Source: Chloroflexota bacterium
Lineage (GTDB): Bacteria > Chloroflexota > Anaerolineae > Anaerolineales > Villigracilaceae
Direction of reading: 5' to 3'
NCBI GenBank assembly: GCA_013388855.1
Contig: JACAEM010000034.1
Coordinates: forward strand, 124,001-188,000
DNA: 64,000 nt
The position numbers and the translations under genes are program-made. Positions 1 to 64,000 of the stretch are shown here, one piece after another. The notes beneath the pieces were generated by a model. It was not told the origin of the DNA, searched no databases, and saw only the letters and a list, made by a program, of their open reading frames with translations. Each line of letters opens with the position of its first letter. Position 1 is the first letter of the stretch.

Positions 1-253
1 TTTCACCGGTGGCGCGCGCAAAGCCCTTGTTGATGGCGTCGGTCTGACCCTTATCCTTTTCGCTCACCCACCACGCCAGCCTGCTTTCGTATCTTTTGAT
101 GATGTCCACCGTTCCGTCGGTCGAGCCGCCATCCACGATGATGTATTCTATGCGCGGGTACTCCTGACCCAGCACGGACTGGATCGTCGCTTCGATGTAA
201 CGCACCTGATTGAACGACGGTGTCACAATGGAAACAAGCGGCAAATCAGCCAT
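1..253 (-). CDS. GT2 family glycosyltransferase (3' end beyond window)
   Basis: The first 84 residues of a GT-A fold glycosyltransferase that would transfer a sugar from a nucleotide donor at the cytoplasmic membrane. The GT2 opening [10 protein letters not shown] (residues 7-16) and the nucleotide-binding DGGSTDGT (41-48) are present; the DxD and acceptor regions lie outside the window. The start ATG overlaps the TAA of the upstream sulfotransferase by one base (TAATG), indicating translational coupling. The visible part closely resembles the GT2 protein at 2701-3657 ([10 protein letters not shown] against MTAQLPLVSIV), so the two are probably recent paralogues. Donor and acceptor are unknown. 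Confidence 0.88.
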
Positions 254-1179
254 TACCACTCCCCATCGGAATAGAACAGGTTCGAAGCATCTGCCGTCAT
301 TTCGCGGACGCGGTTGATTTCCGCTTCGGTCAGGCGTTTCTTCCAGTTTTCCATGTTGGCGCGGCTGTCGAGTTTCACCGAGTGTGTTTTACTGCGTGAC
401 AATTCCCTCGGGTTCTCTGAACTGCTGGAGGTTTGGATGGTCGCTTCCACTTTGCGGGTGAAATCCAGCCCAAGTTTCGCGTACAGGTCGCGGTAGCCGT
501 TGATGGGGTCACGTGAAAGGTCCTCGTGGCGAACGACAAGGAAGTCGGGATTCGCCTCACGGGTAGAATGAACCGTGCGGTAGATTGCCTTCCAAAGCAG
601 TGCGGCCTGTCCGATCACGTCATCCGGTTCAATGGACGTCATCGCCTCGCGGTAACTTTCCAGGTGATCGCGCATCAGCAAAGGCTGATCCAGCAGGTCT
701 TTGAAATCGAACTTCCAATTCAAGCGCTTGAGACTGCTGGCAAACGCCGCCGGGTGCCGCACTGTGACGACCACTCTGCAATTCAACTTCTTCGCAAACC
801 ATGACGCCGAGAACACTGCGAAGGGGTCTTTGATCAACGCGCGCTGCCCACGCAGGGAACCGTTGTAGAAGATGAGAAAATCACGCCCCATGCGCAGGAA
901 ATCCCGGCGCGAGCGAATGGAGCGAATCTCGTCCCAAAGGTGATAATCGAAATCGAGCAATTCCTCGAAGGCAGGTAGGTAGTCCTTTTCGTTGTCATCG
1001 CAGATGTATTGATACCAGCGCGCGACTTTTGCACGGAATACGCCGGGGCGGTGCAACACATTCAGCGGCTCGCTGATGTAGGCTGTGTCCGCGTCGGCGG
1101 CGAGCATCCTGCCGACCCAGGTGGTGCCGCTGCGATGCGCGCCGGTCACAAGGATGGGATGGGAAACATCGGTCATCAT
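253..1179 (-). CDS. PAPS-dependent sulfotransferase family protein
   Basis: Predicted cytosolic enzyme of 308 residues that moves sulfate from PAPS to a carbohydrate hydroxyl. The 5'-phosphosulfate loop GAHRSGTTW is at residues 13-21 and the 3'-phosphate motif RHPAAFASS at 141-149, both standard for the sulfotransferase fold. The ATG at 1179 is chosen because it overlaps the upstream stop as ATGA; the open frame extends further 5' but only antisense to the neighbouring membrane protein. It lies between a GT-C-like membrane protein and a GT2 gene, which suits sulfation of the glycan those genes build. The acceptor is unknown. It is one of six sulfotransferases in the window. Confidence 0.85.
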
Positions 1180-2678
1180 GGTGTCCGCAGGCTGTAAATG
1201 ATATAACCGTCGCCCGCCGCATACACCGGGTAGGCAGACAATTTTTCCTTCAGCTCCGGCTGGAGCTTCAGCTCGTCGAAATCGGTCACGAGAAAATACT
1301 CCTTCCGTCTGATCGCCTTGTCGAACAGCTCGACAAACGAATATTGACCGCCGCGAATATCGCTGTAATACAGGTCGCCCGAAGTGGGCCAGATGTCGGC
1401 AGTGGTCCAACCCCAGTATTCCAGCCGTGAACCGTAATCCTGGGTCAATGCAACGGCATTCTTCTGGTGATCGAGTTTCCCGCCGATCTCTGCCCACAAC
1501 GCGGCTTGCGGACGATAATCCACGGCTTTCATCTCATTGCGGACATCCCACACGACCGCGAACAGCCCATAGAGCAGGACGACGATTACTGCGCTTCGCA
1601 TCCAACCGGCGGAGGTTGATTCCGCCAAACGGGCAAAGAACCAATCCCCCAGCGGACTCAGCGAAACGGACACAATGGGAATGAACGGCAAATGATAATA
1701 ATCGTGCGTTGCGACATGGTAATCGAAGAAAAGTCCATACACCAGATATGCACCCCACAACCCGAACAGGAGAGCGCGCAGGCGCTTTTCCTTCGCGAGG
1801 AAAAATCCCAGCAACCCCAACGCAATGAAAACACCGCCCACGGCATGACTGACCATGGTCTGCCACGCAAGATAGTTTAACGGATTCAACAGCAGGGATG
1901 GGATGAACCGCCCGCTGAACTGTCCGCCGAGATACCCGGCGATGAAAATTCCATATACGAGATACGCCGCGGCAGGCAGGGCGCCCAACACAGCCATCGC
2001 CCACACCTGTCCATTGCGGAGCAGGTCGCGCAGAGTGAAACGCGCCAACGCCAATCCCAGCGCCGCGCCGATCACAAAAAAGGCAGCGGAGAACTTAACG
2101 TAGATGGCGAGCCCGCCCAGGAGTCCCGCGAGGATCGTCGTCATCCAGGAGGGGGATTTTGTCCAGCGGAGAAACATCCACCAGAATGAAAGGGTCAGCA
2201 TAATCATCAAAGGGTCGGGTTGAAAACTCCGGCTCCCAAAGACCGCGTACGGAAAGAGCAAATAATAGGCGGTCGAGACCAGCGCCCCCTCGAACGACAC
2301 GAAACCCTGCACGAACAAAAAGAGGAAAATGCCGCCGATCAGCCAAAACAGCGAGGCGTAAATGCGTGCAACCCAAAACTCTTCGCCCGTGAACTGGTAT
2401 GTGAACGCAACTAGTTTCTCAAAGACCACCGGCTCCACATCCGCTTTGCGACGCGCCTGCGCTATGCCGGCCTCCAGTTGCCATGTCGAGACCCCATCGG
2501 GCTGGGTCTCGTAATACAAACCGCGCGCCTTGATTACCGAAACCAACTGACGCGTCGGATGAAAATCAAGCGGAAGGTCGGTGAGATCATACAACCGAAT
2601 CGCAAGCGCGAGACCAAAAAGCAGGATGAGCGCGACCGTACGTGAAATACGCGTCGAAAATAAAGAAGTCTGGGACAT
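1176..2678 (-). CDS. GT-C / PMT-like multi-pass membrane protein
   Basis: A 500-residue integral membrane protein with about ten or more hydrophobic helices. It resembles the GT39/ArnT-type 'PMT_2' family, which transfers sugars from polyprenyl-phosphate donors on the outer face of the membrane. After the first helix there is an acidic loop (DLTDLPLDFHPTRQ, about residues 25-38) where family members carry their catalytic acidic residue. The ATG at 2678 (MSQTSLF) is preferred; an upstream in-frame start would add about 30 polar residues before the first helix. The end overlaps the sulfotransferase start by 4 bp. Weakly conserved otherwise, so a specific sugar cannot be assigned. Confidence 0.72.
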   Translation of the reverse strand: MSQTSLFSTRISRTVALILLFGLALAIRLYDLTDLPLDFHPTRQLVSVIKARGLYYETQPDGVSTWQLEAGIAQARRKADVEPVVFEKLVAFTYQFTGEEFWVARIYASLFWLIGGIFLFLFVQGFVSFEGALVSTAYYLLFPYAVFGSRSFQPDPLMIMLTLSFWWMFLRWTKSPSWMTTILAGLLGGLAIYVKFSAAFFVIGAALGLALARFTLRDLLRNGQVWAMAVLGALPAAAYLVYGIFIAGYLGGQFSGRFIPSLLLNPLNYLAWQTMVSHAVGGVFIALGLLGFFLAKEKRLRALLFGLWGAYLVYGLFFDYHVATHDYYHLPFIPIVSVSLSPLGDWFFARLAESTSAGWMRSAVIVVLLYGLFAVVWDVRNEMKAVDYRPQAALWAEIGGKLDHQKNAVALTQDYGSRLEYWGWTTADIWPTSGDLYYSDIRGGQYSFVELFDKAIRRKEYFLVTDFDELKLQPELKEKLSAYPVYAAGDGYIIYSLRTP

Positions 2679-2700
2679 GAGCCCGTGTATTTTATCAGAT

Positions 2701-3657
2701 TCAGGGTTTTTCCCTGTCGCCGGAGAACGAGCGCTGGCGGCGGCGTAAAATGGACTCGCGCAACGCACTCAAACCACCCAGATTCAACAGCGCCGAGACG
2801 AGGATATTCCACCGCCTCAACGCGGTCGGCGGGTGGATGGACAACGCGCGCAGCCACGCTTTCAACGCAGACCAGGGCTGACCGCCATCGAGGAGATAGC
2901 GCGCGTCCACACGATGGGCGGAGGCGCGGGCGCGTCGTTCCACACCCAACACTGTCTCCGCCAAACCGGGCTGATTCTTCGCCCACTCCAGAATACGGAA
3001 GGCTTCGCGCCCGAACTCAGCGGCTTTGGCGCGGTTCTTGGCCTCGGCGTGATACCGCGCCGCCGACCAGACCTGCGGCACATGCAAAATTTTCCCCTGC
3101 CGGGCGATTCGTATCCACAGATGATGGTCGAGCAAAAAATGGAACGTCGTATCGAGCGACCCCGCCTTTTCGAGCGCTTCCCTGCGAAAGAAGACACTGG
3201 GCTGACCGATGATCTGAAAACACAACAGGTCCTGCAGGGAGTATTGCCCATACTTCAAAAGATTGATGGTTCGCCCGCGCTCATCCACGGCCAGCATGTC
3301 GCCGTAGATCAAAACGACATCCGGATTCTCTTCAAAGACCCTGACCGCGGAGGAAATCGTTCCCGGCAAATAATAATCGTCCGAATTTAACCAGGCGACG
3401 ATCCCACCGTTGGCGCGGGAAAGTCCCTTGTTAATGGCTTCCGCCTGCCCCGAATCCTTTTCGGAAACCCAAAAGGCAAATCTATTCTGGTATTTTCGGA
3501 TGATCTCAACCGATCCATCCTTCGAAGCACCGTCAATGACGATGTACTCAAGGCGAGGATGATCCTGCTCCAGCACGGAGCGAAGCGTCTGCTCAAGATA
3601 GCGCGCCTGGTTGAAGGATGGAGTGACAATCGAAACAAGAGGAAGTTGCGCGGTCAT
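2701..3657 (-). CDS. GT2 family glycosyltransferase
   Basis: A 318-residue inverting GT-A glycosyltransferase. [10 protein letters not shown] (8-17) and DGASKDGS (42-49) form the nucleotide-binding half, and NSDD (91-94) is the DxD-type metal/nucleotide site. The C-terminal part is basic and has no transmembrane helix, so it is probably a peripheral cytoplasmic enzyme. The ATG overlaps the stop of the upstream GT-C-like gene (ATGA), implying co-translation. The first residues match the GT2 cut at the window start, and also match a decayed fragment found between the two upstream GT-C genes, showing that this module was once duplicated. Sugar specificity unknown. Confidence 0.9.
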   Translation of the reverse strand: MTAQLPLVSIVTPSFNQARYLEQTLRSVLEQDHPRLEYIVIDGASKDGSVEIIRKYQNRFAFWVSEKDSGQAEAINKGLSRANGGIVAWLNSDDYYLPGTISSAVRVFEENPDVVLIYGDMLAVDERGRTINLLKYGQYSLQDLLCFQIIGQPSVFFRREALEKAGSLDTTFHFLLDHHLWIRIARQGKILHVPQVWSAARYHAEAKNRAKAAEFGREAFRILEWAKNQPGLAETVLGVERRARASAHRVDARYLLDGGQPWSALKAWLRALSIHPPTALRRWNILVSALLNLGGLSALRESILRRRQRSFSGDREKP

Positions 3658-5456
3658 GGGGCAGGGTAACTTTCATACAGGATCAGTCCATCGAATTCCA
3701 ACACCACCCTCGCTGTCTTCAGATCGATCAACGGGCGATTCGAACCATCCACAGGCGCAATCTTCTCCAGAGTATCCGTCTCACGCCCGATAGCCAGGAA
3801 TGCCCGCTGGAATTTTCCGGAACGCCGCACATACTCCAGCGGAATATCGTACACGCCAAAATAATACCGAAGTTGGGACAGGGAATCCGTGCTGGCATTG
3901 ACCAGGTCCCCCTCCCGAAGATGATCCTTCAGATAGATGACTGTACGTTCATAACTGCTCTTTTGACTCCAACGATTTGGGATTGTTGGGACCGTATTTA
4001 AACCGAACAACAACACGAGGAATGCCATGACAATGGTGAAAATCCGCGCCAGCGGCACATTCCTTCGAAATGCGCCAGAGAGCCATTGAAGCACTCCCAC
4101 AAGTCCACTTGCAGACCAAATCAACAACGGCGCGACTAGAAGCAGCCACATCCGGGGTTTCATATCCGGTCGCAAAATGACCAGAACGACCGCGATCCAG
4201 ATCAGAAAGGCAAGTTGCAGAGGGATAATTTTCTGCTTCGAAATCCTGTTGTGGAAGACCAAGCCAAGGATCAAACCAATGACTCCCAAGACGGCAGCCC
4301 AACCAGGAACAGAGAATGTCCATTCCAACCATGTAACCTGTATCCTGCTCCAAAGGCTGTCCAAAAGCATGTCCGAACCTAATGGAGCGACAAATTTATT
4401 CTTAAAGAACCGATCGGAGTCCTTAATGAGGATCGGCGCGTACAACACTACAGTCAACAGCGCCGAGGCAAAGCCACCTGTGAGCCAATATCTACTGAAT
4501 TCCCATTTAGACCGGTATGGACCCGGCTCATCAATTACATGCGACATAAAAAGCCAGAGGTAAAGGGCCCCAAACGGGAACAACATGATCGGCACAGTAT
4601 AAAAACCCACTGCAGAAAGAACGATCAACAGGAACCATGCAAAATGGTCTTTGCTGCCTAGAACGCGGTCTCCAAGGATCAGGATCAACAAAGTGATAAG
4701 ACTAATGATGCCATATCCGCGCGCCAAGACCGAATAGGTCACAAGTATCGGATACACCGTCACCAATGCGGCGCTCAGAACAGCAACATCCCTGCCATAC
4801 AGTCTTTGCGCAAGGAAATAGGCGGCGGGAACCATCAGCACCCCGGCAATCAATGTCGGCAATCGGATCAACCACACCTGATTCCCAAAGAGGTGGGTGA
4901 TCAAATTGATCATGACACTTAGAAATACATGATTATTTGGCAGATGATAATCGGAGACTGTTTGCCATAGCGATTTGGAGGCAAAAGCATTGTAGGTATA
5001 CGCCTCGTCTGCAATCAAAGGGATATTCAATTCCGCCAGCCTGATCGCAGCCGCGGCAGCCATCAATCCTGTCAGGATGATGGCATCTAGCCGCCCAAGG
5101 CGAACGAACGCATCACGGATGTCTCTGAAAAACGTTCGAGCATCCTGTAGAAACAGGTTATTGAATTCCCAGGCTTGTTTGAAAAGCCGGTCGAGATATT
5201 CCTGCGTCTTTCTCCACCACGCGAGGGCAAGGGTCGCAATGACGGAGAATAGCAATCCAACGAAAAGCAACGGTATTTTGAGCGCCTGAAAACGAGCCAA
5301 TGTGAACGATTCAAAACTGCCATCATCGGCAAATTTGTTGAGCAGAGAGGCAATTGTTTCATACGACTGGAAGGAAGTCCACACCAATAATATGCCGAAG
5401 AAAAACACCCCCCCAAACAATACGCGCAAACTTGGAAAGAAAAGTTTTTTCTTCAT
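3654..5456 (-). CDS. GT-C / PMT_2-like membrane glycosyltransferase (tandem copy A)
   Basis: A 600-residue membrane protein with two N-terminal helices (about 10-28 and 60-82), a cytoplasmic linker, and then a multi-pass core. DEAYTYN (150-156) fits the catalytic acidic loop of GT39-like enzymes and SDYHLPNNH (168-176) the following conserved loop; the chain ends with a soluble C-terminal domain finishing YESYPAP. Such proteins use polyprenyl-phosphate sugars outside the membrane. Copy B, immediately upstream, matches it along its whole length, including the loops and the closing YEAYPAP. The stop overlaps the start of the GT2 gene. Substrate unknown. Confidence 0.8.
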   Translation of the reverse strand: MKKKLFFPSLRVLFGGVFFFGILLVWTSFQSYETIASLLNKFADDGSFESFTLARFQALKIPLLFVGLLFSVIATLALAWWRKTQEYLDRLFKQAWEFNNLFLQDARTFFRDIRDAFVRLGRLDAIILTGLMAAAAAIRLAELNIPLIADEAYTYNAFASKSLWQTVSDYHLPNNHVFLSVMINLITHLFGNQVWLIRLPTLIAGVLMVPAAYFLAQRLYGRDVAVLSAALVTVYPILVTYSVLARGYGIISLITLLILILGDRVLGSKDHFAWFLLIVLSAVGFYTVPIMLFPFGALYLWLFMSHVIDEPGPYRSKWEFSRYWLTGGFASALLTVVLYAPILIKDSDRFFKNKFVAPLGSDMLLDSLWSRIQVTWLEWTFSVPGWAAVLGVIGLILGLVFHNRISKQKIIPLQLAFLIWIAVVLVILRPDMKPRMWLLLVAPLLIWSASGLVGVLQWLSGAFRRNVPLARIFTIVMAFLVLLFGLNTVPTIPNRWSQKSSYERTVIYLKDHLREGDLVNASTDSLSQLRYYFGVYDIPLEYVRRSGKFQRAFLAIGRETDTLEKIAPVDGSNRPLIDLKTARVVLEFDGLILYESYPAP

Positions 5457-5517
5457 GGACTTTCAGGAAATCGTTGCGACAGGAATCGCTTCCACATCTC
5501 GTGCAAACAATCTCCTG

Positions 5518-5577
5518 TCAAAAAATTATAACCAACTTTGGGAAAGTTTCCCGTAACAAAGGCAATCTTGCGGTCAT
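5518..5577 (-). pseudogene. Duplication scar: relic GT2 start joined to relic MptE-like 3' end
   Basis: Directly after copy B, an ATG overlapping its stop (ATGA, 5574-5577) begins a frame reading MTARLPLL, nearly the start of the GT2 that follows copy A (MTAQLPLV). After eight codons the similarity stops. The next bases (about 5518-5550) instead resemble the end of the MptE-like gene at 7396: CTTTCCCAAAGT is shared, followed by GGTTATAAT against GGATTACAA and a TGA. This is the junction expected from a tandem duplication running from the end of the MptE-like gene to the start of GT2. A TATAAT box now lies in the relic, but no good -35 accompanies it. Confidence 0.65.
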
Positions 5578-7367
5578 GGAGCAGGGTATGCCTCATAGAC
5601 GGTCATTTCCTCGAACTGGAGTATGACCGACGTCCTTTCTAGATCAATAGCAAGACGGGCCCCCTCTTTTGGCGCCTCGGACTCAAGCGTATTTTTGTTC
5701 CGCCACCCGACAATGATAAACACCCGCTGAAAGGGACCGGAACGCCGCAAATAACCCGGATCAACCCCGTAGAGATTGAAGTAATACCGCAGTTGAGGAA
5801 AAAAGACCGTGCTGGCGGTCACCATGTCACCCTCCCGGAGGTTTTCCGCAAGATAGACCGCCACGTTCTCCAAATTGCTTTTCTGCCGTAACCGGTCAGG
5901 AATCGTCGGAAGGGTCCATACGCCAAATAAAAGGATGGCAAGCACCGCCGCACCAACAAACCATTGTGCCAGTGGTAATTTCTTCTCGAAGGGGCTGGAA
6001 AGTACCTTCAATGTGCCCACAATCCCTCCCGCCGACCATATCAATACAGGCGCTGCTAGGAAGAGCCACATTCTGGGTTGTGTATCGGGACGTCTGGCAA
6101 TCAGATACATGGCAATCCACAAGAGGAATGCCACCTGTTGAGGGATTTTATGTCTGGACAGTTTGAAATGTAATATCAATTCAAGGACCAAGCCAACGAG
6201 TCCGACAATGACCAACCAATCTGGAATGGATTCCACCCACTCAAACCACGTATTTCGCAACCTGACTGTGATAACAGCTGGGAATATATTCCGTTCCAGA
6301 GGTGCAATAAAATCGTTGTTGAAGAAACGGTCAAAATTGTTGGTCAGGATCGGAAGATAAAGGAATACAGTCAGGAACGCCGATGCAAATCCACTGACCA
6401 GCCAGTAGCAAAGAAAATCAAATCTTGAGTCGTATCCCTGCACATCACCCAACAACCACGACAAGAACAACCAGATATATAACGCGCCAAAGGGGAACAG
6501 CATGATCGGGATGGTGAAAAACCCCAACGCGGAGAACACGACTAACAGAACCCATGCAAAGCGGTTTTTATCTTCCCTGACTACGTCCCCCATGTACAGG
6601 GTCAACAACGCGAACAAACTCATCAGGATGTACCCGCGAGCTTGCACGGAATACAGGACAAGTATGGGAAAGACAGCCACCAATCCGGCGCTCAGCAGCC
6701 CTACCTCTCGTCCGTAAAACCGTTTCCCCGCAGAATAAGCAGCTGGCACCATTAATACCCCGGCAATCATGGTTGGAAGCCTGATCAACCACAATTGATC
6801 TCCAAAGAAACTCGTGAAGATATTAATGATGACATTCAGAAAGACGTGATTGTTCGGAAGGTGATAATCAGAGACTGTCACCCAGAGCGATTCCGACGCA
6901 AAGGCATTGAACGAATACGCCTCATCATGTGTGAGAGAAAAGTTTAAACTGGCAAGCCGGAGTGAAACGGCAACCAATATGATCCCCAATATTACCCATC
7001 GATCCATCTTATTCAGCCTGGCGATGGAACTTTGGGTCAAAAAGACCTTCGCGTCTTCACGCAGGGACAAGCCAAAGTCTCGAACCCGAACAAAAAACCG
7101 ACTGATATATTCCTGGGTAACAGTCCATTTTGCCAGCATAAACCCGCTTGAGACAAGCAGGATCAGTCCAACCAATGCCGACACCCGCGATATAACTTGA
7201 TACCGCTCCCCGGTCAGCGACTCATACTCGCCATCAGGCGCCAAAGAGTTGAGGAAATCAATCGTCTGTTCAAAGGGCAGGAAATATGCCGCTACAAAAA
7301 CCAGACCAAGCAATAACAGCAGTATCAAAAACCTGCGAAAAAATGCAAAGAAACGGGAATGTTTCAT
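5574..7367 (-). CDS. GT-C / PMT_2-like membrane glycosyltransferase (tandem copy B)
   Basis: A 597-residue paralogue of the next gene downstream, with the same order: two N-terminal helices, a linker, a multi-pass core with a DEAYSFN acidic loop and SDYHLPNNH loop, and a soluble C-terminal tail ending YEAYPAP. The two proteins are too similar over the conserved loops (LIRLPTxIAGVLMVPAAY in both) to have been acquired separately. ATG 7367 (MKHSRFF) is preferred over an in-frame TTG three codons upstream because copy A starts at the equivalent point. Retention of both copies with diverged tails suggests different acceptors or donors, but this is inference. Confidence 0.8.
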   Translation of the reverse strand: MKHSRFFAFFRRFLILLLLLGLVFVAAYFLPFEQTIDFLNSLAPDGEYESLTGERYQVISRVSALVGLILLVSSGFMLAKWTVTQEYISRFFVRVRDFGLSLREDAKVFLTQSSIARLNKMDRWVILGIILVAVSLRLASLNFSLTHDEAYSFNAFASESLWVTVSDYHLPNNHVFLNVIINIFTSFFGDQLWLIRLPTMIAGVLMVPAAYSAGKRFYGREVGLLSAGLVAVFPILVLYSVQARGYILMSLFALLTLYMGDVVREDKNRFAWVLLVVFSALGFFTIPIMLFPFGALYIWLFLSWLLGDVQGYDSRFDFLCYWLVSGFASAFLTVFLYLPILTNNFDRFFNNDFIAPLERNIFPAVITVRLRNTWFEWVESIPDWLVIVGLVGLVLELILHFKLSRHKIPQQVAFLLWIAMYLIARRPDTQPRMWLFLAAPVLIWSAGGIVGTLKVLSSPFEKKLPLAQWFVGAAVLAILLFGVWTLPTIPDRLRQKSNLENVAVYLAENLREGDMVTASTVFFPQLRYYFNLYGVDPGYLRRSGPFQRVFIIVGWRNKNTLESEAPKEGARLAIDLERTSVILQFEEMTVYEAYPAP

Positions 7368-7395
7368 ATCCGGCAAAATAACTCTGGCTCTTTTC

Positions 7396-8211
7396 TCAAA
7401 AGAGGGAGTTGTAATCCACTTTGGGAAAGATTGTCAATTTACCACCGACCGTTGCATCGACAACTTCCCGCCCTGCGCGGCGGTATGCTTCACGAGCGAA
7501 AGCATATCCAATTTCAGAAGTATCGAGATCAGGCAGTTGCCATTTCACGCCCTTGCCAAAATAATTCGGCAGGAAGTGATTCTGATCATCACCCTCGGAG
7601 ATAATGGTTTTATTGGCTTGACCTTTATCTGCAAAGTTATGGTCCACACCGATCAGGATGGCTCTCTCCACGCCCATGTGGTATGCCAATTGCAACGCAA
7701 GATTGGTGACAGTAGCGCCCTCCCATACACGTCCACGCGCATCGGTCGCGAAGCGCGGACCTGTGTACGATGTGTATATAAACGTCGGAATTTGGTTAAG
7801 TGGTAATTGGGGTGAGAAATGCCTATGCGATCTCCACGCAATGAACTTGGGAATGGGTAGCGCAGCGAGATCAGCTGCAAACTGCTCGACAACCAAATCG
7901 TTAGTTACACAGATATAGGATGTCATAAAGCCAAGGTCGGGAAATGCGAGATAAAAACGATTCATCGCGAACGTGATTTCGTTCTTCAACTTGCCGAGAT
8001 CGGTTTGTTTCAGGCTGGGACCGTTTCCAATAATGAAGGCGCGTTTTCCTTTGTGCACATCTTTCAAATCCGCCAGCCGCCGAATACTCTCGCGCCGCCA
8101 GGGATGCAGATACGCGTCCGGCAGTTCGGGAATACGGCGAACGGCGTCGTAGGTATCGCGGACAAAATTCCAGGCGGGTTGGGGAACGATGCGTTTAATG
8201 GTTTGCTTCAT
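7396..8211 (-). CDS. DUF115 / MptE-like protein
   Basis: A 271-residue soluble protein of the DUF115 (6-hydroxymethylpterin diphosphokinase MptE-like) family. The signature GNGPSL is at residues 62-67, and a second family motif, GVDHNF, precedes a loop with EGDDQNHF. Bacterial DUF115 proteins commonly sit in flagellin- or surface-glycosylation clusters (for example the Maf proteins that transfer pseudaminic or legionaminic acid), so a glycan role is likelier here than pterin metabolism. It overlaps the upstream small membrane gene by 4 bp. Fragments resembling its last codons recur at 5518-5550, marking one end of the duplication described there. Confidence 0.72.
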   Translation of the reverse strand: MKQTIKRIVPQPAWNFVRDTYDAVRRIPELPDAYLHPWRRESIRRLADLKDVHKGKRAFIIGNGPSLKQTDLGKLKNEITFAMNRFYLAFPDLGFMTSYICVTNDLVVEQFAADLAALPIPKFIAWRSHRHFSPQLPLNQIPTFIYTSYTGPRFATDARGRVWEGATVTNLALQLAYHMGVERAILIGVDHNFADKGQANKTIISEGDDQNHFLPNYFGKGVKWQLPDLDTSEIGYAFAREAYRRAGREVVDATVGGKLTIFPKVDYNSLF

Positions 8212-8561
8212 GCAGGGAGCAATTCTTTACGAGTCAAGAACAAGAAGATCAAGGTGGCGATGTTGAACAGTACGAAAAGCAGATCCACGAGTCCAAACTG
8301 ATCGAAAATCGCCGAGAGGATGTTAATGACAAGAACAAAGATCGAGATGTGGAAAGCGAATTTCATCCGTTTTTGCAACGACCACACACAAAGCAGCATG
8401 GCAAGGGCATCGCCGAACATGGCGACGGCATAGAATACATATAGAAACATCTGGTCTGGATTAACAGTAATACGAAGAAGCGAACCGACCCCAAACACAG
8501 CCAATACCGCTATTGTAAACAGAAAGAGGTACCGTGTGAGATCAAAAGTCGAAAGTTTCAT
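8208..8561 (-). CDS. Small four-helix membrane protein, function unknown
   Basis: A 117-residue protein made almost entirely of four hydrophobic segments (roughly 11-30, 37-58, 66-86 and 89-108) with short polar loops. I do not recognise a family. The ATG has the expected position for its length, and the stop overlaps the start of the MptE-like gene (ATGA), so it is co-expressed with it. It could be a membrane partner or anchor for a neighbouring GT-C protein. Its length and topology loosely recall SMR-type or GtrA-like flippase subunits, but no diagnostic motif was seen. Confidence 0.6.
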   Translation of the reverse strand: MKLSTFDLTRYLFLFTIAVLAVFGVGSLLRITVNPDQMFLYVFYAVAMFGDALAMLLCVWSLQKRMKFAFHISIFVLVINILSAIFDQFGLVDLLFVLFNIATLIFLFLTRKELLPA

Positions 8562-8597
8562 TTTATTCTTTCATATATTTCCAGCGGCTGGAGGATA

Positions 8598-9359
8598 TCA
8601 TTCCGTGCTCAATCGCGCCGTCGCGCCACCATCCACCACCAACGCCTGCCCGGTCATGAAGGAGGACTGTTCGTTGTCTGCAAGGAAATAAATGGCGTGA
8701 GCGATCTCCTCGGGTCTGCCGATCTTTCCATTCACGGTCTTACGCGCAAGATTATCGAGCCGCTCCTGTATATCGCCATGACCGACATGCCCGCGCTCGA
8801 GCCCTGCGCGCAGCATGGGCGTATCCACCGCGCCGGGCAGGATGGCATTGACGCGAATGTTATCCGGCGCGAACTCGATTGCCATGGCACGCGTCAGTGC
8901 AAGCGACCCGCCCTTTGATGCAGCATACGCTGCGATGTGGGTGGAAGTCTGAATGGCGTGGACAGAGGAAACATTGACAATGGCTCCGCCTCCCGCCGCT
9001 TTCATCAACGGATGAGCCAGTTTGACGAACAGGAAGATCGAGCGCAAATTGGATGCCATGACCGCATCCCATTCCTCCACCGTTGTTTCAACCAGCGGCT
9101 TGGCAACCTGCACTGCGGCGTTGTTCACCAACACATCCAGGGTGGGGCTGAATTCCCTGGCTTGCTGAAAAATCGTTTCAACGGAATCGGGATGCGAGAT
9201 GTCAGCCTTGATGAAACGGCCGCTCTTTGGAAAGTCATCGCCGAAGTCGGCGCGATCCACACCAATCACGCGCCAGCCCTTCTCAGCAAAATGATGCACG
9301 CAGGCGCGCCCAATCCCGCCGCCCGCGCCGGTAATGAGAACTGTTTTTGTTTCCTTCAT
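8598..9359 (-). CDS. SDR family NAD(P)-dependent oxidoreductase
   Basis: A 253-residue classical short-chain dehydrogenase. The TGAGGGIG dinucleotide motif (10-17), NNAA (about 79-82), catalytic Ser131/132 and Tyr145-Lys149 (YAASK) are all in place, and the C-terminus ends with the usual VVDGG element. It would interconvert an alcohol and a ketone on a small molecule or sugar nucleotide. It is followed by a D-2-hydroxyacid dehydrogenase in the same direction (10-bp gap), so the two could act in sequence on a sugar-acid intermediate. It resembles FabG in fold, but the context argues against a fatty-acid role. Confidence 0.87.
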   Translation of the reverse strand: MKETKTVLITGAGGGIGRACVHHFAEKGWRVIGVDRADFGDDFPKSGRFIKADISHPDSVETIFQQAREFSPTLDVLVNNAAVQVAKPLVETTVEEWDAVMASNLRSIFLFVKLAHPLMKAAGGGAIVNVSSVHAIQTSTHIAAYAASKGGSLALTRAMAIEFAPDNIRVNAILPGAVDTPMLRAGLERGHVGHGDIQERLDNLARKTVNGKIGRPEEIAHAIYFLADNEQSSFMTGQALVVDGGATARLSTE

Positions 9360-9369
9360 CTTTCCTCTT

Positions 9370-10320
9370 TCATTCCCCTGAATATTTCATCCCAAGCCCT
9401 TCGACCAAATTTTTGATCGTACTCCAATGGACGCGTTCCCACGCAGTCGGGCTGGAATTGGAATTGTGCGGGGCGAGCATGACATTGTCCATCTTCATTA
9501 ACGGACTGTCCAACGGTAGCGGTTCCACCTCGAAGACATCCAGTGCGGCTCCCGCGAGACGTTTGGACTGCAACGCTTCAACCAGGCTTTTCTCCTCGAC
9601 GATGGGTCCGCGGGCAGAGTTGATAAGCACCGCTGTTGGTTTCATCAAGGCGAAGGTATCCGAGTTCATCAGGTGATGGGAAGTGGGATTGAGATCGCAA
9701 TTAATCGAAACAAAGTCGCTGTTTGAGAGCAGAGACGGGAGGCTGGTCATTTCGATGCCGGTCTCGGACACAAAGACGTGGTCGATCTCCACAATGTCCG
9801 TACCGAAGACCTTCATGCCAAAGGCGCGGGCGCGGCGGGTCACGGCTTTACCGATGTTCCCCACACCGATTACACCGAGCGTACATTCACTGAGCGCCCT
9901 GCCGGGAATCTTCTCCCACTTGCCCGATTTCATCTCCCTGTCCATCCAGGGCTGACGGCGGGCGAAGGCGAGCATGTATCCGAGCACGGTGTCGGCAACG
10001 GGGGTGGTGAAGGCGTTCGGGGTGCGTCCGATCTTGATCCCATAACGGAAACAGGCTTCGGCGTCGATGGAATCGATTCCAGTCCCCCACTTGGAGATCA
10101 CTTTGAGGCGCGGAGCACAGGCTTCGATCACGCGCGCGGTGTAGCGGTCATCCCCACAGATCGTCCCATCAAACTGGCCGGCATACTTCAGCAGGTCGGT
10201 TTCCTCCATGCGTTCCTGCACATCGGGGACGAGCAACTCGATGCCGTATTTTTTGAAGACGGGCTTGAAACGATCCACAAATGGGATCATATAAGGGGCG
10301 GTGAAAAGGATGATTGGCAT
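9370..10320 (-). CDS. D-2-hydroxyacid dehydrogenase (SerA-like)
   Basis: A 316-residue NAD-dependent dehydrogenase. GVGNIG (152-157) binds NAD, and the catalytic set is visible as Arg in SARG (235-238), Glu in the FEVEP stretch (263-267) and His in APHNS (284-288). The regulatory ACT domain of true phosphoglycerate dehydrogenases is absent. In a polysaccharide cluster a role with a sugar acid or keto acid is as likely as serine synthesis; this is inference. The gene abuts the sulfatase-like gene upstream (1-bp gap) and the SDR downstream, suggesting one transcript. Confidence 0.82.
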   Translation of the reverse strand: MPIILFTAPYMIPFVDRFKPVFKKYGIELLVPDVQERMEETDLLKYAGQFDGTICGDDRYTARVIEACAPRLKVISKWGTGIDSIDAEACFRYGIKIGRTPNAFTTPVADTVLGYMLAFARRQPWMDREMKSGKWEKIPGRALSECTLGVIGVGNIGKAVTRRARAFGMKVFGTDIVEIDHVFVSETGIEMTSLPSLLSNSDFVSINCDLNPTSHHLMNSDTFALMKPTAVLINSARGPIVEEKSLVEALQSKRLAGAALDVFEVEPLPLDSPLMKMDNVMLAPHNSNSSPTAWERVHWSTIKNLVEGLGMKYSGE

Positions 10321-10321
10321 G

Positions 10322-11860
10322 TTATTGACAGGGATAGGGTACTTCGCTGAAATTATACAACTTCGGCACGGGCGAATAATAACTCACATCGTCAAGCATA
10401 TCATACGCGCCGCCGAAATACTCGTTGAACACGATACGGAATGAATTGACCGGGGAGATCGTCGGGTACAATCCGTCGTCATGCCCGGGCAGGTGATAAG
10501 CGTTCAGAATGAAGAAATGCTGTGGGTTGGGCTGGAGCCAAGGTCCGTGGTCGCCCTGCAAAATAATGACAGGCGGGGGCTGCGTCTCAGATTGGATTGT
10601 GTCGATCATTTCCAGCAGTTTGTTGTTCAGGAAGGTGATATGTTCGGTATAACCGGTTTTGAACTTGTCGGGAGGGTAGTTTTTCTTTTCATTCCAGTAA
10701 TCCGCCGGGTTGGTGAATTCACCGTCGGCGCCAAACACGAACGGCGGGTGCGGCAGGATCAGGTGCACGTACACAAATTGGGGTCCCGGCATTCGCGCCA
10801 CCTCGTCCATGCTGTTGAAAACCAGGAGGTGACGGTCGCGGAAATTCTGACCGTTGATCTGGTCGAGGTCAAGCCAGCCGAGTTCCTGGAGATGACGCGC
10901 TGGCGTCGTTTGCAGGAACAAGGTCTCGAACTCGGTCATGCCGGAGGAAAAGGGTGGAGGCGTGAAAAATACATCCACATCGTCCATCTCGCTCCATGGG
11001 AAACCGTTCGCAAACGAAACTGTCTGATAACCCATGTCCTCCAATTGATAACGCACGGTACTGTATTTTAGCGCGCGCCACAGGCGCGACCGGGCGATGC
11101 TCTCCGGATCATCGAATTTCGGGTCGAGCCTTTGCAGGTAAGACAGGTTCAACGTCGATGCCAGCGACAGTTCGGTGCGCGTGTAATTGCTCTGACTGCA
11201 TCGCGCCACATAGAAGCCGCGCGATTCCAGTTCGCTGATAAACTCGCTGTTGTCGTATCCGAACGCGCTCTTCAACAGATCCTGCCGCGTGTACATATCC
11301 AGGATAAAAAGATAAATGTCGGGCGGATCTGCGGGACGCGTCAATTCCTGCACTGGAGCATTTTCCGCTCCGAGAAAGTGAACGCCTCCCTTCTGGATCC
11401 CGGAACTGATCTGTATCAAGGAAGTGGACACCAGCCCAAGCGCGATCACGTTCAACGGCAGGGTAACCCCGACAAATGAGGAACGAGGACGCGTCGCCCA
11501 GACGACGGATGACACAGCCAGCGTCAGCCAGAGAGCCAGCATCCATGGCATGAAGTTTACCTCCTCCCATCTGTCAATCAGGAGGAGGTAAATATGCCCA
11601 TAAGAGAAGAACAGCGCCAGCCAGAGCGTGGTCAGAAAGGCGGCGCGGTCTCCATCATGCAGGCGGAACCGCAACAAAACGAGCAGAAGCCCTCCTGCCA
11701 GAACAGATACCAAAAGCGGGCGCCAACCCGCCTCCACTTTGACCTGCCCAATATTGAAGGAAAGCAAAGCCAGCACCGGGTATGCGGCGAATACAACGGG
11801 ATACCAGGGATGTGAAAACCATTCCTCCAGGGTTTTCTTCAATCGTTTGAATTCACCCAT
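10322..11860 (-). CDS. Membrane-anchored alkaline-phosphatase-superfamily (sulfatase/LTA-synthase-like) protein
   Basis: 512 residues: about five transmembrane helices in residues 20-155, then an extracytoplasmic domain of the alkaline phosphatase superfamily. LDMYTR (187-192) supplies the first metal-binding Asp, NYTRTELS (225-232) the region of the Thr/Ser nucleophile, and a GDHGPW stretch near residue 435 the distal Asp-His metal ligands. This arrangement resembles LtaS and phosphoethanolamine/phosphoglycerol transferases rather than secreted sulfatases. It may transfer a phospho-group onto glycan, or hydrolyse an ester outside the cell. It overlaps the start side of the cytidylyltransferase gene by 8 bp. 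Confidence 0.78.
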   Translation of the reverse strand: MGEFKRLKKTLEEWFSHPWYPVVFAAYPVLALLSFNIGQVKVEAGWRPLLVSVLAGGLLLVLLRFRLHDGDRAAFLTTLWLALFFSYGHIYLLLIDRWEEVNFMPWMLALWLTLAVSSVVWATRPRSSFVGVTLPLNVIALGLVSTSLIQISSGIQKGGVHFLGAENAPVQELTRPADPPDIYLFILDMYTRQDLLKSAFGYDNSEFISELESRGFYVARCSQSNYTRTELSLASTLNLSYLQRLDPKFDDPESIARSRLWRALKYSTVRYQLEDMGYQTVSFANGFPWSEMDDVDVFFTPPPFSSGMTEFETLFLQTTPARHLQELGWLDLDQINGQNFRDRHLLVFNSMDEVARMPGPQFVYVHLILPHPPFVFGADGEFTNPADYWNEKKNYPPDKFKTGYTEHITFLNNKLLEMIDTIQSETQPPPVIILQGDHGPWLQPNPQHFFILNAYHLPGHDDGLYPTISPVNSFRIVFNEYFGGAYDMLDDVSYYSPVPKLYNFSEVPYPCQ

Positions 11861-12527
11861 TCTTTAGTTTTCGGCTCAAAAGGAAATCGGTGATCGCAAA
11901 ATCGAGTTCTTCGTCGATATCCCAGGCTTCTTCGGCATCGATCTCGAACATCAACGGGTGGTCGCTGATACGGTGCCGCTTCGCGGCAAGGTTGGCGCGG
12001 TTGAAAATGTAGATACAGGAGTTTTCCTCGTACACGGGCGGCAAATCCTGTGTCTGGATCAATTCATGCGGGTTGTGGTTGATGGCATTGCCGTCTTTAT
12101 CGTAGAGACGAGTCTGGAGACGCGTCACCGAAAAGAGCGAGTCGCGGGTTGGGTATCCGGCGAGGAAGGTTTGAATCGCGAGCGAAACAGTTTCCGGCTT
12201 GAGCAGGGGATTCGTGCTGTGTGTCTGCAAATAGAAGTCGGCGGGAAATTGTTCCGTATCGTGTAAAAGTATCTCGTTCATGGGAACGTCATCCGCCCGT
12301 AAATGTCTGGGGCGGTCGATGATCTTCACCTGTGGAAAATACCGGCGCAGACCATCCATTATGGGTTCGGAATCCGTATCCACAACGATTTCAGCGACCT
12401 CAGGAACCGCAAGCAGTGTCTCAATAATGTGGTGATACAGCGGTTTGCCCGCCAAAGGACGAAAATTTTTTCCCGGTACACGCTGTGAGTGGTGGCGCAT
12501 AGGGACAAGGGCGATTAGTTTGGTCAT
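11853..12527 (-). CDS. Acylneuraminate cytidylyltransferase family protein
   Basis: A 224-residue single-domain CMP-sugar synthetase of the NeuA/KdsB fold, activating a nonulosonic or related acid with CTP. The nucleotide loop is a variant, RHHSQRVPGKN (11-21) in place of the usual RGGSKGIPRKN, but it keeps the Arg-x-Pro-Gly-Lys core. QTHSTNPLL replaces the more usual QPTSPLR, and DIDEE near the C-terminus fits the metal site. The variant loop makes the exact acid uncertain. It is the first gene after the terminator at 12556, and its end overlaps the membrane phosphatase-like gene. It is one of three cytidylyltransferase-like proteins in the window. Confidence 0.8.
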   Translation of the reverse strand: MTKLIALVPMRHHSQRVPGKNFRPLAGKPLYHHIIETLLAVPEVAEIVVDTDSEPIMDGLRRYFPQVKIIDRPRHLRADDVPMNEILLHDTEQFPADFYLQTHSTNPLLKPETVSLAIQTFLAGYPTRDSLFSVTRLQTRLYDKDGNAINHNPHELIQTQDLPPVYEENSCIYIFNRANLAAKRHRISDHPLMFEIDAEEAWDIDEELDFAITDFLLSRKLKNG

Positions 12528-12555
12528 AGGGCATTGATTATACCGAATCGACCCG

Positions 12556-12584
12556 CAAAAAATCCCGGCAAAAATCGCCGGGAT
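12556..12584 (-). terminator. Rho-independent terminator after the Tat sulfatase gene
   Basis: A perfect 8-bp stem (ATCCCGGC, 12562-12569, paired with 12577-12584) with a 7-nt loop, followed in the minus direction by a run of six T. It lies between the stop of the sulfatase-like gene at 12591 and the start of the cytidylyltransferase, so it separates two transcription units. Confidence 0.8.
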
Positions 12585-12590
12585 ATGTGT

Positions 12591-14138
12591 TCACTTCAGA
12601 TATGGTCTATCCACTTCCTTGACTTTTGCAAGCAATTCATCCCGAAGTTCCTGCGCGACCTTCGAAGCGGAATCGTAAATATCCGTCAATTCCTCCGGGT
12701 CGTTCTCAAGGTCATATAACTCAAAGACGGCATCCGCGCCAAGTTGTTTATAACCGAGGTAGGCGGTCAGTTTATACCTACCCTTGACCAGCATGACCGT
12801 TGCAGGGTTGAGTGGGCCGGTCTTATCGCTTTTAGTGGCTTCCACTGCGTAGATGCTGCGATCCGGCGAGGGCGTTGTCCCGGAAAACGGCGGGAGGACC
12901 TCACCTTCGACCCAAGCGGGAATCTCCTGACCGGTTACCTTTAACAAGGTGGGCAACACGTCCACGGCGCTGGTTGGAGTATATACGTCGCGGCGTTCCC
13001 TTTGACCGGGTTCCACGATCACAAGAGGAATCTGTATAACCGGCTGGTACAACACCGGCGTCCTATGGCCAAAGATGCCCCTTTCGAACAGTTCGCCATG
13101 ATCGGAAGTGAAAACAAACCACGTATTTTCAAGCGCGCCGTTCTTCTCCAGAGTGTCGTAGAGGCGGCCGAACTCAGAATCGGCGTATAAAATGAATTCA
13201 TCGTAATCGCGCCTCTCTTTCGCCTGATACTCGAAATCCTGGGGCTTGTCGATGCCGCCGCCAAAGGGAAGACGCCTGGGTTTTTCGATGTAATGCCTGA
13301 TTCCATCGCCCTTGAACGCGTCCACAAATTCATGACGGGTATTATAGGGGCGGTGAGGCGGCAGATAATGGAAATATCCCAAAAATGGGTTGCGGATCGT
13401 CTCGATTTGGGACAACATCCAGTTGATGCCATCCTCCAAAATGAAATAATCATCTTCACCGGTATGAGGCAGTCCCCGGGGAAAATCGTCTGCGTAACTG
13501 TTCACAATGCTCTGGCGATACAGGTCGTAAAGCGGGGCAAAGAAGAGGGAATATGTTGATCCTTTTTCTCCTTCCTCCACCATTCTGTCCCAACTCAATG
13601 GGGCGATATCCCCATCGTTGGGGAACAATCTGTCGAACGACAGGTTGTTGGCAATGAACAGGTCTTTCTGCTTCTCGATAAAGTCCATATCAGGCGCGAA
13701 CTGGTCGAAGAACCGGTACACATTTGTGTTATGGGAATAACCAAGACGGTAATATTGGTCGAACAAATTGAAGATGTTATTCCTCTCCCGTCCCTCGATC
13801 ACCGTACCCAGTTCGTTGATTGCTCGGTGCGTCCAGGGATAAGTGCCAGTCAGGAGGGAGGCGGTTCCGGGAGTCGTCCAATTCCCGCCGGAATAATGAT
13901 TATGGTAGACGGTCGCCTTTTCCGCAACCCTGGCAAGATTGGGCATCGTGTCACGCGGATACCCATAAAGCGAAATATTTTTCGCAGATAACGTGTCAAA
14001 CAACACGATAATCACATTCTGCACATTTTGATCCTGCTGGATCCGTTCGGGCTCCTGAAGGAATCTCGACACATAAAGACTTGGCGGCAACAACGCCATC
14101 ATCTTCAGGAATTCTCTTCTACTGATCGATCTGTTCAT
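12591..14138 (-). CDS. Tat-exported sulfatase-family hydrolase with Thr at the nucleophile position
   Basis: A 515-residue secreted or anchored sulfatase-fold enzyme. The N-terminus has a twin-arginine signal (SRREFLK, 6-12) followed by a hydrophobic stretch. FDT (47-49) gives the first metal ligand and SDHGE (about 347-351) the distal ones. At the position of the formylglycine site C-x-P-S-R it reads T-T-P-G-T (88-92), followed by ASLLTG, so neither the Cys/Ser precursor of formylglycine nor the Arg is present. It is therefore unlikely to be a classical sulfatase; phosphoesterase or phosphotransferase activity is more plausible. A terminator follows directly. Confidence 0.83.
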   Translation of the reverse strand: MNRSISRREFLKMMALLPPSLYVSRFLQEPERIQQDQNVQNVIIVLFDTLSAKNISLYGYPRDTMPNLARVAEKATVYHNHYSGGNWTTPGTASLLTGTYPWTHRAINELGTVIEGRERNNIFNLFDQYYRLGYSHNTNVYRFFDQFAPDMDFIEKQKDLFIANNLSFDRLFPNDGDIAPLSWDRMVEEGEKGSTYSLFFAPLYDLYRQSIVNSYADDFPRGLPHTGEDDYFILEDGINWMLSQIETIRNPFLGYFHYLPPHRPYNTRHEFVDAFKGDGIRHYIEKPRRLPFGGGIDKPQDFEYQAKERRDYDEFILYADSEFGRLYDTLEKNGALENTWFVFTSDHGELFERGIFGHRTPVLYQPVIQIPLVIVEPGQRERRDVYTPTSAVDVLPTLLKVTGQEIPAWVEGEVLPPFSGTTPSPDRSIYAVEATKSDKTGPLNPATVMLVKGRYKLTAYLGYKQLGADAVFELYDLENDPEELTDIYDSASKVAQELRDELLAKVKEVDRPYLK

Positions 14139-14150
14139 GCACTCCTCAAC

Positions 14151-14744
14151 TCACGCACGGATATTCCGCACGACCAGCACTACGGCACCCACAACATCAA
14201 ATAAAAGATAAAAGGAGGAAAGAATCGCAAGCCGGTCAAAAATCTCGATGGATGCTCTCTGCGCCTTCTCAGACCGTACCAGCAAAATAACCGGCACCGT
14301 TACTGTGAGCGCCGTCACCAGAAACATCCCACCCCACATCAGGCGCAGCGGATGCCCGCTCTCGACGAGAAATTTCGCCACCCAACCGGGCAGGGGATAT
14401 CCGTTCAAGGAGTATGATTGGATCAGAATGGCCCAAACGGCAAGGATCAGGTACAGGACGCCAAGCAGACCCAGCCGTTTTTCAGCGCTCCAACCTTTCG
14501 GCATAAACAAGCCCGTCAGCACCAGGATCAGGAACATTCCAAACGTCTCGAAGAACGCAAAGACCATGGCATACGACAACAACCCGACCGCGTCCCAGGT
14601 ATTTGTCCGTTCCGCTACCCAAGAAAAGTCCCTGAATGCCATGAGAATGGTCCACACATGGATCGGGAACGCGCAGACCATGAAGAGTTGAAACAGACTC
14701 CTGCGTGTGTACGCACGGGTGAAAAAGGGAAAACGATATAACAT
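14151..14744 (-). CDS. Multi-pass membrane protein, function unknown
   Basis: A 197-residue protein with about five or six hydrophobic helices. I recognise no family; the ends are rich in Arg and the loops are short. It lies 12 bp upstream of the Tat-exported phosphatase-like gene, in the same direction, and so is probably co-transcribed with it. A likely extended -10 promoter lies 34 bp upstream. It may support the exported enzyme or form part of a membrane assembly, but nothing in the sequence demonstrates this. Confidence 0.6.
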   Translation of the reverse strand: MLYRFPFFTRAYTRRSLFQLFMVCAFPIHVWTILMAFRDFSWVAERTNTWDAVGLLSYAMVFAFFETFGMFLILVLTGLFMPKGWSAEKRLGLLGVLYLILAVWAILIQSYSLNGYPLPGWVAKFLVESGHPLRLMWGGMFLVTALTVTVPVILLVRSEKAQRASIEIFDRLAILSSFYLLFDVVGAVVLVVRNIRA

Positions 14745-14777
14745 ATCAACCAGATTTCTCTACAAAAATTTTTGGGA

Positions 14778-14786
14778 AGTATACCA
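14778..14786 (-). promoter_or_regulatory. Candidate extended -10 promoter for the 14151-14744 gene
   Basis: On the minus strand the 9 bases read TGGTATACT, a TG-n extended -10 with a 5/6 TATAAT match. The start codon follows about 34 bp later. No -35 box at normal spacing was found; a TTGTTA lies too close. Treat as suggestive. Confidence 0.3.
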
Positions 14787-14867
14787 TCATGGAATAACAA
14801 GCCGCTTCTGTCTCAACCGCAGACTGTTCCCGTCAAACGGACATCACCTTACATCCCCGCCATCGAC

Positions 14868-15335
14868 TTACTCCAACTGCTTGACCATGTTCAAACTGGA
14901 AACTTCATAGCCAATGCTTTCGTACAAATTCCTCGCCACCATGTTGTAACCGAATACATGCAAACCAAGCGACTTCAACCCCAGTTCACGCGCCTTCTCT
15001 TCGACCAGAAGCATGATCTTTTTGCCATACCCCTTCCCGCGAAATTCCTTCTTGACTTCCACGTCGAAAATAAAACCGTTCTTTATGGGATTATCAAGGT
15101 TGGCTTTCAACCAGATGATACCCACAGCTTGATTGCCTGCATACAGGGTAAAAAGATGGTGATCCTTTGTCTGCAAACCCTGCGGTAGAAGTCTTGCGGT
15201 CTCTTTGCGCGATCTTTCCAGCGCATCGGATGCATCCCAATACCCCGCACGGACATTGTCCGCGGCATATTCAGGGATCAGGCGTTCCAGAAATGCGTCA
15301 AACTCAGACTGGGTCATGGGAGTTAATTGGATCAT
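14868..15335 (-). CDS. GNAT family N-acetyltransferase
   Basis: A 155-residue GCN5-related acetyltransferase. Motif A, binding the acetyl-CoA pyrophosphate, is RGKGYGK (99-105), preceded by the IFDVEV strand and followed by the usual NLYESIGYE segment. Such enzymes N-acetylate amino sugars in nonulosonic acid pathways (PseH-like), but also acetylate many other amines, so the substrate is open. The ATG at 15335 is used; a second ATG six codons later is possible. A GT2 gene lies 18 bp upstream, and an intergenic stretch of about 120 bp separates it from the membrane gene downstream. Confidence 0.8.
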   Translation of the reverse strand: MIQLTPMTQSEFDAFLERLIPEYAADNVRAGYWDASDALERSRKETARLLPQGLQTKDHHLFTLYAGNQAVGIIWLKANLDNPIKNGFIFDVEVKKEFRGKGYGKKIMLLVEEKARELGLKSLGLHVFGYNMVARNLYESIGYEVSSLNMVKQLE

Positions 15336-15353
15336 GGGGGTGATTATCCTCTG

Positions 15354-16289
15354 CTATTCGTCATTATACTGAATCGGCTGAATGTCCCTTTTCTTTCCAC
15401 CTTTCTTCTTTCGTTCTCTCGCATAATAAAATGTCTCCCTCAATTGCGGTGTGATGAGGCTGGTCTCGCGGTGTCCCATGCGAGTCCCGTGGAATTGCAT
15501 AAAGCGGAACCAGAAAATCGAAACGATGTTCTTCCACAGGGCCCGCTCACGTGCGGCGTGCCATAAATCGCTGAAAATATTTGTAGCGGTCAATCGCAGA
15601 AAATCATAGAAATTGAAATGGGCTTCCGGGTAGATTCTCCGCAAAGCCATCGCTTCGCGGCGGTAGCGATTATAGACGCCGCGCGGTGTTTCGTCATGCA
15701 CGTGGATGATCTCCGCCTCGGCGACATACGAAATGGCATACCCCTGATCCTTCGCCCACTTCGCCCACGCCAGATCCTCCAGCCCGGTCAACGTTTCATC
15801 GTAGGGGTTCTTCTCCCATAAACTGCGTCGAATCGCAGCATTGGCATTGTTGCAAAAAGCGGTTTCCTGCTGTGGCTTGCTGACATCGGGATACCACTGG
15901 TGGAAAATCTGTTGTTCCGAAAACCTGGCGAATTCAGGTCCGCGTTGTTTGCCATAGGTGAGCGCAACCTGTTCATTTTCAAATGGACGCAGCAAGGTCT
16001 CCAGCCAGTCAGGATAGACAGGATAGACGTGCGCGCTGGCAATGACAACCAGTTCCCGCGTCGCGGCCCGGACCCCGAAATTGAGCGAGCGCCCGAACGT
16101 AAACTCCGCTGAGGGGATGCGCACGATATGCGCGCCAAACGATTCAGCAACGGAGACCGTTCCATCACTCGAGCCGGAATCGACGAGGATGATTTCCACA
16201 TCTGTGAGCGTCTGCTGGCGAATCCCCTCCAGCAGGCGCCCGATGTGTTTCTCTTCGTTATAGGCGCGGATGACGATGGAGCAATTCAT
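15354..16289 (-). CDS. GT2 family glycosyltransferase
   Basis: A 311-residue GT-A enzyme. The opening strand VIRAYNEE (6-13) and DSGSSDGT are diagnostic, and in place of DxD there is a SAHVYP segment; GLEDLAWAKW is the typical acidic ED motif of rhamnosyl- and related GT2 enzymes. The C-terminus is strongly basic and probably peripheral to the membrane. ATG 16289 (MNCSIV) is chosen over a TTG three codons earlier. A sulfotransferase lies 43 bp upstream. The sugar transferred is unknown. Confidence 0.88.
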   Translation of the reverse strand: MNCSIVIRAYNEEKHIGRLLEGIRQQTLTDVEIILVDSGSSDGTVSVAESFGAHIVRIPSAEFTFGRSLNFGVRAATRELVVIASAHVYPVYPDWLETLLRPFENEQVALTYGKQRGPEFARFSEQQIFHQWYPDVSKPQQETAFCNNANAAIRRSLWEKNPYDETLTGLEDLAWAKWAKDQGYAISYVAEAEIIHVHDETPRGVYNRYRREAMALRRIYPEAHFNFYDFLRLTATNIFSDLWHAARERALWKNIVSIFWFRFMQFHGTRMGHRETSLITPQLRETFYYARERKKKGGKKRDIQPIQYNDE

Positions 16290-16332
16290 ACTTGACAAGC
16301 AACAGTTGGGATTTGGCGTCTGGAATTATCAC

Positions 16333-17208
16333 TTACCAATCCCCGTCTTTTTCATAACCGAGTTTCACAAGCAAATCTCCTGTCACCTCTTTGAATATTT
16401 TCTTATGTTCCTCCTTGAAATGCTTCTTCCACTCGCCGGTCTTCCCGGAACGGAAGGTGGGGGAACGCTTGGGGTTGATGGAAGCTTCGAGAGAACCGAG
16501 AATCAACTCTCGGGGAGTTTGAAGCGATACGCGGCTGAGGAGGTGCTCCATGATACAGGTCAATGCCGAGGCGCGGTCGTTGATCAAATCTTCAAAATGG
16601 ATTGCCAGTACTTCATCACGGTCAAGCCAGCCGAGATAGGGAGCGAAGCGCGCCGCGATGTCGGGAAATTCCACCCCTGCATCGGGTCGTCCCAGAATGC
16701 TGACTTTGAGCCGCGCGTCGAAATCGGGCAGGGATTGGTAGTAGTCGTGATGAATGTGACGCGCTTCCATGTCGGTGACATAAAAAACGTGCGAGACGAC
16801 CACATCGCGCGGATCGCGGAAGATAAAATATGGAACGAACCTTGGTAAACCATCCGTTGAGGACAGGCATACGCGTTTGACTGCTTCCTCACGTGCGAAC
16901 AAATGCGCGGAGGCAATGTCGCCGGATTGGAGCGAATCGAGCCATTGGATGGCCTGCTCTGGAGAACGTTTGACACCGCTCTCTCCTTCATATTCGGCAT
17001 AAAAAGAATGCAGGCGTTTCGAAAATGGCGCAATGGCGGAAAAGCCGAGTAGAATTTGGTCCAGCAAATGTGTGCCGCTCTTCGGGAAGGAAATGCCAAG
17101 CAAAACAGGCCAGCCTCCCTTCGGAACTGGCATGGACATAAAACGGATGCGTTGAGTCAGCTTTTCGGTTTGGTAGATGATGCTGCGGGCAGTGGATTTC
17201 AAGGACAT
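16333..17208 (-). CDS. Sulfotransferase domain protein
   Basis: A 291-residue sulfotransferase. FPKSGTHL (41-48) is the 5'-PAPS loop and RDPRDVVVS (131-139) the 3'-phosphate site, with FRSGKTGEW near the C-terminus completing the classical Sulfotransfer_1 pattern (the RxGxxGxW element). It is clearly related to the protein at 22142-22996, which matches it from the RDPRD motif to the last residues (GYEKDGDW against GYEKDNDW). It is the first gene of its minus-strand run, divergent from the acyltransferase at 17298. Acceptor unknown; a polysaccharide or lipid glycan hydroxyl is likely. Confidence 0.88.
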   Translation of the reverse strand: MSLKSTARSIIYQTEKLTQRIRFMSMPVPKGGWPVLLGISFPKSGTHLLDQILLGFSAIAPFSKRLHSFYAEYEGESGVKRSPEQAIQWLDSLQSGDIASAHLFAREEAVKRVCLSSTDGLPRFVPYFIFRDPRDVVVSHVFYVTDMEARHIHHDYYQSLPDFDARLKVSILGRPDAGVEFPDIAARFAPYLGWLDRDEVLAIHFEDLINDRASALTCIMEHLLSRVSLQTPRELILGSLEASINPKRSPTFRSGKTGEWKKHFKEEHKKIFKEVTGDLLVKLGYEKDGDW

Positions 17209-17297
17209 AAGAGTATTTAACCACAGATTTCACATCCGCTACGCCACTCATCAGACACAAGCCGGTACTTTGTATTTACCAAAGGAAGCAAAATGAT

Positions 17298-17888
17298 ATG
17301 ACCATCTTTAACACGCCAATCCTCAGCGGAATCTTTCACATCCTTGCCAGGCTCATCATGAGAGTGCTCGGCTGGCGCGTGGAGGGAAAACTCCCCGGCC
17401 TGCCGAAATTCGTTTTGATTGGAGCGCCTCACACTTCCAACTGGGACTTTTTGCTGTTTCTCGGGATCATCTTCACCCTGCGGGCGAACGTCCGTTTCAT
17501 GGGCAAGGCGGAATTGTTCCGGTCTCCAATCGGCTTTTTCTTCCGCTACTGCGGCGGCGTCCCCGTGGACCGGAAAAAGTCGACGGGTCTGGTCGACCAG
17601 ATGGTGGATGCCGCCAACAAAGCGGATCGTTTCATCCTGACCATCGCCCCCGAAGGGACGCGTCACCACGTGGCAGAATGGAAGCGCGGCTTCTATCACA
17701 TCGCCAAGGGCGCCGGGATTCCCATCGTCATGGCAGTCGTGGATGGCAAACATAAGACCGTCCATATTCGGGAGCAGGTGTTCCAGCCAACGGATGATAT
17801 CGAAGCGGACATGAAATCCATTCAAGAGTTTTTCGCAGGAGTGGTGGGAATCAATCCACGCAGGAAGTATATTACACTGAAAAGTTGA
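17298..17888 (+). CDS. Lysophospholipid acyltransferase (PlsC-like) family protein
   Basis: A 196-residue acyltransferase that would move an acyl chain onto a glycerolipid or other membrane acceptor. The HxxxxD catalytic motif is HTSNWD (45-50) and the acceptor-binding EGTR motif is at 119-122. It is short for the family, like the 'small' PlsC-like proteins found outside core phospholipid synthesis. An AAGGAA ribosome site precedes it. A three-base reading (ATG ATA TGA) overlaps the start codon, probably by chance. It opens the only plus-strand run in the window and is followed by the MerR regulator, but belongs to no obvious common pathway with it. Confidence 0.82.
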   Translation: MTIFNTPILSGIFHILARLIMRVLGWRVEGKLPGLPKFVLIGAPHTSNWDFLLFLGIIFTLRANVRFMGKAELFRSPIGFFFRYCGGVPVDRKKSTGLVDQMVDAANKADRFILTIAPEGTRHHVAEWKRGFYHIAKGAGIPIVMAVVDGKHKTVHIREQVFQPTDDIEADMKSIQEFFAGVVGINPRRKYITLKS

Positions 17889-17907
17889 GTAAATTCAAAA
17901 TTGGGGC

Positions 17908-17938
17908 TTGACTTAGAGCACACTCTAAGATGTAAACT
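17908..17938 (+). promoter_or_regulatory. MerR-type promoter and operator with 19-bp spacer
   Basis: TTGACT (17908-17913) and TAAACT (17933-17938) are separated by 19 bp, the long spacer characteristic of promoters activated by MerR-family proteins. The spacer contains a dyad, CTTAGAG (17912-17918) against CTCTAAG (17923-17929), centred between the boxes, as in SoxR- or NmlR/AdhR-like operators. The regulator gene begins only 7 bp after the -10, so the MerR protein very likely controls its own transcription, and possibly the two downstream reductases. Confidence 0.8.
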
Positions 17939-17944
17939 AGGGGC

Positions 17945-18340
17945 ATGGACAAGCAAAACGAAAAACTCACCATTCAACAAGTCGCCAAAGTGACCGGCTT
18001 GACGCCGCACACGCTCCGCTACTATGAGCGGATTGGGTTGATCCACCCCATCCAGCGTGAGGAGAATACCCGCCGTCACTACACCGCGGACGATCTCGGC
18101 TGGATCGATTTCCTGCTGAAATTGCGCGCCACGGGCATGTCCATCAAGGATATGCAGCGCTACGCGGAACTCCAGCGGCAGGGCGATGAGACGCTCCCTG
18201 AACGGGTGGAGATGTTGAAGTCGCTGCGGGATAAGGTGGAAGCCCACATCGAGGAGATGAACGAACATTTGAAATTGGTCTACTACAAGATCGACTACTA
18301 TTCAAAGATCGTCGAAGAACAAATGCTTGAAAAAGCATAA
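17945..18340 (+). CDS. MerR family transcriptional regulator (NmlR/AdhR-like)
   Basis: A 131-residue regulator: an N-terminal winged helix with the signature TPHTLRYYERIGLI (about 20-33) and a coiled-coil dimerisation helix at 80-125. It lacks the Cys cluster of metal- or redox-sensing members. Together with the aldo/keto reductases downstream this suggests the AdhR/NmlR group, which responds to reactive aldehydes, but no ligand can be read from the sequence. The ATG lies about 7 bp after the -10 hexamer, so the transcript would begin at or next to the start codon (leaderless). Confidence 0.88.
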   Translation: MDKQNEKLTIQQVAKVTGLTPHTLRYYERIGLIHPIQREENTRRHYTADDLGWIDFLLKLRATGMSIKDMQRYAELQRQGDETLPERVEMLKSLRDKVEAHIEEMNEHLKLVYYKIDYYSKIVEEQMLEKA

Positions 18341-18349
18341 GATCATCCC

Positions 18350-18391
18350 GCAGGTTTGAATAAAAAAACCATGTTCTGTGAGGAAACCTGC
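18350..18391 (+). promoter_or_regulatory. Inverted repeat between the MerR gene and the reductase gene
   Basis: GCAGGTTT (18350-18357) pairs with AAACCTGC (18384-18391), enclosing a 26-nt loop containing seven A; a short CCCC-TTC-GGGG hairpin follows. It could be a weak attenuator or the stem of a 5' leader. No T-run follows, so it is not a clear terminator. Confidence 0.3.
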
Positions 18392-18438
18392 CCCCTTCGG
18401 GGATCTTCGACGGGACGTTTACTCAAGAGGAGAAATAT

Positions 18439-19416
18439 ATGTCTACAATAAAAACCATGCAACGCACATTGGGAAGATCCAATCTGTCCATCAGCGCGAT
18501 GGGATTGGGCTGCTGGGCAATCGGCGGTCCCTGGTTCTGGCTGGACGGTCCCGGCGGCTGGGGCGACATCGACGACAACGAGTCGGTGCGCGCCATCCAT
18601 GCCGCTCTGGATCTCGGGATCAACTTCTTTGATACCGCCGCCAACTATGGCACCGGTCACAGCGAGCGGATTCTGGCACGCGGACTCGAAGGCAGGCGCG
18701 ATAAAGCGGTCATTGCCACCAAGTTCGGATTTGTGGTGGACGAAGCGGCAAAACGCGTCTCCCTCCGCACCGATGATCATCTCCTGCATGTGCGCCAGGA
18801 ATGTGAGGACAGTCTCCGCCGCCTGAACACGGATGTGATCGATCTGTACCAACTCCACGTCTGGAACTACCCCATCGAGAAGGTCCCGGCGATGGTGGAC
18901 TTGCTCGAGTCACTCGTGAAAGATGGGAAGATCCGCTATTACGGCTGGAGCACGGACTCGGTGGAAGGCGCGCGTGAATTTGCCAAAGGGGAGCACTGCG
19001 TTGCCATTCAACATGACTTGAATGTCATCCTCGATGCGCCTGGGATGCTGGCAGTCTGTGAGGAATTGAATCTTGCCAGTGTAAACCGCAGTGCGTTGGC
19101 GCGCGGCGCCTTGAGCGGGAAGTACACCAAAGAGACAGTCTTCCCGCAAAACGATGTTCGCACGGACTCATGGTCGCGCGATCATTTCTTTGCTCCCACG
19201 CTCGACCAATTGGTAATGATCCGTGAGATTCTCACCAGCAACGGTCGCTCGCTTGTACAGGGTGCGCTGGCATGGATCTGGGCACGCAGCGAGAAGACCA
19301 TCCCCATCCCCGGCTTCAAGACCGTGGCGCAAGTGGAAGAGAACGCGAAAGCGATGGAGTTCGGCCCACTCACGGTAGGACAAATGAAAGAGATCGATAC
19401 GTTGTTGGGAAGATAA
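18439..19416 (+). CDS. Aldo/keto reductase
   Basis: A 325-residue NADPH-dependent reductase with a TIM-barrel fold. The catalytic tetrad reads Asp65 (FFDTAANY), Tyr70, Lys95 (ATKFG) and His140 (YQLHVWN). It probably reduces reactive aldehydes or keto sugars. A strong AAGAGGAGA ribosome site (18425-18433) precedes the start. Its position after a MerR regulator of NmlR/AdhR type suggests induction by aldehyde stress rather than a role in polysaccharide assembly. Confidence 0.9.
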   Translation: MSTIKTMQRTLGRSNLSISAMGLGCWAIGGPWFWLDGPGGWGDIDDNESVRAIHAALDLGINFFDTAANYGTGHSERILARGLEGRRDKAVIATKFGFVVDEAAKRVSLRTDDHLLHVRQECEDSLRRLNTDVIDLYQLHVWNYPIEKVPAMVDLLESLVKDGKIRYYGWSTDSVEGAREFAKGEHCVAIQHDLNVILDAPGMLAVCEELNLASVNRSALARGALSGKYTKETVFPQNDVRTDSWSRDHFFAPTLDQLVMIREILTSNGRSLVQGALAWIWARSEKTIPIPGFKTVAQVEENAKAMEFGPLTVGQMKEIDTLLGR

Positions 19417-19423
19417 GTATTGC

Positions 19424-19501
19424 ATGTCATGCTGAGGAGCACAGCGACGAAGCATCTCTACGATTATCTTAGAGACCCTTCGCTGTCGCTCAGGGTGACA
19501 T
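19424..19501 (+). repeat. Palindromic intergenic repeat, family TCAT-GCGAGGA (copy 1)
   Basis: Outer arms ATGTCA (19424-19429) and TGACAT (19496-19501) frame a long imperfect palindrome of about 78 bp. It contains GAGGAGCACAGCGACGAAGC and its reverse partner in the stretch leading to CAGGGTGACAT. Related copies lie at 42989, 45509 and 52101. Repeats of this type are common and non-coding in many bacterial genomes. It lies between the two reductases, where it could also act as a weak terminator. Confidence 0.7.
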
Positions 19502-19519
19502 GGCGACTTTGGAGCACAC

Positions 19520-20455
19520 ATGAAAAACCGTCCATTTGGCAACACAGGCATGAGCGTCTCCGAGATCGGACTCGGGGCGTGGCAGCTGGCAAATCCCGAT
19601 TGGGGAGTCGGTGACAGGAACGAGGCATTGAAGATCGTGCAGGCAGCGCTGGAGGCGGGATGCAATTTCTTCGACACAGCGCCCGGCTACGGCGGAGGCA
19701 GAAGCGAGGAATTGCTTGGTCAGGGGTTGAAGTCCGTGCGCAAGGATGTGGTCATCTGCACCAAGTTCGGTCACACCGCGGAGGGCGCGACGGATTGGCG
19801 GGTGGAAGCCATCCGCCCTTCGTTGGAAGCCAGTATGAAGCGCTTGCAGACCGATTATCTTGACATCGTATTGATGCACAATCCAGCACGCGAGATGATG
19901 GATGGTCGCGTCGCGGCACATTATGAGGAATTCGAGAAACTCAAAGCGGAGGGAGTCATTCGCGCCTATGGTGTGTCGCTTGATTGGCGCGCGGAGTTGG
20001 AGCTGGTGTTGGATACAACCAGGAGCCAGGCTGCCGAAGTGTTCTTCAATGCGCTGTATCAGGAGACGCTGCCCGCCTATCCCAAAGCGCAGGAGCGCGG
20101 TATGGGCCTGATCATCAAGGTGCCGCTCGATTCGGGTTGGCTCTCTGGAAAATATCGCGCCGGGCACAAGTTCGATGGCGTGCGTAATCGCTGGTCACCG
20201 GAAGTGCTGAGGCGCCGCAGTGACCTTGTGGAAAAGTTCGCCGCACTGATCCCCGATGAGCGAAGCATGGCGCATGCCGCGTTGCAATTCGTGCTGGCGC
20301 AGCCGCAGGTTTCGACGGTCATCCCCGGCGCGAAAAACGTGGCGCAGGCGTTGGATAATTTTACCGCCGCGGATAAACAACTCGGCGCAGAGATTGTTCA
20401 AGCGATACGCAATCTGTGGACAAGAGAAATCGAGAGCGATCCGTTGCCGTGGTAA
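19520..20455 (+). CDS. Aldo/keto reductase
   Basis: A 311-residue second aldo/keto reductase, distinct from the first: the tetrad is Asp52 (FDTAPGY), Tyr57, Lys82 (CTKFGH) and His120 (VLMHNP). The GYGGGRSE segment is typical of the AKR11/YajO-like branch. It may reduce a 3-keto sugar or aldehyde. It follows the other reductase after a palindromic repeat and is probably on the same transcript, though the repeat could limit read-through. It ends convergently with the minus-strand capsule-type gene, with a hairpin between. Confidence 0.88.
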   Translation: MKNRPFGNTGMSVSEIGLGAWQLANPDWGVGDRNEALKIVQAALEAGCNFFDTAPGYGGGRSEELLGQGLKSVRKDVVICTKFGHTAEGATDWRVEAIRPSLEASMKRLQTDYLDIVLMHNPAREMMDGRVAAHYEEFEKLKAEGVIRAYGVSLDWRAELELVLDTTRSQAAEVFFNALYQETLPAYPKAQERGMGLIIKVPLDSGWLSGKYRAGHKFDGVRNRWSPEVLRRRSDLVEKFAALIPDERSMAHAALQFVLAQPQVSTVIPGAKNVAQALDNFTAADKQLGAEIVQAIRNLWTREIESDPLPW

Positions 20456-20471
20456 TGGATCTCACCCATCC

Positions 20472-20502
20472 CCCTCTCCTAAAAGAGAGGGATCGTTGTT
20501 TT
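20472..20502. terminator. Hairpin between convergent genes
   Basis: CCCTCTC (20472-20478) pairs with GAGAGGG (20485-20491) across a 6-nt loop, followed on the plus strand by ATCGTTGTTTT. It lies between the stops of the reductase and the capsule-type gene and could end transcription from the plus strand. Confidence 0.55.
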
Positions 20503-20510
20503 ACTGAAAA

Positions 20511-22142
20511 TTATTCCTTCAGAAGGAAATCGCCATTATTCAACACGCCATCGAGGATCACTTTCACCGCATCAGACTGCAATAGCTTTTCCAGTGAAAA
20601 GGTCTTCAGCCGCGTCTGTGTGGTCCGCACCGAAGGTTCCAGAAAATCGCCAAATGGCAGGGATGTGCGATACAACTGATAATACAAAAATCTCCGCGCG
20701 TTGCGTTTGAACTCAGTGGGGATATCGATTTTTTCAACTACCAAAAATTCTTTTGTCTTTCTTCTCACTTCGTCCACCGTCTGCGGGAAGAACACGGTGG
20801 GATATTGTGTGAAGCGTGCCCTGCCCGCACACAACACTGCCGCGCCCATGATGGATGCTTCCAGCCCGATGGTGGAGTTGTAGATCATCACGAACTTGGA
20901 TTTCTGGATCAACTCATAGGAACTCAACGTCTCGCGCGGACTCACGAAGACGACATTCGGTTCCTTATCCACGCCGCGGCTGGATACCCAGCCTTCGACC
21001 GTCTCACGGCTGGCTTTGCGGACGCGCGTCTCATCGGGGTGGGCACGGATGACGAACAACGTGTCACGATGTTCGCGAATGATCTCATGCACCATATCGA
21101 GCCAGTCGAACATGTCTTCAAAGACGGTGTTGGCATGTGGCTGGCTGGTATCGAAGATGACGTTGGTAAAGATTGGCACGATCTGCTTGAACTGCGCCGC
21201 TTTTTGCAGGAACGATTCGTCAAGCCCCTTCATATCCGCCCAGAATTTGATGCCTGCCATGGTGAAGTCACCTTGGAAACGTTTGGCGAGATAGGCATCC
21301 AGTTTGGCATTTTGGACATCATTGAGTTCAAATTCATCCGGGATGTGGATCGGGTAGGCGGTCGCTTCGCCATCGGTAAAGAATGCGGTGGCGGCTTGCA
21401 GTCCCACCTCGTGGGTCACCACGCGAATGCCGCGCTTTTGGGCGATATAACGGGCGGTCGCTTCGGGGAAGAACTGCCCGTTGAACACGATGACCAGCCT
21501 CGGCTGAGTCCGATCGAGAAAGTCTGAGAATTTCTGTGAGATGTTCCATGCAGACAGGATGTATTCCCGCAAGAGATAGCGCGTATTTTCATTATCCTTG
21601 AGATGATGGATGCGCAGGATCCAGCGAAGTCCGGGCAGGCATAAGGCGCCGAGAGGGAGGTCGTGGTATGTGAAATTCGAGAGTTGATCGACGTTCAAAT
21701 CGCGGATTGCGTTTTCCAACGCGGCGTCGCGGCTGAACTCAAACCAATTCACGCTCGATCTTTGAACCTTCAGACCTTCAACCGTTGACGGCGTTCCCGC
21801 GTACAATGCCTTTGATTGCATCACACACGATCGGCACGGCAATTGCTTTTGTGGGTCGTCGCGATTCGTTCCCAGCACACACTTGCTCATGCCGAAATGA
21901 CAGGCAAAATATGCGACCGGGATTCCCTTCAACCGCAATGCCCACGATGCCAGCAGATGAAAGCCGCTGTTCCAAGAAAGGTCATCGATACCGGTAGAAG
22001 CTTTGAAGAAAACAACCGGTGCGCCGGAAGGATGCGGCTCCCTGTGTGCCACCTTCCGGGCAACAGAAGCAATCTTGAGATTGTTGAGTCTGCGGATGAG
22101 TCCGCGTTTGATCCGTTGGGTGAAGAATTCGCGCAATGCCAT
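20511..22142 (-). CDS. Capsule-polysaccharide-type protein (KpsS/Wzy-independent glycan synthesis-like), uncertain
   Basis: A 543-residue soluble protein without a signal peptide. The C-terminal half (about 330-500) has features of capsule synthesis or Kdo-transferase-type GT-B proteins: VIRAHPDE, a STIGLEA stretch and a GAAVLCAGRARF segment. The middle contains a Cys-rich LPCRSC element. I infer a glycosyltransferase or capsule-assembly function. It is distantly related in plan to the protein at 47216. It overlaps the upstream sulfotransferase by one base (TAATG). Around residues 120-130 the sequence LKVQRSSVN resembles the palindromic repeat described at 41261, so a repeat may have been incorporated. 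Confidence 0.7.
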   Translation of the reverse strand: MALREFFTQRIKRGLIRRLNNLKIASVARKVAHREPHPSGAPVVFFKASTGIDDLSWNSGFHLLASWALRLKGIPVAYFACHFGMSKCVLGTNRDDPQKQLPCRSCVMQSKALYAGTPSTVEGLKVQRSSVNWFEFSRDAALENAIRDLNVDQLSNFTYHDLPLGALCLPGLRWILRIHHLKDNENTRYLLREYILSAWNISQKFSDFLDRTQPRLVIVFNGQFFPEATARYIAQKRGIRVVTHEVGLQAATAFFTDGEATAYPIHIPDEFELNDVQNAKLDAYLAKRFQGDFTMAGIKFWADMKGLDESFLQKAAQFKQIVPIFTNVIFDTSQPHANTVFEDMFDWLDMVHEIIREHRDTLFVIRAHPDETRVRKASRETVEGWVSSRGVDKEPNVVFVSPRETLSSYELIQKSKFVMIYNSTIGLEASIMGAAVLCAGRARFTQYPTVFFPQTVDEVRRKTKEFLVVEKIDIPTEFKRNARRFLYYQLYRTSLPFGDFLEPSVRTTQTRLKTFSLEKLLQSDAVKVILDGVLNNGDFLLKE

Positions 22143-22996
22143 TACCAGTCGTTATCCTTTTCGTAGCCAAGCCGCACCAGCAAATCTCCTGCCACTTCCT
22201 TGAATAATTTTCTGTGTTCCTCGGTGAAGTGCTCACGCCAGCCGCCGGTCTTCCCGGAGCGGAAGGTATGACTCTTCCGCGGCTGGATGGCTTCCACTAA
22301 AACAGCGAGCGCCTTTTCACGCGGCGTGGGAATTCGATAGCCGGTCTTTTCCACTTCAGCAAGCATGGCGCTCAATGTCGCATTGCGGTTGTCGATTAAA
22401 TCCTCGAAACGCAGACACATCACGCCTCTTTGCTCCAGCCATTGAAAGACACTTTCGTACCTCTGCGCCACGCTGACCATCTTCATGTCCCCCTGTTCGA
22501 TACCGGTGATTGCCACTTTAAGCCGCTCACCGAAATCAGGAAGCGAGTTGTAATATTCGTGCATCCCGTGCTCTTCGTGCATATCGGTTGCAAAGAATAC
22601 CTGTGAAACGAGCACATCGCGCGGGTCTCGGTAAATAAAATAGTTCACGCGCCCGGCGGAGGTCAGAAAGGAGACGTTTTCGGGAGTTGCGTCCAGGTAT
22701 CCCCAGCCAATTACGCCGCGGGGCACGCGCCGCAAATCCGCAAGGATCTCTTCCTGCGAACGGCGCCCACCCTCGTAGCGCACTGTGCGGACCGGGTCCG
22801 CATCCACGTAGCGGTACGGCATGATCTGCGTGAAGCCGTTCAACACCTGCAACAGCAGGTGCGATCCGCTTTTGGCTTTGGCATTCCCAAAAACCGGAGG
22901 CGCATCGTTGAAAGAGAGACGCTTCCAACGCGCCACGGCTTGAAGGGTTTTAGCGGCAGGGCGAAAGGTTCGGCGAAAGGGTTGTATCAATCTCAT
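22142..22996 (-). CDS. Sulfotransferase domain protein
   Basis: A 284-residue PAPS-dependent enzyme. The 5' loop is slightly unusual, AKSGSHL (41-47) instead of PKSGTH; the 3' motif RDPRDVLVS (123-131) and the FRSGKTGGW element near the C-terminus are canonical. It is a close paralogue of the sulfotransferase at 16333, sharing the region after RDPRD and the ending GYEKDNDW. Its place between a capsule-type gene and the NeuB/NeuA genes suggests it sulfates a nonulosonate-containing glycan; this is inference. Confidence 0.87.
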   Translation of the reverse strand: MRLIQPFRRTFRPAAKTLQAVARWKRLSFNDAPPVFGNAKAKSGSHLLLQVLNGFTQIMPYRYVDADPVRTVRYEGGRRSQEEILADLRRVPRGVIGWGYLDATPENVSFLTSAGRVNYFIYRDPRDVLVSQVFFATDMHEEHGMHEYYNSLPDFGERLKVAITGIEQGDMKMVSVAQRYESVFQWLEQRGVMCLRFEDLIDNRNATLSAMLAEVEKTGYRIPTPREKALAVLVEAIQPRKSHTFRSGKTGGWREHFTEEHRKLFKEVAGDLLVRLGYEKDNDW

Positions 22997-23015
22997 GGTT
23001 CAACGCAGGGATTAA

Positions 23016-23900
23016 TTATTCTCCGCCGTTTACGCGGCGCAATTTCTTCATTGAACCCTTTTCGGAGTCATACACCTTCTTCACGCCATCGCCGAGGGCC
23101 GCTTCGGTCACACGGATGTATTTCACCAGCCGCTCGAAGCCGCCCGGCTCCACCGATGCGGACTGGTCACTGCCCCACATGGCGCGGTCCAGCGTGAGGT
23201 GACGCTCCACCATGCAGGCGCCGAACGCCACCGCCACCGCCGAGGGGACGAGACCCACTTCATGACCGGAGTACCCGATTGGGATATTCGGGAATTCGCG
23301 CCGGAGCGTTTCGATCATCCGCAGGTTCAATTCCTCCGGTTCGCACGGATAGGTGCTGGTGCAGTGCATCAACACCAGGTCTTTTTCACCGGCAATCCTT
23401 ACTCCCTGCCTGATCTGCTCCATTGTGGACATGCCCGAGGACAAAATCAAGGGTTTGCCCGTCGCCCGGGCTTTGCGGATCAGGTTCAGGTCCGTGAGAG
23501 AGGCGGAGGGAATCTTGTAGGCGGGTGTGTCGAACTTCTCCATGAAATCCACCGATTCCTCATCCCACACCGAAACCATCCACGGAATGCCCTTCTGTTT
23601 GCAATAGGCATCAATCTCGCGGTATTGTTCCTCGTTGAATTCCACTTTATAGCGATACTCCAGATACGTGATGTAGCCCCACGGCGTTTCGCGCATCTGC
23701 GTCTGCTGGTCGGGCGGTGTGCACACTTCGGGCGTGCGTTTTTGAAACTTCACCGCGTCCGCGTTGGCATGGACCGCCGCGTCGATCATTTTTTTCGCGA
23801 TCTCAATGTCGCCGTTATGATTGATGCCAATCTCCGCAATCACATACGCGGGGTGGCCGTCCCCCACCAGACGGTTCCCAATTTTCATTTCACGAGACAT
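23016..23900 (-). CDS. neuB: N-acetylneuraminate synthase (NeuB) family protein, short form
   Basis: A 294-residue TIM-barrel enzyme condensing phosphoenolpyruvate with an N-acyl-hexosamine to give a nonulosonic acid. The IAEIGINHNGD opening (19-29), DAVKFQKR (46-53), and SGMSTMEQI, MHCTSTYP and GYSGHEVG segments are typical. The C-terminal SAF (antifreeze-like) domain found in full-length NeuB (about 345 residues) is absent: the chain ends soon after a DRAMWGSDQ barrel-closing segment. A GGAG ribosome site precedes the ATG. The NeuA-HAD fusion upstream forms a natural next step. Which nonulosonate is made (Neu5Ac, Kdn or legionaminic type) cannot be decided. Confidence 0.88.
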   Translation of the reverse strand: MSREMKIGNRLVGDGHPAYVIAEIGINHNGDIEIAKKMIDAAVHANADAVKFQKRTPEVCTPPDQQTQMRETPWGYITYLEYRYKVEFNEEQYREIDAYCKQKGIPWMVSVWDEESVDFMEKFDTPAYKIPSASLTDLNLIRKARATGKPLILSSGMSTMEQIRQGVRIAGEKDLVLMHCTSTYPCEPEELNLRMIETLRREFPNIPIGYSGHEVGLVPSAVAVAFGACMVERHLTLDRAMWGSDQSASVEPGGFERLVKYIRVTEAALGDGVKKVYDSEKGSMKKLRRVNGGE

Positions 23901-23927
23901 TTGTTCTCCTTATAAACTCTAAAGATC

Positions 23928-25166
23928 TCAGAGACCTTTAGGGTCGTTGATCGAATTCAAAATCAAATCACAGACTTCCCGCAACGCGCCGTGCCCGCCC
24001 CTCGCCTTCAGCACGTAATCTGCGGCGCGGATCACCTCTGGATACGCATCCGCCACCGCAACAGACCAACCCGCAACTTCAAAGCAAGGAAGGTCGTTGA
24101 GGTCATTGCCGATGTAGACGACATTCTCTGCCTCGATATTCTTCTGCTCGAGGACTTCACGCATCACACGTCCCTTATCCTGAATCCCGACGCCATGGAT
24201 TGCCTCCACCCCCATCTTTTTCGCGCGCGCCGCCACAACCGGATTCGGCTCCGAGGACAGAATCATCACCTCGATGCCGCGTTCGCGCAGCTCCTGCACG
24301 CGAGGGCTGTCACTGCGATACGCGGCGACCGTCTCCCGCCCGTCCTGGTCCACCCAGACGCGGTTGTCGGTGATCACTCCATCGAAATCGCAAATGACGA
24401 GATCGATCTTCGCAGGCATGCGGCGATGTGCCCTGCCCGCAGGCACGACCATTTCCAGCCCGCTGTACACCAGCGCTTCGTATTTCTCCCAATCGGGAAG
24501 CGTATCGATATCCACGGTGTAACGCGGATCGATCACCAGCGGATAGATCACATCGCCGGTCAGGGAATGTTTCCTGCCGATCATCGAAACGCGGATGGCG
24601 TCGATATGCCCCGTCTGCCAGTAAACTGGCGGGAGAATTTGGCGCGGCGCGTTGTACGGCTCCGGAATGCCATCCACCTCGAGCAGAGGGGTCATCGGTC
24701 TGTCATACCCATGGAAGCGCCACATCTTATGGGGATTCTGCGCGGCAGGCACCACACCGCGCACGCAATCGGCGTCAGAATGCTGAATCAGAATCCCAAC
24801 GGCGCTGTCCACGCAATCTTTGGGACGGATCGGGGAGGTCGGGCGTAACTGGACAACGATATCGGGGCGATATCCTTCGATATCCTCCAACCACTTCAGG
24901 GCGTGCTCGAAGACGGGTAAATCCGTGGTGCGGTCATGGGCGAGTTCGGGCGGACGCATGAACGGAGTCTCAGCGCCGTATTCGCGCGCCACTGTCGCAA
25001 TCTCCTCATCGTCCGTCGAGACGATCACACGCGAAACCGACTTCGCCTGCACACCCGCCGCGATGCTCCATGCAATCAACGGATGACCCGCAAAATTGCG
25101 GATGTTCTTGCGCGGGATGCCCTTCGAGCCGCCGCGCGCCGGGATGAGAGCGAGTATTTCTGTCAT
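23928..25166 (-). CDS. CMP-nonulosonate synthetase fused to HAD (KdsC/YrbI-like) phosphatase
   Basis: A 412-residue bifunctional protein. The N-terminal half is a NeuA-type cytidylyltransferase with RGGSKGIPRKN (11-21), TSPIRP (110-115) and DIDTL. The C-terminal half (about 253-412) is a HAD phosphatase with DFDGVITDN (260-268), Lys331 following and GNDLND (353-358), all catalytic residues intact. The pair fits dephosphorylation of a nonulosonate 9-phosphate followed by activation with CTP. Fusions of this order occur in animal CMAS and in some Bacteroides Kdn enzymes. The NeuB gene follows, with a 27-bp gap. The substrate is not determined by sequence. Confidence 0.88.
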   Translation of the reverse strand: MTEILALIPARGGSKGIPRKNIRNFAGHPLIAWSIAAGVQAKSVSRVIVSTDDEEIATVAREYGAETPFMRPPELAHDRTTDLPVFEHALKWLEDIEGYRPDIVVQLRPTSPIRPKDCVDSAVGILIQHSDADCVRGVVPAAQNPHKMWRFHGYDRPMTPLLEVDGIPEPYNAPRQILPPVYWQTGHIDAIRVSMIGRKHSLTGDVIYPLVIDPRYTVDIDTLPDWEKYEALVYSGLEMVVPAGRAHRRMPAKIDLVICDFDGVITDNRVWVDQDGRETVAAYRSDSPRVQELRERGIEVMILSSEPNPVVAARAKKMGVEAIHGVGIQDKGRVMREVLEQKNIEAENVVYIGNDLNDLPCFEVAGWSVAVADAYPEVIRAADYVLKARGGHGALREVCDLILNSINDPKGL

Positions 25167-25206
25167 GGCGTCACCCTTTGGTTACATGAGTTTATCAAAT
25201 AATCCA

Positions 25207-27246
25207 TCATTGAGGCGGAAGGTATCGATACAGGAGTCTTCTATCCAGCCGCTCGACGCGTTCAAGTCGTCCGTTCAACAGCGTGTTATAGGGATCGGTC
25301 TCTGTCACCACGTATGGATTGTCATAGATGTAATCCACGCCTATCTTATCCAAAAAACTGGAGGCTTGTCCTCGTTTGAGCAGTTGGAAGTATTCCGGGC
25401 TGTTCACCAGTCCATCCAGATTAATGATTGTACGGTCCGTGATGAAATAGGCCACGATGCCGCCGCCGGTCGTCCCGATCCACGCGCCGGGTTCGGTGTT
25501 TGCCTCGAGAAAACGCACTTCCATCAGGAAAGTTTCCCTGCTTTCGGGGGAAACTTTCCACGGGACGATCTTTCCCAACGCGGAAGAGAAGGATACCACG
25601 ATAAAAATACCCGATAGGAGTGCAATGACATTCCACGCGCCAACGCCCCAACCCCGGCGTTCCACACTCCAGCGGATGCATTCCAACAGAATTCCAAAAA
25701 CAATGACGGTAAAGAACATCTCGCCAACCCAATACCAGTTTCGGACATGCAGGTAGGTTGTGGATGTGTAATAAAAGATGTGGGAATACAGGCTCAGGAA
25801 CATGGCGAAGAGACCCACATCGCCAATGCCGGCAATTCTGTTACGTTGGGAAATAACAAGAAGAATGATGACAGCAAACAAAAATACGATAACGATGGTC
25901 GAAACAACCGGCGCCAATATCTCAGGCATCGACTTGCCGGACGCTTCTGCAAGATGAACAAACGGCGAGAATGCGAGTTTCCACGCGTTGAAGTTCGCCT
26001 GTACGCCGAACAATTGACCGAGTGTATCCACCTTGGCGCCATAAATGGTGTTCTGCAATCCCGCCCACCAGTGTTTGATCTGTCCGCTAATGGGCATGAA
26101 GGTTCCGGCGTAGGAATGATTCCACAGCAGGTAGCCGCCCAGGAGGAGACCGACCGGCGTGAAAAATTTGAGAACGCGATCGAACGGTTCCTTCCAGAAC
26201 ACCCACCTCTGCAGGGATTCATCCTCCGCTTTGAAAAACAGCCGCAGAAACAATCGCAGTCCGACCGCGCCGAGGACGGTTCCTGTCCAGTCGATGACGA
26301 TCACTGAAAATTTGATGTTCGGCATCACATCGAGATACCACAACGAGAACAAGACGATTCCCGCAACGGCAGAAAAGATCGAAACTGCCAGCAAAACTCG
26401 ACCTGTCAGCCGTTTGACATCTTGTCCGGTTTCAGGATATTGATACAGCCCAAGTAAATAAAAGAGCGCGGGTTTGAGGAGAAAACCAAGTCCCACCAGC
26501 ACTGGCAGGGATGCGGAAAACTCCTGGTAAAAAGCGCCCGAACGCAGGCGGATGTAGTAGGTCAATAAACCGGAGATAAAGACCAGCGCGAGGTCACCGA
26601 CAGCCAGATTGCGCAGGTATCCGCTCTTGTTGCCAAGCACAAACCACACGCCAAGCAAAAAAACCAAAAAGACATTATCAAGACGGGAGAGAATGGTCAG
26701 CCCGCCGACAAGCCCCAGGAAAACGATTTGCTTTGTGGAAAGCACCTGCCCTCGCCAATGGACGAGAAGATAGAGGAACAGGATGGTAAAAAACGCGCCG
26801 ACGGTCGCTTCCATCCCGTTTTGGACGACCACCTCGTGGATCTCCAAATGGAACGTCCAAAGCAGCGCAACAAGCGCCGCGGTGATGGGGGCAATGACTT
26901 TCTGCAAAAAACGGAAGAACAGGACGCCGGTCCCGGCGCTGAACAGGATGGAAATGAAAGCCAATACACGGAGCGGCAGGATCAGGTCATATTTTGCCAG
27001 CAAAAACACCGGAACACAGATCGCCATCCACAACGGCTGGAAACCATTGGTGACGTTGACGCCATCAAACGTGATGCCGCGCCCCTCATTGATATTGACC
27101 GCAATCTTATAGTAATAAAAAGCATCGTCGCTTTGGTACCAGCGCATCAAACTGTTTGCCGGGCTGAAGACAACGAACAGTTGCAGGGAAACACATAAAA
27201 CAACCAACAGGATTTCAAAATGTTTCCAGGACAGTCTCTGCCACAT
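25207..27246 (-). CDS. GT-C-like multi-pass membrane protein
   Basis: A 679-residue membrane protein with about twelve or more helices, a large polar loop near 340-400, and a soluble C-terminal domain. An early acidic loop QSDDAFYYY (38-46) follows the first helix, where GT39/GT-C enzymes have the catalytic acid; the downstream NGFQPLW motif is common in this group. It probably transfers sugar from polyprenyl-phosphate outside the membrane. Unlike the tandem pair at 3.6-7.4 kb it is not closely related to any other protein here. Flanked by NeuA-HAD and an SDR. Confidence 0.68.
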   Translation of the reverse strand: MWQRLSWKHFEILLVVLCVSLQLFVVFSPANSLMRWYQSDDAFYYYKIAVNINEGRGITFDGVNVTNGFQPLWMAICVPVFLLAKYDLILPLRVLAFISILFSAGTGVLFFRFLQKVIAPITAALVALLWTFHLEIHEVVVQNGMEATVGAFFTILFLYLLVHWRGQVLSTKQIVFLGLVGGLTILSRLDNVFLVFLLGVWFVLGNKSGYLRNLAVGDLALVFISGLLTYYIRLRSGAFYQEFSASLPVLVGLGFLLKPALFYLLGLYQYPETGQDVKRLTGRVLLAVSIFSAVAGIVLFSLWYLDVMPNIKFSVIVIDWTGTVLGAVGLRLFLRLFFKAEDESLQRWVFWKEPFDRVLKFFTPVGLLLGGYLLWNHSYAGTFMPISGQIKHWWAGLQNTIYGAKVDTLGQLFGVQANFNAWKLAFSPFVHLAEASGKSMPEILAPVVSTIVIVFLFAVIILLVISQRNRIAGIGDVGLFAMFLSLYSHIFYYTSTTYLHVRNWYWVGEMFFTVIVFGILLECIRWSVERRGWGVGAWNVIALLSGIFIVVSFSSALGKIVPWKVSPESRETFLMEVRFLEANTEPGAWIGTTGGGIVAYFITDRTIINLDGLVNSPEYFQLLKRGQASSFLDKIGVDYIYDNPYVVTETDPYNTLLNGRLERVERLDRRLLYRYLPPQ

Positions 27247-27260
27247 ACGCCTTTACCGGG

Positions 27261-28088
27261 TTACCATGCCGTCCAGCCGCCATCCACGACCACGTTGTTG
27301 CCTGTCATGTAGGAGGATGCATCCGAAGCCAGGAAAAGCAACGCCCCGTTCATTTCATCCTTTTTCGCCATGCGCCCTAGGATGGTTTTAGCGGAATAGT
27401 TCCTGACAAAATAGTCTTCATGGCTGTTGAACACGCCGCCGGGCGTGAGGGCATTGACGCGGATCTCGGTGCCCGCATAATACGCGGCAAGATATTTGGT
27501 AAAGCCCAGCACGCCCGCCTTGGTCACTGTGTAATAGACCGGTTTGAACGCCACGCGTTGACCGTCCTTGATATAAATGCGCTGGTCAGGACCGTTCAAC
27601 CCATATGTGGAGCAGATGTTGATAACACTGCCCTTTTTGCCATGTGCGATCATTGGTTTGACGCACGCCTGCGTGACGAGAAACATACCGGTCAGGTTCA
27701 CGTTCAGGGCGGAATTCCACTGGTCGAGCGGATAATCCTCGAACGCGCCGGGGGTAATTCCCTTTTTCACCGCGTCCGGGTCAAACTTGGGATCGAGCGC
27801 CGCGCTGTTGACGAGAATATCGATCCGCCCAAACGCGGAAAGGACGGTCTCCACCATCGCGTGGACGGAGTCGGGTTGGGTAATGTCGGTGGGGATCGCC
27901 AGGGAGTGGTACCCGCTTTTCGTGAGCGTATCAGCCGTCAACCTGGAAGCGGAGGCGTTCAAATCCACTACCGCGACGGCCGCGCCTGCCTCGGCAAGCG
28001 TCCGGCAAAATTCCGCGCCGAGCAGTCCCACCCCGCCAGTCACCACCGCGACGCGTCCTGTCAGATCGAATTTATCCTGTATTTTCAT
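27261..28088 (-). CDS. SDR oxidoreductase, PtmA-like
   Basis: A 275-residue classical SDR: TGGVGLLG (17-24) binds the dinucleotide, Ser160 and Tyr186-Lys190 (YTVTK) are catalytic, and it ends with VVDGGWTAW. The long insertion around the Tyr and the WTAW end resemble PtmA, an SDR found in legionaminic-acid/flagellin glycosylation clusters, and fit the nearby NeuB and NeuA. It would act on a sugar-nucleotide or keto-sugar intermediate; the exact step is unknown. Its start lies 8 bp after the preceding gene. Confidence 0.83.
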   Translation of the reverse strand: MKIQDKFDLTGRVAVVTGGVGLLGAEFCRTLAEAGAAVAVVDLNASASRLTADTLTKSGYHSLAIPTDITQPDSVHAMVETVLSAFGRIDILVNSAALDPKFDPDAVKKGITPGAFEDYPLDQWNSALNVNLTGMFLVTQACVKPMIAHGKKGSVINICSTYGLNGPDQRIYIKDGQRVAFKPVYYTVTKAGVLGFTKYLAAYYAGTEIRVNALTPGGVFNSHEDYFVRNYSAKTILGRMAKKDEMNGALLFLASDASSYMTGNNVVVDGGWTAW

Positions 28089-28096
28089 GGTTGCCT

Positions 28097-29695
28097 TTAC
28101 GGTTCCGCGGTGTAGATCGCGTCACCTGATGATTTGTGCGCGAGGTACAGCCCCTCGCTCAAGATGGGCACATCCTCCGGGGCATTGTCCCCGCTGTCGA
28201 ACAATGCCAGCACCGCCCGGCCGGCAAGGATGTCTTCGTGCATCCGCTCCACGCCTTTTTCAAAGCCGGGACGCGGCTGCGCGGTTGCCGTATCGATTCG
28301 GTCGGGCAGCACATACGCGCCGCGCCCGGTGTAGAGATAGACCGCGCCCGGCTCGTTGGTGTAGATGATCGTATCTTCGGGCAAGGCGCGCAGAAATTCC
28401 ATTGCCTGCGAGTCGTACCACTGGAAGGAGGCATACCCGACGCCGCCTTTCGCCCATTGTGCAACCGTGAGCGACTGTTTGTAAAAGGAAAAACCGAGTA
28501 CGATGATGGTCAACACGATCGCCACTGCGCGGCGTTTGTTCTTCAACCATACGCCAAAATAGATGAGCAGGATGAACAAACAAACAAAAACCGGCGCGAG
28601 GATGCGGAGTTTGAAACGCGTCGCCGCGTCGAACATGGTCATGGAGGCGACGATGGACACCAGGTACGCGAACAGGTACAAGGTGGTCGTGAACGGGATG
28701 ATCTGCCGGACTTCGCGCTCGCTTCTTTCCGCGCCCGACGGCTGCCAGCGCTTCGAGAAATATTCCCAACCCTTGAGCAGGGTCCAAACCAGCGCCGCGC
28801 CGAGGACGATTGCCACCATCCATTCGACAAAACCCGCTTTGAAGACCTCCCTGCGCCATGCCTCGACCGGGATGAAAAACTCCGAAAAGACGCGCATTCC
28901 CGTCTGAATGTTCTCAGCCGTGATGGGATGCCACGCCAGTACGCGGTTCGTGGTATTCTCCGCAACGATTCGGTTGCGAATTGCCCATCCCAGCGCCCAC
29001 GGGGAAAACGCTGCCAGAAAGATCGCCGCGTTCCCCAGCCGGTCACGCCAATTGTTGTGCAAAATAAAGAGGGCAACGACAAATGTTGCGACCAGCGCAA
29101 GCCCGGCATAGCGGGTAAGGTAAGCCATGCCGGTGAATGTGGCACAAAAGACCAGCCACCAACGCCCTTTTCCGCTCCCCTTCCAGCCGAAGGGCGACGG
29201 TGGACGCTCGAAATACACATCGAACATCCAGAAGGCGAGCAGGGAGAAGAAGATGAACAGCGGTTCGCTCATGGCGAACGTATGCACCTGCAGCATTTCA
29301 CTGCTTCCAACGAACAACGCGGCAAGGACAAGTCCCGCGGTCAACGAGGGGGTCATACGCCAGGCGAGGATGCCGAGCAGACCCGCGTTCAAGCCGAACA
29401 GTAACGCGTTGACAAAACGCGTACCGCGCAACGGGTCCAAGCCGAACAAACCGAAAAATGCCAGGACGGAGGAAAAGCCGGGTGGGAAGTGCGTGACCGG
29501 TCCATTGCTGTCCAGCCAGGCTTCGCGATAGCCATTCCCCGCCAGCATGGACCGGGCTCCCGCGATGTAGGCAATCGAATCGTCCGAGAGACCCAACCCT
29601 TCGGGGGTCGCTTTGAGAACGAGGATGACTCCGATCACGGCGATCAGGAATAGGCTGAGAAAAGAGGCGAGGCGGAAGATGGCGCGTTTGTTCAT
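28097..29695 (-). CDS. GT-C-like multi-pass membrane protein
   Basis: A 532-residue protein with about ten helices and an acidic loop SDDSIAY (37-43) after the first helix, the plan of GT39-like transferases. The conserved THFPPGFSS loop follows it, and a soluble C-terminal region of about 100 residues closes the protein. I infer a polyprenyl-phosphate-dependent sugar transferase. It begins just after the hairpin at 29707, so it probably has its own promoter or depends on read-through from the sulfation cassette. Specificity unknown. Confidence 0.68.
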   Translation of the reverse strand: MNKRAIFRLASFLSLFLIAVIGVILVLKATPEGLGLSDDSIAYIAGARSMLAGNGYREAWLDSNGPVTHFPPGFSSVLAFFGLFGLDPLRGTRFVNALLFGLNAGLLGILAWRMTPSLTAGLVLAALFVGSSEMLQVHTFAMSEPLFIFFSLLAFWMFDVYFERPPSPFGWKGSGKGRWWLVFCATFTGMAYLTRYAGLALVATFVVALFILHNNWRDRLGNAAIFLAAFSPWALGWAIRNRIVAENTTNRVLAWHPITAENIQTGMRVFSEFFIPVEAWRREVFKAGFVEWMVAIVLGAALVWTLLKGWEYFSKRWQPSGAERSEREVRQIIPFTTTLYLFAYLVSIVASMTMFDAATRFKLRILAPVFVCLFILLIYFGVWLKNKRRAVAIVLTIIVLGFSFYKQSLTVAQWAKGGVGYASFQWYDSQAMEFLRALPEDTIIYTNEPGAVYLYTGRGAYVLPDRIDTATAQPRPGFEKGVERMHEDILAGRAVLALFDSGDNAPEDVPILSEGLYLAHKSSGDAIYTAEP

Positions 29696-29706
29696 GGTGG
29701 GGAACG

Positions 29707-29736
29707 AAATAGGGGCAGGAAATCCTGCCCCTATTT
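29707..29736. terminator. Perfect hairpin terminator ending the sulfation cassette
   Basis: Fourteen bases (29707-29720) pair perfectly with 29723-29736 across a two-base gap (effective loop a few bases). The stem is GC-rich in the middle with AAAT/ATTT ends, giving T-rich tails on both strands. It lies between the stop of the PAPS synthetase gene and the start of the next membrane gene, and probably ends the minus-strand transcript. Confidence 0.75.
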
Positions 29737-29752
29737 TAATTCATCGTTTCGA

Positions 29753-32462
<2,710 letters not shown>

Positions 32463-32513
32463 GGTCAAGCGAGTGCGAATTATACTCCAAAATTCAGCGT
32501 TTGAATTTTGGGT

Positions 32514-33536
32514 TTACAGGGAAACCACCCTGCCGGATTTTTGAGACTCACGCGCGGCAAGGGCAAGACGGAGCGCCATGATGCCATCTTCGAGCGTGCA
32601 GATCGGTTCCACCTCACCCCGGGCTGTTTCGATGAAATGACGCGTTTGCGCCACGAAAAGCTGATTCCGCTCAAAGCCTTCGGGCGGATGGAATGATTCC
32701 ACAACGGGAGCAGGCGGGGCGTCGGAGAAAGAGCCGAACGGCGCGGGCATCCGGGAATGATGCAGGATGCCGTCCGCGTTATCCCAGCGCAGAGTCCCAT
32801 CCGTGCCGACGATTTCCAGTGCATGACGCGGGGGGCGCTGCACATAGTTCAAATGTACGCCGCCCATTGCACCGCTTCTGAATTTCAGTCCAATCTCGGC
32901 GATGTCCTCGACATCGATCTCAAGCGGAGATACATGCCCATTGAACGACCACAGCGATTCGACCTCACCGAGCAGGAAGCGCAAATAATCGAGCGGATGC
33001 GTAAGCGTGACGATGACGCCGCCGCCGAGATCGGCGCGCGCGGCATAACTCCGGCGGTAATCCTCCCACGGGTGCCACTGCGGGAGATACTCGCCCCAGT
33101 GTGCATGGACCGTCAGAATTTTGCCGAGCGCGTTCGACTGAATCCATTCGCGTGCCTTGTTGAGTGTGGGATGGTAGCGGAACTGGAAACCGACCAGAAT
33201 TTTGCTGTCGCTTTTCTGCGCGGCTTGTTGTAATTGATCGACCCGTGCAAGCGAGTCGGAAATGGGCTTTTCCAGTAAAATGGCGCACCCCGCCTCCGCG
33301 GCGGGGGTGGCGACATCCAGATGCATGGAGGTCGGGTTTGCCACGACAACCGCATCGGGTTTGTGCTTTTTCAACGCTTCACGAATATCTGTTTCAACGG
33401 GATACCCTGCAAGTTCGTCATCCGGCAAAGTTGCCTTGTGCGTGCGGAGCAGGACAATATCCTTCTCGCCCAAGGCGATAAGATTGCGAAAATGACGACG
33501 ACCGATGGAGCCGAGACCAGCAATGAGAAATTTCAT
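32514..33536 (-). CDS. Gfo/Idh/MocA family oxidoreductase
   Basis: A 340-residue NAD(P)-dependent sugar oxidoreductase. GLGSIGRR (7-14) is the nucleotide-binding turn and EKP (89-91) supplies the catalytic Lys; the second domain carries the GGG-to-His stretch ending in DLGGGV and THPLDYLR. ATG 33536 (MKFLIAG) is chosen because extending further upstream would overlap the preceding sulfotransferase. Members act on free or nucleotide-linked sugars and are common in nonulosonate and UDP-sugar-acid clusters. It lies within the sulfation cassette between two sulfotransferases. Confidence 0.88.
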   Translation of the reverse strand: MKFLIAGLGSIGRRHFRNLIALGEKDIVLLRTHKATLPDDELAGYPVETDIREALKKHKPDAVVVANPTSMHLDVATPAAEAGCAILLEKPISDSLARVDQLQQAAQKSDSKILVGFQFRYHPTLNKAREWIQSNALGKILTVHAHWGEYLPQWHPWEDYRRSYAARADLGGGVIVTLTHPLDYLRFLLGEVESLWSFNGHVSPLEIDVEDIAEIGLKFRSGAMGGVHLNYVQRPPRHALEIVGTDGTLRWDNADGILHHSRMPAPFGSFSDAPPAPVVESFHPPEGFERNQLFVAQTRHFIETARGEVEPICTLEDGIMALRLALAARESQKSGRVVSL

Positions 33537-33583
33537 ATAACTGGGCTTTCCTTCGCGTTCCTGGTATGCTTCGTGGTACCTGA

Positions 33584-34612
33584 TTACCAATTCAAATCCT
33601 TCTCGTACCCCCATTTGACCAGCATCTCGCCCGCCATTTCTTTGAACACGGCTTTGTCCTTCACGGTGAACAGTCTCTGCCAGTTGCCAGCCTGTCCGCG
33701 CGGGAGAAAGGAGGCGATCCCTTCGTTACGCCTCGCCTGCCATTCCTCGTCGGGGTTGGATGCCATCTCAGCCTGTACCTGTTTCTCCAAAGACCTGCCG
33801 ATCTTTTTGACGCCCAGCAGCTTCCAGATCCGTGTCAATTCCTCGAAGGGACGGAGGAGCAAATCCTCGTAGCGCAGGGAAAGGTATTCTTTTCCATACA
33901 ACCGCTGCGCTTCGGCATCCGTCTCGGACAGGTCGTTCGCCCAGCGGCTGGCGATGTTGCGGATAAATGTCTCGGTGAAGATCGAGCGTGTGCCGTTTGT
34001 GAAGGGCGTCTGGTCGCGGCGCAAGTTCTCGATGATCCGTTTATCCTCAGCAGTCAGGAATTTGGACTCCTCCACAAAGTTACGGAAGCGCTCCGAGATC
34101 AGCACGTCACGCCCATCGCGGACAATATTGACCAGTTTTGCGTCAGGATAGACCGCGTGCATGTCGCACACAACCTGTCCGTGGATTGTGGATGTGGGGC
34201 TTTTATCCCCAACGATCATCTTGCCCGCTTTTGCCGCGTCCCGTTCCATGATGGCGTCCGCAACGGCGCGCAGGACGAACGGCGAGAGGTCCCGTCCCTG
34301 ATTCCAGCGATTGGACTTGCGCGTCAGCCACTCCTCCGCTTCGGGCGAATCCACCAACGACTTCAACAACGGCGGGCGCGTGAAGAAGTGCGCCTGATAA
34401 TTGCAATGCACTTCGGGGTGTAAACGGACGAGGCGCATGAGAAGCGTCGTCCCTGAGCGGGCATGTCCGAGAATGAAAAACTTCTCGCGCGGAAAGAACT
34501 GTTTGATTTCCGCCACCTCCTCGGCAGAGATGGAGGGAATGGGGCCGCGTTTATTCTTTTTAGTCTCGCCTTTGATGAGGATACGCGCGGCGGATTTAAA
34601 TCGAGAAAACAT
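33584..34612 (-). CDS. Sulfotransferase family protein
   Basis: A 342-residue PAPS-dependent sulfotransferase. HARSGTT (50-56) is the 5' loop, with IVRDGRDVLIS as the 3' site; a GQAGNW element near the C-terminus fits the RxGxxGxW motif. Its end, KWGYEKDLNW, repeats the GYEKDxxW ending of the sulfotransferases at 16333 and 22142 although the rest is quite divergent. It is the first gene of the sulfation cassette, beginning about 50 bp after a strong hairpin. Acceptor unknown. Confidence 0.88.
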   Translation of the reverse strand: MFSRFKSAARILIKGETKKNKRGPIPSISAEEVAEIKQFFPREKFFILGHARSGTTLLMRLVRLHPEVHCNYQAHFFTRPPLLKSLVDSPEAEEWLTRKSNRWNQGRDLSPFVLRAVADAIMERDAAKAGKMIVGDKSPTSTIHGQVVCDMHAVYPDAKLVNIVRDGRDVLISERFRNFVEESKFLTAEDKRIIENLRRDQTPFTNGTRSIFTETFIRNIASRWANDLSETDAEAQRLYGKEYLSLRYEDLLLRPFEELTRIWKLLGVKKIGRSLEKQVQAEMASNPDEEWQARRNEGIASFLPRGQAGNWQRLFTVKDKAVFKEMAGEMLVKWGYEKDLNW

Positions 34613-34629
34613 GATGATCGAAGCTCCAA

Positions 34630-34658
34630 ATTATCTTAAATTTTGGACGATTCATAAA
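34630..34658 (-). promoter_or_regulatory. Candidate promoter of the sulfation cassette
   Basis: On the minus strand GATAAT (34630-34635) is a 5/6 -10 match, and TTTATG (34653-34658), a weak -35, lies 17 bp upstream. It sits just after the hairpin at 34663 and about 18 bp before the sulfotransferase start, where a promoter is expected. The -35 is poor. Confidence 0.35.
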
Positions 34659-34662
34659 GTTC

Positions 34663-34710
34663 ATTAAAAAGGCCTGACGGGTATCATAAAACCCGTCAGG
34701 CCTTTTTAAT
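34663..34710. terminator. Perfect 20-bp bidirectional hairpin terminator
   Basis: Two 20-base arms (34663-34682 and 34691-34710) are perfectly complementary across an 8-nt loop. The stem has GGCCTGACGGGT as its core with A-rich 5' and T-rich 3' flanks, so either strand ends in a T-run. It ends the transcript of the glycosyltransferase gene at 34712 and isolates the sulfation cassette that follows. Confidence 0.9.
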
Positions 34711-34711
34711 G

Positions 34712-35695
34712 TTACGAATTGATGATTCTAAACATAAAATTATAGACACGACGCGCCAGCGCCTGCACAACAGGCAGGCGATAAATGCGGCGCATCAAGC
34801 CGGTCGTTTCGCGTTGTTTCCTGGCGGAGGCGGTTATACCATACAAACGCGCTTCCGCCGCCATTTCCGGGGAGACGATGTTGCCGATTAAACGGGTCAC
34901 AGGCTGGCGGGTGGTCAGACGCGCATATCCCAGGCGGTCCACTTCTGAATCCAGGTCACGCATCTTCCCCATCAACGCGCCGCTCCACTCATTGGGCAGA
35001 GCTTCCAGCATGATACTGCGCTTCACCACGAATTGATGATGTCCCGCCGAGACCAATGCATCCACACCTTTGTAGGTGAGCGCCACATCTTCGAGCCCGG
35101 CGATCTCCTCGTTATACTTCTCCCACGTGCGTCCCATGTTATCGATGTAATGCTGCTCCCACTCCTTTGGGATGATGAGTCCGCGCTCGACCTTCACGTC
35201 GGGTTGTTCCGCCAGCTTCATCGCGGATGTGTTGCCATAACTCATGTGCGGGCGGATGTAAAAGCCGGTCACCTGCCCCACGTTCGGATACGTATCGATA
35301 ATCTTGAGATGCGCATCCAGCCAGCCTGGCAAAAAGAACACATCGTCGTCGGTGTATGCCACGATCTCGCCCGGCGCGGCATGGAAGATGAATTGCAGCG
35401 CACCGATCTTGCCGATGTTGCGCCCCGACAAAAAGAGATAATCAATTTTGCCTTCGTCGCGCATCGCTCGCAACAGGTCGATGAGTTCCCTGCAACTGCC
35501 GTTATCGAACACCAACAAGTCATAAGGCTCAGGCGTATTTGTCACCAGGCTTTCAATGCACAGACGCGTGGTCTCAAGACGATGCTCGAAATAACCCGCC
35601 TGTTCAGGCAGATACGTCAACACCGCCAGCGTCACGCGCGCCGGTCTGTATTCGGATACTTTTCCACGTCCGGGATTCATGCCAACTCGAGGCAT
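34712..35695 (-). CDS. GT2-like glycosyltransferase
   Basis: A 327-residue GT-A family protein. DNGS (64-67) and the acidic TDDDVFFLPGW (115-125) define the nucleotide and metal site. A basic C-terminal region of about 40 residues with a hydrophobic patch probably binds the membrane. ATG 35695 is selected because AAGGAG lies 8 bases upstream; a second ATG five codons later is possible. It is followed by a strong terminator, so it ends one transcription unit. Sugar unknown. Confidence 0.82.
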   Translation of the reverse strand: MPRVGMNPGRGKVSEYRPARVTLAVLTYLPEQAGYFEHRLETTRLCIESLVTNTPEPYDLLVFDNGSCRELIDLLRAMRDEGKIDYLFLSGRNIGKIGALQFIFHAAPGEIVAYTDDDVFFLPGWLDAHLKIIDTYPNVGQVTGFYIRPHMSYGNTSAMKLAEQPDVKVERGLIIPKEWEQHYIDNMGRTWEKYNEEIAGLEDVALTYKGVDALVSAGHHQFVVKRSIMLEALPNEWSGALMGKMRDLDSEVDRLGYARLTTRQPVTRLIGNIVSPEMAAEARLYGITASARKQRETTGLMRRIYRLPVVQALARRVYNFMFRIINS

Positions 35696-35770
35696 CGATG
35701 AAACTCCTTTTCAGTGAAGCTGACCCTAGTCTACCATGCCGCTTCTCGCAAAGCCTGAAGCTGATTCCGT

Positions 35771-36670
35771 TTAAGACCGCTTTCTGGTCTTCGACCTGAA
35801 TCTGCGAAACAGCGCAGAAACCTTCGCGGCGAGACCCGCGTTCCCCCACGCCAGCAAGGGATAAGTCTCCAGCGCGCGGCGAAAGGTGCGAAGATTCCAT
35901 TCGCGCGGAATCAGCCTTCCGTTCGAAAGCCTGCAATCGGCATCGAGCAGCGTGAAGCGCGTCACTTCGCGCCCGCCCGCCAGTTGAATGTTCACGTCCG
36001 TTTCGGGGTGCTTGTAGTGCGGCTGTCCGCCGGGGAGATGGGAATAATCATGGTTCTGGTGAACGATCATGATCGAGGGCGTCGCATCCACAGTTGCCCA
36101 GCCCTCTTTGCGGGCTTTGTAGATCATCCAGTTATCCCACCCGGCGCGACCAATGGCAAAATCGGGAATGTCCTCGTAACAAACGCGCGGAAAGAGGAAA
36201 TAATCTGAACCGGCAGGGCGATGGAGAGTTCCTTGACTATGTACAATAGTTTGTAATTGGTATTCCCAGTCTTTTGTAAATTCGATGGGTCGGGTCAAAT
36301 CCAAATCCCAGCGGCGTCCCATCAGGACAAATTTATCCCTTAATTTCATCGACTGTTTCGCCGCTTCGACGAAATCGGGAAAGAGAATAATATCTGCGTT
36401 GATAATGCAAAGGAGGGGGGACGAGTTTTGTTCCCGCGCAAGGTTAAACATCGAGGAGACAAGCGGCGTGCCGTTTGCACTGCGCGCCACGTTGGGGATG
36501 TGTTTCACGCCGAGTTCACGCGCGGCTTCGGCGAGACCAGTCTCTTCGCCAAGCAAAATGACTTCGACATCGGGGAGGAGAGTCCACGAACAAATCGCGT
36601 TGCGTTGAATCATCGCGATGTGCGGATTGGTAAAGGGTTTGGGGGCGGAGAAGAGAGTTATTAGTGGCAT
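35771..36670 (-). CDS. Glycosyltransferase-like protein (GT-A fold)
   Basis: A 299-residue protein beginning PLITLFSAPKPF and carrying NADIILF (91-97), the DxD-like site of a GT-A fold, plus a conserved HQNHDYSH segment near 225 that is common in this group. Probably a cytoplasmic sugar transferase. ATG 36670 (MPLITL) is chosen: in-frame sequence upstream (NVQTFQ) belongs to an intergenic palindromic repeat and is unlikely to be coding. The gene upstream (36721) is an SpsF-like nucleotidyltransferase. Confidence 0.75.
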   Translation of the reverse strand: MPLITLFSAPKPFTNPHIAMIQRNAICSWTLLPDVEVILLGEETGLAEAARELGVKHIPNVARSANGTPLVSSMFNLAREQNSSPLLCIINADIILFPDFVEAAKQSMKLRDKFVLMGRRWDLDLTRPIEFTKDWEYQLQTIVHSQGTLHRPAGSDYFLFPRVCYEDIPDFAIGRAGWDNWMIYKARKEGWATVDATPSIMIVHQNHDYSHLPGGQPHYKHPETDVNIQLAGGREVTRFTLLDADCRLSNGRLIPREWNLRTFRRALETYPLLAWGNAGLAAKVSALFRRFRSKTRKRS

Positions 36671-36694
36671 ACGAATGGTTTGCAAGTTGACAGA

Positions 36695-36732
36695 TTGAAA
36701 CGTTTGAACGTTCAAACCTGCTAACGTTTCAA
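36695..36732. repeat. Nested palindromic repeat, GTTCAA family (copy 1)
   Basis: A perfect 16-bp palindrome GTTTGAACGTTCAAAC (36702-36717) lies within a larger inverted repeat TTGAAACGTT / AACGTTTCAA (36695-36704, 36723-36732). It spans the junction between two genes and includes the last codons of the SpsF-like gene (ALKR and stop). Translated, one frame gives NVQTFQ, which recurs at other copies. Confidence 0.75.
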
Positions 36733-37536
36733 CGCCCTTTTGTCAATATCCTTCAAAGTCTTATGTTGCACACTTGCATTGATCTTCATCAGTTCGGGTT
36801 CATCGTGGACAAGGTCGAGGACTTCCTTCCATGAAAAATCGTCGCGGCTATTGAAGCGGGAATAGACCTGCCGCATGAATTCCAAATCTTCGGGGGTGTC
36901 CACCGTCCAGCGGTAGTCACCAAAGTCGGTGGGATGATGGAGGAGGGCGATTCTAAATCCGCGAGGGGAGGTTCCCGTTTCCAATTGACGGTTGACCGTT
37001 GCCAGTTGGACGCCTTCGTAAAGGTAGGGCATGACGTGTTCGCGGTGATGAGGTTCTTTTGCCTCCTTCCAGGCACGTTCCAGGGCGGCAAAGGTGCAGG
37101 CTTCGGTATCCAAACCAATCGGATAGGTTCGTGTCCACGGAGGCGGGAGGCGGTTGCAGACGAAGTCATATTCACCCTCGAGGAGGGTATTGACCACATT
37201 ATCAATTAACTCAGGATCAATGACGGGGCAATCGGCGGTAATCCGCACAACCACGTCCGCCTGCGCCTGTTTTGCGGTTTGATAGTAACGATCCAGCACA
37301 TCATATAGATTGCCACGCGTGAAGGGGATGCCGCTCCACTCGCAGTACTCTGCTACGGGGTCGTCGGAGGGGTCGGTCGTGGTGGCGAAGATGGTTTGGG
37401 AAACAGAAGCAGACCGCGAGGTCCGAATGAAGACGCGCTGTAACATGGGCTGCCCGGCAATGTCTGCAAGTATCTTCCCAGGCAGGCGTGAGGAGGACAT
37501 ACGTCCTTGAATGATGGCAATAACGTTTGGCTTCAT
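36721..37536 (-). CDS. SpsF-like cytidylyltransferase family protein
   Basis: A 271-residue nucleotidyltransferase of the CMP-KDO synthetase fold, related to spore-coat SpsF. GRMSSSRLPGK (11-21) is the nucleotide loop, ITADCPVIDP gives the metal site, and YRWTVDTPEDL fits the family's C-terminal DTPED motif. It would activate a sugar acid with CTP. It lies between a peptidase-like gene and a GT; the C-terminal end lies in a palindromic repeat, so the last residues may have been replaced. Sugar unknown. Confidence 0.82.
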   Translation of the reverse strand: MKPNVIAIIQGRMSSSRLPGKILADIAGQPMLQRVFIRTSRSASVSQTIFATTTDPSDDPVAEYCEWSGIPFTRGNLYDVLDRYYQTAKQAQADVVVRITADCPVIDPELIDNVVNTLLEGEYDFVCNRLPPPWTRTYPIGLDTEACTFAALERAWKEAKEPHHREHVMPYLYEGVQLATVNRQLETGTSPRGFRIALLHHPTDFGDYRWTVDTPEDLEFMRQVYSRFNSRDDFSWKEVLDLVHDEPELMKINASVQHKTLKDIDKRALKR

Positions 37537-37548
37537 AATAAAAATTTA

Positions 37549-37622
37549 CCACAGAGATCACGGAGTACACAGAGATTTCTTTTGAGAATCAATTGGCTCC
37601 ATGTTCTCTGTGCGCTCTGTGG
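37549..37622. repeat. CACAGAG-type inverted repeat (copy 1)
   Basis: CCACAGAG (37549-37556) at one end pairs with CTCTGTGG (37615-37622) at the other; between them lie further ACACAGAGA and TTCTCTGTG elements. Related sequence occurs at 17218, 40691 and 48829. It fills most of the 90-bp gap between the DUF4910 and SpsF-like genes and has no visible coding function. Confidence 0.65.
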
Positions 37623-37626
37623 TGGA

Positions 37627-38952
37627 TTATTCCTTGTCACCTTCAAACGGAATCGGCTGCGGGATCACGAAGCCTTTTTCTCTAAATTTTTCGACATACT
37701 CGCGCACGATCCAATAATCGAGACCGACCTGCTCGGCGATGTCAAAGACCGTGTGCTGACCCTCGAAGCGCATCATGATTTTTTCGATGGCGCGGTTGAG
37801 CGCCCAGTTCTCGCGCCAATCAACCCAAAGACCATAACCGCTGAGAAAAACAGGACCGCGGAAAGTGCGCTTCGGAATGTAATTGCTGGCATAGATGCGG
37901 ATGATCTCTTCAGCAGTTTGCGCCGCGCCGACGAGCATGTCTTCGTGCATGATGTCGAGATTGTCGTCGGTGGTGTGATACTCGTCATAGGGGAAACGGT
38001 TGAGCGAGATACACGGCACGTTGACACCAGGTCCGTTGATGACGCGTTCATCGTTGGCGGGCGCGGCGGCGAAATCACGTTCGTCATGAGGCGTATCGCG
38101 TAAAACGTAATTGGTAATGCGGTCGAGGAGATGATCGTGTTGACGCGTATGATGCCATGCAATTTGATTTTGATTGCCCGTCATCTCCATGAAGATTCCG
38201 CCGCGCAGAGTCGGGATGAGCGACTCGTTGTGCGCGAGCCACGCGATCGTGCCGATGGTCTCGGGTCCAAACCAAAAGCGGACGCTCATCGAGCCAGCGG
38301 GAAGCGGATTCTCGGCGAGACGCCGCGCCAACTCAATGGCGCTGACCACGCCCGCCCCGTCGTCATTGGCTTGCATGGGGTGACAGGTGTGCGCCTGCAC
38401 GAGGAACTCGCCCGCCTCGGGATTCGCTCCGCCGACGGGGTGGACAACTGCGGTAGCGACTTTGAATCCCTGCTTGGGATCGGTGATGAATTCGGATTTG
38501 ATAACCGCGCGGTATTTTTTATCGCGGGGAAGTTTGTCGAAGGTATTCTTCGGCAGACAGAAGCCCCAGTCGCGTTCGTAGTATTTGAAAATCCACGGCA
38601 CGGCGTGCGGGCGCTTTTCGTTGAAATACAAATGCCGCTGGAGTTCGTCGAAGGTCAAAACTTTATCAACGGGCAGGGAATACGAAACGATATGCAGCGG
38701 ATTGTCCCTGAAATCCACAATGCGCTCGCCGTCTTCAGTTTCCAGATACGCCTCATGGACGACATATCGCTCTGGCACTTTCCACGTCCAGACGGGAGTG
38801 AGCGGCGTGTAAGTCTCGATGGTGTAATTGGATGAATCGGGCATATATGAACCGACGATCTCCAAGGTTTTATCTTGGTCATCGGAGGCGAGGGTGCGGT
38901 GCAGAGGGAAAAATTCCGCGAGGATGGATTTGAGGGAGGGGTAGAGTTTCAT
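37627..38952 (-). CDS. DUF4910 (M28-aminopeptidase-like) protein with winged-helix tail
   Basis: A 441-residue protein of the DUF4910 family. AHTCHP (187-192) and NDDGAG (196-201) supply Zn-peptidase-like ligands; HxxD-type residues follow in ISLNRFPYDEYHTTDD. The last about 70 residues (about 365-435) look like a winged helix. Members recur in polysaccharide clusters next to AAC(3)-fold enzymes and are thought to act on amide-linked sugars or amino acids. The actual reaction is not known; a deacylase acting on a modified sugar is possible. Cytoplasmic, no signal. Confidence 0.75.
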   Translation of the reverse strand: MKLYPSLKSILAEFFPLHRTLASDDQDKTLEIVGSYMPDSSNYTIETYTPLTPVWTWKVPERYVVHEAYLETEDGERIVDFRDNPLHIVSYSLPVDKVLTFDELQRHLYFNEKRPHAVPWIFKYYERDWGFCLPKNTFDKLPRDKKYRAVIKSEFITDPKQGFKVATAVVHPVGGANPEAGEFLVQAHTCHPMQANDDGAGVVSAIELARRLAENPLPAGSMSVRFWFGPETIGTIAWLAHNESLIPTLRGGIFMEMTGNQNQIAWHHTRQHDHLLDRITNYVLRDTPHDERDFAAAPANDERVINGPGVNVPCISLNRFPYDEYHTTDDNLDIMHEDMLVGAAQTAEEIIRIYASNYIPKRTFRGPVFLSGYGLWVDWRENWALNRAIEKIMMRFEGQHTVFDIAEQVGLDYWIVREYVEKFREKGFVIPQPIPFEGDKE

Positions 38953-38955
38953 AAT

Positions 38956-39741
38956 TTACTGGCTACCACCACATCCATCAGGTGGAGGATTATCAGGACA
39001 AGAATATTCTGGAGTTGGGTTTATGTTCGTTCCGCCATTCTCATTATTTCCGCTATCATTTGAAGAGTCATTATCTGAGTCTGTGTTTCGAAATGCCTGC
39101 ACTCTGAAAAGTTGACCCGATTCCCTGCTCCCTACCCAGATAAGAAAAAAGGTCACATTGGACGAGCCAATTCGACCATTGACGAGCACATCGAATGTGG
39201 TCTGAACGCCGAGAACATGTCCATCGTGCAGTCCACTGTAATAGATAACACAGGGAGTGAGCGAGTCCATGCCGTTGCTTGGAAGCACGATTCTGCCCGG
39301 GGACAATAAATTGAATAATGGTTTCGAGTCGAGCGTTGCGTCAAAGTTGGATGTCACTAAATTTTTCCCAAAAATTACCCGACCCGCTTGAACAGGCAAC
39401 TTGCCGAAAATATCACTGGGGTATCCGTAGAGATCCTCGTGCAAGTTTATGGTGTAGGCAGTGCTTTGTCCGCTTTGCATCTCTACTTCACCACAGGCAA
39501 TTGTGGGAATCCCTGAAGGGGTTGGAATTTCAGCAGGTGTGAATGTCGCTGTTGAGGTTGAGGTCATGGTCGGGGTGAATGTTGGGGTATTTGTCGCTGT
39601 TGGTATGTTTGTTCGCGAAGCAGTTGGGGTTGCGGTGCCGCTTCGCGAGAATCCGCCTGCGTTGGAGTCGTAGGCAAAGTAAAAGAGGGAGGCGAGGAGG
39701 ATGAGGACGAGGAAGGAGATGAAGATGGTTTTTGTAGACAT
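38956..39741 (-). CDS. Anchored or secreted Thr/Pro-rich protein
   Basis: A 261-residue protein with one N-terminal hydrophobic segment (about 5-23), then a linker of TPT/TFTPT repeats (about 36-80), a folded domain of about 130 residues with two Cys, and an Asn/Asp/Ser-rich tail ending in a Cys pair. The TPT linker is typical of Chloroflexota secreted proteins and probably spans the cell envelope or is O-glycosylated. No enzyme motif is visible. Placed between peptidase-like and acetyltransferase genes in the glycan cluster. Confidence 0.7.
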   Translation of the reverse strand: MSTKTIFISFLVLILLASLFYFAYDSNAGGFSRSGTATPTASRTNIPTATNTPTFTPTMTSTSTATFTPAEIPTPSGIPTIACGEVEMQSGQSTAYTINLHEDLYGYPSDIFGKLPVQAGRVIFGKNLVTSNFDATLDSKPLFNLLSPGRIVLPSNGMDSLTPCVIYYSGLHDGHVLGVQTTFDVLVNGRIGSSNVTFFLIWVGSRESGQLFRVQAFRNTDSDNDSSNDSGNNENGGTNINPTPEYSCPDNPPPDGCGGSQ

Positions 39742-39763
39742 GAGGTTTGACCTATCCCCCCAG

Positions 39764-39787
39764 CCCCCTTCCCAAATGGGAAGGGGG
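39764..39787. terminator. C/G-rich hairpin between secreted protein and acetyltransferase genes
   Basis: Eleven bases (39764-39774) pair with 39777-39787 across two A, followed by a pyrimidine-rich stretch. The CCCCCAGCCCCC type of motif recurs widely as a small repeat; here it lies in the gap at 39742-39822. It could end or attenuate transcription, but a clear T-run is lacking. Confidence 0.45.
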
Positions 39788-39822
39788 AGCGGAGGGTTTT
39801 ACTATTCTCTACTCTCTACTTT

Positions 39823-40587
39823 CTATTCATCTTTCTTCACATAATACAACAAAAACGGATCGCGCTTCATCTCGCGCGCGGTGAATTCATACACTTCATT
39901 CGCCTTCATCAGTTTCACATCCGCCTCGCCGATCTTGCGGATTTTGACGATCCCCGCCTTCTCCATCAACGCGCCCATCGGGTCTACTTCGGTGACGACG
40001 CCCTTGTCAATGTCGCGCACGAGCATCTCGAACGTATCCGTGTACGTGTCCCCATTCTCATCCGTCACTTCGCCCGTGAACTGTTTCAAGAAGCGATAAT
40101 CCACGCCTTCCATTTGCTCGATGTGATGGAAAAAGGTCATGCTGTTGGTATACGACAAGCCGATGATCATGATTTTCCCGTCCAGGTCGCGTAGTTTGCC
40201 GAACACCGAATTGCGTTCGTATGCGCTCTTATAGCGCAGACTTCCCAGCATCTCGGCGTGCTTTCCCAATACTGCAAACGAATAGAACGGATGAAAGACG
40301 CGCTTCGCGCGCGGGTCGGTCCGCACCAGTTCGGTGAGCACGCCCATTTTCGACGGCGTCGTGCGCACATCCCACGGCTCGCCCTTATTGAAACCGAAGT
40401 TGAACGTGGGCATAATCAACGTTCCGTCCCTGTCTGTGCCGAGCGCCGCCTCCAGCGCACGGATGACCGTCTGCGGTCCTCCGTCCACAGGTCCGAACGA
40501 TTTATACGAACTATGCACGAGCAGGGTGTCCCCCTCTTCGACTCCCAACTTGCGAAACTCTTCGACCAGTTTTTCGAACGTAAGCAT
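39823..40587 (-). CDS. AAC(3)-fold acetyltransferase
   Basis: A 254-residue protein of the aminoglycoside 3-N-acetyltransferase / YokD fold. VHSSYKSFG (24-32) and the MPTFNFGF stretch are family landmarks for acetyl-CoA binding. In polysaccharide clusters such proteins are thought to N-acetylate amino sugars. ATG 40587 (MLTFEKL) is chosen because GGAGGA lies about 7 bases upstream; the open frame continues further without a signal. Together with the neighbouring DUF4910 protein, modification of an amino sugar is plausible. Not likely to be an antibiotic-resistance gene. Confidence 0.8.
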   Translation of the reverse strand: MLTFEKLVEEFRKLGVEEGDTLLVHSSYKSFGPVDGGPQTVIRALEAALGTDRDGTLIMPTFNFGFNKGEPWDVRTTPSKMGVLTELVRTDPRAKRVFHPFYSFAVLGKHAEMLGSLRYKSAYERNSVFGKLRDLDGKIMIIGLSYTNSMTFFHHIEQMEGVDYRFLKQFTGEVTDENGDTYTDTFEMLVRDIDKGVVTEVDPMGALMEKAGIVKIRKIGEADVKLMKANEVYEFTAREMKRDPFLLYYVKKDE

Positions 40588-40690
40588 TTTCTTCCTCCAG
40601 AATTCCAACACAGCAGACTTTATCAACCCTGACACACGCTTCATTCTTAACTGAAGCCTGATCCATCTCAACAGGCTTTCTCTCCCCTTA

Positions 40691-40726
40691 TCTTTTCTCT
40701 GTGTTCTCTGTGCACTCCGTGGTTAA
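40691..40726. repeat. CACAGAG-type repeat at the end of the GT4 gene (copy 2)
   Basis: TTCTCTGTG followed by TTCTCTGTGCACTCCGTGG (40695-40722) repeats the sequence at 37549. The last bases include the TAA of the GT4 gene, so the repeat may define its C-terminus. Confidence 0.55.
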
Positions 40727-41814
40727 CCGCTCTTGATCTTTTCATACGTCTTGAGAAGTTTACCAAAATTCTTTCTCCAATCCGCCCGTTCCTCGGCTGT
40801 CTTTCTCGCCAATTCTCCAACCCTCTTAAATTCTCTCCTCTTCTTTATCGCAAGCAGAATCTTCTCCGCCAGGTCAGCCGCATCGCCGTCGCGAAACAAC
40901 CAGCCGTTGACTCCCTCCTCGATCCATTCCCGGTTGCCCGGAATATCCGACACGAGACACGGCAGTCCGCTCGCCAGCGCCTCCAGCAATGTGACCGACG
41001 TCCCGTCCACGTGCGAGGGCGAGATGTAAAGATCCGCCATGTGATACCAGCGCGGCAAGTCGCGTTGACTCACTTGTCCCCCGAAATGGACTCGTTCCAT
41101 CACGCCGCCGTTCATTAGTATCTGACGGATGTGCGCCCCCTGCGAACCGCCTCCCAGCAGAATGAGATTCACATGCGGGTTCTGAGCCGCCACCTTGACA
41201 AACGCCCTTGCCAGCACATCCACGCCGTAGATGGGTTCCCACGTGCGGCTGCAAAAAAGCGTAAACGTTCGAGCGTTCGAACGTTTAAACGTTTTCAAGT
41301 TGAAATGCTCAAGATCAACACCCCACGGAAACACAATGGTATTTTCAGGGTTCATCCCAAACGCAACCGCCTTCTCGCGCGTGACATTGGCGTCACACGC
41401 GAAAAATGCGCTGCGCTGTAACGTGTAACGCGTAACCCATCGCATCCAGGCGCTTTTATCCGCATCCATCACCAGGTCATATCCCCAGGACATGGCAAGC
41501 AAATGACGGAATCCGCTCAACGCCACCAGAAAGGCGCAATTCTGAATCGGTCCCGCATGGATGAGGTCAGGCTGGATTTCCCGAATGACCCGCCGCAGGT
41601 CGAGGACCAGACGCGGCACGTCGCGCCAGCGGAACTCGTGCCTTCCGCCCGCCCATAAAATCTGCCGCACCTTTTCCGGCACAGGGCGGTCTTCCGTCTG
41701 GCGGTGATTTGCTTCGAGCCGCAAATAGAAAATCTCGTGCTCCGTCTTCGCTAGTGAGGAGAGAAAGCGGTAATCGTGAGGGGTGTAGTTTTTCGAAAAG
41801 TAAATGATCTTCAT
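40723..41814 (-). CDS. GT4 family glycosyltransferase carrying an in-frame repeat
   Basis: A 363-residue GT-B glycosyltransferase (GT4/WbaZ type). GWGVDLEHF-like FPWGVDLEHF marks the end of the N-terminal domain, and LYISPSHVDGTSVTLLEALASG (wrap about 265-285) holds the EX7E nucleotide-sugar site. Between FPWGVDLEHF and FTLFCSRTWEP there is a short stretch, FNLKTFKRSNARTF, whose DNA (41261-41310) is a copy of the palindromic repeat found between genes elsewhere here. The enzyme is otherwise normal in length, so the insertion probably lies in a surface loop. Sugar unknown. Confidence 0.87.
   Translation of the reverse strand: MKIIYFSKNYTPHDYRFLSSLAKTEHEIFYLRLEANHRQTEDRPVPEKVRQILWAGGRHEFRWRDVPRLVLDLRRVIREIQPDLIHAGPIQNCAFLVALSGFRHLLAMSWGYDLVMDADKSAWMRWVTRYTLQRSAFFACDANVTREKAVAFGMNPENTIVFPWGVDLEHFNLKTFKRSNARTFTLFCSRTWEPIYGVDVLARAFVKVAAQNPHVNLILLGGGSQGAHIRQILMNGGVMERVHFGGQVSQRDLPRWYHMADLYISPSHVDGTSVTLLEALASGLPCLVSDIPGNREWIEEGVNGWLFRDGDAADLAEKILLAIKKRREFKRVGELARKTAEERADWRKNFGKLLKTYEKIKSG
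41261..41310 (-). repeat. GTTCAA-family palindromic repeat inside the GT4 coding sequence
   Basis: Contains nested AACGTTCGAA and GTTTAAAC palindromes (41261-41300) and reads FNLKTFKRSN in the GT4 frame. Other copies in the same frame give NVQTFQSVN and NVRTFERSN, so this is the same element translated. It keeps the frame. Confidence 0.7.
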
Positions 41815-41824
41815 GGAAAAATTG

Positions 41825-41864
41825 GTTGGAACGTTCGAAGGTTCGCACGTTCAAACGTTCCAAC
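41825..41864. repeat. GTTCAA-family palindromic repeat (copy 3)
   Basis: GTTGGAACGTT (41825-41835) pairs perfectly with AACGTTCCAAC (41854-41864), with further ACGTTCGAA and CGTTCAAACG elements between. It fills the 77-bp gap between the second NeuB gene and the GT4 gene, right upstream of the GT4 start. Confidence 0.7.
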
Positions 41865-41891
41865 TTGCCGACCTGTCAATGTGCAAACGGC

Positions 41892-42959
41892 TTACGCACC
41901 CAAATCCGTCCATCTCAACTCTTTGCCCTTCGGCATATCCACCAGCGCCCGCGTGCCGATCACATTCGGAATCTCATGCGGCTTGATCGCTCCGGGCGTG
42001 GCGGGACGCAGTACGTCAATCATCTCACGCGCGAAGACCTCGCCCGCCTTGATGTCACGGGCGGCGCGCAGGCAACGCCGCTGGACGACCTTCGTCTCCT
42101 GTTCGTTGCCCGCGATGAATTTGTCGGAAGAGCCCAGCGCCCGTTCGAGTTGACGCGTCTCCTCCACCATGTGCGCCCAGGCATCGGGGTTCATCGCAAA
42201 CTTGTGGTCGGGACCTTCGCGGTCGTTGCTGTCGGTGAAGTGACGTTCGATCATCCGCGCGCCCAACGCCACCGCGCCCAGAACTGTCGCGTTGCCGTGC
42301 GTATGGTCGGAGAGACCCAGCGCCACGTCGGGGAACATGACCGCGTAGGTCTTCAGCACGTTCAAATGGATGTGGTCGAAGTTTTCGGGGCTGGCGGTGT
42401 AATTGGTATTGCACTGCATCAAGCATAACTGTTTGTTGATTTTGAGAATGGCATGGACAGCGCGCTGTACGTCGGCGATGTCCGCCGCGCCGCTGGCGAT
42501 GATCATCGGCTTGCCCTTCGACGCCATGTGTTCGAGCGCCTCGATCCAGTCAATTTCACCCGAGCCTGCCTTGAAGGCGGGGATGTATGGGTCAACGTGT
42601 TCAATGGAGTCGTAATCATACGGCGATGTGAAGAAGTGGATGCCGACCTTGTCGCATTCCTCTTTCAGGATGGGAGTCCAACTCTGCGAAACGGACGCCG
42701 CCGCGTACACCTCGGTCACGGACTTCTTCCAGCTCGCCTGATGGCTGACTTTGGAATTCATGTGCGTGAAGCCGTATTCCGAAACGATCTTGGGCGCCTG
42801 AAAGTGCTGGAACTTTGCCGCGTCCGCGCCTGCCTCCTTGGCGAGGCGGATGAGCAGTTTCGCGCGGTTCAGGTCCCCGTCGTGGTTTGCGGCGATGTCG
42901 GCGATGAAATAAGTCGGGTGGTTCAGTCCAATCCAGCGGTCTTGAATTTTGAATTCCAT
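41892..42959 (-). CDS. neuB: N-acetylneuraminate synthase (NeuB) family protein with SAF domain
   Basis: A 355-residue TIM-barrel plus C-terminal SAF domain (about 292-355, CLRAARDIKAGEVF onward), so this copy has the full-length plan that the NeuB at 23016 lacks. IADIAANHDGD (19-29), AAKFQHF (47-53), ASGAADI and the GLSDHTHG segment place it in the family that condenses phosphoenolpyruvate with a hexosamine. AAGGAG ribosome site precedes the ATG. Divergent opening (NHDGD, KFQHF) suggests a substrate different from that of the other copy, for example a pseudaminic- or legionaminic-type precursor; inference. Confidence 0.87.
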   Translation of the reverse strand: MEFKIQDRWIGLNHPTYFIADIAANHDGDLNRAKLLIRLAKEAGADAAKFQHFQAPKIVSEYGFTHMNSKVSHQASWKKSVTEVYAAASVSQSWTPILKEECDKVGIHFFTSPYDYDSIEHVDPYIPAFKAGSGEIDWIEALEHMASKGKPMIIASGAADIADVQRAVHAILKINKQLCLMQCNTNYTASPENFDHIHLNVLKTYAVMFPDVALGLSDHTHGNATVLGAVALGARMIERHFTDSNDREGPDHKFAMNPDAWAHMVEETRQLERALGSSDKFIAGNEQETKVVQRRCLRAARDIKAGEVFAREMIDVLRPATPGAIKPHEIPNVIGTRALVDMPKGKELRWTDLGA

Positions 42960-42988
42960 GGCTTCTCCTTTTGGTAACTCAATTGATC

Positions 42989-43065
42989 ATGTCACCCTGC
43001 GGAAGCGTTCTTCGCGACCGAAGGGTATCTGCTCTTGTGGGAGGGATTCTCCGCTCAGAATGACG
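42989..43065. repeat. Palindromic intergenic repeat, family TCAT-GCGAGGA (copy 2)
   Basis: ATGTCACCCTG at one end matches the reverse complement of the CAGGGTGACAT end of the copy at 19424; the other end, CTCAGAATGACGTG, pairs with it imperfectly. It lies upstream of the NeuB gene in the 175-bp gap to the DUF4260 gene, the longest intergenic stretch in the region; I see nothing else there. Confidence 0.6.
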
Positions 43066-43134
43066 TGGTTCATAAGTGTGCACCCTATTTTGAGCATTGC
43101 AAAATAACTAGAGTCACCTCATCCCTTCGGAATT

Positions 43135-43485
43135 TTATCTCCCAATCCTCCCCAGATGCGTGTTCTGGAACGCGTCCTCGTGCTTCAAGCCGTAACTGAA
43201 CACACGGTCGAAGCTGGAGTGACCGAGCAGGAGCGTCCCTGCGAACATCAGCCACGGGACGGAGGCTAGCGCGCCCAACGCGTACAGGGCGACAGAAAAC
43301 CCCTTATGGTGAATCAGGTTATACGTCCACGCGCCGAAGCGGGGATTCGCCAGATAGCCAACCATGCTCAGGTCGGGAGTCAAGAACAGGAGCGCGTACC
43401 AGCCCCATCCGTAATCCAATCCCGAAAAAAGAAAAAGCGCGAAACTGAATAAAAAGAGTTCTTCGAGTTTGAGTAGATTTTTCAT
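43135..43485 (-). CDS. DUF4260 family membrane protein
   Basis: A 116-residue protein of three or four hydrophobic segments. LDYGWGWYALLFLTPDLSM (about 25-43) and a HSSFDRVFSYGLK end are typical of DUF4260, a small family of unknown function. ATG 43485 (MKNLLKLEEL) is chosen because it overlaps the upstream stop as ATGA; the reading frame extends much further but runs antisense to the reductase gene. Its presence inside the nucleotide-sugar operon may reflect chance insertion, as DUF4260 genes are otherwise not tied to glycans. Confidence 0.75.
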   Translation of the reverse strand: MKNLLKLEELFLFSFALFLFSGLDYGWGWYALLFLTPDLSMVGYLANPRFGAWTYNLIHHKGFSVALYALGALASVPWLMFAGTLLLGHSSFDRVFSYGLKHEDAFQNTHLGRIGR

Positions 43486-44402
43486 GGCTGTTGATAACTC
43501 CTGATTTTCTGTGGATAACCCTGCTGGAACTGTGTATAAAACCCGTCCAAACCGGTGGAAAAATCGGGGAGAGAACGCCCCAAATCTGTGGACAGTTTGT
43601 GGACGGACAGCCACAAATTGTGGGAACGCTTGGCGGTCAACCCGGACCGTTCGACGGACTGCGGCTCGATGAGGCTTTCTCTCAGCCCGAACCTGCGCGC
43701 CACCTCCACCCCAAACTGATACTTGTTCATCGGCTGTGCGCCCACCACATGATACAAGCCGTGCAAATCTTTTTCGAGCATCTCGATCAGCAGGCGGCTG
43801 AGATGATTGACCCACATCGGGCAGAACACAACATCGGTAAAGCCATAGACGCGCTTCCCCTCGCTCAGGTTGTTGACGAAAAACTCGCCGAGGCTGCGCC
43901 GACCACTGAGACTCCACCCGAAGAAGTTGACGCGCGCCACGATCGCCTGCGGATTGGCGGACAGCACGGCTCGTTCTCCCTCCAATTTGGTCTGGGCATA
44001 GGCACCCAGCGGATTCGGCTCGTCAGCCTCGGTATACGCGCCCTCTTTCGTCCCATCGAAGACTGCATCGGTGGAGAGATGCACGAATTTGATATTTCGC
44101 GCCGCGCAGGCGTTCGCCATTTCAGCGGGGATCTCTGCGTTTAAAATCCTCGCTTCTTCGGGTCGTTTCTCGCATTCTTCCAAATTCGCCAAGGCGGCAC
44201 CATTGATGAACCAAGCGGGTCTCGTCGAATCGAGAATGGAGTTGACACTGCCGGGCCTCAGCAAATTCGCGTGGAGCACCCGAAACGGAGCAGACTTCAA
44301 CTTGTCCCTGTCCACGCCAATGACATCATGCTCGCGCTTGGTTTCAAGTGCGAGGTTGATACCGAGTAAACCGCTAGCTCCCGTAACGAGTATGCGTGCC
44401 AT
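43482..44402 (-). CDS. RmlD-like NAD(P)-dependent sugar-nucleotide reductase
   Basis: A 306-residue extended SDR of the dTDP-4-dehydrorhamnose reductase family. TGASGLLG (7-14), LSTDAVFDG (about 110-118) and YAQTK (catalytic Tyr-Lys) match. The STDAVFDG loop is the RmlD signature. It would reduce a 4-keto sugar nucleotide. ATG 44402 (MARILVTG) is chosen since the upstream part lies in an intergenic repeat. It precedes a PseB-like dehydratase gene, which could supply the 4-keto substrate, and overlaps DUF4260. Confidence 0.83.
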   Translation of the reverse strand: MARILVTGASGLLGINLALETKREHDVIGVDRDKLKSAPFRVLHANLLRPGSVNSILDSTRPAWFINGAALANLEECEKRPEEARILNAEIPAEMANACAARNIKFVHLSTDAVFDGTKEGAYTEADEPNPLGAYAQTKLEGERAVLSANPQAIVARVNFFGWSLSGRRSLGEFFVNNLSEGKRVYGFTDVVFCPMWVNHLSRLLIEMLEKDLHGLYHVVGAQPMNKYQFGVEVARRFGLRESLIEPQSVERSGLTAKRSHNLWLSVHKLSTDLGRSLPDFSTGLDGFYTQFQQGYPQKIRSYQQP

Positions 44403-44404
44403 GT

Positions 44405-44485
44405 TCGTAAGGTAGACACGTAGACAAGTACACAAGTAGACACGTGTTTCCGTGTGTACCTGTCTACCTGTGTACTTGTTTGCCT
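44405..44485. repeat. GTAGACAC / GTGTACTTG palindrome of short units
   Basis: About 80 bp of near-repetitive 10-11 base units (GTAGACACGTAGACAAGTAC, ACAAGTAGACACG) followed by a reverse set (CGTGTGTACCTGTCTACC, TGTGTACTTG). The two halves form an imperfect inverted repeat around 44440. It fills the junction between the PseB-like and RmlD-like genes; it resembles no other repeat in the window. Confidence 0.7.
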
Positions 44486-45494
44486 AACCCTCCAACTTCC
44501 CTTGCTTGAACAGTTCTTCAAACGGCGCAACAAACTTTTTTATCCCGTCAACATCCAGCCATTCGGTATTGTTATCGCTGGTGTAGGTGAACCCCTCGGG
44601 GAGCGGCTTGCCCTTATCCTTCCAGGAGTAGCCGAACCACGACGCCTCGGCAGGCTGGATGACGTACATTTTTTCCAGTTCCACCGTGTGACGCGCCTCG
44701 TCTTCCGAAATCAAGTCCTCGTGCAGTTTCTCGCCGGGGCGGATGCCGATGATTTCGATTTTCGCGTTCGGCACAATGGCGCGCGCGAGATCAATGACCT
44801 TGGTGCTGGGGATCTTCGGTACGAACACCTCGCCGCCTTCCATCTGTTCGATGCACTCGATGACAAACCTGACCCCCTGCTCCAGCGAAAGCCAGAAGCG
44901 CGTCATGCGTTCGTCCGTGATGGTAACCGTGCCGTTCGCGCGCTGTTTGAGGAACAGTGGCACAACCGAGCCGCGCGAACCAACCACATTCCCGTATCGG
45001 ACGCACGAGTAGCGGGTTGCCGTACCTGCGGCATACGCATTGCTCTGAACGGTCAACTTCTCCGCCGCGAGTTTGGTTGCGCCATACAGGTTCGCCGGGC
45101 TGACGGCTTTATCGGTGCTGATGGTCATCACCTTCTTCACGCCCGCATCCAGCGCGGCTTCGAGCACGTTTGCCGTGCCGATGATGTTGGTCTTGATGGC
45201 TTCCATCGGGTTGTACTCGCAGGCGGGCACCTGTTTGAGCGCCGCCGCATGGACGACGATGTCCACGCCGTGCATGGCGCGCACCAGCCGCTCGCGGTCG
45301 CGCACGTCGCCGATGAAATAACGCAGGGAAGGATGATGGAATCCATGCACCTGCATTTCGTGCTGTTTCAACTCATCGCGGCTGAAGATGATAATTTTCT
45401 TCGGGTGTTTTTCCTCCAGCAGGGTCTGCGTAAATTTCTTGCCAAACGACCCCGTTCCGCCGGTAATTAGTACGACTTGGTTTTTCCAGTCCAT
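44484..45494 (-). CDS. UDP-N-acetylglucosamine 4,6-dehydratase (PseB/FlaA1-like)
   Basis: A 336-residue extended SDR. GGTGSFGK (12-19) binds NAD; ISTDKA (about 126-131) and YGATK (about 137-141) are characteristic of the inverting 4,6-dehydratases that convert UDP-GlcNAc to a 4-keto-6-deoxy sugar, the first step toward pseudaminic acid. HAAALKQVP and RPGEKLHED also match the group. A GAGGAG ribosome site precedes the ATG. In this window no aminotransferase (PseC) or hydrolase (PseG) is seen, so the rest of the path, if used, is elsewhere. The next gene may instead reduce the 4-keto group. Confidence 0.87.
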   Translation of the reverse strand: MDWKNQVVLITGGTGSFGKKFTQTLLEEKHPKKIIIFSRDELKQHEMQVHGFHHPSLRYFIGDVRDRERLVRAMHGVDIVVHAAALKQVPACEYNPMEAIKTNIIGTANVLEAALDAGVKKVMTISTDKAVSPANLYGATKLAAEKLTVQSNAYAAGTATRYSCVRYGNVVGSRGSVVPLFLKQRANGTVTITDERMTRFWLSLEQGVRFVIECIEQMEGGEVFVPKIPSTKVIDLARAIVPNAKIEIIGIRPGEKLHEDLISEDEARHTVELEKMYVIQPAEASWFGYSWKDKGKPLPEGFTYTSDNNTEWLDVDGIKKFVAPFEELFKQGKLEG

Positions 45495-45508
45495 ATATTC
45501 TCCTCATG

Positions 45509-45583
45509 GCATTACGAGTAGCCGATAGGGAGCGACGCAATCTCCACGCTTCGTCATCGCATCGCTCCTCCTCGTAACGACAT
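45509..45583. repeat. Palindromic intergenic repeat, family TCAT-GCGAGGA (copy 3)
   Basis: GGCATTACGAG at 45509 pairs with CTCGTAACGAC near 45571-45581, with AGCGACGCAATCT and CGCATCGCTCCT elements between. Related to copies at 19424, 42989 and 52101. It fills the gap between the methyltransferase and dehydratase genes. Confidence 0.65.
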
Positions 45584-45586
45584 CAA

Positions 45587-46387
45587 TTATTTTATCGCCT
45601 CGAACAATCCAGAATCCTTTGAGATGAAAATCTCGCCTTTTTGTTTCAACATGCTTTGCCATTCCAGTTTCAATGCTTCGAGCCGGTCCTTCTTCAAATC
45701 GGAAGCCGCAACCGCCGAGTGAATATAGGCGACCAGCGGTTCCACTTCAGTCACACACAGATTGTCCTCATACCGTGTCATGGTCACTTGCGAAAAGAAC
45801 GGCTTCAACTGCTCCATTCCGTTCTCGAGCAGAAAGCCATGGACAACCCTGCTGACGTAATTCCCGCCGCCAGCGGCATCAAGCCAGACATTCATCTCTT
45901 CCATGTGATGCGCACCGACGGTCGTCGCAAAGAAGCGCCCACCCCTTTTCAAGACCCGTTGGATTTCGGCGATTGCCTTCGCCCTGTCGGGAACATGATA
46001 CAGCATATGATTGGCAATGACAGCATCGAACGTCTCATCCTCGAACGGGATGTTTTGCGCGTCAATTTCCCTGAACTTGTAGTTGCGTCCCGTGACAACC
46101 AGGTTTCTCCACGCCGCATCCAGCATTCCCGAGGAGAGATCGCTGAGGGTGATATCCCAGCCTGCGGGGATGCGTGAGGCGTTCTCCTTCCACAAGTAGG
46201 CGGGACCACAGCCAAGTTCCAGAATCCTCGCGTTGGCAGGCAGGGTGAGGAGGCGGTCAAAGACCCACGTCAGCCAGCCATACGGGTTCGTGCTAAAACG
46301 CTGATGAATCGCAACTCGCGCATCGAGATTGGACGAATCACGATACTGGTCGTTTTTCAAGTATTGCTGGTCGGTGAACTTTGACAC
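45587..46387 (-). CDS. SAM-dependent methyltransferase (class I)
   Basis: A 266-residue Rossmann methyltransferase. LELGCGP (56-62) is motif I, SDLSSGM the ribose-binding acid region, and NHMLYHVP motif IV-like. It probably methylates a small molecule or sugar in the cytoplasm. GTG 46387 (MSKFTDQQY) is chosen: a GGAG site lies about 10 bases upstream and it keeps the 19-bp spacing to the preceding gene, while the frame further 5' is antisense-like. It follows another methyltransferase. Target unknown, O-methylation of a glycan is a reasonable guess. Confidence 0.82.
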   Translation of the reverse strand: MSKFTDQQYLKNDQYRDSSNLDARVAIHQRFSTNPYGWLTWVFDRLLTLPANARILELGCGPAYLWKENASRIPAGWDITLSDLSSGMLDAAWRNLVVTGRNYKFREIDAQNIPFEDETFDAVIANHMLYHVPDRAKAIAEIQRVLKRGGRFFATTVGAHHMEEMNVWLDAAGGGNYVSRVVHGFLLENGMEQLKPFFSQVTMTRYEDNLCVTEVEPLVAYIHSAVAASDLKKDRLEALKLEWQSMLKQKGEIFISKDSGLFEAIK

Positions 46388-46406
46388 AGTCCACAATCTC
46401 CGGTCA

Positions 46407-47216
46407 TTATTTCTTGAATACAATAATGGGGTATTGCCCGTTCTCTCCAAAGAACTTTGGATGCTTGGCCTCCATTTTATATAACCATCGCAGGATCGCC
46501 CTGCCGCCCAATTTTTCATGGATGAACGTCCGCAGCGTACGGGTGGATGCCGAACGCCAGGCATAGATCTCGACCCGGATCGAATCGCCCAGTTCCTGTC
46601 TCAGCCATTTTGCATTCGTCTTGCGGACATACGTTCCCTTCTCTTCGTGCGGCTGGACCTTCAACGGTTTGCCGCGCAGAAACCGCCGCGTGCGATTCAG
46701 AAATTTTGCCAGCGCATCGAATGTCGAATTCGTCCAGCCGTTGACAACCACTGCCACGCGTGCAGGCTTCAAAACACGGTACAGTTCGGCATATGCCACT
46801 TTATGTTCGTCCGCCGGCAGATGATGGATGGTATGCATGGAAACGATGCCGTCGAAGGCATCAGGTTTGAAGGGCAGTTTCGCCACATCGCACACGACGA
46901 ACAGTCCGTGGTCGCCGATGCGCGTCCGCGCCTCGCGCAGCGCCTGGATTGAAATATCTGCGCAGACGCGTTTTTGGTATCCCTGTGAGTAGGTCAGGTA
47001 TTCGTCGTATTGCACGGGACCGGATCCGGCATCCAGCAACAAGTCGCCGTGCGGAAGCAGATGATCGTTCACGCGCAGGCGGGTGTTGTGGATGTATTCA
47101 CGCGAAACGGGACGCAGGTCTTCATAATGAGCGTTCTGATAGAGACCATCCGCCTCCTTTTGCCAGCCGATCTCGTCATAGAACTCGCGCACCTGTTGTT
47201 TGGTGTTATCTGCCAT
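46407..47216 (-). CDS. SAM-dependent methyltransferase (class I)
   Basis: A 269-residue methyltransferase with DAGSGP (62-67) as motif I and MHTIHHLP as motif IV-like region; the C-terminal third is basic. The start ATG at 47216 overlaps the TAA of the upstream capsule-type gene (TAATG). It is related only distantly to the methyltransferase next to it. Presumably modifies a sugar or lipid intermediate of the cluster; no substrate evidence is visible. Confidence 0.82.
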   Translation of the reverse strand: MADNTKQQVREFYDEIGWQKEADGLYQNAHYEDLRPVSREYIHNTRLRVNDHLLPHGDLLLDAGSGPVQYDEYLTYSQGYQKRVCADISIQALREARTRIGDHGLFVVCDVAKLPFKPDAFDGIVSMHTIHHLPADEHKVAYAELYRVLKPARVAVVVNGWTNSTFDALAKFLNRTRRFLRGKPLKVQPHEEKGTYVRKTNAKWLRQELGDSIRVEIYAWRSASTRTLRTFIHEKLGGRAILRWLYKMEAKHPKFFGENGQYPIIVFKK

Positions 47217-48820
47217 TAGTCCTTCCATGTGAATGGTTCGCCAACCAGAAACCTAAATGTGTCGCCGAACTCAGCCTGTCCCTGCCCGCCCAGCACTTTT
47301 TCCACCGGCCATACATCGAGGTCATCCCAAAAATTCACAAGACGCCACGGGAACGGACGCGGGTACTCGAAGAAGAAGCGATAGGCATAATTCCACGCCT
47401 TCGCCACCTGCTCATCCGTCAGGCGATGTGTGCGCAGATTCGGCAGCATCCTTTCGAGCGTCGAAAAATATTCGTCCCAGGTATTCGGGTCGATGGTAAA
47501 GCCGCGCCCGCGATAATGTGTATCGCCGCATGAAATCACCGGCACACCATTCATCGCTGTTTCCACGCCGACTGTTGTTGTGTACGCCAGCCCCAGGTCT
47601 GCAATCTCGATCAGGTCGTAGGTATTGACATTATCCAACGCGCCGATCAAATGGAAGTGCTTCGGGATTTCCGGCAGCGCCTCGCGGACGACCGTCCCCA
47701 TGGATTTTGCCTGCGGGACGAGCTTTTCTCCCGGATGCACACGAATCACAAACTGGACCTCGGGCCTGTTCGCAAAAAACCGGACCGTTTTCGTGATCCA
47801 CTCGCTCATCGACGCGGCAAAGATGTTTCGTCCCAGTGTGAGGCTATCGCCCAGCACATTCGCGGCAAGCATGACGACCGGGCGTTCGTCGAGCCCCAGC
47901 ATCTTTCGGGTGGCATCAGCTCCCTGCGAAGAGACATATTGCCACAACCGTTTCGATTTGCCCCAGACGCGCGCCCCGCGGCGGGCATTTTCCAGGTCGG
48001 CGAGACGTTCATACATGGCATCGGTCATCGGCAGGTGACAGCGCGCCTCGACGAGATAATCCGTGTCCTGCCGCATGATGGAGGTGTTCTGCGCCAGCCA
48101 GATCTGTTCACGCTGGTCGTTGAATTCGAAGGTGACGGCAGGAATATTTAGGTAACGCGCCACGCGGAAGACGATGCCCATTTCGAGGATGAGTCCGTTG
48201 GGGACAAGGACGACATCGGGCTTTTGCGCCTGGATCCATTCGAGGGCGGCGCGGGCGGCGAAGGTGTTGCGTCTTACGCGCAGGTCGTAGAGGGCTTTGT
48301 CGCCCGGGTTCTTCATGTCCACTTCTTCGCGCATGAGGGTATACTGCGCGTCCCACAGGGAGACTTCTTCGATGTCAGACTGGAGGGAGGCTGGTAAGTC
48401 AGAAGCAGGCTTGAGGTCGAGGAGGGAGGCGTGATGAACGAAAGAGGAAAGGGGAGAGAGTGCATCCCGCGTGTGAAGTCCGCGCTGTTTCTGGGTCAGT
48501 TTGTCCATCTCCTTGTGCCATTCGGAATACGGCAGAGTCAGCAAGGTGACAGTGTGACCCAGTCCTCGAAGCACGAGGGAAAGGAATGCGGCCTGCTCGA
48601 TCCAGTAATGGAGCGTGGCGAAGAAGAGGATGTTTTTGCCGGCGGGCGCTTTTTCGATGAACGGCTTTGCTTGCGCCACCGCATGAGGCAGGGACTTTTG
48701 CAGGCGCGCAAGGTTGTAGTGATCGCGGCGGGCGCGGTTCTTTTGCCGAAGGGTGTAATCGAGTTCGGCGGCGAGGGGCAGTTCGCCCAGAAAGTTGCGG
48801 AGGGATGTTTTGTTGAACAT
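47216..48820 (-). CDS. Capsule-polysaccharide-type glycosyltransferase-like protein
   Basis: A 534-residue soluble protein with a GT-B-like C-terminal half: VIRVHPGEK (about 380-388), then DLGLAYTTTVGVETAMNG, which fits the capsule polysaccharide synthesis (Capsule_synth-like) plan. The N-terminal half has LVPNGLILEMG and TFEFNDQREQ. ATG 48820 (MFNKTSL) is chosen because the frame further upstream runs through a repeat. It is related in plan, though not closely in sequence, to the protein at 20511. It is probably a transferase that polymerises or caps the glycan exported by the adjacent Wzm/Wzt transporter. Confidence 0.7.
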   Translation of the reverse strand: MFNKTSLRNFLGELPLAAELDYTLRQKNRARRDHYNLARLQKSLPHAVAQAKPFIEKAPAGKNILFFATLHYWIEQAAFLSLVLRGLGHTVTLLTLPYSEWHKEMDKLTQKQRGLHTRDALSPLSSFVHHASLLDLKPASDLPASLQSDIEEVSLWDAQYTLMREEVDMKNPGDKALYDLRVRRNTFAARAALEWIQAQKPDVVLVPNGLILEMGIVFRVARYLNIPAVTFEFNDQREQIWLAQNTSIMRQDTDYLVEARCHLPMTDAMYERLADLENARRGARVWGKSKRLWQYVSSQGADATRKMLGLDERPVVMLAANVLGDSLTLGRNIFAASMSEWITKTVRFFANRPEVQFVIRVHPGEKLVPQAKSMGTVVREALPEIPKHFHLIGALDNVNTYDLIEIADLGLAYTTTVGVETAMNGVPVISCGDTHYRGRGFTIDPNTWDEYFSTLERMLPNLRTHRLTDEQVAKAWNYAYRFFFEYPRPFPWRLVNFWDDLDVWPVEKVLGGQGQAEFGDTFRFLVGEPFTWKD

Positions 48821-48828
48821 TGCGTTTT

Positions 48829-48892
48829 GCCATGAAGACACAGAAACACGGTGTTTTTTATTTGCCGAAGGCCCCGTGACCCTGTGGCAGGG
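48829..48892. repeat. ACACAGAAACACGG inverted repeat (CACAGAG family, copy 3)
   Basis: GCCATGAAGACACAGAAACACGG (first 23 bases, arms only partly complementary) faces CCGTGACCCTGTGGC at the other end. It fills the gap between the capsule-type gene and the Wzt gene. The relation to 37549 is weaker than between the other copies. Confidence 0.45.
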
Positions 48893-48897
48893 AGGTT

Positions 48898-50193
48898 TTA
48901 ATCCAGTTTTTCGATTCTCCAGTTCAGGCGCGGGCGAATGGGACCCTGACGTATTTCGGGCCACTGCGTGCCGGGCGCTCCGGCAATGTCCACGTTGAAG
49001 GAGATGGCGTTTTCATCCATGAAGTAGCGGCGCACGCCGAATGAACTGGCGTTCACGCCGAGGTAATAGCGACCTTCGTTGAAGAAATCGGCGGGAATTT
49101 CGCAACGGCTGATGTAGCGTCCCGGCTGGCGCGCGCCAAACTGCTCATATTGTTTTGCGTCGTCGGTGTCGAACGATGTAAAGACATATTCGCCGCGCAT
49201 GGTATTGAGGTATACGCCCACGCGCAAACCGGTGACCGGCGCGTCAAGCTGGTATTCCCATTCAACCGTCGTAGGCTCAGTGGAGCGGACGGTATCCATG
49301 ATCTTGCCGGTCTTGTCCTTGATACGAATGGCGACTGGCTTGAATGGCGCGGCGCTGGCGGGAATTTCATCGGGCTGCCAGAGGCGCTCGCCCGTCTCTG
49401 CCTGACCGGAGGCAAGGTAAAAGTCCACCGCTTCGGGAGAGGGCGCGCGCTTGATGAGTTGTCCCTTTTTGAGGACGATGGCTTCCTGTGTAAGCCGCAA
49501 AATAGCGGACATGTTATGGCTGACGAACAGCACCGTACGTCCCTGCTGGGCAACGTCACCCATCTTGCCGAGGCATTTCTTCTGGAACTCTGCATCGCCG
49601 ACTGCAAGCACTTCGTCCACGACCAAAATTTCCGGTTCGAGGTGCGCCGCGACCGCGAAGGCCAGACGCAGGTACATGCCGGAGGAGTAGCGTTTGACAG
49701 GGGTATCGATGAATTGACCGACCTCCGAAAACTCTACGATCTCGTCAAATTTGCTGTCGATCTCGGCTCGTTTCATGCCGAGGATAGCGCCGTTCATGTA
49801 GAGGTTTTCGCGCCCGGTCAGTTCGGGATGGAAGCCGGTCCCCACTTCAAGCAGCGAGCCGACGCGTCCACGCACGGTGACCGTCCCTTCGGTGGGCTCA
49901 GTGACGCGCGAGAGAACCTTGAGCAAGGTACTTTTCCCCGCGCCGTTGCGCCCCACAATGCCAAGCACCTTGCCCTCATCGAGGTCGAAGGAAACATCGT
50001 CAAGGGCCCAGATATAATGTTTAGCGGTTTCAAGCTGGGTACTGGAACGACCCGCCAACGACTTTGCCCAACGCACCGGCGCGGTGACGGTATCCACCAG
50101 CACATCCCGCAGCATCCCATAGTGGAATTTGGTCTGCGCCTCGCCGATGCGGTATTTCTTGCTGAGGTTTTTTACACTGATCGCTGTTGTCAT
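48898..50193 (-). CDS. wzt: ABC transporter ATP-binding protein, Wzt type
   Basis: A 431-residue ATPase energising polysaccharide export. GRNGAGKS (about 82-89) is Walker A, YSSGMYLRLAFA the signature region and VVDEVLAVGD Walker B. Residues about 270-431 form the Wzt C-terminal domain that recognises the modified end of the glycan (O-antigen-type systems). It stands directly after the Wzm permease gene (stop and start adjacent) and so forms the classical Wzm/Wzt pair. A terminal methyl or sulfo group, made by neighbours, is the kind of cap such domains bind; inference. Confidence 0.9.
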   Translation of the reverse strand: MTTAISVKNLSKKYRIGEAQTKFHYGMLRDVLVDTVTAPVRWAKSLAGRSSTQLETAKHYIWALDDVSFDLDEGKVLGIVGRNGAGKSTLLKVLSRVTEPTEGTVTVRGRVGSLLEVGTGFHPELTGRENLYMNGAILGMKRAEIDSKFDEIVEFSEVGQFIDTPVKRYSSGMYLRLAFAVAAHLEPEILVVDEVLAVGDAEFQKKCLGKMGDVAQQGRTVLFVSHNMSAILRLTQEAIVLKKGQLIKRAPSPEAVDFYLASGQAETGERLWQPDEIPASAAPFKPVAIRIKDKTGKIMDTVRSTEPTTVEWEYQLDAPVTGLRVGVYLNTMRGEYVFTSFDTDDAKQYEQFGARQPGRYISRCEIPADFFNEGRYYLGVNASSFGVRRYFMDENAISFNVDIAGAPGTQWPEIRQGPIRPRLNWRIEKLD

Positions 50194-51045
50194 TTATATC
50201 GTATCCGCAAAGGTCTTTTCCATGCCGCGGAAATAGAACAATCCACTGACCAGCACGAGGATGGAAATGCCAACCGAAATCCACAACGCGGTGTTGGGTC
50301 CATCGCCTACGCCGAGCAACGCCCAGCGGAATCCGTTCACCACGCCTGCCATCGGGTTGAGAGAGTATAGCAATTGCCACTGCTCCGAAACGGCCTTGGC
50401 GGAGGAATACGCGACGGGCGTGATGAACATCCAGAACTGGGTCAGGAACGGGAGTACGTAGTTCACGTCACGGTACTTCACGTTGATTGCCGAAAGCCAC
50501 AGGGCTACGCCGAGCGCGGTGATGATCGCGAGGAAAAGGAAGAGTGGCAGAGTCCACAGGATTTCCCATGCGGGTACGTACCTGTAATACATCATCAGCC
50601 CAACCAGGATCACGGATGCAATTGCAAAGTCCACAAGTCCCGCGAGCACAGATGCCAGCGGCAGGATCAAGCGCGGGAAGTAGATCTTGGTGATCATGTT
50701 ATGGTTCGCCGTCAGTGAGCGCGAAGCCTGGTTCAACGCGGTGACAAATAATCCCCAGGGGAGAAGCGCCGCGTAGGAGAAGATGGGATAAGGAATGTCC
50801 GCATCCACGGGCACCCTCCCGATCTTGTTGAAGATGAAGTAAAAAGCCACCATGGTCAACACCGGCTGGATGACTGCCCAGGTTGCGCCCAGCAGTGTCT
50901 GTTTGTAGCGGACCTTGATATCGCGCCAGATCATGAAAATCACCAGTTCGCGATACACCCACAGGTCGCGCAGGTTGAGCGCGGCGATGCCGGTGGAGGG
51001 TTTGATGTAAATTGTTGTTGGTTCGTGTTTAACGATTTCTGTCAT
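50194..51045 (-). CDS. wzm: ABC transporter permease, Wzm type
   Basis: A 283-residue ABC-2 membrane protein with six hydrophobic helices and the FIWRDIKVRYKQTLLG segment typical of Wzm. It moves undecaprenyl-linked polysaccharide across the membrane together with the ATPase encoded next to it. Its TAA abuts the ATPase ATG without a gap. A palindromic repeat and the Fcl-like gene lie upstream. No evidence separates O-antigen-like from capsule-like use. Confidence 0.9.
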   Translation of the reverse strand: MTEIVKHEPTTIYIKPSTGIAALNLRDLWVYRELVIFMIWRDIKVRYKQTLLGATWAVIQPVLTMVAFYFIFNKIGRVPVDADIPYPIFSYAALLPWGLFVTALNQASRSLTANHNMITKIYFPRLILPLASVLAGLVDFAIASVILVGLMMYYRYVPAWEILWTLPLFLFLAIITALGVALWLSAINVKYRDVNYVLPFLTQFWMFITPVAYSSAKAVSEQWQLLYSLNPMAGVVNGFRWALLGVGDGPNTALWISVGISILVLVSGLFYFRGMEKTFADTI

Positions 51046-51055
51046 TTATATGTTT

Positions 51056-51100
51056 CCAGGTTACCAGATTGGAATGTTTGAACGTTCAAGCCTGGTGACC
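51056..51100. repeat. GTTCAA-family palindromic repeat (copy 4)
   Basis: A perfect TTGAACGTTCAA palindrome (51078-51089) sits inside a CCAGG-to-CCTGG flanked element between the Wzm and Fcl-like genes. In one frame it reads NVQTFQSGN, like the copies at 36695 and 41261. Confidence 0.7.
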
Positions 51101-51102
51101 TT

Positions 51103-52178
<1,076 letters not shown>

Positions 52179-52182
52179 CGAG

Positions 52183-53193
52183 TTACTGCACAATAAATTG
52201 CGCGTTGCGGTAACGCGCCTCGGTCGGGGTTTGGATGAGACCCGTCTTCAAGGCGAACAATACCTCGCGGATGCCGTCGTCCACATCGAGCGTGGTCTCG
52301 AAGCCAAGCACACTTTTGATCTTTGCAAAGGAGACGGTGATATCGCGCATATCGCCGCCGAAGGTCAGGTCCTTGTATTCGACGGTTGTTTCCGGCATGC
52401 GTTTGAGCACGAGCCTCACAATATCGTCCTTCGAATAATTTCCGTTGTCTGTGCCGAGATTGAAGACCTGCCCGCGGATCTTCGGCTGTTCCGCTTCGAG
52501 TCCCATGATGACGCCGCGTGCCACGTCACGGATATGGACGAACGAACGGGAGTAACCGCGCTGGTAAATGATGAGTGCGCGCTTCAGGAACGCTTCCAGC
52601 ACGAATTGATTGACGATGAGATCGAAGCGCGTGCGCGGCGACAATCCATACAGTGTGGCAAAGCGGAACAGCAACGGCGCGCAGGAGGCGTCTTTTTGCG
52701 AAAGCAGGAATTCCTCCGCGGCGATTTTCGTCTCAGCATACAAGGATTGCGGATTCAGCGGAGACTCTTCCGTGACCGGTCTGCCTTCCTCGGACAATCC
52801 ATAGTTGCTGTAGGTGGATGCGAACACGAATCGTTCCACGCCCAGGTCTGCCGCCTGCCCGAAGACCATTTTCGTGGCTTCGACGTTGTACCGCCATGCC
52901 ACCTGCCTGCCGACTGCCTGACACGCTGGAAAACCCACAATGGCAGCCAGGTGGATGAGCGCGTCCGGTTTTGGCCAGTCGCCTTTGAGCGCGTCTTTGA
53001 CGGCGCGCTTCTCGGTCACGTCCGCTTTGACAAAGTGGAAATTGGGGTGGTGCAAAAACGAGACCAGCGATTCGCCGCCGAAGAGAAGCGAGTCCAAGAC
53101 GGTGACACGGTAATTGAGACGGAGCAGTTCCGAGGTCAGGAGAGAACCGATATATCCGGCGCCTCCGGTGATCAGCACATGGCGGTCACTCAT
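52183..53193 (-). CDS. NAD-dependent epimerase/dehydratase (sugar nucleotide)
   Basis: A 336-residue extended SDR. TGGAGYIGS (9-17) and YAETK (catalytic Tyr and Lys) are clear, and the FASTYSNYG segment supplies the catalytic Ser/Thr. It is close in plan to UDP-glucose or CDP-type epimerases and dehydratases. Which nucleotide sugar it uses cannot be read from the sequence. The start overlaps the stop of the regulator gene (ATGA), so it is the second gene of the regulated operon. Confidence 0.85.
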   Translation of the reverse strand: MSDRHVLITGGAGYIGSLLTSELLRLNYRVTVLDSLLFGGESLVSFLHHPNFHFVKADVTEKRAVKDALKGDWPKPDALIHLAAIVGFPACQAVGRQVAWRYNVEATKMVFGQAADLGVERFVFASTYSNYGLSEEGRPVTEESPLNPQSLYAETKIAAEEFLLSQKDASCAPLLFRFATLYGLSPRTRFDLIVNQFVLEAFLKRALIIYQRGYSRSFVHIRDVARGVIMGLEAEQPKIRGQVFNLGTDNGNYSKDDIVRLVLKRMPETTVEYKDLTFGGDMRDITVSFAKIKSVLGFETTLDVDDGIREVLFALKTGLIQTPTEARYRNAQFIVQ

Positions 53194-53666
53194 TGTTTTT
53201 CATCCAGTTGCAAGGTCACTTTGAACCCGTCCACGTGCAGGGCGGGCACATCCTTGTCAGTCACCACTTCGATTCCCTGCTCGAGGCAGGTGAGGCGGCA
53301 GATGTCCACCACATCGCCCTTGCCGAGGATGCGAATACGGTCATACCCGGCGTTTTTAACCTCGGTGAGAAATTCGCGTACACGCTGGCGCGTCCTGCGA
53401 TAAAGGGAAAAAGACCGCTCGACATAATCCACCGCCAGGCGGGCGCGCAGGGCAATACCCTCGGGTGTGATGATGTAACGCAGTTTCTTGCGCTCGGCGC
53501 GCTTGACCTTGACGTAACCCTTGGCAATCAAGCGTTTGAGATGCCAGTTGACGGTTCCAACCGCCACGCCCAGTTGTGTGGCAAGCGTGGACTGGTTCAC
53601 ATCGGGGTCGTTCTCGATATTTTCGAGCAGGGTGAGTTCGCGGAGTTCTTCGTTCGCAGATTCCAT
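53190..53666 (-). CDS. Winged-helix regulator, EPS-associated MarR-like
   Basis: A 158-residue protein: a winged helix (about 12-70, with helix QSTLATQLGVAVGTVNWHLKRL) as in EPS-associated MarR-family regulators, followed by an unusual C-terminal domain (about 105-158) with a Rossmann-like ILGKGDVVD turn. That domain may bind a small ligand, perhaps a nucleotide sugar. It is the first gene of the sugar-nucleotide operon, so it probably represses its own transcript through the palindrome at 53684. The start ATG 53666 (MESANEE) lies a short leader after the promoter; the frame further 5' would read through it. Confidence 0.8.
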   Translation of the reverse strand: MESANEELRELTLLENIENDPDVNQSTLATQLGVAVGTVNWHLKRLIAKGYVKVKRAERKKLRYIITPEGIALRARLAVDYVERSFSLYRRTRQRVREFLTEVKNAGYDRIRILGKGDVVDICRLTCLEQGIEVVTDKDVPALHVDGFKVTLQLDEKQ

Positions 53667-53683
53667 ACTTTTTACAATTCCAA

Positions 53684-53725
53684 AATTCAGTGACTGAATT
53701 ATAACCTTATTCAACGAAGGGTCAA
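53684..53725 (-). promoter_or_regulatory. Sigma70-type promoter overlapping a palindromic operator
   Basis: On the minus strand TTGACC (53720-53725) and a perfect TATAAT (53698-53703) are 16 bp apart. Directly overlapping the -10 and running to the start-site region is AATTCAG-TGA-CTGAATT (53684-53700), a perfect 7-bp inverted repeat. Transcription would begin about 53691, inside the palindrome, so a bound protein would block it. The gene immediately following is a winged-helix regulator, the likely binder. Confidence 0.8.
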
Positions 53726-53754
53726 GCCCGCCTTTGAGAAAGGCGGGCTTTTAT
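53724..53754. terminator. Perfect hairpin upstream of the operon promoter
   Basis: AAGCCCGCCTTT (53724-53735) pairs with AAAGGCGGGCTT (53739-53750) across GAG, followed by TT on the plus strand. On the minus strand it lies after the stop of the methyltransferase gene at 53818 and directly before the -35 box, so it probably insulates the regulated promoter from transcription upstream. Confidence 0.75.
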
Positions 53755-53817
53755 CCTTGTTTGGGCGGAATTTGTGAAGAAAACGTACTTCTCCCCCCAG
53801 AAGATTCATCGTACCGA

Positions 53818-54642
53818 TTATTTCTTCGGTTTCGAGGCAATCACCCGGATCAACGTCACCGAATCGTCCTCGATCTTCCCACTGATGAACTCAGGGCGGA
53901 TGCGCGGTTGAAGTCTGCGGAAGGCATCTTCATCTCGTTCCAGCACTTCGATTTCCACCTTTCCGAACGATTCTTCAAACGCCCGGCGATAATCCCACAA
54001 GCGGTAACGGTTGTGATTGCTGGTCGGGTTCAACCAATTCCGCCAGATGCTCTCGGAGAAGCGCAGCATCTCGAAAGGGTATTTGAAATAATGGTCGCGC
54101 AGATCCACAAAATGGATGTGGATGCCATCGGGCTTTGTCAACGCTGCCAGCGCGTGCGTGATGGCTTCGACGCCATCCAGATGCTCATAGACGGATGTGC
54201 TCAGCACACAATCCACCGGAAGGATCTGGCTTTGGATCGTCCTGTTGGTGATGTCGCCGTGAAGCAGGGTGATGAATTCGCGGCGCGGCTTGACATCACC
54301 GCCCTGCATGACCAGGTAATCGCCATACACAGGCAATAATTCAAGATTGCGCTCTCTGTCCAGCGACTCGACGTGATCGCACAGTACAACGTGCGCAGCG
54401 CCCTGTTTGAGCAACTCCACACCGACTGCGAAACGACCACCATAGCCAAACACCAGGACGCGTTTCCCGCGGAGCGATTCGCCGCGCCCGGCCAATGTTT
54501 CCGCGTAACGCGTCGCCGCGGCGATTGGATCACTCGATTCCAATCCAGGACGGATGATCCACCTCCGTTTAAGGAGGAAGCGCGCCGCCGATTCAGGCAT
54601 AAAGTGACGAAGGAGGCGAAGAGCAAGGTAACGCGGGTTCAC
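53818..54642 (-). CDS. SAM-dependent methyltransferase (class I)
   Basis: A 274-residue methyltransferase. VFGYGG (64-69) is motif I and CDHVES the acid loop; STSVYEHLDG matches motif IV. It is the last gene of the operon running from 63 kb, followed by a hairpin. GTG 54642 (MNPRYLALR) is chosen since it overlaps the upstream stop as GTGA, a junction type also possible at 57840. Substrate unknown; a glycan or lipid intermediate is likely from context. Confidence 0.8.
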   Translation of the reverse strand: MNPRYLALRLLRHFMPESAARFLLKRRWIIRPGLESSDPIAAATRYAETLAGRGESLRGKRVLVFGYGGRFAVGVELLKQGAAHVVLCDHVESLDRERNLELLPVYGDYLVMQGGDVKPRREFITLLHGDITNRTIQSQILPVDCVLSTSVYEHLDGVEAITHALAALTKPDGIHIHFVDLRDHYFKYPFEMLRFSESIWRNWLNPTSNHNRYRLWDYRRAFEESFGKVEIEVLERDEDAFRRLQPRIRPEFISGKIEDDSVTLIRVIASKPKK

Positions 54643-56723
54643 GGCTGTAACCCTTCCGGCAGTTGTGAGGAACAACCGGCGGTGTCGGCTTTGGGAACGA
54701 GGAGTTGCACGCCCACTTCCCTGAGCGTTACCTTCGGTTCGTAATAGCACAGGGTTGGAATGGAAACCCACTTCACCCAGGCATTGTTCTCCTCCCCGAA
54801 TTGAAAGGAACTGTCCTTGACCGGTGTGCGTAACTGATCCGAAATAATCAAACTGAAACGCTTTGCGGCAAGGTCGGCATAGTAAGACTGGAAATATTTT
54901 TCCTCTGAACTCAGTGCCTCATTCATTAAGACCTTCTTCTCGTATTCAGGGACCAGTGGAACGCCCTCGATATAGCCAAAGGTCAGCAATTGCCGCTGAT
55001 CCATGAACAGGATTTCGCCGCCCTGCGAACGGGCAAGGGCGACCTCCCTGCGGATCGTTTCCAGAGCGGAGTCTGTGATTGCCTGCGAAGGATACATATC
55101 GAGGGCATTTTCATTCGGCGCATCGGTGAGCGTCACAAGCCAGGACGCGTCTTCGGCGAAGCCATAGGAACGCATCTCGCCCAGAGACTGGAGTCCGGGC
55201 AGGGCGAACAAAAGAAGGAGCGCAACCCTTGTCCAAAACGGAGACAGATTGATATTCGTCGCCCATTCTTTCCCGCCGTTCTCCCACGCAATAACGCCGG
55301 TAAAAAACAGCCCGATCAGAAACATATCCATGTTGTGCAGATCGCCGCCGCCGCCGATCTTGGTGCTCGCGACCAATCCAACACCCAGAAATGCCAACAG
55401 GGGGGAGAAGATGGCAAGAGATTGCCAGCCGTTCAATTTCCATCGCTTGGAAACCGCCAGATATATCAATAACACAATCAGGGGCAGAGTGGCGATCAAT
55501 AACCCGGCAAGGATGCCGATACCATACGTCGCATTGGGGAGCAGGCGGTACCACAATAAAGGCTGGTCGGATACCGACGCGGAGACGCCTCCCACCGTGA
55601 TCGCCGCGGAGGCATTTGAATTTCCAGCCAGGATGCCGGCAATCTTCGGACCGAAATATCCGCCAACCATCCCGACAAGTCCCAGAATGACCGCCCGAAT
55701 CCAGGCATCACGCCGCAATTTGCCGCCGTTTAATGGAGCGCCCGCCAACTCCAACATGCCAATCCACATGCCCGGCGCGAACAGCCACGTATACCGGCTT
55801 TCCTCCGCCGCATAACCTGTAAGGGCAATGAACGGAATTGCCAGCCAAAGCGGACTCCGCCACAGCAATGCCACAACCACCGCGCACAGGACAAGGGGAG
55901 GATGAATCGGTCCCTGCTTGAGGAAGATCAGAGTCCATAATCCCGCCAATCCCCAGATCGCCCAGTCCTTGCGGGCGGAGCGAAACGCTGCAAAACCCAG
56001 GAATAAATAAGGAAGAATGACCGTCAACCCGATCCAAAATCTTTCCATCGAAATGGTCAGACCCGGAATCAAGAACGGCAAGCCGCCAATGAATTGCCTG
56101 CCCGCATCCAACAGGACCGGAATCTTCTTGTCGGCAGGGTAATCGTAGATGTGGCGCCCAAACATGATGGAGTAATCCCACATGCGATTGCCCTCGGACC
56201 ACCCCAGGGAAAAGGGGTATTCCGTGACATTCATGAACGGGACAACCAACACAAATTCGCCGGATGTGATCAGAACGATCAGCAAAATTTCTACCCAACC
56301 GAAGAATGTATTTCCACGCGTAACCAGGAAGGAAAGTATGACCGCCACCACCACCCAAAACAATACCCGGATGGAAAGGTCCTTGAAGACCACACCCCAG
56401 GGTGTAAACTGAAAAAACCAAACCGGCAGAATAAAAACCAGAAGGACAAGAAACCACCGCGCCCATCCCGATTTTTCGCGGAGGGCAATGATCTTCTCAA
56501 ACAGGAGATGAAACCGTTCTGCACGAAATATTAGGGCGCCGAGGAGAATCGCCGCCAGGATGCACAACCCGACATAAGCAAAGTATGCCACACCCCATTT
56601 CAACGAATATTCTCCGCGCCAGTTTCCAGTACCCCAGGCAATCTTTTGAAACGCGAGAGCGGATTTATATAACAAAAAAGAAGTAAGACCCCAACCCAAT
56701 AACCTGCCAAAAAACAGTTTCAT
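54639..56723 (-). CDS. Multi-pass membrane protein, GT-C-like or polymerase-like
   Basis: A 694-residue protein with about fourteen helices and a soluble C-terminal domain of about 160 residues. An acidic loop WSEGNRMWDYS lies after the fifth helix, and there are further charged loops (GGDLHNMDMF). It could be a GT-C transferase or a Wzy-like polymerase; I found no diagnostic motif. The position between GT4 and methyltransferase genes and near the Wzx flippase leaves a polymerase role open. The end overlaps the methyltransferase start by 4 bp. Confidence 0.62.
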   Translation of the reverse strand: MKLFFGRLLGWGLTSFLLYKSALAFQKIAWGTGNWRGEYSLKWGVAYFAYVGLCILAAILLGALIFRAERFHLLFEKIIALREKSGWARWFLVLLVFILPVWFFQFTPWGVVFKDLSIRVLFWVVVAVILSFLVTRGNTFFGWVEILLIVLITSGEFVLVVPFMNVTEYPFSLGWSEGNRMWDYSIMFGRHIYDYPADKKIPVLLDAGRQFIGGLPFLIPGLTISMERFWIGLTVILPYLFLGFAAFRSARKDWAIWGLAGLWTLIFLKQGPIHPPLVLCAVVVALLWRSPLWLAIPFIALTGYAAEESRYTWLFAPGMWIGMLELAGAPLNGGKLRRDAWIRAVILGLVGMVGGYFGPKIAGILAGNSNASAAITVGGVSASVSDQPLLWYRLLPNATYGIGILAGLLIATLPLIVLLIYLAVSKRWKLNGWQSLAIFSPLLAFLGVGLVASTKIGGGGDLHNMDMFLIGLFFTGVIAWENGGKEWATNINLSPFWTRVALLLLFALPGLQSLGEMRSYGFAEDASWLVTLTDAPNENALDMYPSQAITDSALETIRREVALARSQGGEILFMDQRQLLTFGYIEGVPLVPEYEKKVLMNEALSSEEKYFQSYYADLAAKRFSLIISDQLRTPVKDSSFQFGEENNAWVKWVSIPTLCYYEPKVTLREVGVQLLVPKADTAGCSSQLPEGLQP

Positions 56724-56727
56724 GAAT

Positions 56728-57828
56728 CTATTCCTTCAAACGACCCGGCTGAGCAAGTTCCGCAAAGAATGCAATCCGGCTCAATTCCTTGTTTGTTTGA
56801 TCCAGGGCTGAAATCTGCTCCCGAGCCACTCGCACACCTCGCATTTTATAGGCAAACTCGCGGATCGCTCGTGCGTGCGTTCGAATATTATCCTCTTTAT
56901 TCGGGATTTTCAACAGGAAATCGCAATCAAGATCATGGAGGTCCGTATCGATATATGCCACGACAAGCGGCAATCCGAACGCCAGGCATTCGCGGCTCTT
57001 GAGGGGGGATGCCTCCTCCAACTGGACGCGATGCAGTGCCAGCGAACTAATCGCCGCATCGGCAGAGGCAAGCACCTTTCGGTATTCATCTGTCGCCAAA
57101 TATCCGTGCAGGGTGATGTTCGCAGGCAACGGCTCGAATTCGGGAAGTTCATGGTATCCAATGATGTCGAGTTGAATATCGGGGACAAGTCTCGCCAGCT
57201 CAACGAGTTTATCCACACCGTGCCAGTGATAACCGGGATTGCCGATGAAAACAAGGCGCGGCGTTTCATTCGACGGTGCAGGGAGTTGTTCAAAACGGCT
57301 CAGGTCCACGCCGTTGGCAATTACGCGCGTTGGTTTGTGGTAGGGAGCAAAAGCGGAGGAAACTGCCAGTTCACGGGAGACAGTTACCAGCCCCGCGACG
57401 CGGCGCAGGAAGATTCCGCGTGTAAGACGGTTGTATAGGCTGTAGAGTCCGCCGAGTTCCTCGTGCTGGGTGAGGTCGTTTGTGTTGATTTCTTCGATCA
57501 CCGGGGCAACATCCATCAGGCGGTACGCAGGATGGACATAAATACCATACCGTAAAAATATTACATCCGGCTGAAACGCCCGGACCGCCGAAACCATCTT
57601 TGCCGCGGCGGCGATTCGATTCAGTTCCGTTTGAAGTTTCCCAGCGGAGGAATACAAGAAATATTCCGCTTCGATCAAATCGGATAACGGCTCGTGCAGG
57701 GAAGCGTGCATGAAAAGTCGGGCTTCGTGTCCCAGCGCCTTCCAAACGGTGAGCTGGGATTGTATCTTTTTCCCGACGCCCGAATTGCGTGTGCGGGGCC
57801 AATGCAGGCTGACGTAGGCAATGCGCAT
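56728..57828 (-). CDS. GT4 family glycosyltransferase
   Basis: A GT-B glycosyltransferase of about 366 residues (start at ATG 57828, MRIAYVSLHW). ANGVDLSRFEQ marks the domain junction, and VQLEEASPLKSRECLAFGLP holds the EX7E-type donor site (here E followed by seven residues to E). An in-frame GTG at 57840 overlaps the upstream stop as GTGA and is an alternative start. Sugar unknown. It precedes a deacetylase-like gene, a common pair in exopolysaccharide clusters. Confidence 0.85.
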   Translation of the reverse strand: MRIAYVSLHWPRTRNSGVGKKIQSQLTVWKALGHEARLFMHASLHEPLSDLIEAEYFLYSSAGKLQTELNRIAAAAKMVSAVRAFQPDVIFLRYGIYVHPAYRLMDVAPVIEEINTNDLTQHEELGGLYSLYNRLTRGIFLRRVAGLVTVSRELAVSSAFAPYHKPTRVIANGVDLSRFEQLPAPSNETPRLVFIGNPGYHWHGVDKLVELARLVPDIQLDIIGYHELPEFEPLPANITLHGYLATDEYRKVLASADAAISSLALHRVQLEEASPLKSRECLAFGLPLVVAYIDTDLHDLDCDFLLKIPNKEDNIRTHARAIREFAYKMRGVRVAREQISALDQTNKELSRIAFFAELAQPGRLKE

Positions 57829-57836
57829 ATGTTCAA

Positions 57837-59246
57837 TCACCGTATATTCGAAATGATATCTTTCAGTTCAGGTAATATATTCGCGTACATATTTCCCCAA
57901 GCCGCATGTTTGCCGACCATCGTCACATTATGCCACAAAAGGGTGAACATGCCTTCCACCTCCACACAAGCGCGGGCAAGTTCCAGGATGCGATCATGGC
58001 TTTGCGCGAGGGTCAGCTTTCGGTATTCGATCAATGTCGTATCCATGACGATCAGCGGGATCTCGAGAAGTTGCATTTCCCGGTCGTTTTCCAGATCAAA
58101 GGGGCGGTAGGGATGGCATGTCCCGCAACGAAACCCTTCCCGGTCTGCGTATCCCAGCGTGGAGTCATATTGCATACCTGTCTGTTGCCAGTCCCGCCAG
58201 GTATCGGGAACTTTGAAGCGAAGAAAATGTTGTCTTCCGCCGGTTATCTGCGTTCCAAATGCCTGCTCCAGTCTTTTCTTTTCACTCTCCAGTACGGATG
58301 GAGCCAGAAAGGTTGTGTAGCCCGGGTGGAAACCGATTTCATGCCCTTCTTCCAGCAGGAATTTGTAAACGGTTTGTAACATCGGCATGGCGGGATCATA
58401 TCCCTGCTGTTTGAGGCTGGCGTGTGCCGCCATGAAGTAAAAACGACTCGTAAAGCCGTGTCGCGTTGAAAGATTTGCCAATTCATAGATGGCGCGATAT
58501 TTTTCCCCTTTGGACGGCGCAAACCACTGAGTCCAAAGGGATCGGAACTCCCGCTTCACCCCGGAAAGAGGCTGCTTCGATAAAAGGGACACAGTCACCG
58601 CCCTGACGAAGGAAAGCGGACTCGAATACTGATACACGTGGTCAATATCGTGTGTGAGATTGATTGCCGGGATATTCCGCTGCGGTTTCCAATGGGGGAA
58701 GATTGAACGGAGCCACTCACGGAGGATGAGCGCGTATTGGTCCACGACCGGGATGTCGAGAAAGCCCAGCCTGCCAGCCACGGAGGCGGAAGCGGGGAAA
58801 CGGAAGTGGGAATCGAGAGGTTGTCCCGTCGTCTCCTCCCAGCGGGAGAGCATGAAGAAACTCCCGGCGAGAATGTCTGCATGGAAGACCAATGACCTAT
58901 TTGGCAGTTTTTCGGCAAACGGCGTTGTTGAACGGTCCGCATTCACCCCCCAAAAAAGGACGGGGGTCGGATTGTTGAACGGGAGGCGTGTCCCTGGGGG
59001 AATTGTTTCAGTAGACGGAATCCAGCGCAGGTCCTGAAGAGGAAGCGTCAGGAGTCTCCGCCAGTCTTCCTCCCGTGAGCGGCAGACAATCAAGGCAGGC
59101 GATTTCGGCGCGTCCTCCGGTGATCCGTAATGAACAGGCAAATTCAAATGCTCGAACCCCGTGCCTTCCGAATCGACAATGGGAAGCCCCGCACGCCGAG
59201 CCAATTCACGCCATGTATACAGTTCAGCCTTTTTGGAAATTTTCAT
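57837..59246 (-). CDS. Polysaccharide deacetylase-like protein (DUF7033-type N-terminus)
   Basis: A 469-residue protein with an N-terminal about 180-residue domain and a C-terminal NodB-like region. THDIDH (198-203) and HEIGFHPGY (302-310) provide the Asp/His metal site of CE4 deacetylases, and LLWHN near 445 the last conserved motif. It lacks a signal peptide, so it may act on lipid-linked or cytoplasmic glycan, or on amino sugars. Arrangement with GT4 and FemAB-like genes is like that of exopolysaccharide loci with XrtA-type sorting, though no exosortase is seen here. Confidence 0.82.
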   Translation of the reverse strand: MKISKKAELYTWRELARRAGLPIVDSEGTGFEHLNLPVHYGSPEDAPKSPALIVCRSREEDWRRLLTLPLQDLRWIPSTETIPPGTRLPFNNPTPVLFWGVNADRSTTPFAEKLPNRSLVFHADILAGSFFMLSRWEETTGQPLDSHFRFPASASVAGRLGFLDIPVVDQYALILREWLRSIFPHWKPQRNIPAINLTHDIDHVYQYSSPLSFVRAVTVSLLSKQPLSGVKREFRSLWTQWFAPSKGEKYRAIYELANLSTRHGFTSRFYFMAAHASLKQQGYDPAMPMLQTVYKFLLEEGHEIGFHPGYTTFLAPSVLESEKKRLEQAFGTQITGGRQHFLRFKVPDTWRDWQQTGMQYDSTLGYADREGFRCGTCHPYRPFDLENDREMQLLEIPLIVMDTTLIEYRKLTLAQSHDRILELARACVEVEGMFTLLWHNVTMVGKHAAWGNMYANILPELKDIISNIR

Positions 59247-60184
59247 TTTTTATTCCGAAAGCGCATCCATACATCGAACGCCGAGCCAATGATGGGTGAT
59301 TTGATCTTCGTGATCTGGAAATACGGTTTTTGCGCTCCTCCGAAGGCGCGAAAGAATGGTTCGACATTTTCCAGCATGGAACCTTCAAAATCGAAGGAAC
59401 GCGTGGCGCGGGATGAAAATTTGATCGCCTCCCACAGACACAGACTGGTCGCGTCGCTGTCACGCAGTTCGGGGTCTGCGCCGCCCATCAAGTAGTAAGC
59501 CGACCGCTCGTCCCAGACGAGATAAACGGCAGCATGGACACGCCCGGTTGCATCCTGAGCGAAGAACATTTTGCGGCGATTGCGAGTCCGACAGGCATGA
59601 TCGATACGTTCGATAACGGAACGCGCGTAAGGCGGCTTTCGTCCCCGCCTCGCAAAGACCATCTCGTTCAAGGCGATGAATCGATCCAGGTCGAGATCGT
59701 CCCGGATTGTCAATTGTTTCTCCGCTTTGCGGATGGAGGTGCGAATCTTCTTTTCGAAGCCATCCCAGACCGCACCAAGGTCGGAAAGGTCTTCCAGCAC
59801 ATAGGTATAGCGTGTGGTTTGTTTAAAACCCAACCAGTAGAAGGGAAGCCAGTTGGTAATGGAGTAATGAAAATTCTGTTGGAAGATGTCGAAGGGCGGC
59901 AGTTTGCCCGCCAGTTCCGTCATCAACTCCTTCTCCTCCGCCAGCCTGTTTGCATATTTTCCATCGTACGAGCGCAGGTGAGGTCCGAGCGTCTGTGTGA
60001 GAGGAGGCATATCCATGATACGCAAACCCCACTTTTTTCTCGTCACATACGGCAGGCGCGCGTATAAGGTTCCTCCCTTCTCGACACGCACCTCACCCCA
60101 TCCCCCCGGAGCGACCGCATCAAGCCACCAATCTTGTGAAAATATCCCGCCGGGCATTTCCCGGGTTTGGTTTATGGTTTCCAT
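59243..60184 (-). CDS. GNAT-like (FemAB/BioF2-type) acyltransferase
   Basis: A 313-residue protein with two GNAT-like halves. IRTSIRKAEKQLTI (about 147-160) and the FDFEGSMLENVEPFFRAFGG region (about 264-283) match the FemAB-like acyltransferases found in exopolysaccharide clusters. They move aminoacyl or acetyl groups onto a sugar amine. Its start overlaps the preceding gene and its stop the following one, so translation is coupled with both. Substrate unknown. Confidence 0.82.
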   Translation of the reverse strand: METINQTREMPGGIFSQDWWLDAVAPGGWGEVRVEKGGTLYARLPYVTRKKWGLRIMDMPPLTQTLGPHLRSYDGKYANRLAEEKELMTELAGKLPPFDIFQQNFHYSITNWLPFYWLGFKQTTRYTYVLEDLSDLGAVWDGFEKKIRTSIRKAEKQLTIRDDLDLDRFIALNEMVFARRGRKPPYARSVIERIDHACRTRNRRKMFFAQDATGRVHAAVYLVWDERSAYYLMGGADPELRDSDATSLCLWEAIKFSSRATRSFDFEGSMLENVEPFFRAFGGAQKPYFQITKIKSPIIGSAFDVWMRFRNKK

Positions 60185-61134
60185 AACCGGTTCACTGCCT
60201 CCTGCAAGCGGACATAATCGGCATCATCGATCTTTTTGCCGGTTGAATACGGGAAGTTCTCCGGCACCTCGTTCCGAACGGACACATCCACGCCGCGGCT
60301 TTCAAAGAACCGGGCAATCTCATCCATGGTTCCGCGCGTGTCCTCGCACAAACGGCGGTATGAAATTCGCAGGAAACGCTCCGGCCCCAGGCGCTGAATA
60401 TCCTCGTCGATCTGTCTGTATATGTAATAGACCTGTTCGACCACCTGTTCCCAATAAGGATGCGCCTTGATCTCATCGATCTGCCTGGGAGGGACGGAAA
60501 ACCAATCGGTTTTGTTGCCATTCCGTTTCACGCGTCCCTCCAGGATGGATTGCGCCGTATCCACTTCATCGCGCATACACACAAGAAACACCGCCTGCGG
60601 AAATGCCTCTGCAATCGGCGCAATACGCATTGAATTGTAGGTATTCTTGAACAGCATCGGCGCTTTGAACTTTTTGGAGATACCAACTACCTGCCGGCGC
60701 AATTCCTGGATGGACTGGGGCTTTGTTGCTCCCGGCGGGACATAGACATGCTCTCCGCGCGGGAACCAACGATACCAAAACTCCCCCGCCTCGCTCGGAC
60801 CGAAAACCGAATCCGTCCTCCCATAATTTGACGCGTACCCAATCTGTTTTTTCGCCAGGAAAACCGACAGGAACTTCGATAGCCAAATCCCGACCAGCGG
60901 CGCGGCATACAACCGTGACGCGACATTATCCAGAAAAACGAAATTGAAACGATTCACCAGCACCTGATACAACAACGTTGTCCCGGAGCGAGGCGGACCG
61001 ATGATGAAGACAGGACACGCAAAACGATCATCGTCAGGCGCTGCGCTCCCCAACAGGAATTGCTCCAACGGTGTGAGGAGCCATTTCATCAACAGATCTG
61101 CAACACGTCCCAACGTTTTAGAAATTCTCTTCAT
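60172..61134 (-). CDS. Sulfotransferase family protein
   Basis: A 320-residue sulfotransferase of the Sulfotransfer_3 type. GPPRSGTT (46-53) is the 5'-PAPS loop; the 3'-phosphate region is CMRDEVDTAQSI, with Arg and Ser conserved though shifted. A long C-terminal helix region ends KKIDDADYV, unlike the GYEKD ending of others here. It lies in the flippase operon, overlapping the hexapeptide acyltransferase by 17 bp and the FemAB-like gene by 13 bp. ATG 61134 (MKRISKTL) is chosen since earlier starts would run deeper into the neighbour. Acceptor unknown. Confidence 0.82.
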   Translation of the reverse strand: MKRISKTLGRVADLLMKWLLTPLEQFLLGSAAPDDDRFACPVFIIGPPRSGTTLLYQVLVNRFNFVFLDNVASRLYAAPLVGIWLSKFLSVFLAKKQIGYASNYGRTDSVFGPSEAGEFWYRWFPRGEHVYVPPGATKPQSIQELRRQVVGISKKFKAPMLFKNTYNSMRIAPIAEAFPQAVFLVCMRDEVDTAQSILEGRVKRNGNKTDWFSVPPRQIDEIKAHPYWEQVVEQVYYIYRQIDEDIQRLGPERFLRISYRRLCEDTRGTMDEIARFFESRGVDVSVRNEVPENFPYSTGKKIDDADYVRLQEAVNRLWKP

Positions 61135-61672
61135 GCCGTCCTTCCGATCCGCTGTAAGGGCCGATCCGCTTGATGATCTTTGCAGGGACACCTCCCAACA
61201 CAATATTGTCCTCTTCAAAACTTTGGGTCACAACTGCTCCCGCCGCCACGATGACATGATTCCCCAACCGGACACCAGGCAGGATGATACACCCCGTGGC
61301 AAGCCAGCAATTATCGCCAATGACAATCGGCTCGGCGGCAATATATTTTTCGTAATCGTATAAGTCGTGATTCATGCTGATTACCGACACGCGGGGACCC
61401 ATCCACACATTTTTCCCGAAAATGATCCCATTTCGTCCATCCAGATAACATCCCATGGACAACCCGGGACAACGAGTTCCGCGTTCGATCTTGTGAGGCG
61501 CCACAACCACGGATGTCCTGTGGACGGGCCATGGAACATGCTGGTTAATCCTCAGGATCTTTTGAAAGAAGACAGCCTGAAGCAAAGTCTTTGGGGAAAA
61601 CCTTCGGTTGGAAAACCCCGATCCAAACAATTTCAGAAATAGAAAGAGAAATTCATTGATCCATTTTTTCAT
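61118..61672 (-). CDS. Hexapeptide-repeat acyltransferase (WcaF/DapH-like)
   Basis: A 184-residue left-handed beta-helix enzyme that O- or N-acetylates sugars. Imperfect hexapeptide turns are visible from GRNGIIFGKNVWMGPRV (wrap about 79-95) to VIVAAGAVVTQSF (about 140-152), with the catalytic His at SMNHDLYD (about 99-106) and the final GGVPAKII loop. It would decorate the glycan made here. It overlaps the sulfotransferase gene, so both may act on the same chain. Substrate unknown. Confidence 0.87.
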   Translation of the reverse strand: MKKWINEFLFLFLKLFGSGFSNRRFSPKTLLQAVFFQKILRINQHVPWPVHRTSVVVAPHKIERGTRCPGLSMGCYLDGRNGIIFGKNVWMGPRVSVISMNHDLYDYEKYIAAEPIVIGDNCWLATGCIILPGVRLGNHVIVAAGAVVTQSFEEDNIVLGGVPAKIIKRIGPYSGSEGRHEENF

Positions 61673-61723
61673 GGCGGCTCATCATCGGTCTGCGCGGGAA
61701 ACGGGTTCGAACCTTCACCTTCA

Positions 61724-63229
61724 TCAAACGGCGGATTTTCCTCCGGTCATCTTCAACAGAAACTTTTTCAAATAACCTTCCCTGTTCAGCCGATACAAAT
61801 AATAAATGCCCACGAAAAGGATTGCCACGACTACCTGCACCCAGTCCGGGACTACAGGCAACTTCAACAGGAACATGACCCCTGCGACCGGAACAAACAC
61901 GGCAATATTTTCGAAAAGGATCCTGCCTATCCGCCGCCAGGAGACCCCTGACAGCAGAATAATGGACACACTGAGATAACCATACAGCACCGCGCCGGAC
62001 AAGGAAAAAAGGAGCAAGGCGATGCGCGGACTACCCATTACCCCGCCCACCCAGATGGAAAGAACGCGGGTAATGAAAATCGCCGTGTTCAAGCCAAAAG
62101 AAAGTTCATTCCTTTCCAAAACACTATACAGCCGGCTCATCGGGGAGGAGACGAACCAGAAGACCATCCATAGGCTCAGGATTTGCGTATAAACGCCCGC
62201 TTCCGCCCAGCCGGAGCCAAAAATGACCACAAATAATTCCCTGCTGACCATCGCCAGCATCAAGATCGGGAAAAAACTATATTCAACCAGCCTGCGAAAG
62301 GTATTTTCTACAAATTCTGCCAGGGTCCCTTCCTGATTCGCTGTGGCGGCATGTGCAAAAAAAGCCTGCGCGATCGAACCACCCACCAAACTCATGGGGA
62401 CGCGCAATAACTGATTACCAAATGCGTAATAACCGACAACGGTTGGGGAGAAAAACGCCGAGAGCAGGAAGGAGGGAACCTGCCAGGAAATATTGTTCAA
62501 CAATGCCGAGGGCGTATTAAAAATCGCGAACTTTCGGTAACGTTTGAGATTCTCCCAGATCTTCCGCCAGCGGACATTGTCAAGGAAGAGACGGCCATCC
62601 CGGCGCCAGACCTGCCAGCCGAGCAATACAGGAGAGATGATCGAACCCGCCAGATTACCCACGATCAACCCGCCGCCGGAATTGAATCCGGAAAGACCGG
62701 CAACGACTCTCCCCGCGACGGAAACGACACTTCCTGTCACCTGGGTGGACGCCACCTGCGCAAAATTCCGGGTGCGACCCGCCCAGGCATTCAACACCGG
62801 ATGACCTGCGCTCAGGCCTCCAAAAAACAAGACCAGCGGCACCAGCCACAAGTAGTCGGATAACTGCGGGGCATTCAACCAGCCTGCCAAAGTGGGTCCC
62901 ATCAGTCCGATGACCGGCACCAGTAACAGGCTGAAAAATGTCGCTATTCCCAGACTGCCCGCGACCAGATTCACGGCATCTTCATCCTGTTTCGGCAACA
63001 TGATGGCCAGTTCATATTGCAATGTGAAGAACATGACAAGGACACCCGTGATTGAATAAAACAACGTGAATATTCCGAAGGCCTCCGGAGCGAATAACCA
63101 TGCCAACAATGGCGCAGAAAGGACATTGAGCGCCTGCGCAATGGTCGTTCCTGACGCCACTTTTAATATATCTCCCCCAAAACTTGTCCGGTTAACCGGC
63201 CGCTCTTCGAGCGGCTGCGAGTCGGTCAT
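61724..63229 (-). CDS. wzx: Oligosaccharide flippase (Wzx-like, MATE/PST superfamily)
   Basis: A 501-residue membrane protein with about twelve to fourteen helices, of the polysaccharide transporter family that flips lipid-linked repeat units. GGDILKVASGTTIAQALNVL at the N-terminus and LSRLYSVLERNELSF (about 325-340) are typical. It abuts the nucleotide-sugar dehydrogenase upstream. Together with Wzm/Wzt it gives a second, independent export route. The polymerase for this pathway may be the membrane protein at 54639, or may lie outside the window. Confidence 0.85.
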   Translation of the reverse strand: MTDSQPLEERPVNRTSFGGDILKVASGTTIAQALNVLSAPLLAWLFAPEAFGIFTLFYSITGVLVMFFTLQYELAIMLPKQDEDAVNLVAGSLGIATFFSLLLVPVIGLMGPTLAGWLNAPQLSDYLWLVPLVLFFGGLSAGHPVLNAWAGRTRNFAQVASTQVTGSVVSVAGRVVAGLSGFNSGGGLIVGNLAGSIISPVLLGWQVWRRDGRLFLDNVRWRKIWENLKRYRKFAIFNTPSALLNNISWQVPSFLLSAFFSPTVVGYYAFGNQLLRVPMSLVGGSIAQAFFAHAATANQEGTLAEFVENTFRRLVEYSFFPILMLAMVSRELFVVIFGSGWAEAGVYTQILSLWMVFWFVSSPMSRLYSVLERNELSFGLNTAIFITRVLSIWVGGVMGSPRIALLLFSLSGAVLYGYLSVSIILLSGVSWRRIGRILFENIAVFVPVAGVMFLLKLPVVPDWVQVVVAILFVGIYYLYRLNREGYLKKFLLKMTGGKSAV

Positions 63230-64000
63230 CTATTCCCATCCCTGCCCGACCCCTCGATACGTCAAACCAACTGCATCAGCCTGCGCGGCAGAGAATACAT
63301 GCCTGCCGTCCACGAGCACGGGCAGGCGCAAGACAGACTTGAGCCTGGCAAGATCGAGGGTGCGATACTCGCTATGCGCCACCATCAGCACGACAGCATC
63401 ACACCCCTTGATGCGTTCGAACACATCTCCGTCATATTCGGGAATCCATGGGTCATGGATGACCGGTTGGGCGCCCAGCTCATAGAGTCGCGCCACCAAC
63501 GAACGGGTGGGACTGTTGCGGGTATCGTCGCTGTTCTCAAGATAGGCATAGCCAAGTACTGCAATGCGCGCATCCAGCAGAGGTTTGCCTACTTGCGCCA
63601 GCGCGTTCTCCAGCAATTTGATCATGTGCAGGGGCATGGTGTTGTTGACCTCGCGCGCTGCCGGGATGATGCGCAACACCACATCCTTGCCATTGGCTCC
63701 ATATGCCAGCAACCAGGGATCTTTCGGGATGCAATGCCCTCCCACGCCCGCACCGGGCAGGTGCATGTGCCGCATCGGGCTTTTGTTCACCAGTTCACGC
63801 ACTTTCCACACATCGCCGCCCGCCGCCTCACAAATCAGTGCGACCTCGTTCGCAAAGGCAATCTGAACATCACGATAGGCATTCTCGGTGGTCTTGACCA
63901 GTTCCGCGGTGATACAATCCGCCGGGTCAAGATCCGCCTGGACAATATAACCATACAGGGAGATCATGGCTTGCGACGTTTCGGGGGTCATGCCGCCCGC
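63230..64000 (-). CDS. UDP-sugar dehydrogenase (UDP-ManNAc/UDP-glucose type), 5' end beyond window
   Basis: The C-terminal about 256 residues of a nucleotide-sugar dehydrogenase; the NAD-binding domain is outside the window. ENAYRDVQIAFANEVALI and the catalytic Cys in GGHCIPKDPWLL are present, and the C-terminal half has the NSDDTRNSPT and HDPWIPEYDGDVF segments of the UDP-binding domain. The ENAYRDV pattern is more like WecC (UDP-ManNAc dehydrogenase) than UDP-glucose dehydrogenase. It would supply an acidic sugar for the glycan. The stop is adjacent to the flippase start. Confidence 0.85.
   Translation of the reverse strand, partial: AGGMTPETSQAMISLYGYIVQADLDPADCITAELVKTTENAYRDVQIAFANEVALICEAAGGDVWKVRELVNKSPMRHMHLPGAGVGGHCIPKDPWLLAYGANGKDVVLRIIPAAREVNNTMPLHMIKLLENALAQVGKPLLDARIAVLGYAYLENSDDTRNSPTRSLVARLYELGAQPVIHDPWIPEYDGDVFERIKGCDAVVLMVAHSEYRTLDLARLKSVLRLPVLVDGRHVFSAAQADAVGLTYRGVGQGWE

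Follow-up and report, generated by a model that had tools for sequence, protein, structure and literature searches.

Introduction

Long simple sequence repeats with units of 5-11 nt, heptanucleotide repeats among them, are a known bacterial class (Mrazek 2007 as cited in PMC4679880; PMC4692102). GGGAATC repeats in Xanthomonas and Nostoc are described in the part of PMC4692102 that treats them. Mrazek proposed that 7 nt corresponds to the polymerase contact length (cited in PMC4679880). Units whose length divides by three are the most likely ones in coding regions, and repeats are rarer in mid-gene, according to the sections of PMC4679880 and PMC4692102 on this point. The TAACTGA repeat has stops in every frame on one strand, and the other strand is open and reads LSVISYQ, as given in the relevant passage of PMC4679880.

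In this study, a tandem array within a glycosyltransferase gene of an uncultured Anaerolineales bacterium was analysed. The window is the whole stretch of DNA analysed (64,000 nucleotides), and its own genome (G000) comprises 4.03 Mb in 46 contigs. Taking two statements jointly, we lean on balance towards the following view. The GT4 segment is part of a pool of 7/8-nt tandem arrays (long simple sequence repeats) in many genomes of the family, and such arrays, with their period of 7-8 nt, probably arose when slippage or a template switch wrote them over resident DNA, with selection keeping the tolerated copies.

The GT4 gene and its linker array

The host gene lies in a cluster with NeuB-like, cytidylyltransferase-like and RmlD-like neighbours. 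It contains two arrays:

40723-41814, minus strand: GT4 glycosyltransferase gene, host of the array, 363 aa (P0001), assigned from Pfam, an AF2 model and Foldseek
41256-41312, minus strand: AACGTTYR octamer array in the linker joining the two GT-B domains of GT4, 12/14 matches at lag 8
41416-41438, minus strand: second array in the GT4 gene, 7-periodic, encoding WVTRYTLQ; the protein sequence of this segment is common to array-free homologues

Pfam places Glyco_transf_4 at residues 16-169 and Glycos_transf_1 at residues 182-338. The AF2 model has a pLDDT of 92.5, and the best Foldseek matches were MshA and BshA. Model confidence is lowest, at 73, in the block of residues 171-180, which is coil. 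The loop is weakly conserved. In the gene's own frame, the array at 41256-41312 is translated as NLKTFKRSNARTF. The best palindrome in it has 12/13 pairs, at 41262-41287. This palindrome is apparent, because AACGTTCG on rotation is its own reverse complement. An earlier sequence-only reading had described a palindromic intergenic repeat translated within GT4. That repeat exists and is read in frame, although the DNA is a tandem array of 8-nt period rather than a palindromic element as such.

Further arrays were found in the window:

36683-36739, no strand assigned: AACGTT octamer array at the junction of two cluster genes, 10/14 at lag 8
41822-41878, no strand assigned: AACGTT octamer array between the GT4 start and the NeuB-like gene, 11/14 at lag 8, palindrome with 17/20 pairs
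44410-44479, no strand assigned: two arrays, GTAGACAM and TGTGTACC, of octamer units other than AACGTTYR, at the 5' end of the RmlD-like gene
51057-51105, no strand assigned: degenerate weak copy, intergenic, 9/14 at lag 8

The arrays GTAGACAM and TGTGTACC are partly complementary, and a hairpin is possible. Related copies had been claimed near 36695 and 41825, and both correspond to arrays listed above. The copy claimed at 51056 is present but weaker than stated. A fourth candidate, LKVQRSSVN at about 21755-21790, did not hold up: it has 10/14 at lag 8, a level that 4% of random 71-nt windows drawn from this sequence reach at lag 7/8.

Variation of the linker among relatives

GT4 orthologues were drawn from 61 genomes and 58 named Anaerolineales loci, with membership of the family (f1) assigned by us to named loci on identity. 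ORFs were chosen longest-first without a gene caller, and L067 and L116 fell outside the loop set since they have no PWG motif. The 49 distinct f1 loops had self-match values of 0.475 at lag 7, 0.425 at lag 14 and 0.330 at lag 8. Codon-shuffled loops gave 0.27-0.29, and shuffling abolished the lag-7 signal. The lag profile was flat in 36 GT4 orthologues from other families. With at least 11/14 matches at lag 7 or 8 as the threshold, 31/49 f1 loops carried arrays (lag 7 in 24, lag 8 in 7) and 18/49 were array-free. No loop of the 49 reached 11/14 at control lags 5, 6, 9, 10 or 11, and one each did so at 4 and 12. A single period of 8 throughout was considered and dropped, as the lag scan shows 7 to be commoner.

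The units differ among relatives and include AACGTTYR, AATCGTA-like, GAAAGAG, GTCCATC, GGCAGAA, ACTGATC and others. The unit labels, which we assigned ourselves, change at least 20 times on a GT4 gene tree built by a quick method from 46 f1 rows with the loop excluded, in which 17/49 inner branches have support below 80; L054, L085 and L108 were left out as truncated. No homologue was found with an FKRSN-like segment but without the repeat family, the case that the sequence-only reading had named as refuting; L017, L033, L034 and L070, the relatives with such loops, carry octamer DNA themselves.

Outside the window's genus, array loops (n = 18) were 14-29 aa long with a median of 15, and array-free loops (n = 17) were 14-40 aa long with a median of 16. 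Inside the genus, GT4 loops ranged from 15 to 42 residues. The loop end of L043 was misplaced by the pattern, and its length of 23 is unreliable. The G000 linker has 15 residues, the same as array-free family members, and therefore no insertion is visible there. The gap that had been expected in GT4 homologues at the repeat segment is absent at the G000 site. The loops of L020, L046 and L047 (from G007, G014 and G005) and of L078 also hold a different element without the 7-nt period. Its peptides include AALRLSKGG, RPEPAEG and DALSLSKG, and its DNA resembles CCCTGAGGCTCTCGAAGGG.

Arrays in other genes and genomes

In 326 kb of conserved genes from f1 loci, 71 arrays were found at lag 7, 9 at lag 8 and 27 at lag 14, and each remaining lag up to 13 gave 0-4. 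Conserved genes of other families (198 kb) gave one array at lag 7 and one at lag 8. The excess of lags 7 and 8 over control lags agrees with the tandem period of long simple sequence repeats. The arrays are roughly 20-60 nt long and have many different units and no fixed ends or length. Their units are common to coding and intergenic DNA.

Within 8/21 gene clusters, 17 interior sites were recognised, 12 of them in at least two species. Hypervariable linkers make up part of these sites. Elsewhere the segment is constrained, as with TRYTL in GT4 and DRITNYVLRN in a DUF4910/M28-like protein: the protein of array-free relatives is similar there, but its DNA is non-periodic. The identical peptides ITNYVLRNT, KERGKKK and LRPSTFDL in unrelated proteins are repeat translations, and this cautions against calling them shared motifs.

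The unit at one site differs between genomes. The photolyase site carries AACGTT in G000, AATTACC in G007 and an AACCTT-like unit in G001. Its aligned length is 111 nt in 9/12 orthologues, 117 in G007, 108 in G005 and 99 in G003. The photolyase gene itself is patchy and was present in 7/23 f1 genomes searched. The MetH-like linker has AACGTT in G000 versus AATTACC in G007, at 92% protein identity. Among 30 transketolase orthologues, G000 and G021 had clear arrays and G009 a weaker one.

G011, a single-contig genome, is array-rich: 54 lag-7 arrays in 400 kb, 34 of them deep in ORFs by our own cut. The outgroup G057 had three arrays, every one intergenic. An array followed by its own inverted unit, forming a hairpin, was seen at L060:183-236, L062:14136-14188 and offsets 60467-60528 of the G011 stretch examined; the second lies inside an ORF and is translated as ESKVKSRRSDLRPVTFDI.

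G000 and G025 stand out little in the plain lag scan, and the scan of G000 alone would not have revealed the effect. In 464 kb of G000, lags 7 and 8 gave 9 and 13 arrays, the codon-multiple lags 6, 9 and 12 gave 12, 8 and 8, and lags 4, 5, 10, 11 and 13 gave 1-3. In 200 kb of G025, lags 7 and 9 gave 6 arrays each. G000 was also searched with a pattern of three AACGTTYR units allowing up to 3 mismatches, with the reversed pattern as the control. There were 34 matches versus 2 for the control, which is above chance. Because this pattern almost equals its reverse complement, the 34 minus-strand matches fall at identical places. The matches represent 17 distinct places, all of which were inspected. 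Four lie well inside genes, are read in frame, and fall at or within gaps separating Pfam domains (gene names are from Pfam):

GT4, array at about residues 171-184: flanking Pfam domains end at 169 and start at 182
DNA photolyase, array at about residues 236-250: flanking Pfam domains end at 158 and start at 255
Transketolase, array at about residues 529-542: flanking Pfam domains end at 532 and start at 546
MetH-like, array at about residues 198-211: flanking Pfam domains end at 134 and start at 255

The claim that an intergenic repeat occurs in coding sequence stands for GT4 and three other genes, and the insertion that it implied is not supported. Every deep copy is in the open orientation, in a small sample (n = 4). 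As 7 and 8 are not multiples of 3, an array encodes an identical cyclic peptide whichever of the three frames is read. An open unit is therefore tolerable in any frame, and frame preference does not discriminate. Only the strand matters for readability, because units like AACGTTCA have TGA on the opposite strand.

Unit vocabulary and genome pool

The 54 lag-7 arrays of G011 fall into 35 unit classes. Identical unit pairs number 33, whereas random genomic 7-mers give 2.2 and shuffled units 4.4. A set of 120 arrays was taken from other species and includes non-independent orthologous sites; 57 of them match one of the 29 unit classes that G011 has outside the syntenic block, versus 10.1 (maximum 19) after shuffling. 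The units are drawn from a limited vocabulary common to genes and species, which suggests exchange between arrays.

AATTACC arrays numbered 143 in G007, 93 in G118, 56 in G014 and 19 in G000, and none were found at one mismatch in 103/121 genomes of the order. A handful of genomes from separate genera (G007, G014 and G118; f4/g23 genomes) carry greatly expanded sets of this unit, which is almost missing in their relatives.

Linker units were also compared with the arrays of their own genomes, with labels set after the loops had been inspected and P values uncorrected for kinship. On these terms, AATCG-type loops sit in genomes rich in AATCG arrays (10 vs 10 genomes, P 0.0009), also within the genus (9 vs 5, P 0.009). 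The AACGTT test gave P 0.038 (4 vs 12 genomes; 16/18 used, G003 and G017 having no close GT4 orthologue), and GAAAGAG showed no effect (P 0.19). The linker unit thus tends to be abundant in its own genome for two units of three. Loop units were not associated with those of flanking arrays within 10 kb at 20 loci (8 observed, 7.35 expected, P 0.46).

Resident codons matching the start of an array were found in array-free relatives, namely QNVPTL in transketolase, RSNV in the MetH-like gene and TRYTL in GT4. The seeds in transketolase and the MetH-like gene suggest that local slippage starts some arrays. Purely local slippage would need a chance seed in resident codons and no exchange among loci, with 7 nt as the polymerase contact length. 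These seeds and the dominance of period 7 agree with it, but the unit sharing given above, within G011 and across species, speaks against it. Simple slippage would also shift length by 7 or 8 and disrupt frames. We consider this account unlikely.

Length of array-bearing proteins

Copying over resident DNA, the reading that we prefer, should be compared with insertion. Of 68 array copies at the 17 interior sites, 38 had the median length of array-free family members and 51 were within 2 residues of it. None was more than 2 residues shorter. In the other 17 copies, among them most of the GT4 loops from the window's genus, the protein is longer by as many as 26 residues. A second comparison used three pairs of related loci with 80-87% nucleotide identity, in which 11/32 arrays had no anchors. 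An equal-length counterpart, array-bearing or not, was found for 13/14 arrays in ORFs and for 0/7 arrays outside ORFs. The seven non-coding pairs differed by 42, 41, -101, -50, 61, 14 and 10 nt, of which 14 and 42 are multiples of 7. The data indicate that coding arrays mostly stand in place of existing codons and do not add length. No overwriting event was caught between nearly identical genomes, so one-step replacement is what we infer. Stepwise insertion and deletion under length selection would look alike.

These lengths bear on the proposal of the sequence-only reading that a mobile palindromic element had been inserted in frame, as in Rickettsia. One repeat does have intergenic and genic copies, all four deep copies are open, and GT4 loops in the genus reach 42 residues. 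An inverted partner within 60 bp after the array was found for 9/54 arrays in G011, versus 0-3 in 20 controls. However, array-free homologues have no gap at the G000 site, and most coding copies are length-neutral. The arrays also lack fixed ends and length, and many unrelated units have only the period in common. We therefore regard a mobile element as improbable.

Position of arrays relative to genes

Another four of the 17 AACGTTYR places in G000 adjoin or overlap a stop codon (biotin carrier, MaoC, NuoF-like and RadC), and two lie directly before likely starts (P450 and RecR). The remaining places are intergenic or within ORFs taken as spurious. Octamer arrays overlapping stop codons or just after them, in a gene-end-like position, were recorded in G000 at C24:79586, C24:80074, C29:17256 and C36:59790.

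The copies at stops and starts, and the arrays in inverted pairs, would be consistent with arrays kept for a role in DNA or RNA, such as terminator-like hairpins, protein binding or regulation, with coding copies as spill-over. The unit at one place varies between species, however, and such a role seems very improbable. It is hardly credible that the GT4 segment is an ordinary hypervariable linker with biased codons, its periodicity a by-product of low-complexity or charged peptides: the loop is weakly conserved coil and 18/49 f1 loops are array-free, but codon shuffling abolishes the lag-7 signal, 7 is not a multiple of 3, and the same units are intergenic.

Proposed origin of the arrays

We return to the copying of arrays over resident DNA. 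The observed period, recurrence at fixed codon positions, differing units per position, mostly kept length and common vocabulary would be explained if replication or repair re-copied a template of 7-8 nt by slippage and wrote the repeat over resident DNA. Alternatively, a template switch to another array may supply the repeat. Selection would then retain the copies that stay open, keep length and remain functional, in interdomain linkers. It would also retain arrays whose peptide resembles the resident one, for example TRYTL and VPTFE. The abundant octamer AACGTTYR would thus have entered four G000 genes.

We know of no cellular function for such arrays. Inside proteins, they most likely have no role beyond that of a tolerated linker. 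More tentatively, a lineage process might write genome-specific 7- or 8-nt repeats often and length-neutrally. The linkers of photolyase, transketolase, the MetH-like protein and GT4 would then be continually rewritten with the abundant unit, and a period yielding the same peptide in every frame would make this survivable. We find this stronger version possible and somewhat doubtful.

If the proposed origin is true, linkers across a bacterial family have been rewritten by non-mobile repeats and form a natural record of tolerance for arbitrary peptides. It would also point to an undescribed mutational process with a step of 7-8 nt.

Comparison with known repeat systems

Among the listed titles and abstract openings, none described arrays of this kind in coding DNA of Anaerolineales, a weak indication that no description exists, and none described many-unit, length-neutral, recurrent replacement inside conserved enzymes.

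The arrays resemble long simple sequence repeats, as characterised in parts of PMC4679880 and PMC4692102, in being short tandem arrays in which 7 nt prevails, dispersed, lineage-patchy and intergenic. Unlike the repeats described there, many units of one period occur here in one genome. The present arrays also differ in recurring at given codon positions well inside conserved enzymes, mostly with no change of length and with units that vary between relatives.

The TAACTGA repeats of Beggiatoaceae and cyanobacteria are likewise heptamer direct repeats, and some of them lie in ORFs (PMC4679880). They have one fixed unit, in contrast to the arrays here, and related heptamers are rarely or never repeated in the account of that source. 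Their copies in ORFs are mostly at protein ends, with no replacement shown in the part of PMC4679880 concerned, whereas many of those here lie deep and mostly keep the protein length.

Rickettsia palindromic elements share with the present arrays an intergenic repeat that is also translated in frame in unrelated genes (PMC10969869). In the portion of PMC10969869 describing them, these elements are inserted, about 150 bp long, and have a conserved peptide per family, whereas the arrays here are short, many-unit and mostly length-neutral. The suggested Rickettsia parallel fails on insertion, given the G000 linker of 15 aa and the 51/68 coding copies within 2 residues, with 17 copies longer. It also fails on size and peptide, since the arrays of roughly 20-60 nt have many units.

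The selfish palindromic repeats of Volvox organelles are similar as short palindromes that fill intergenic DNA (PMC2670323). They occur almost only in noncoding DNA, and the description taken from PMC2670323 gives them no unit of 7 or 8 nt, whereas the present arrays occupy coding DNA too. The repeat class is already known, and its behaviour in coding DNA appears to be new.
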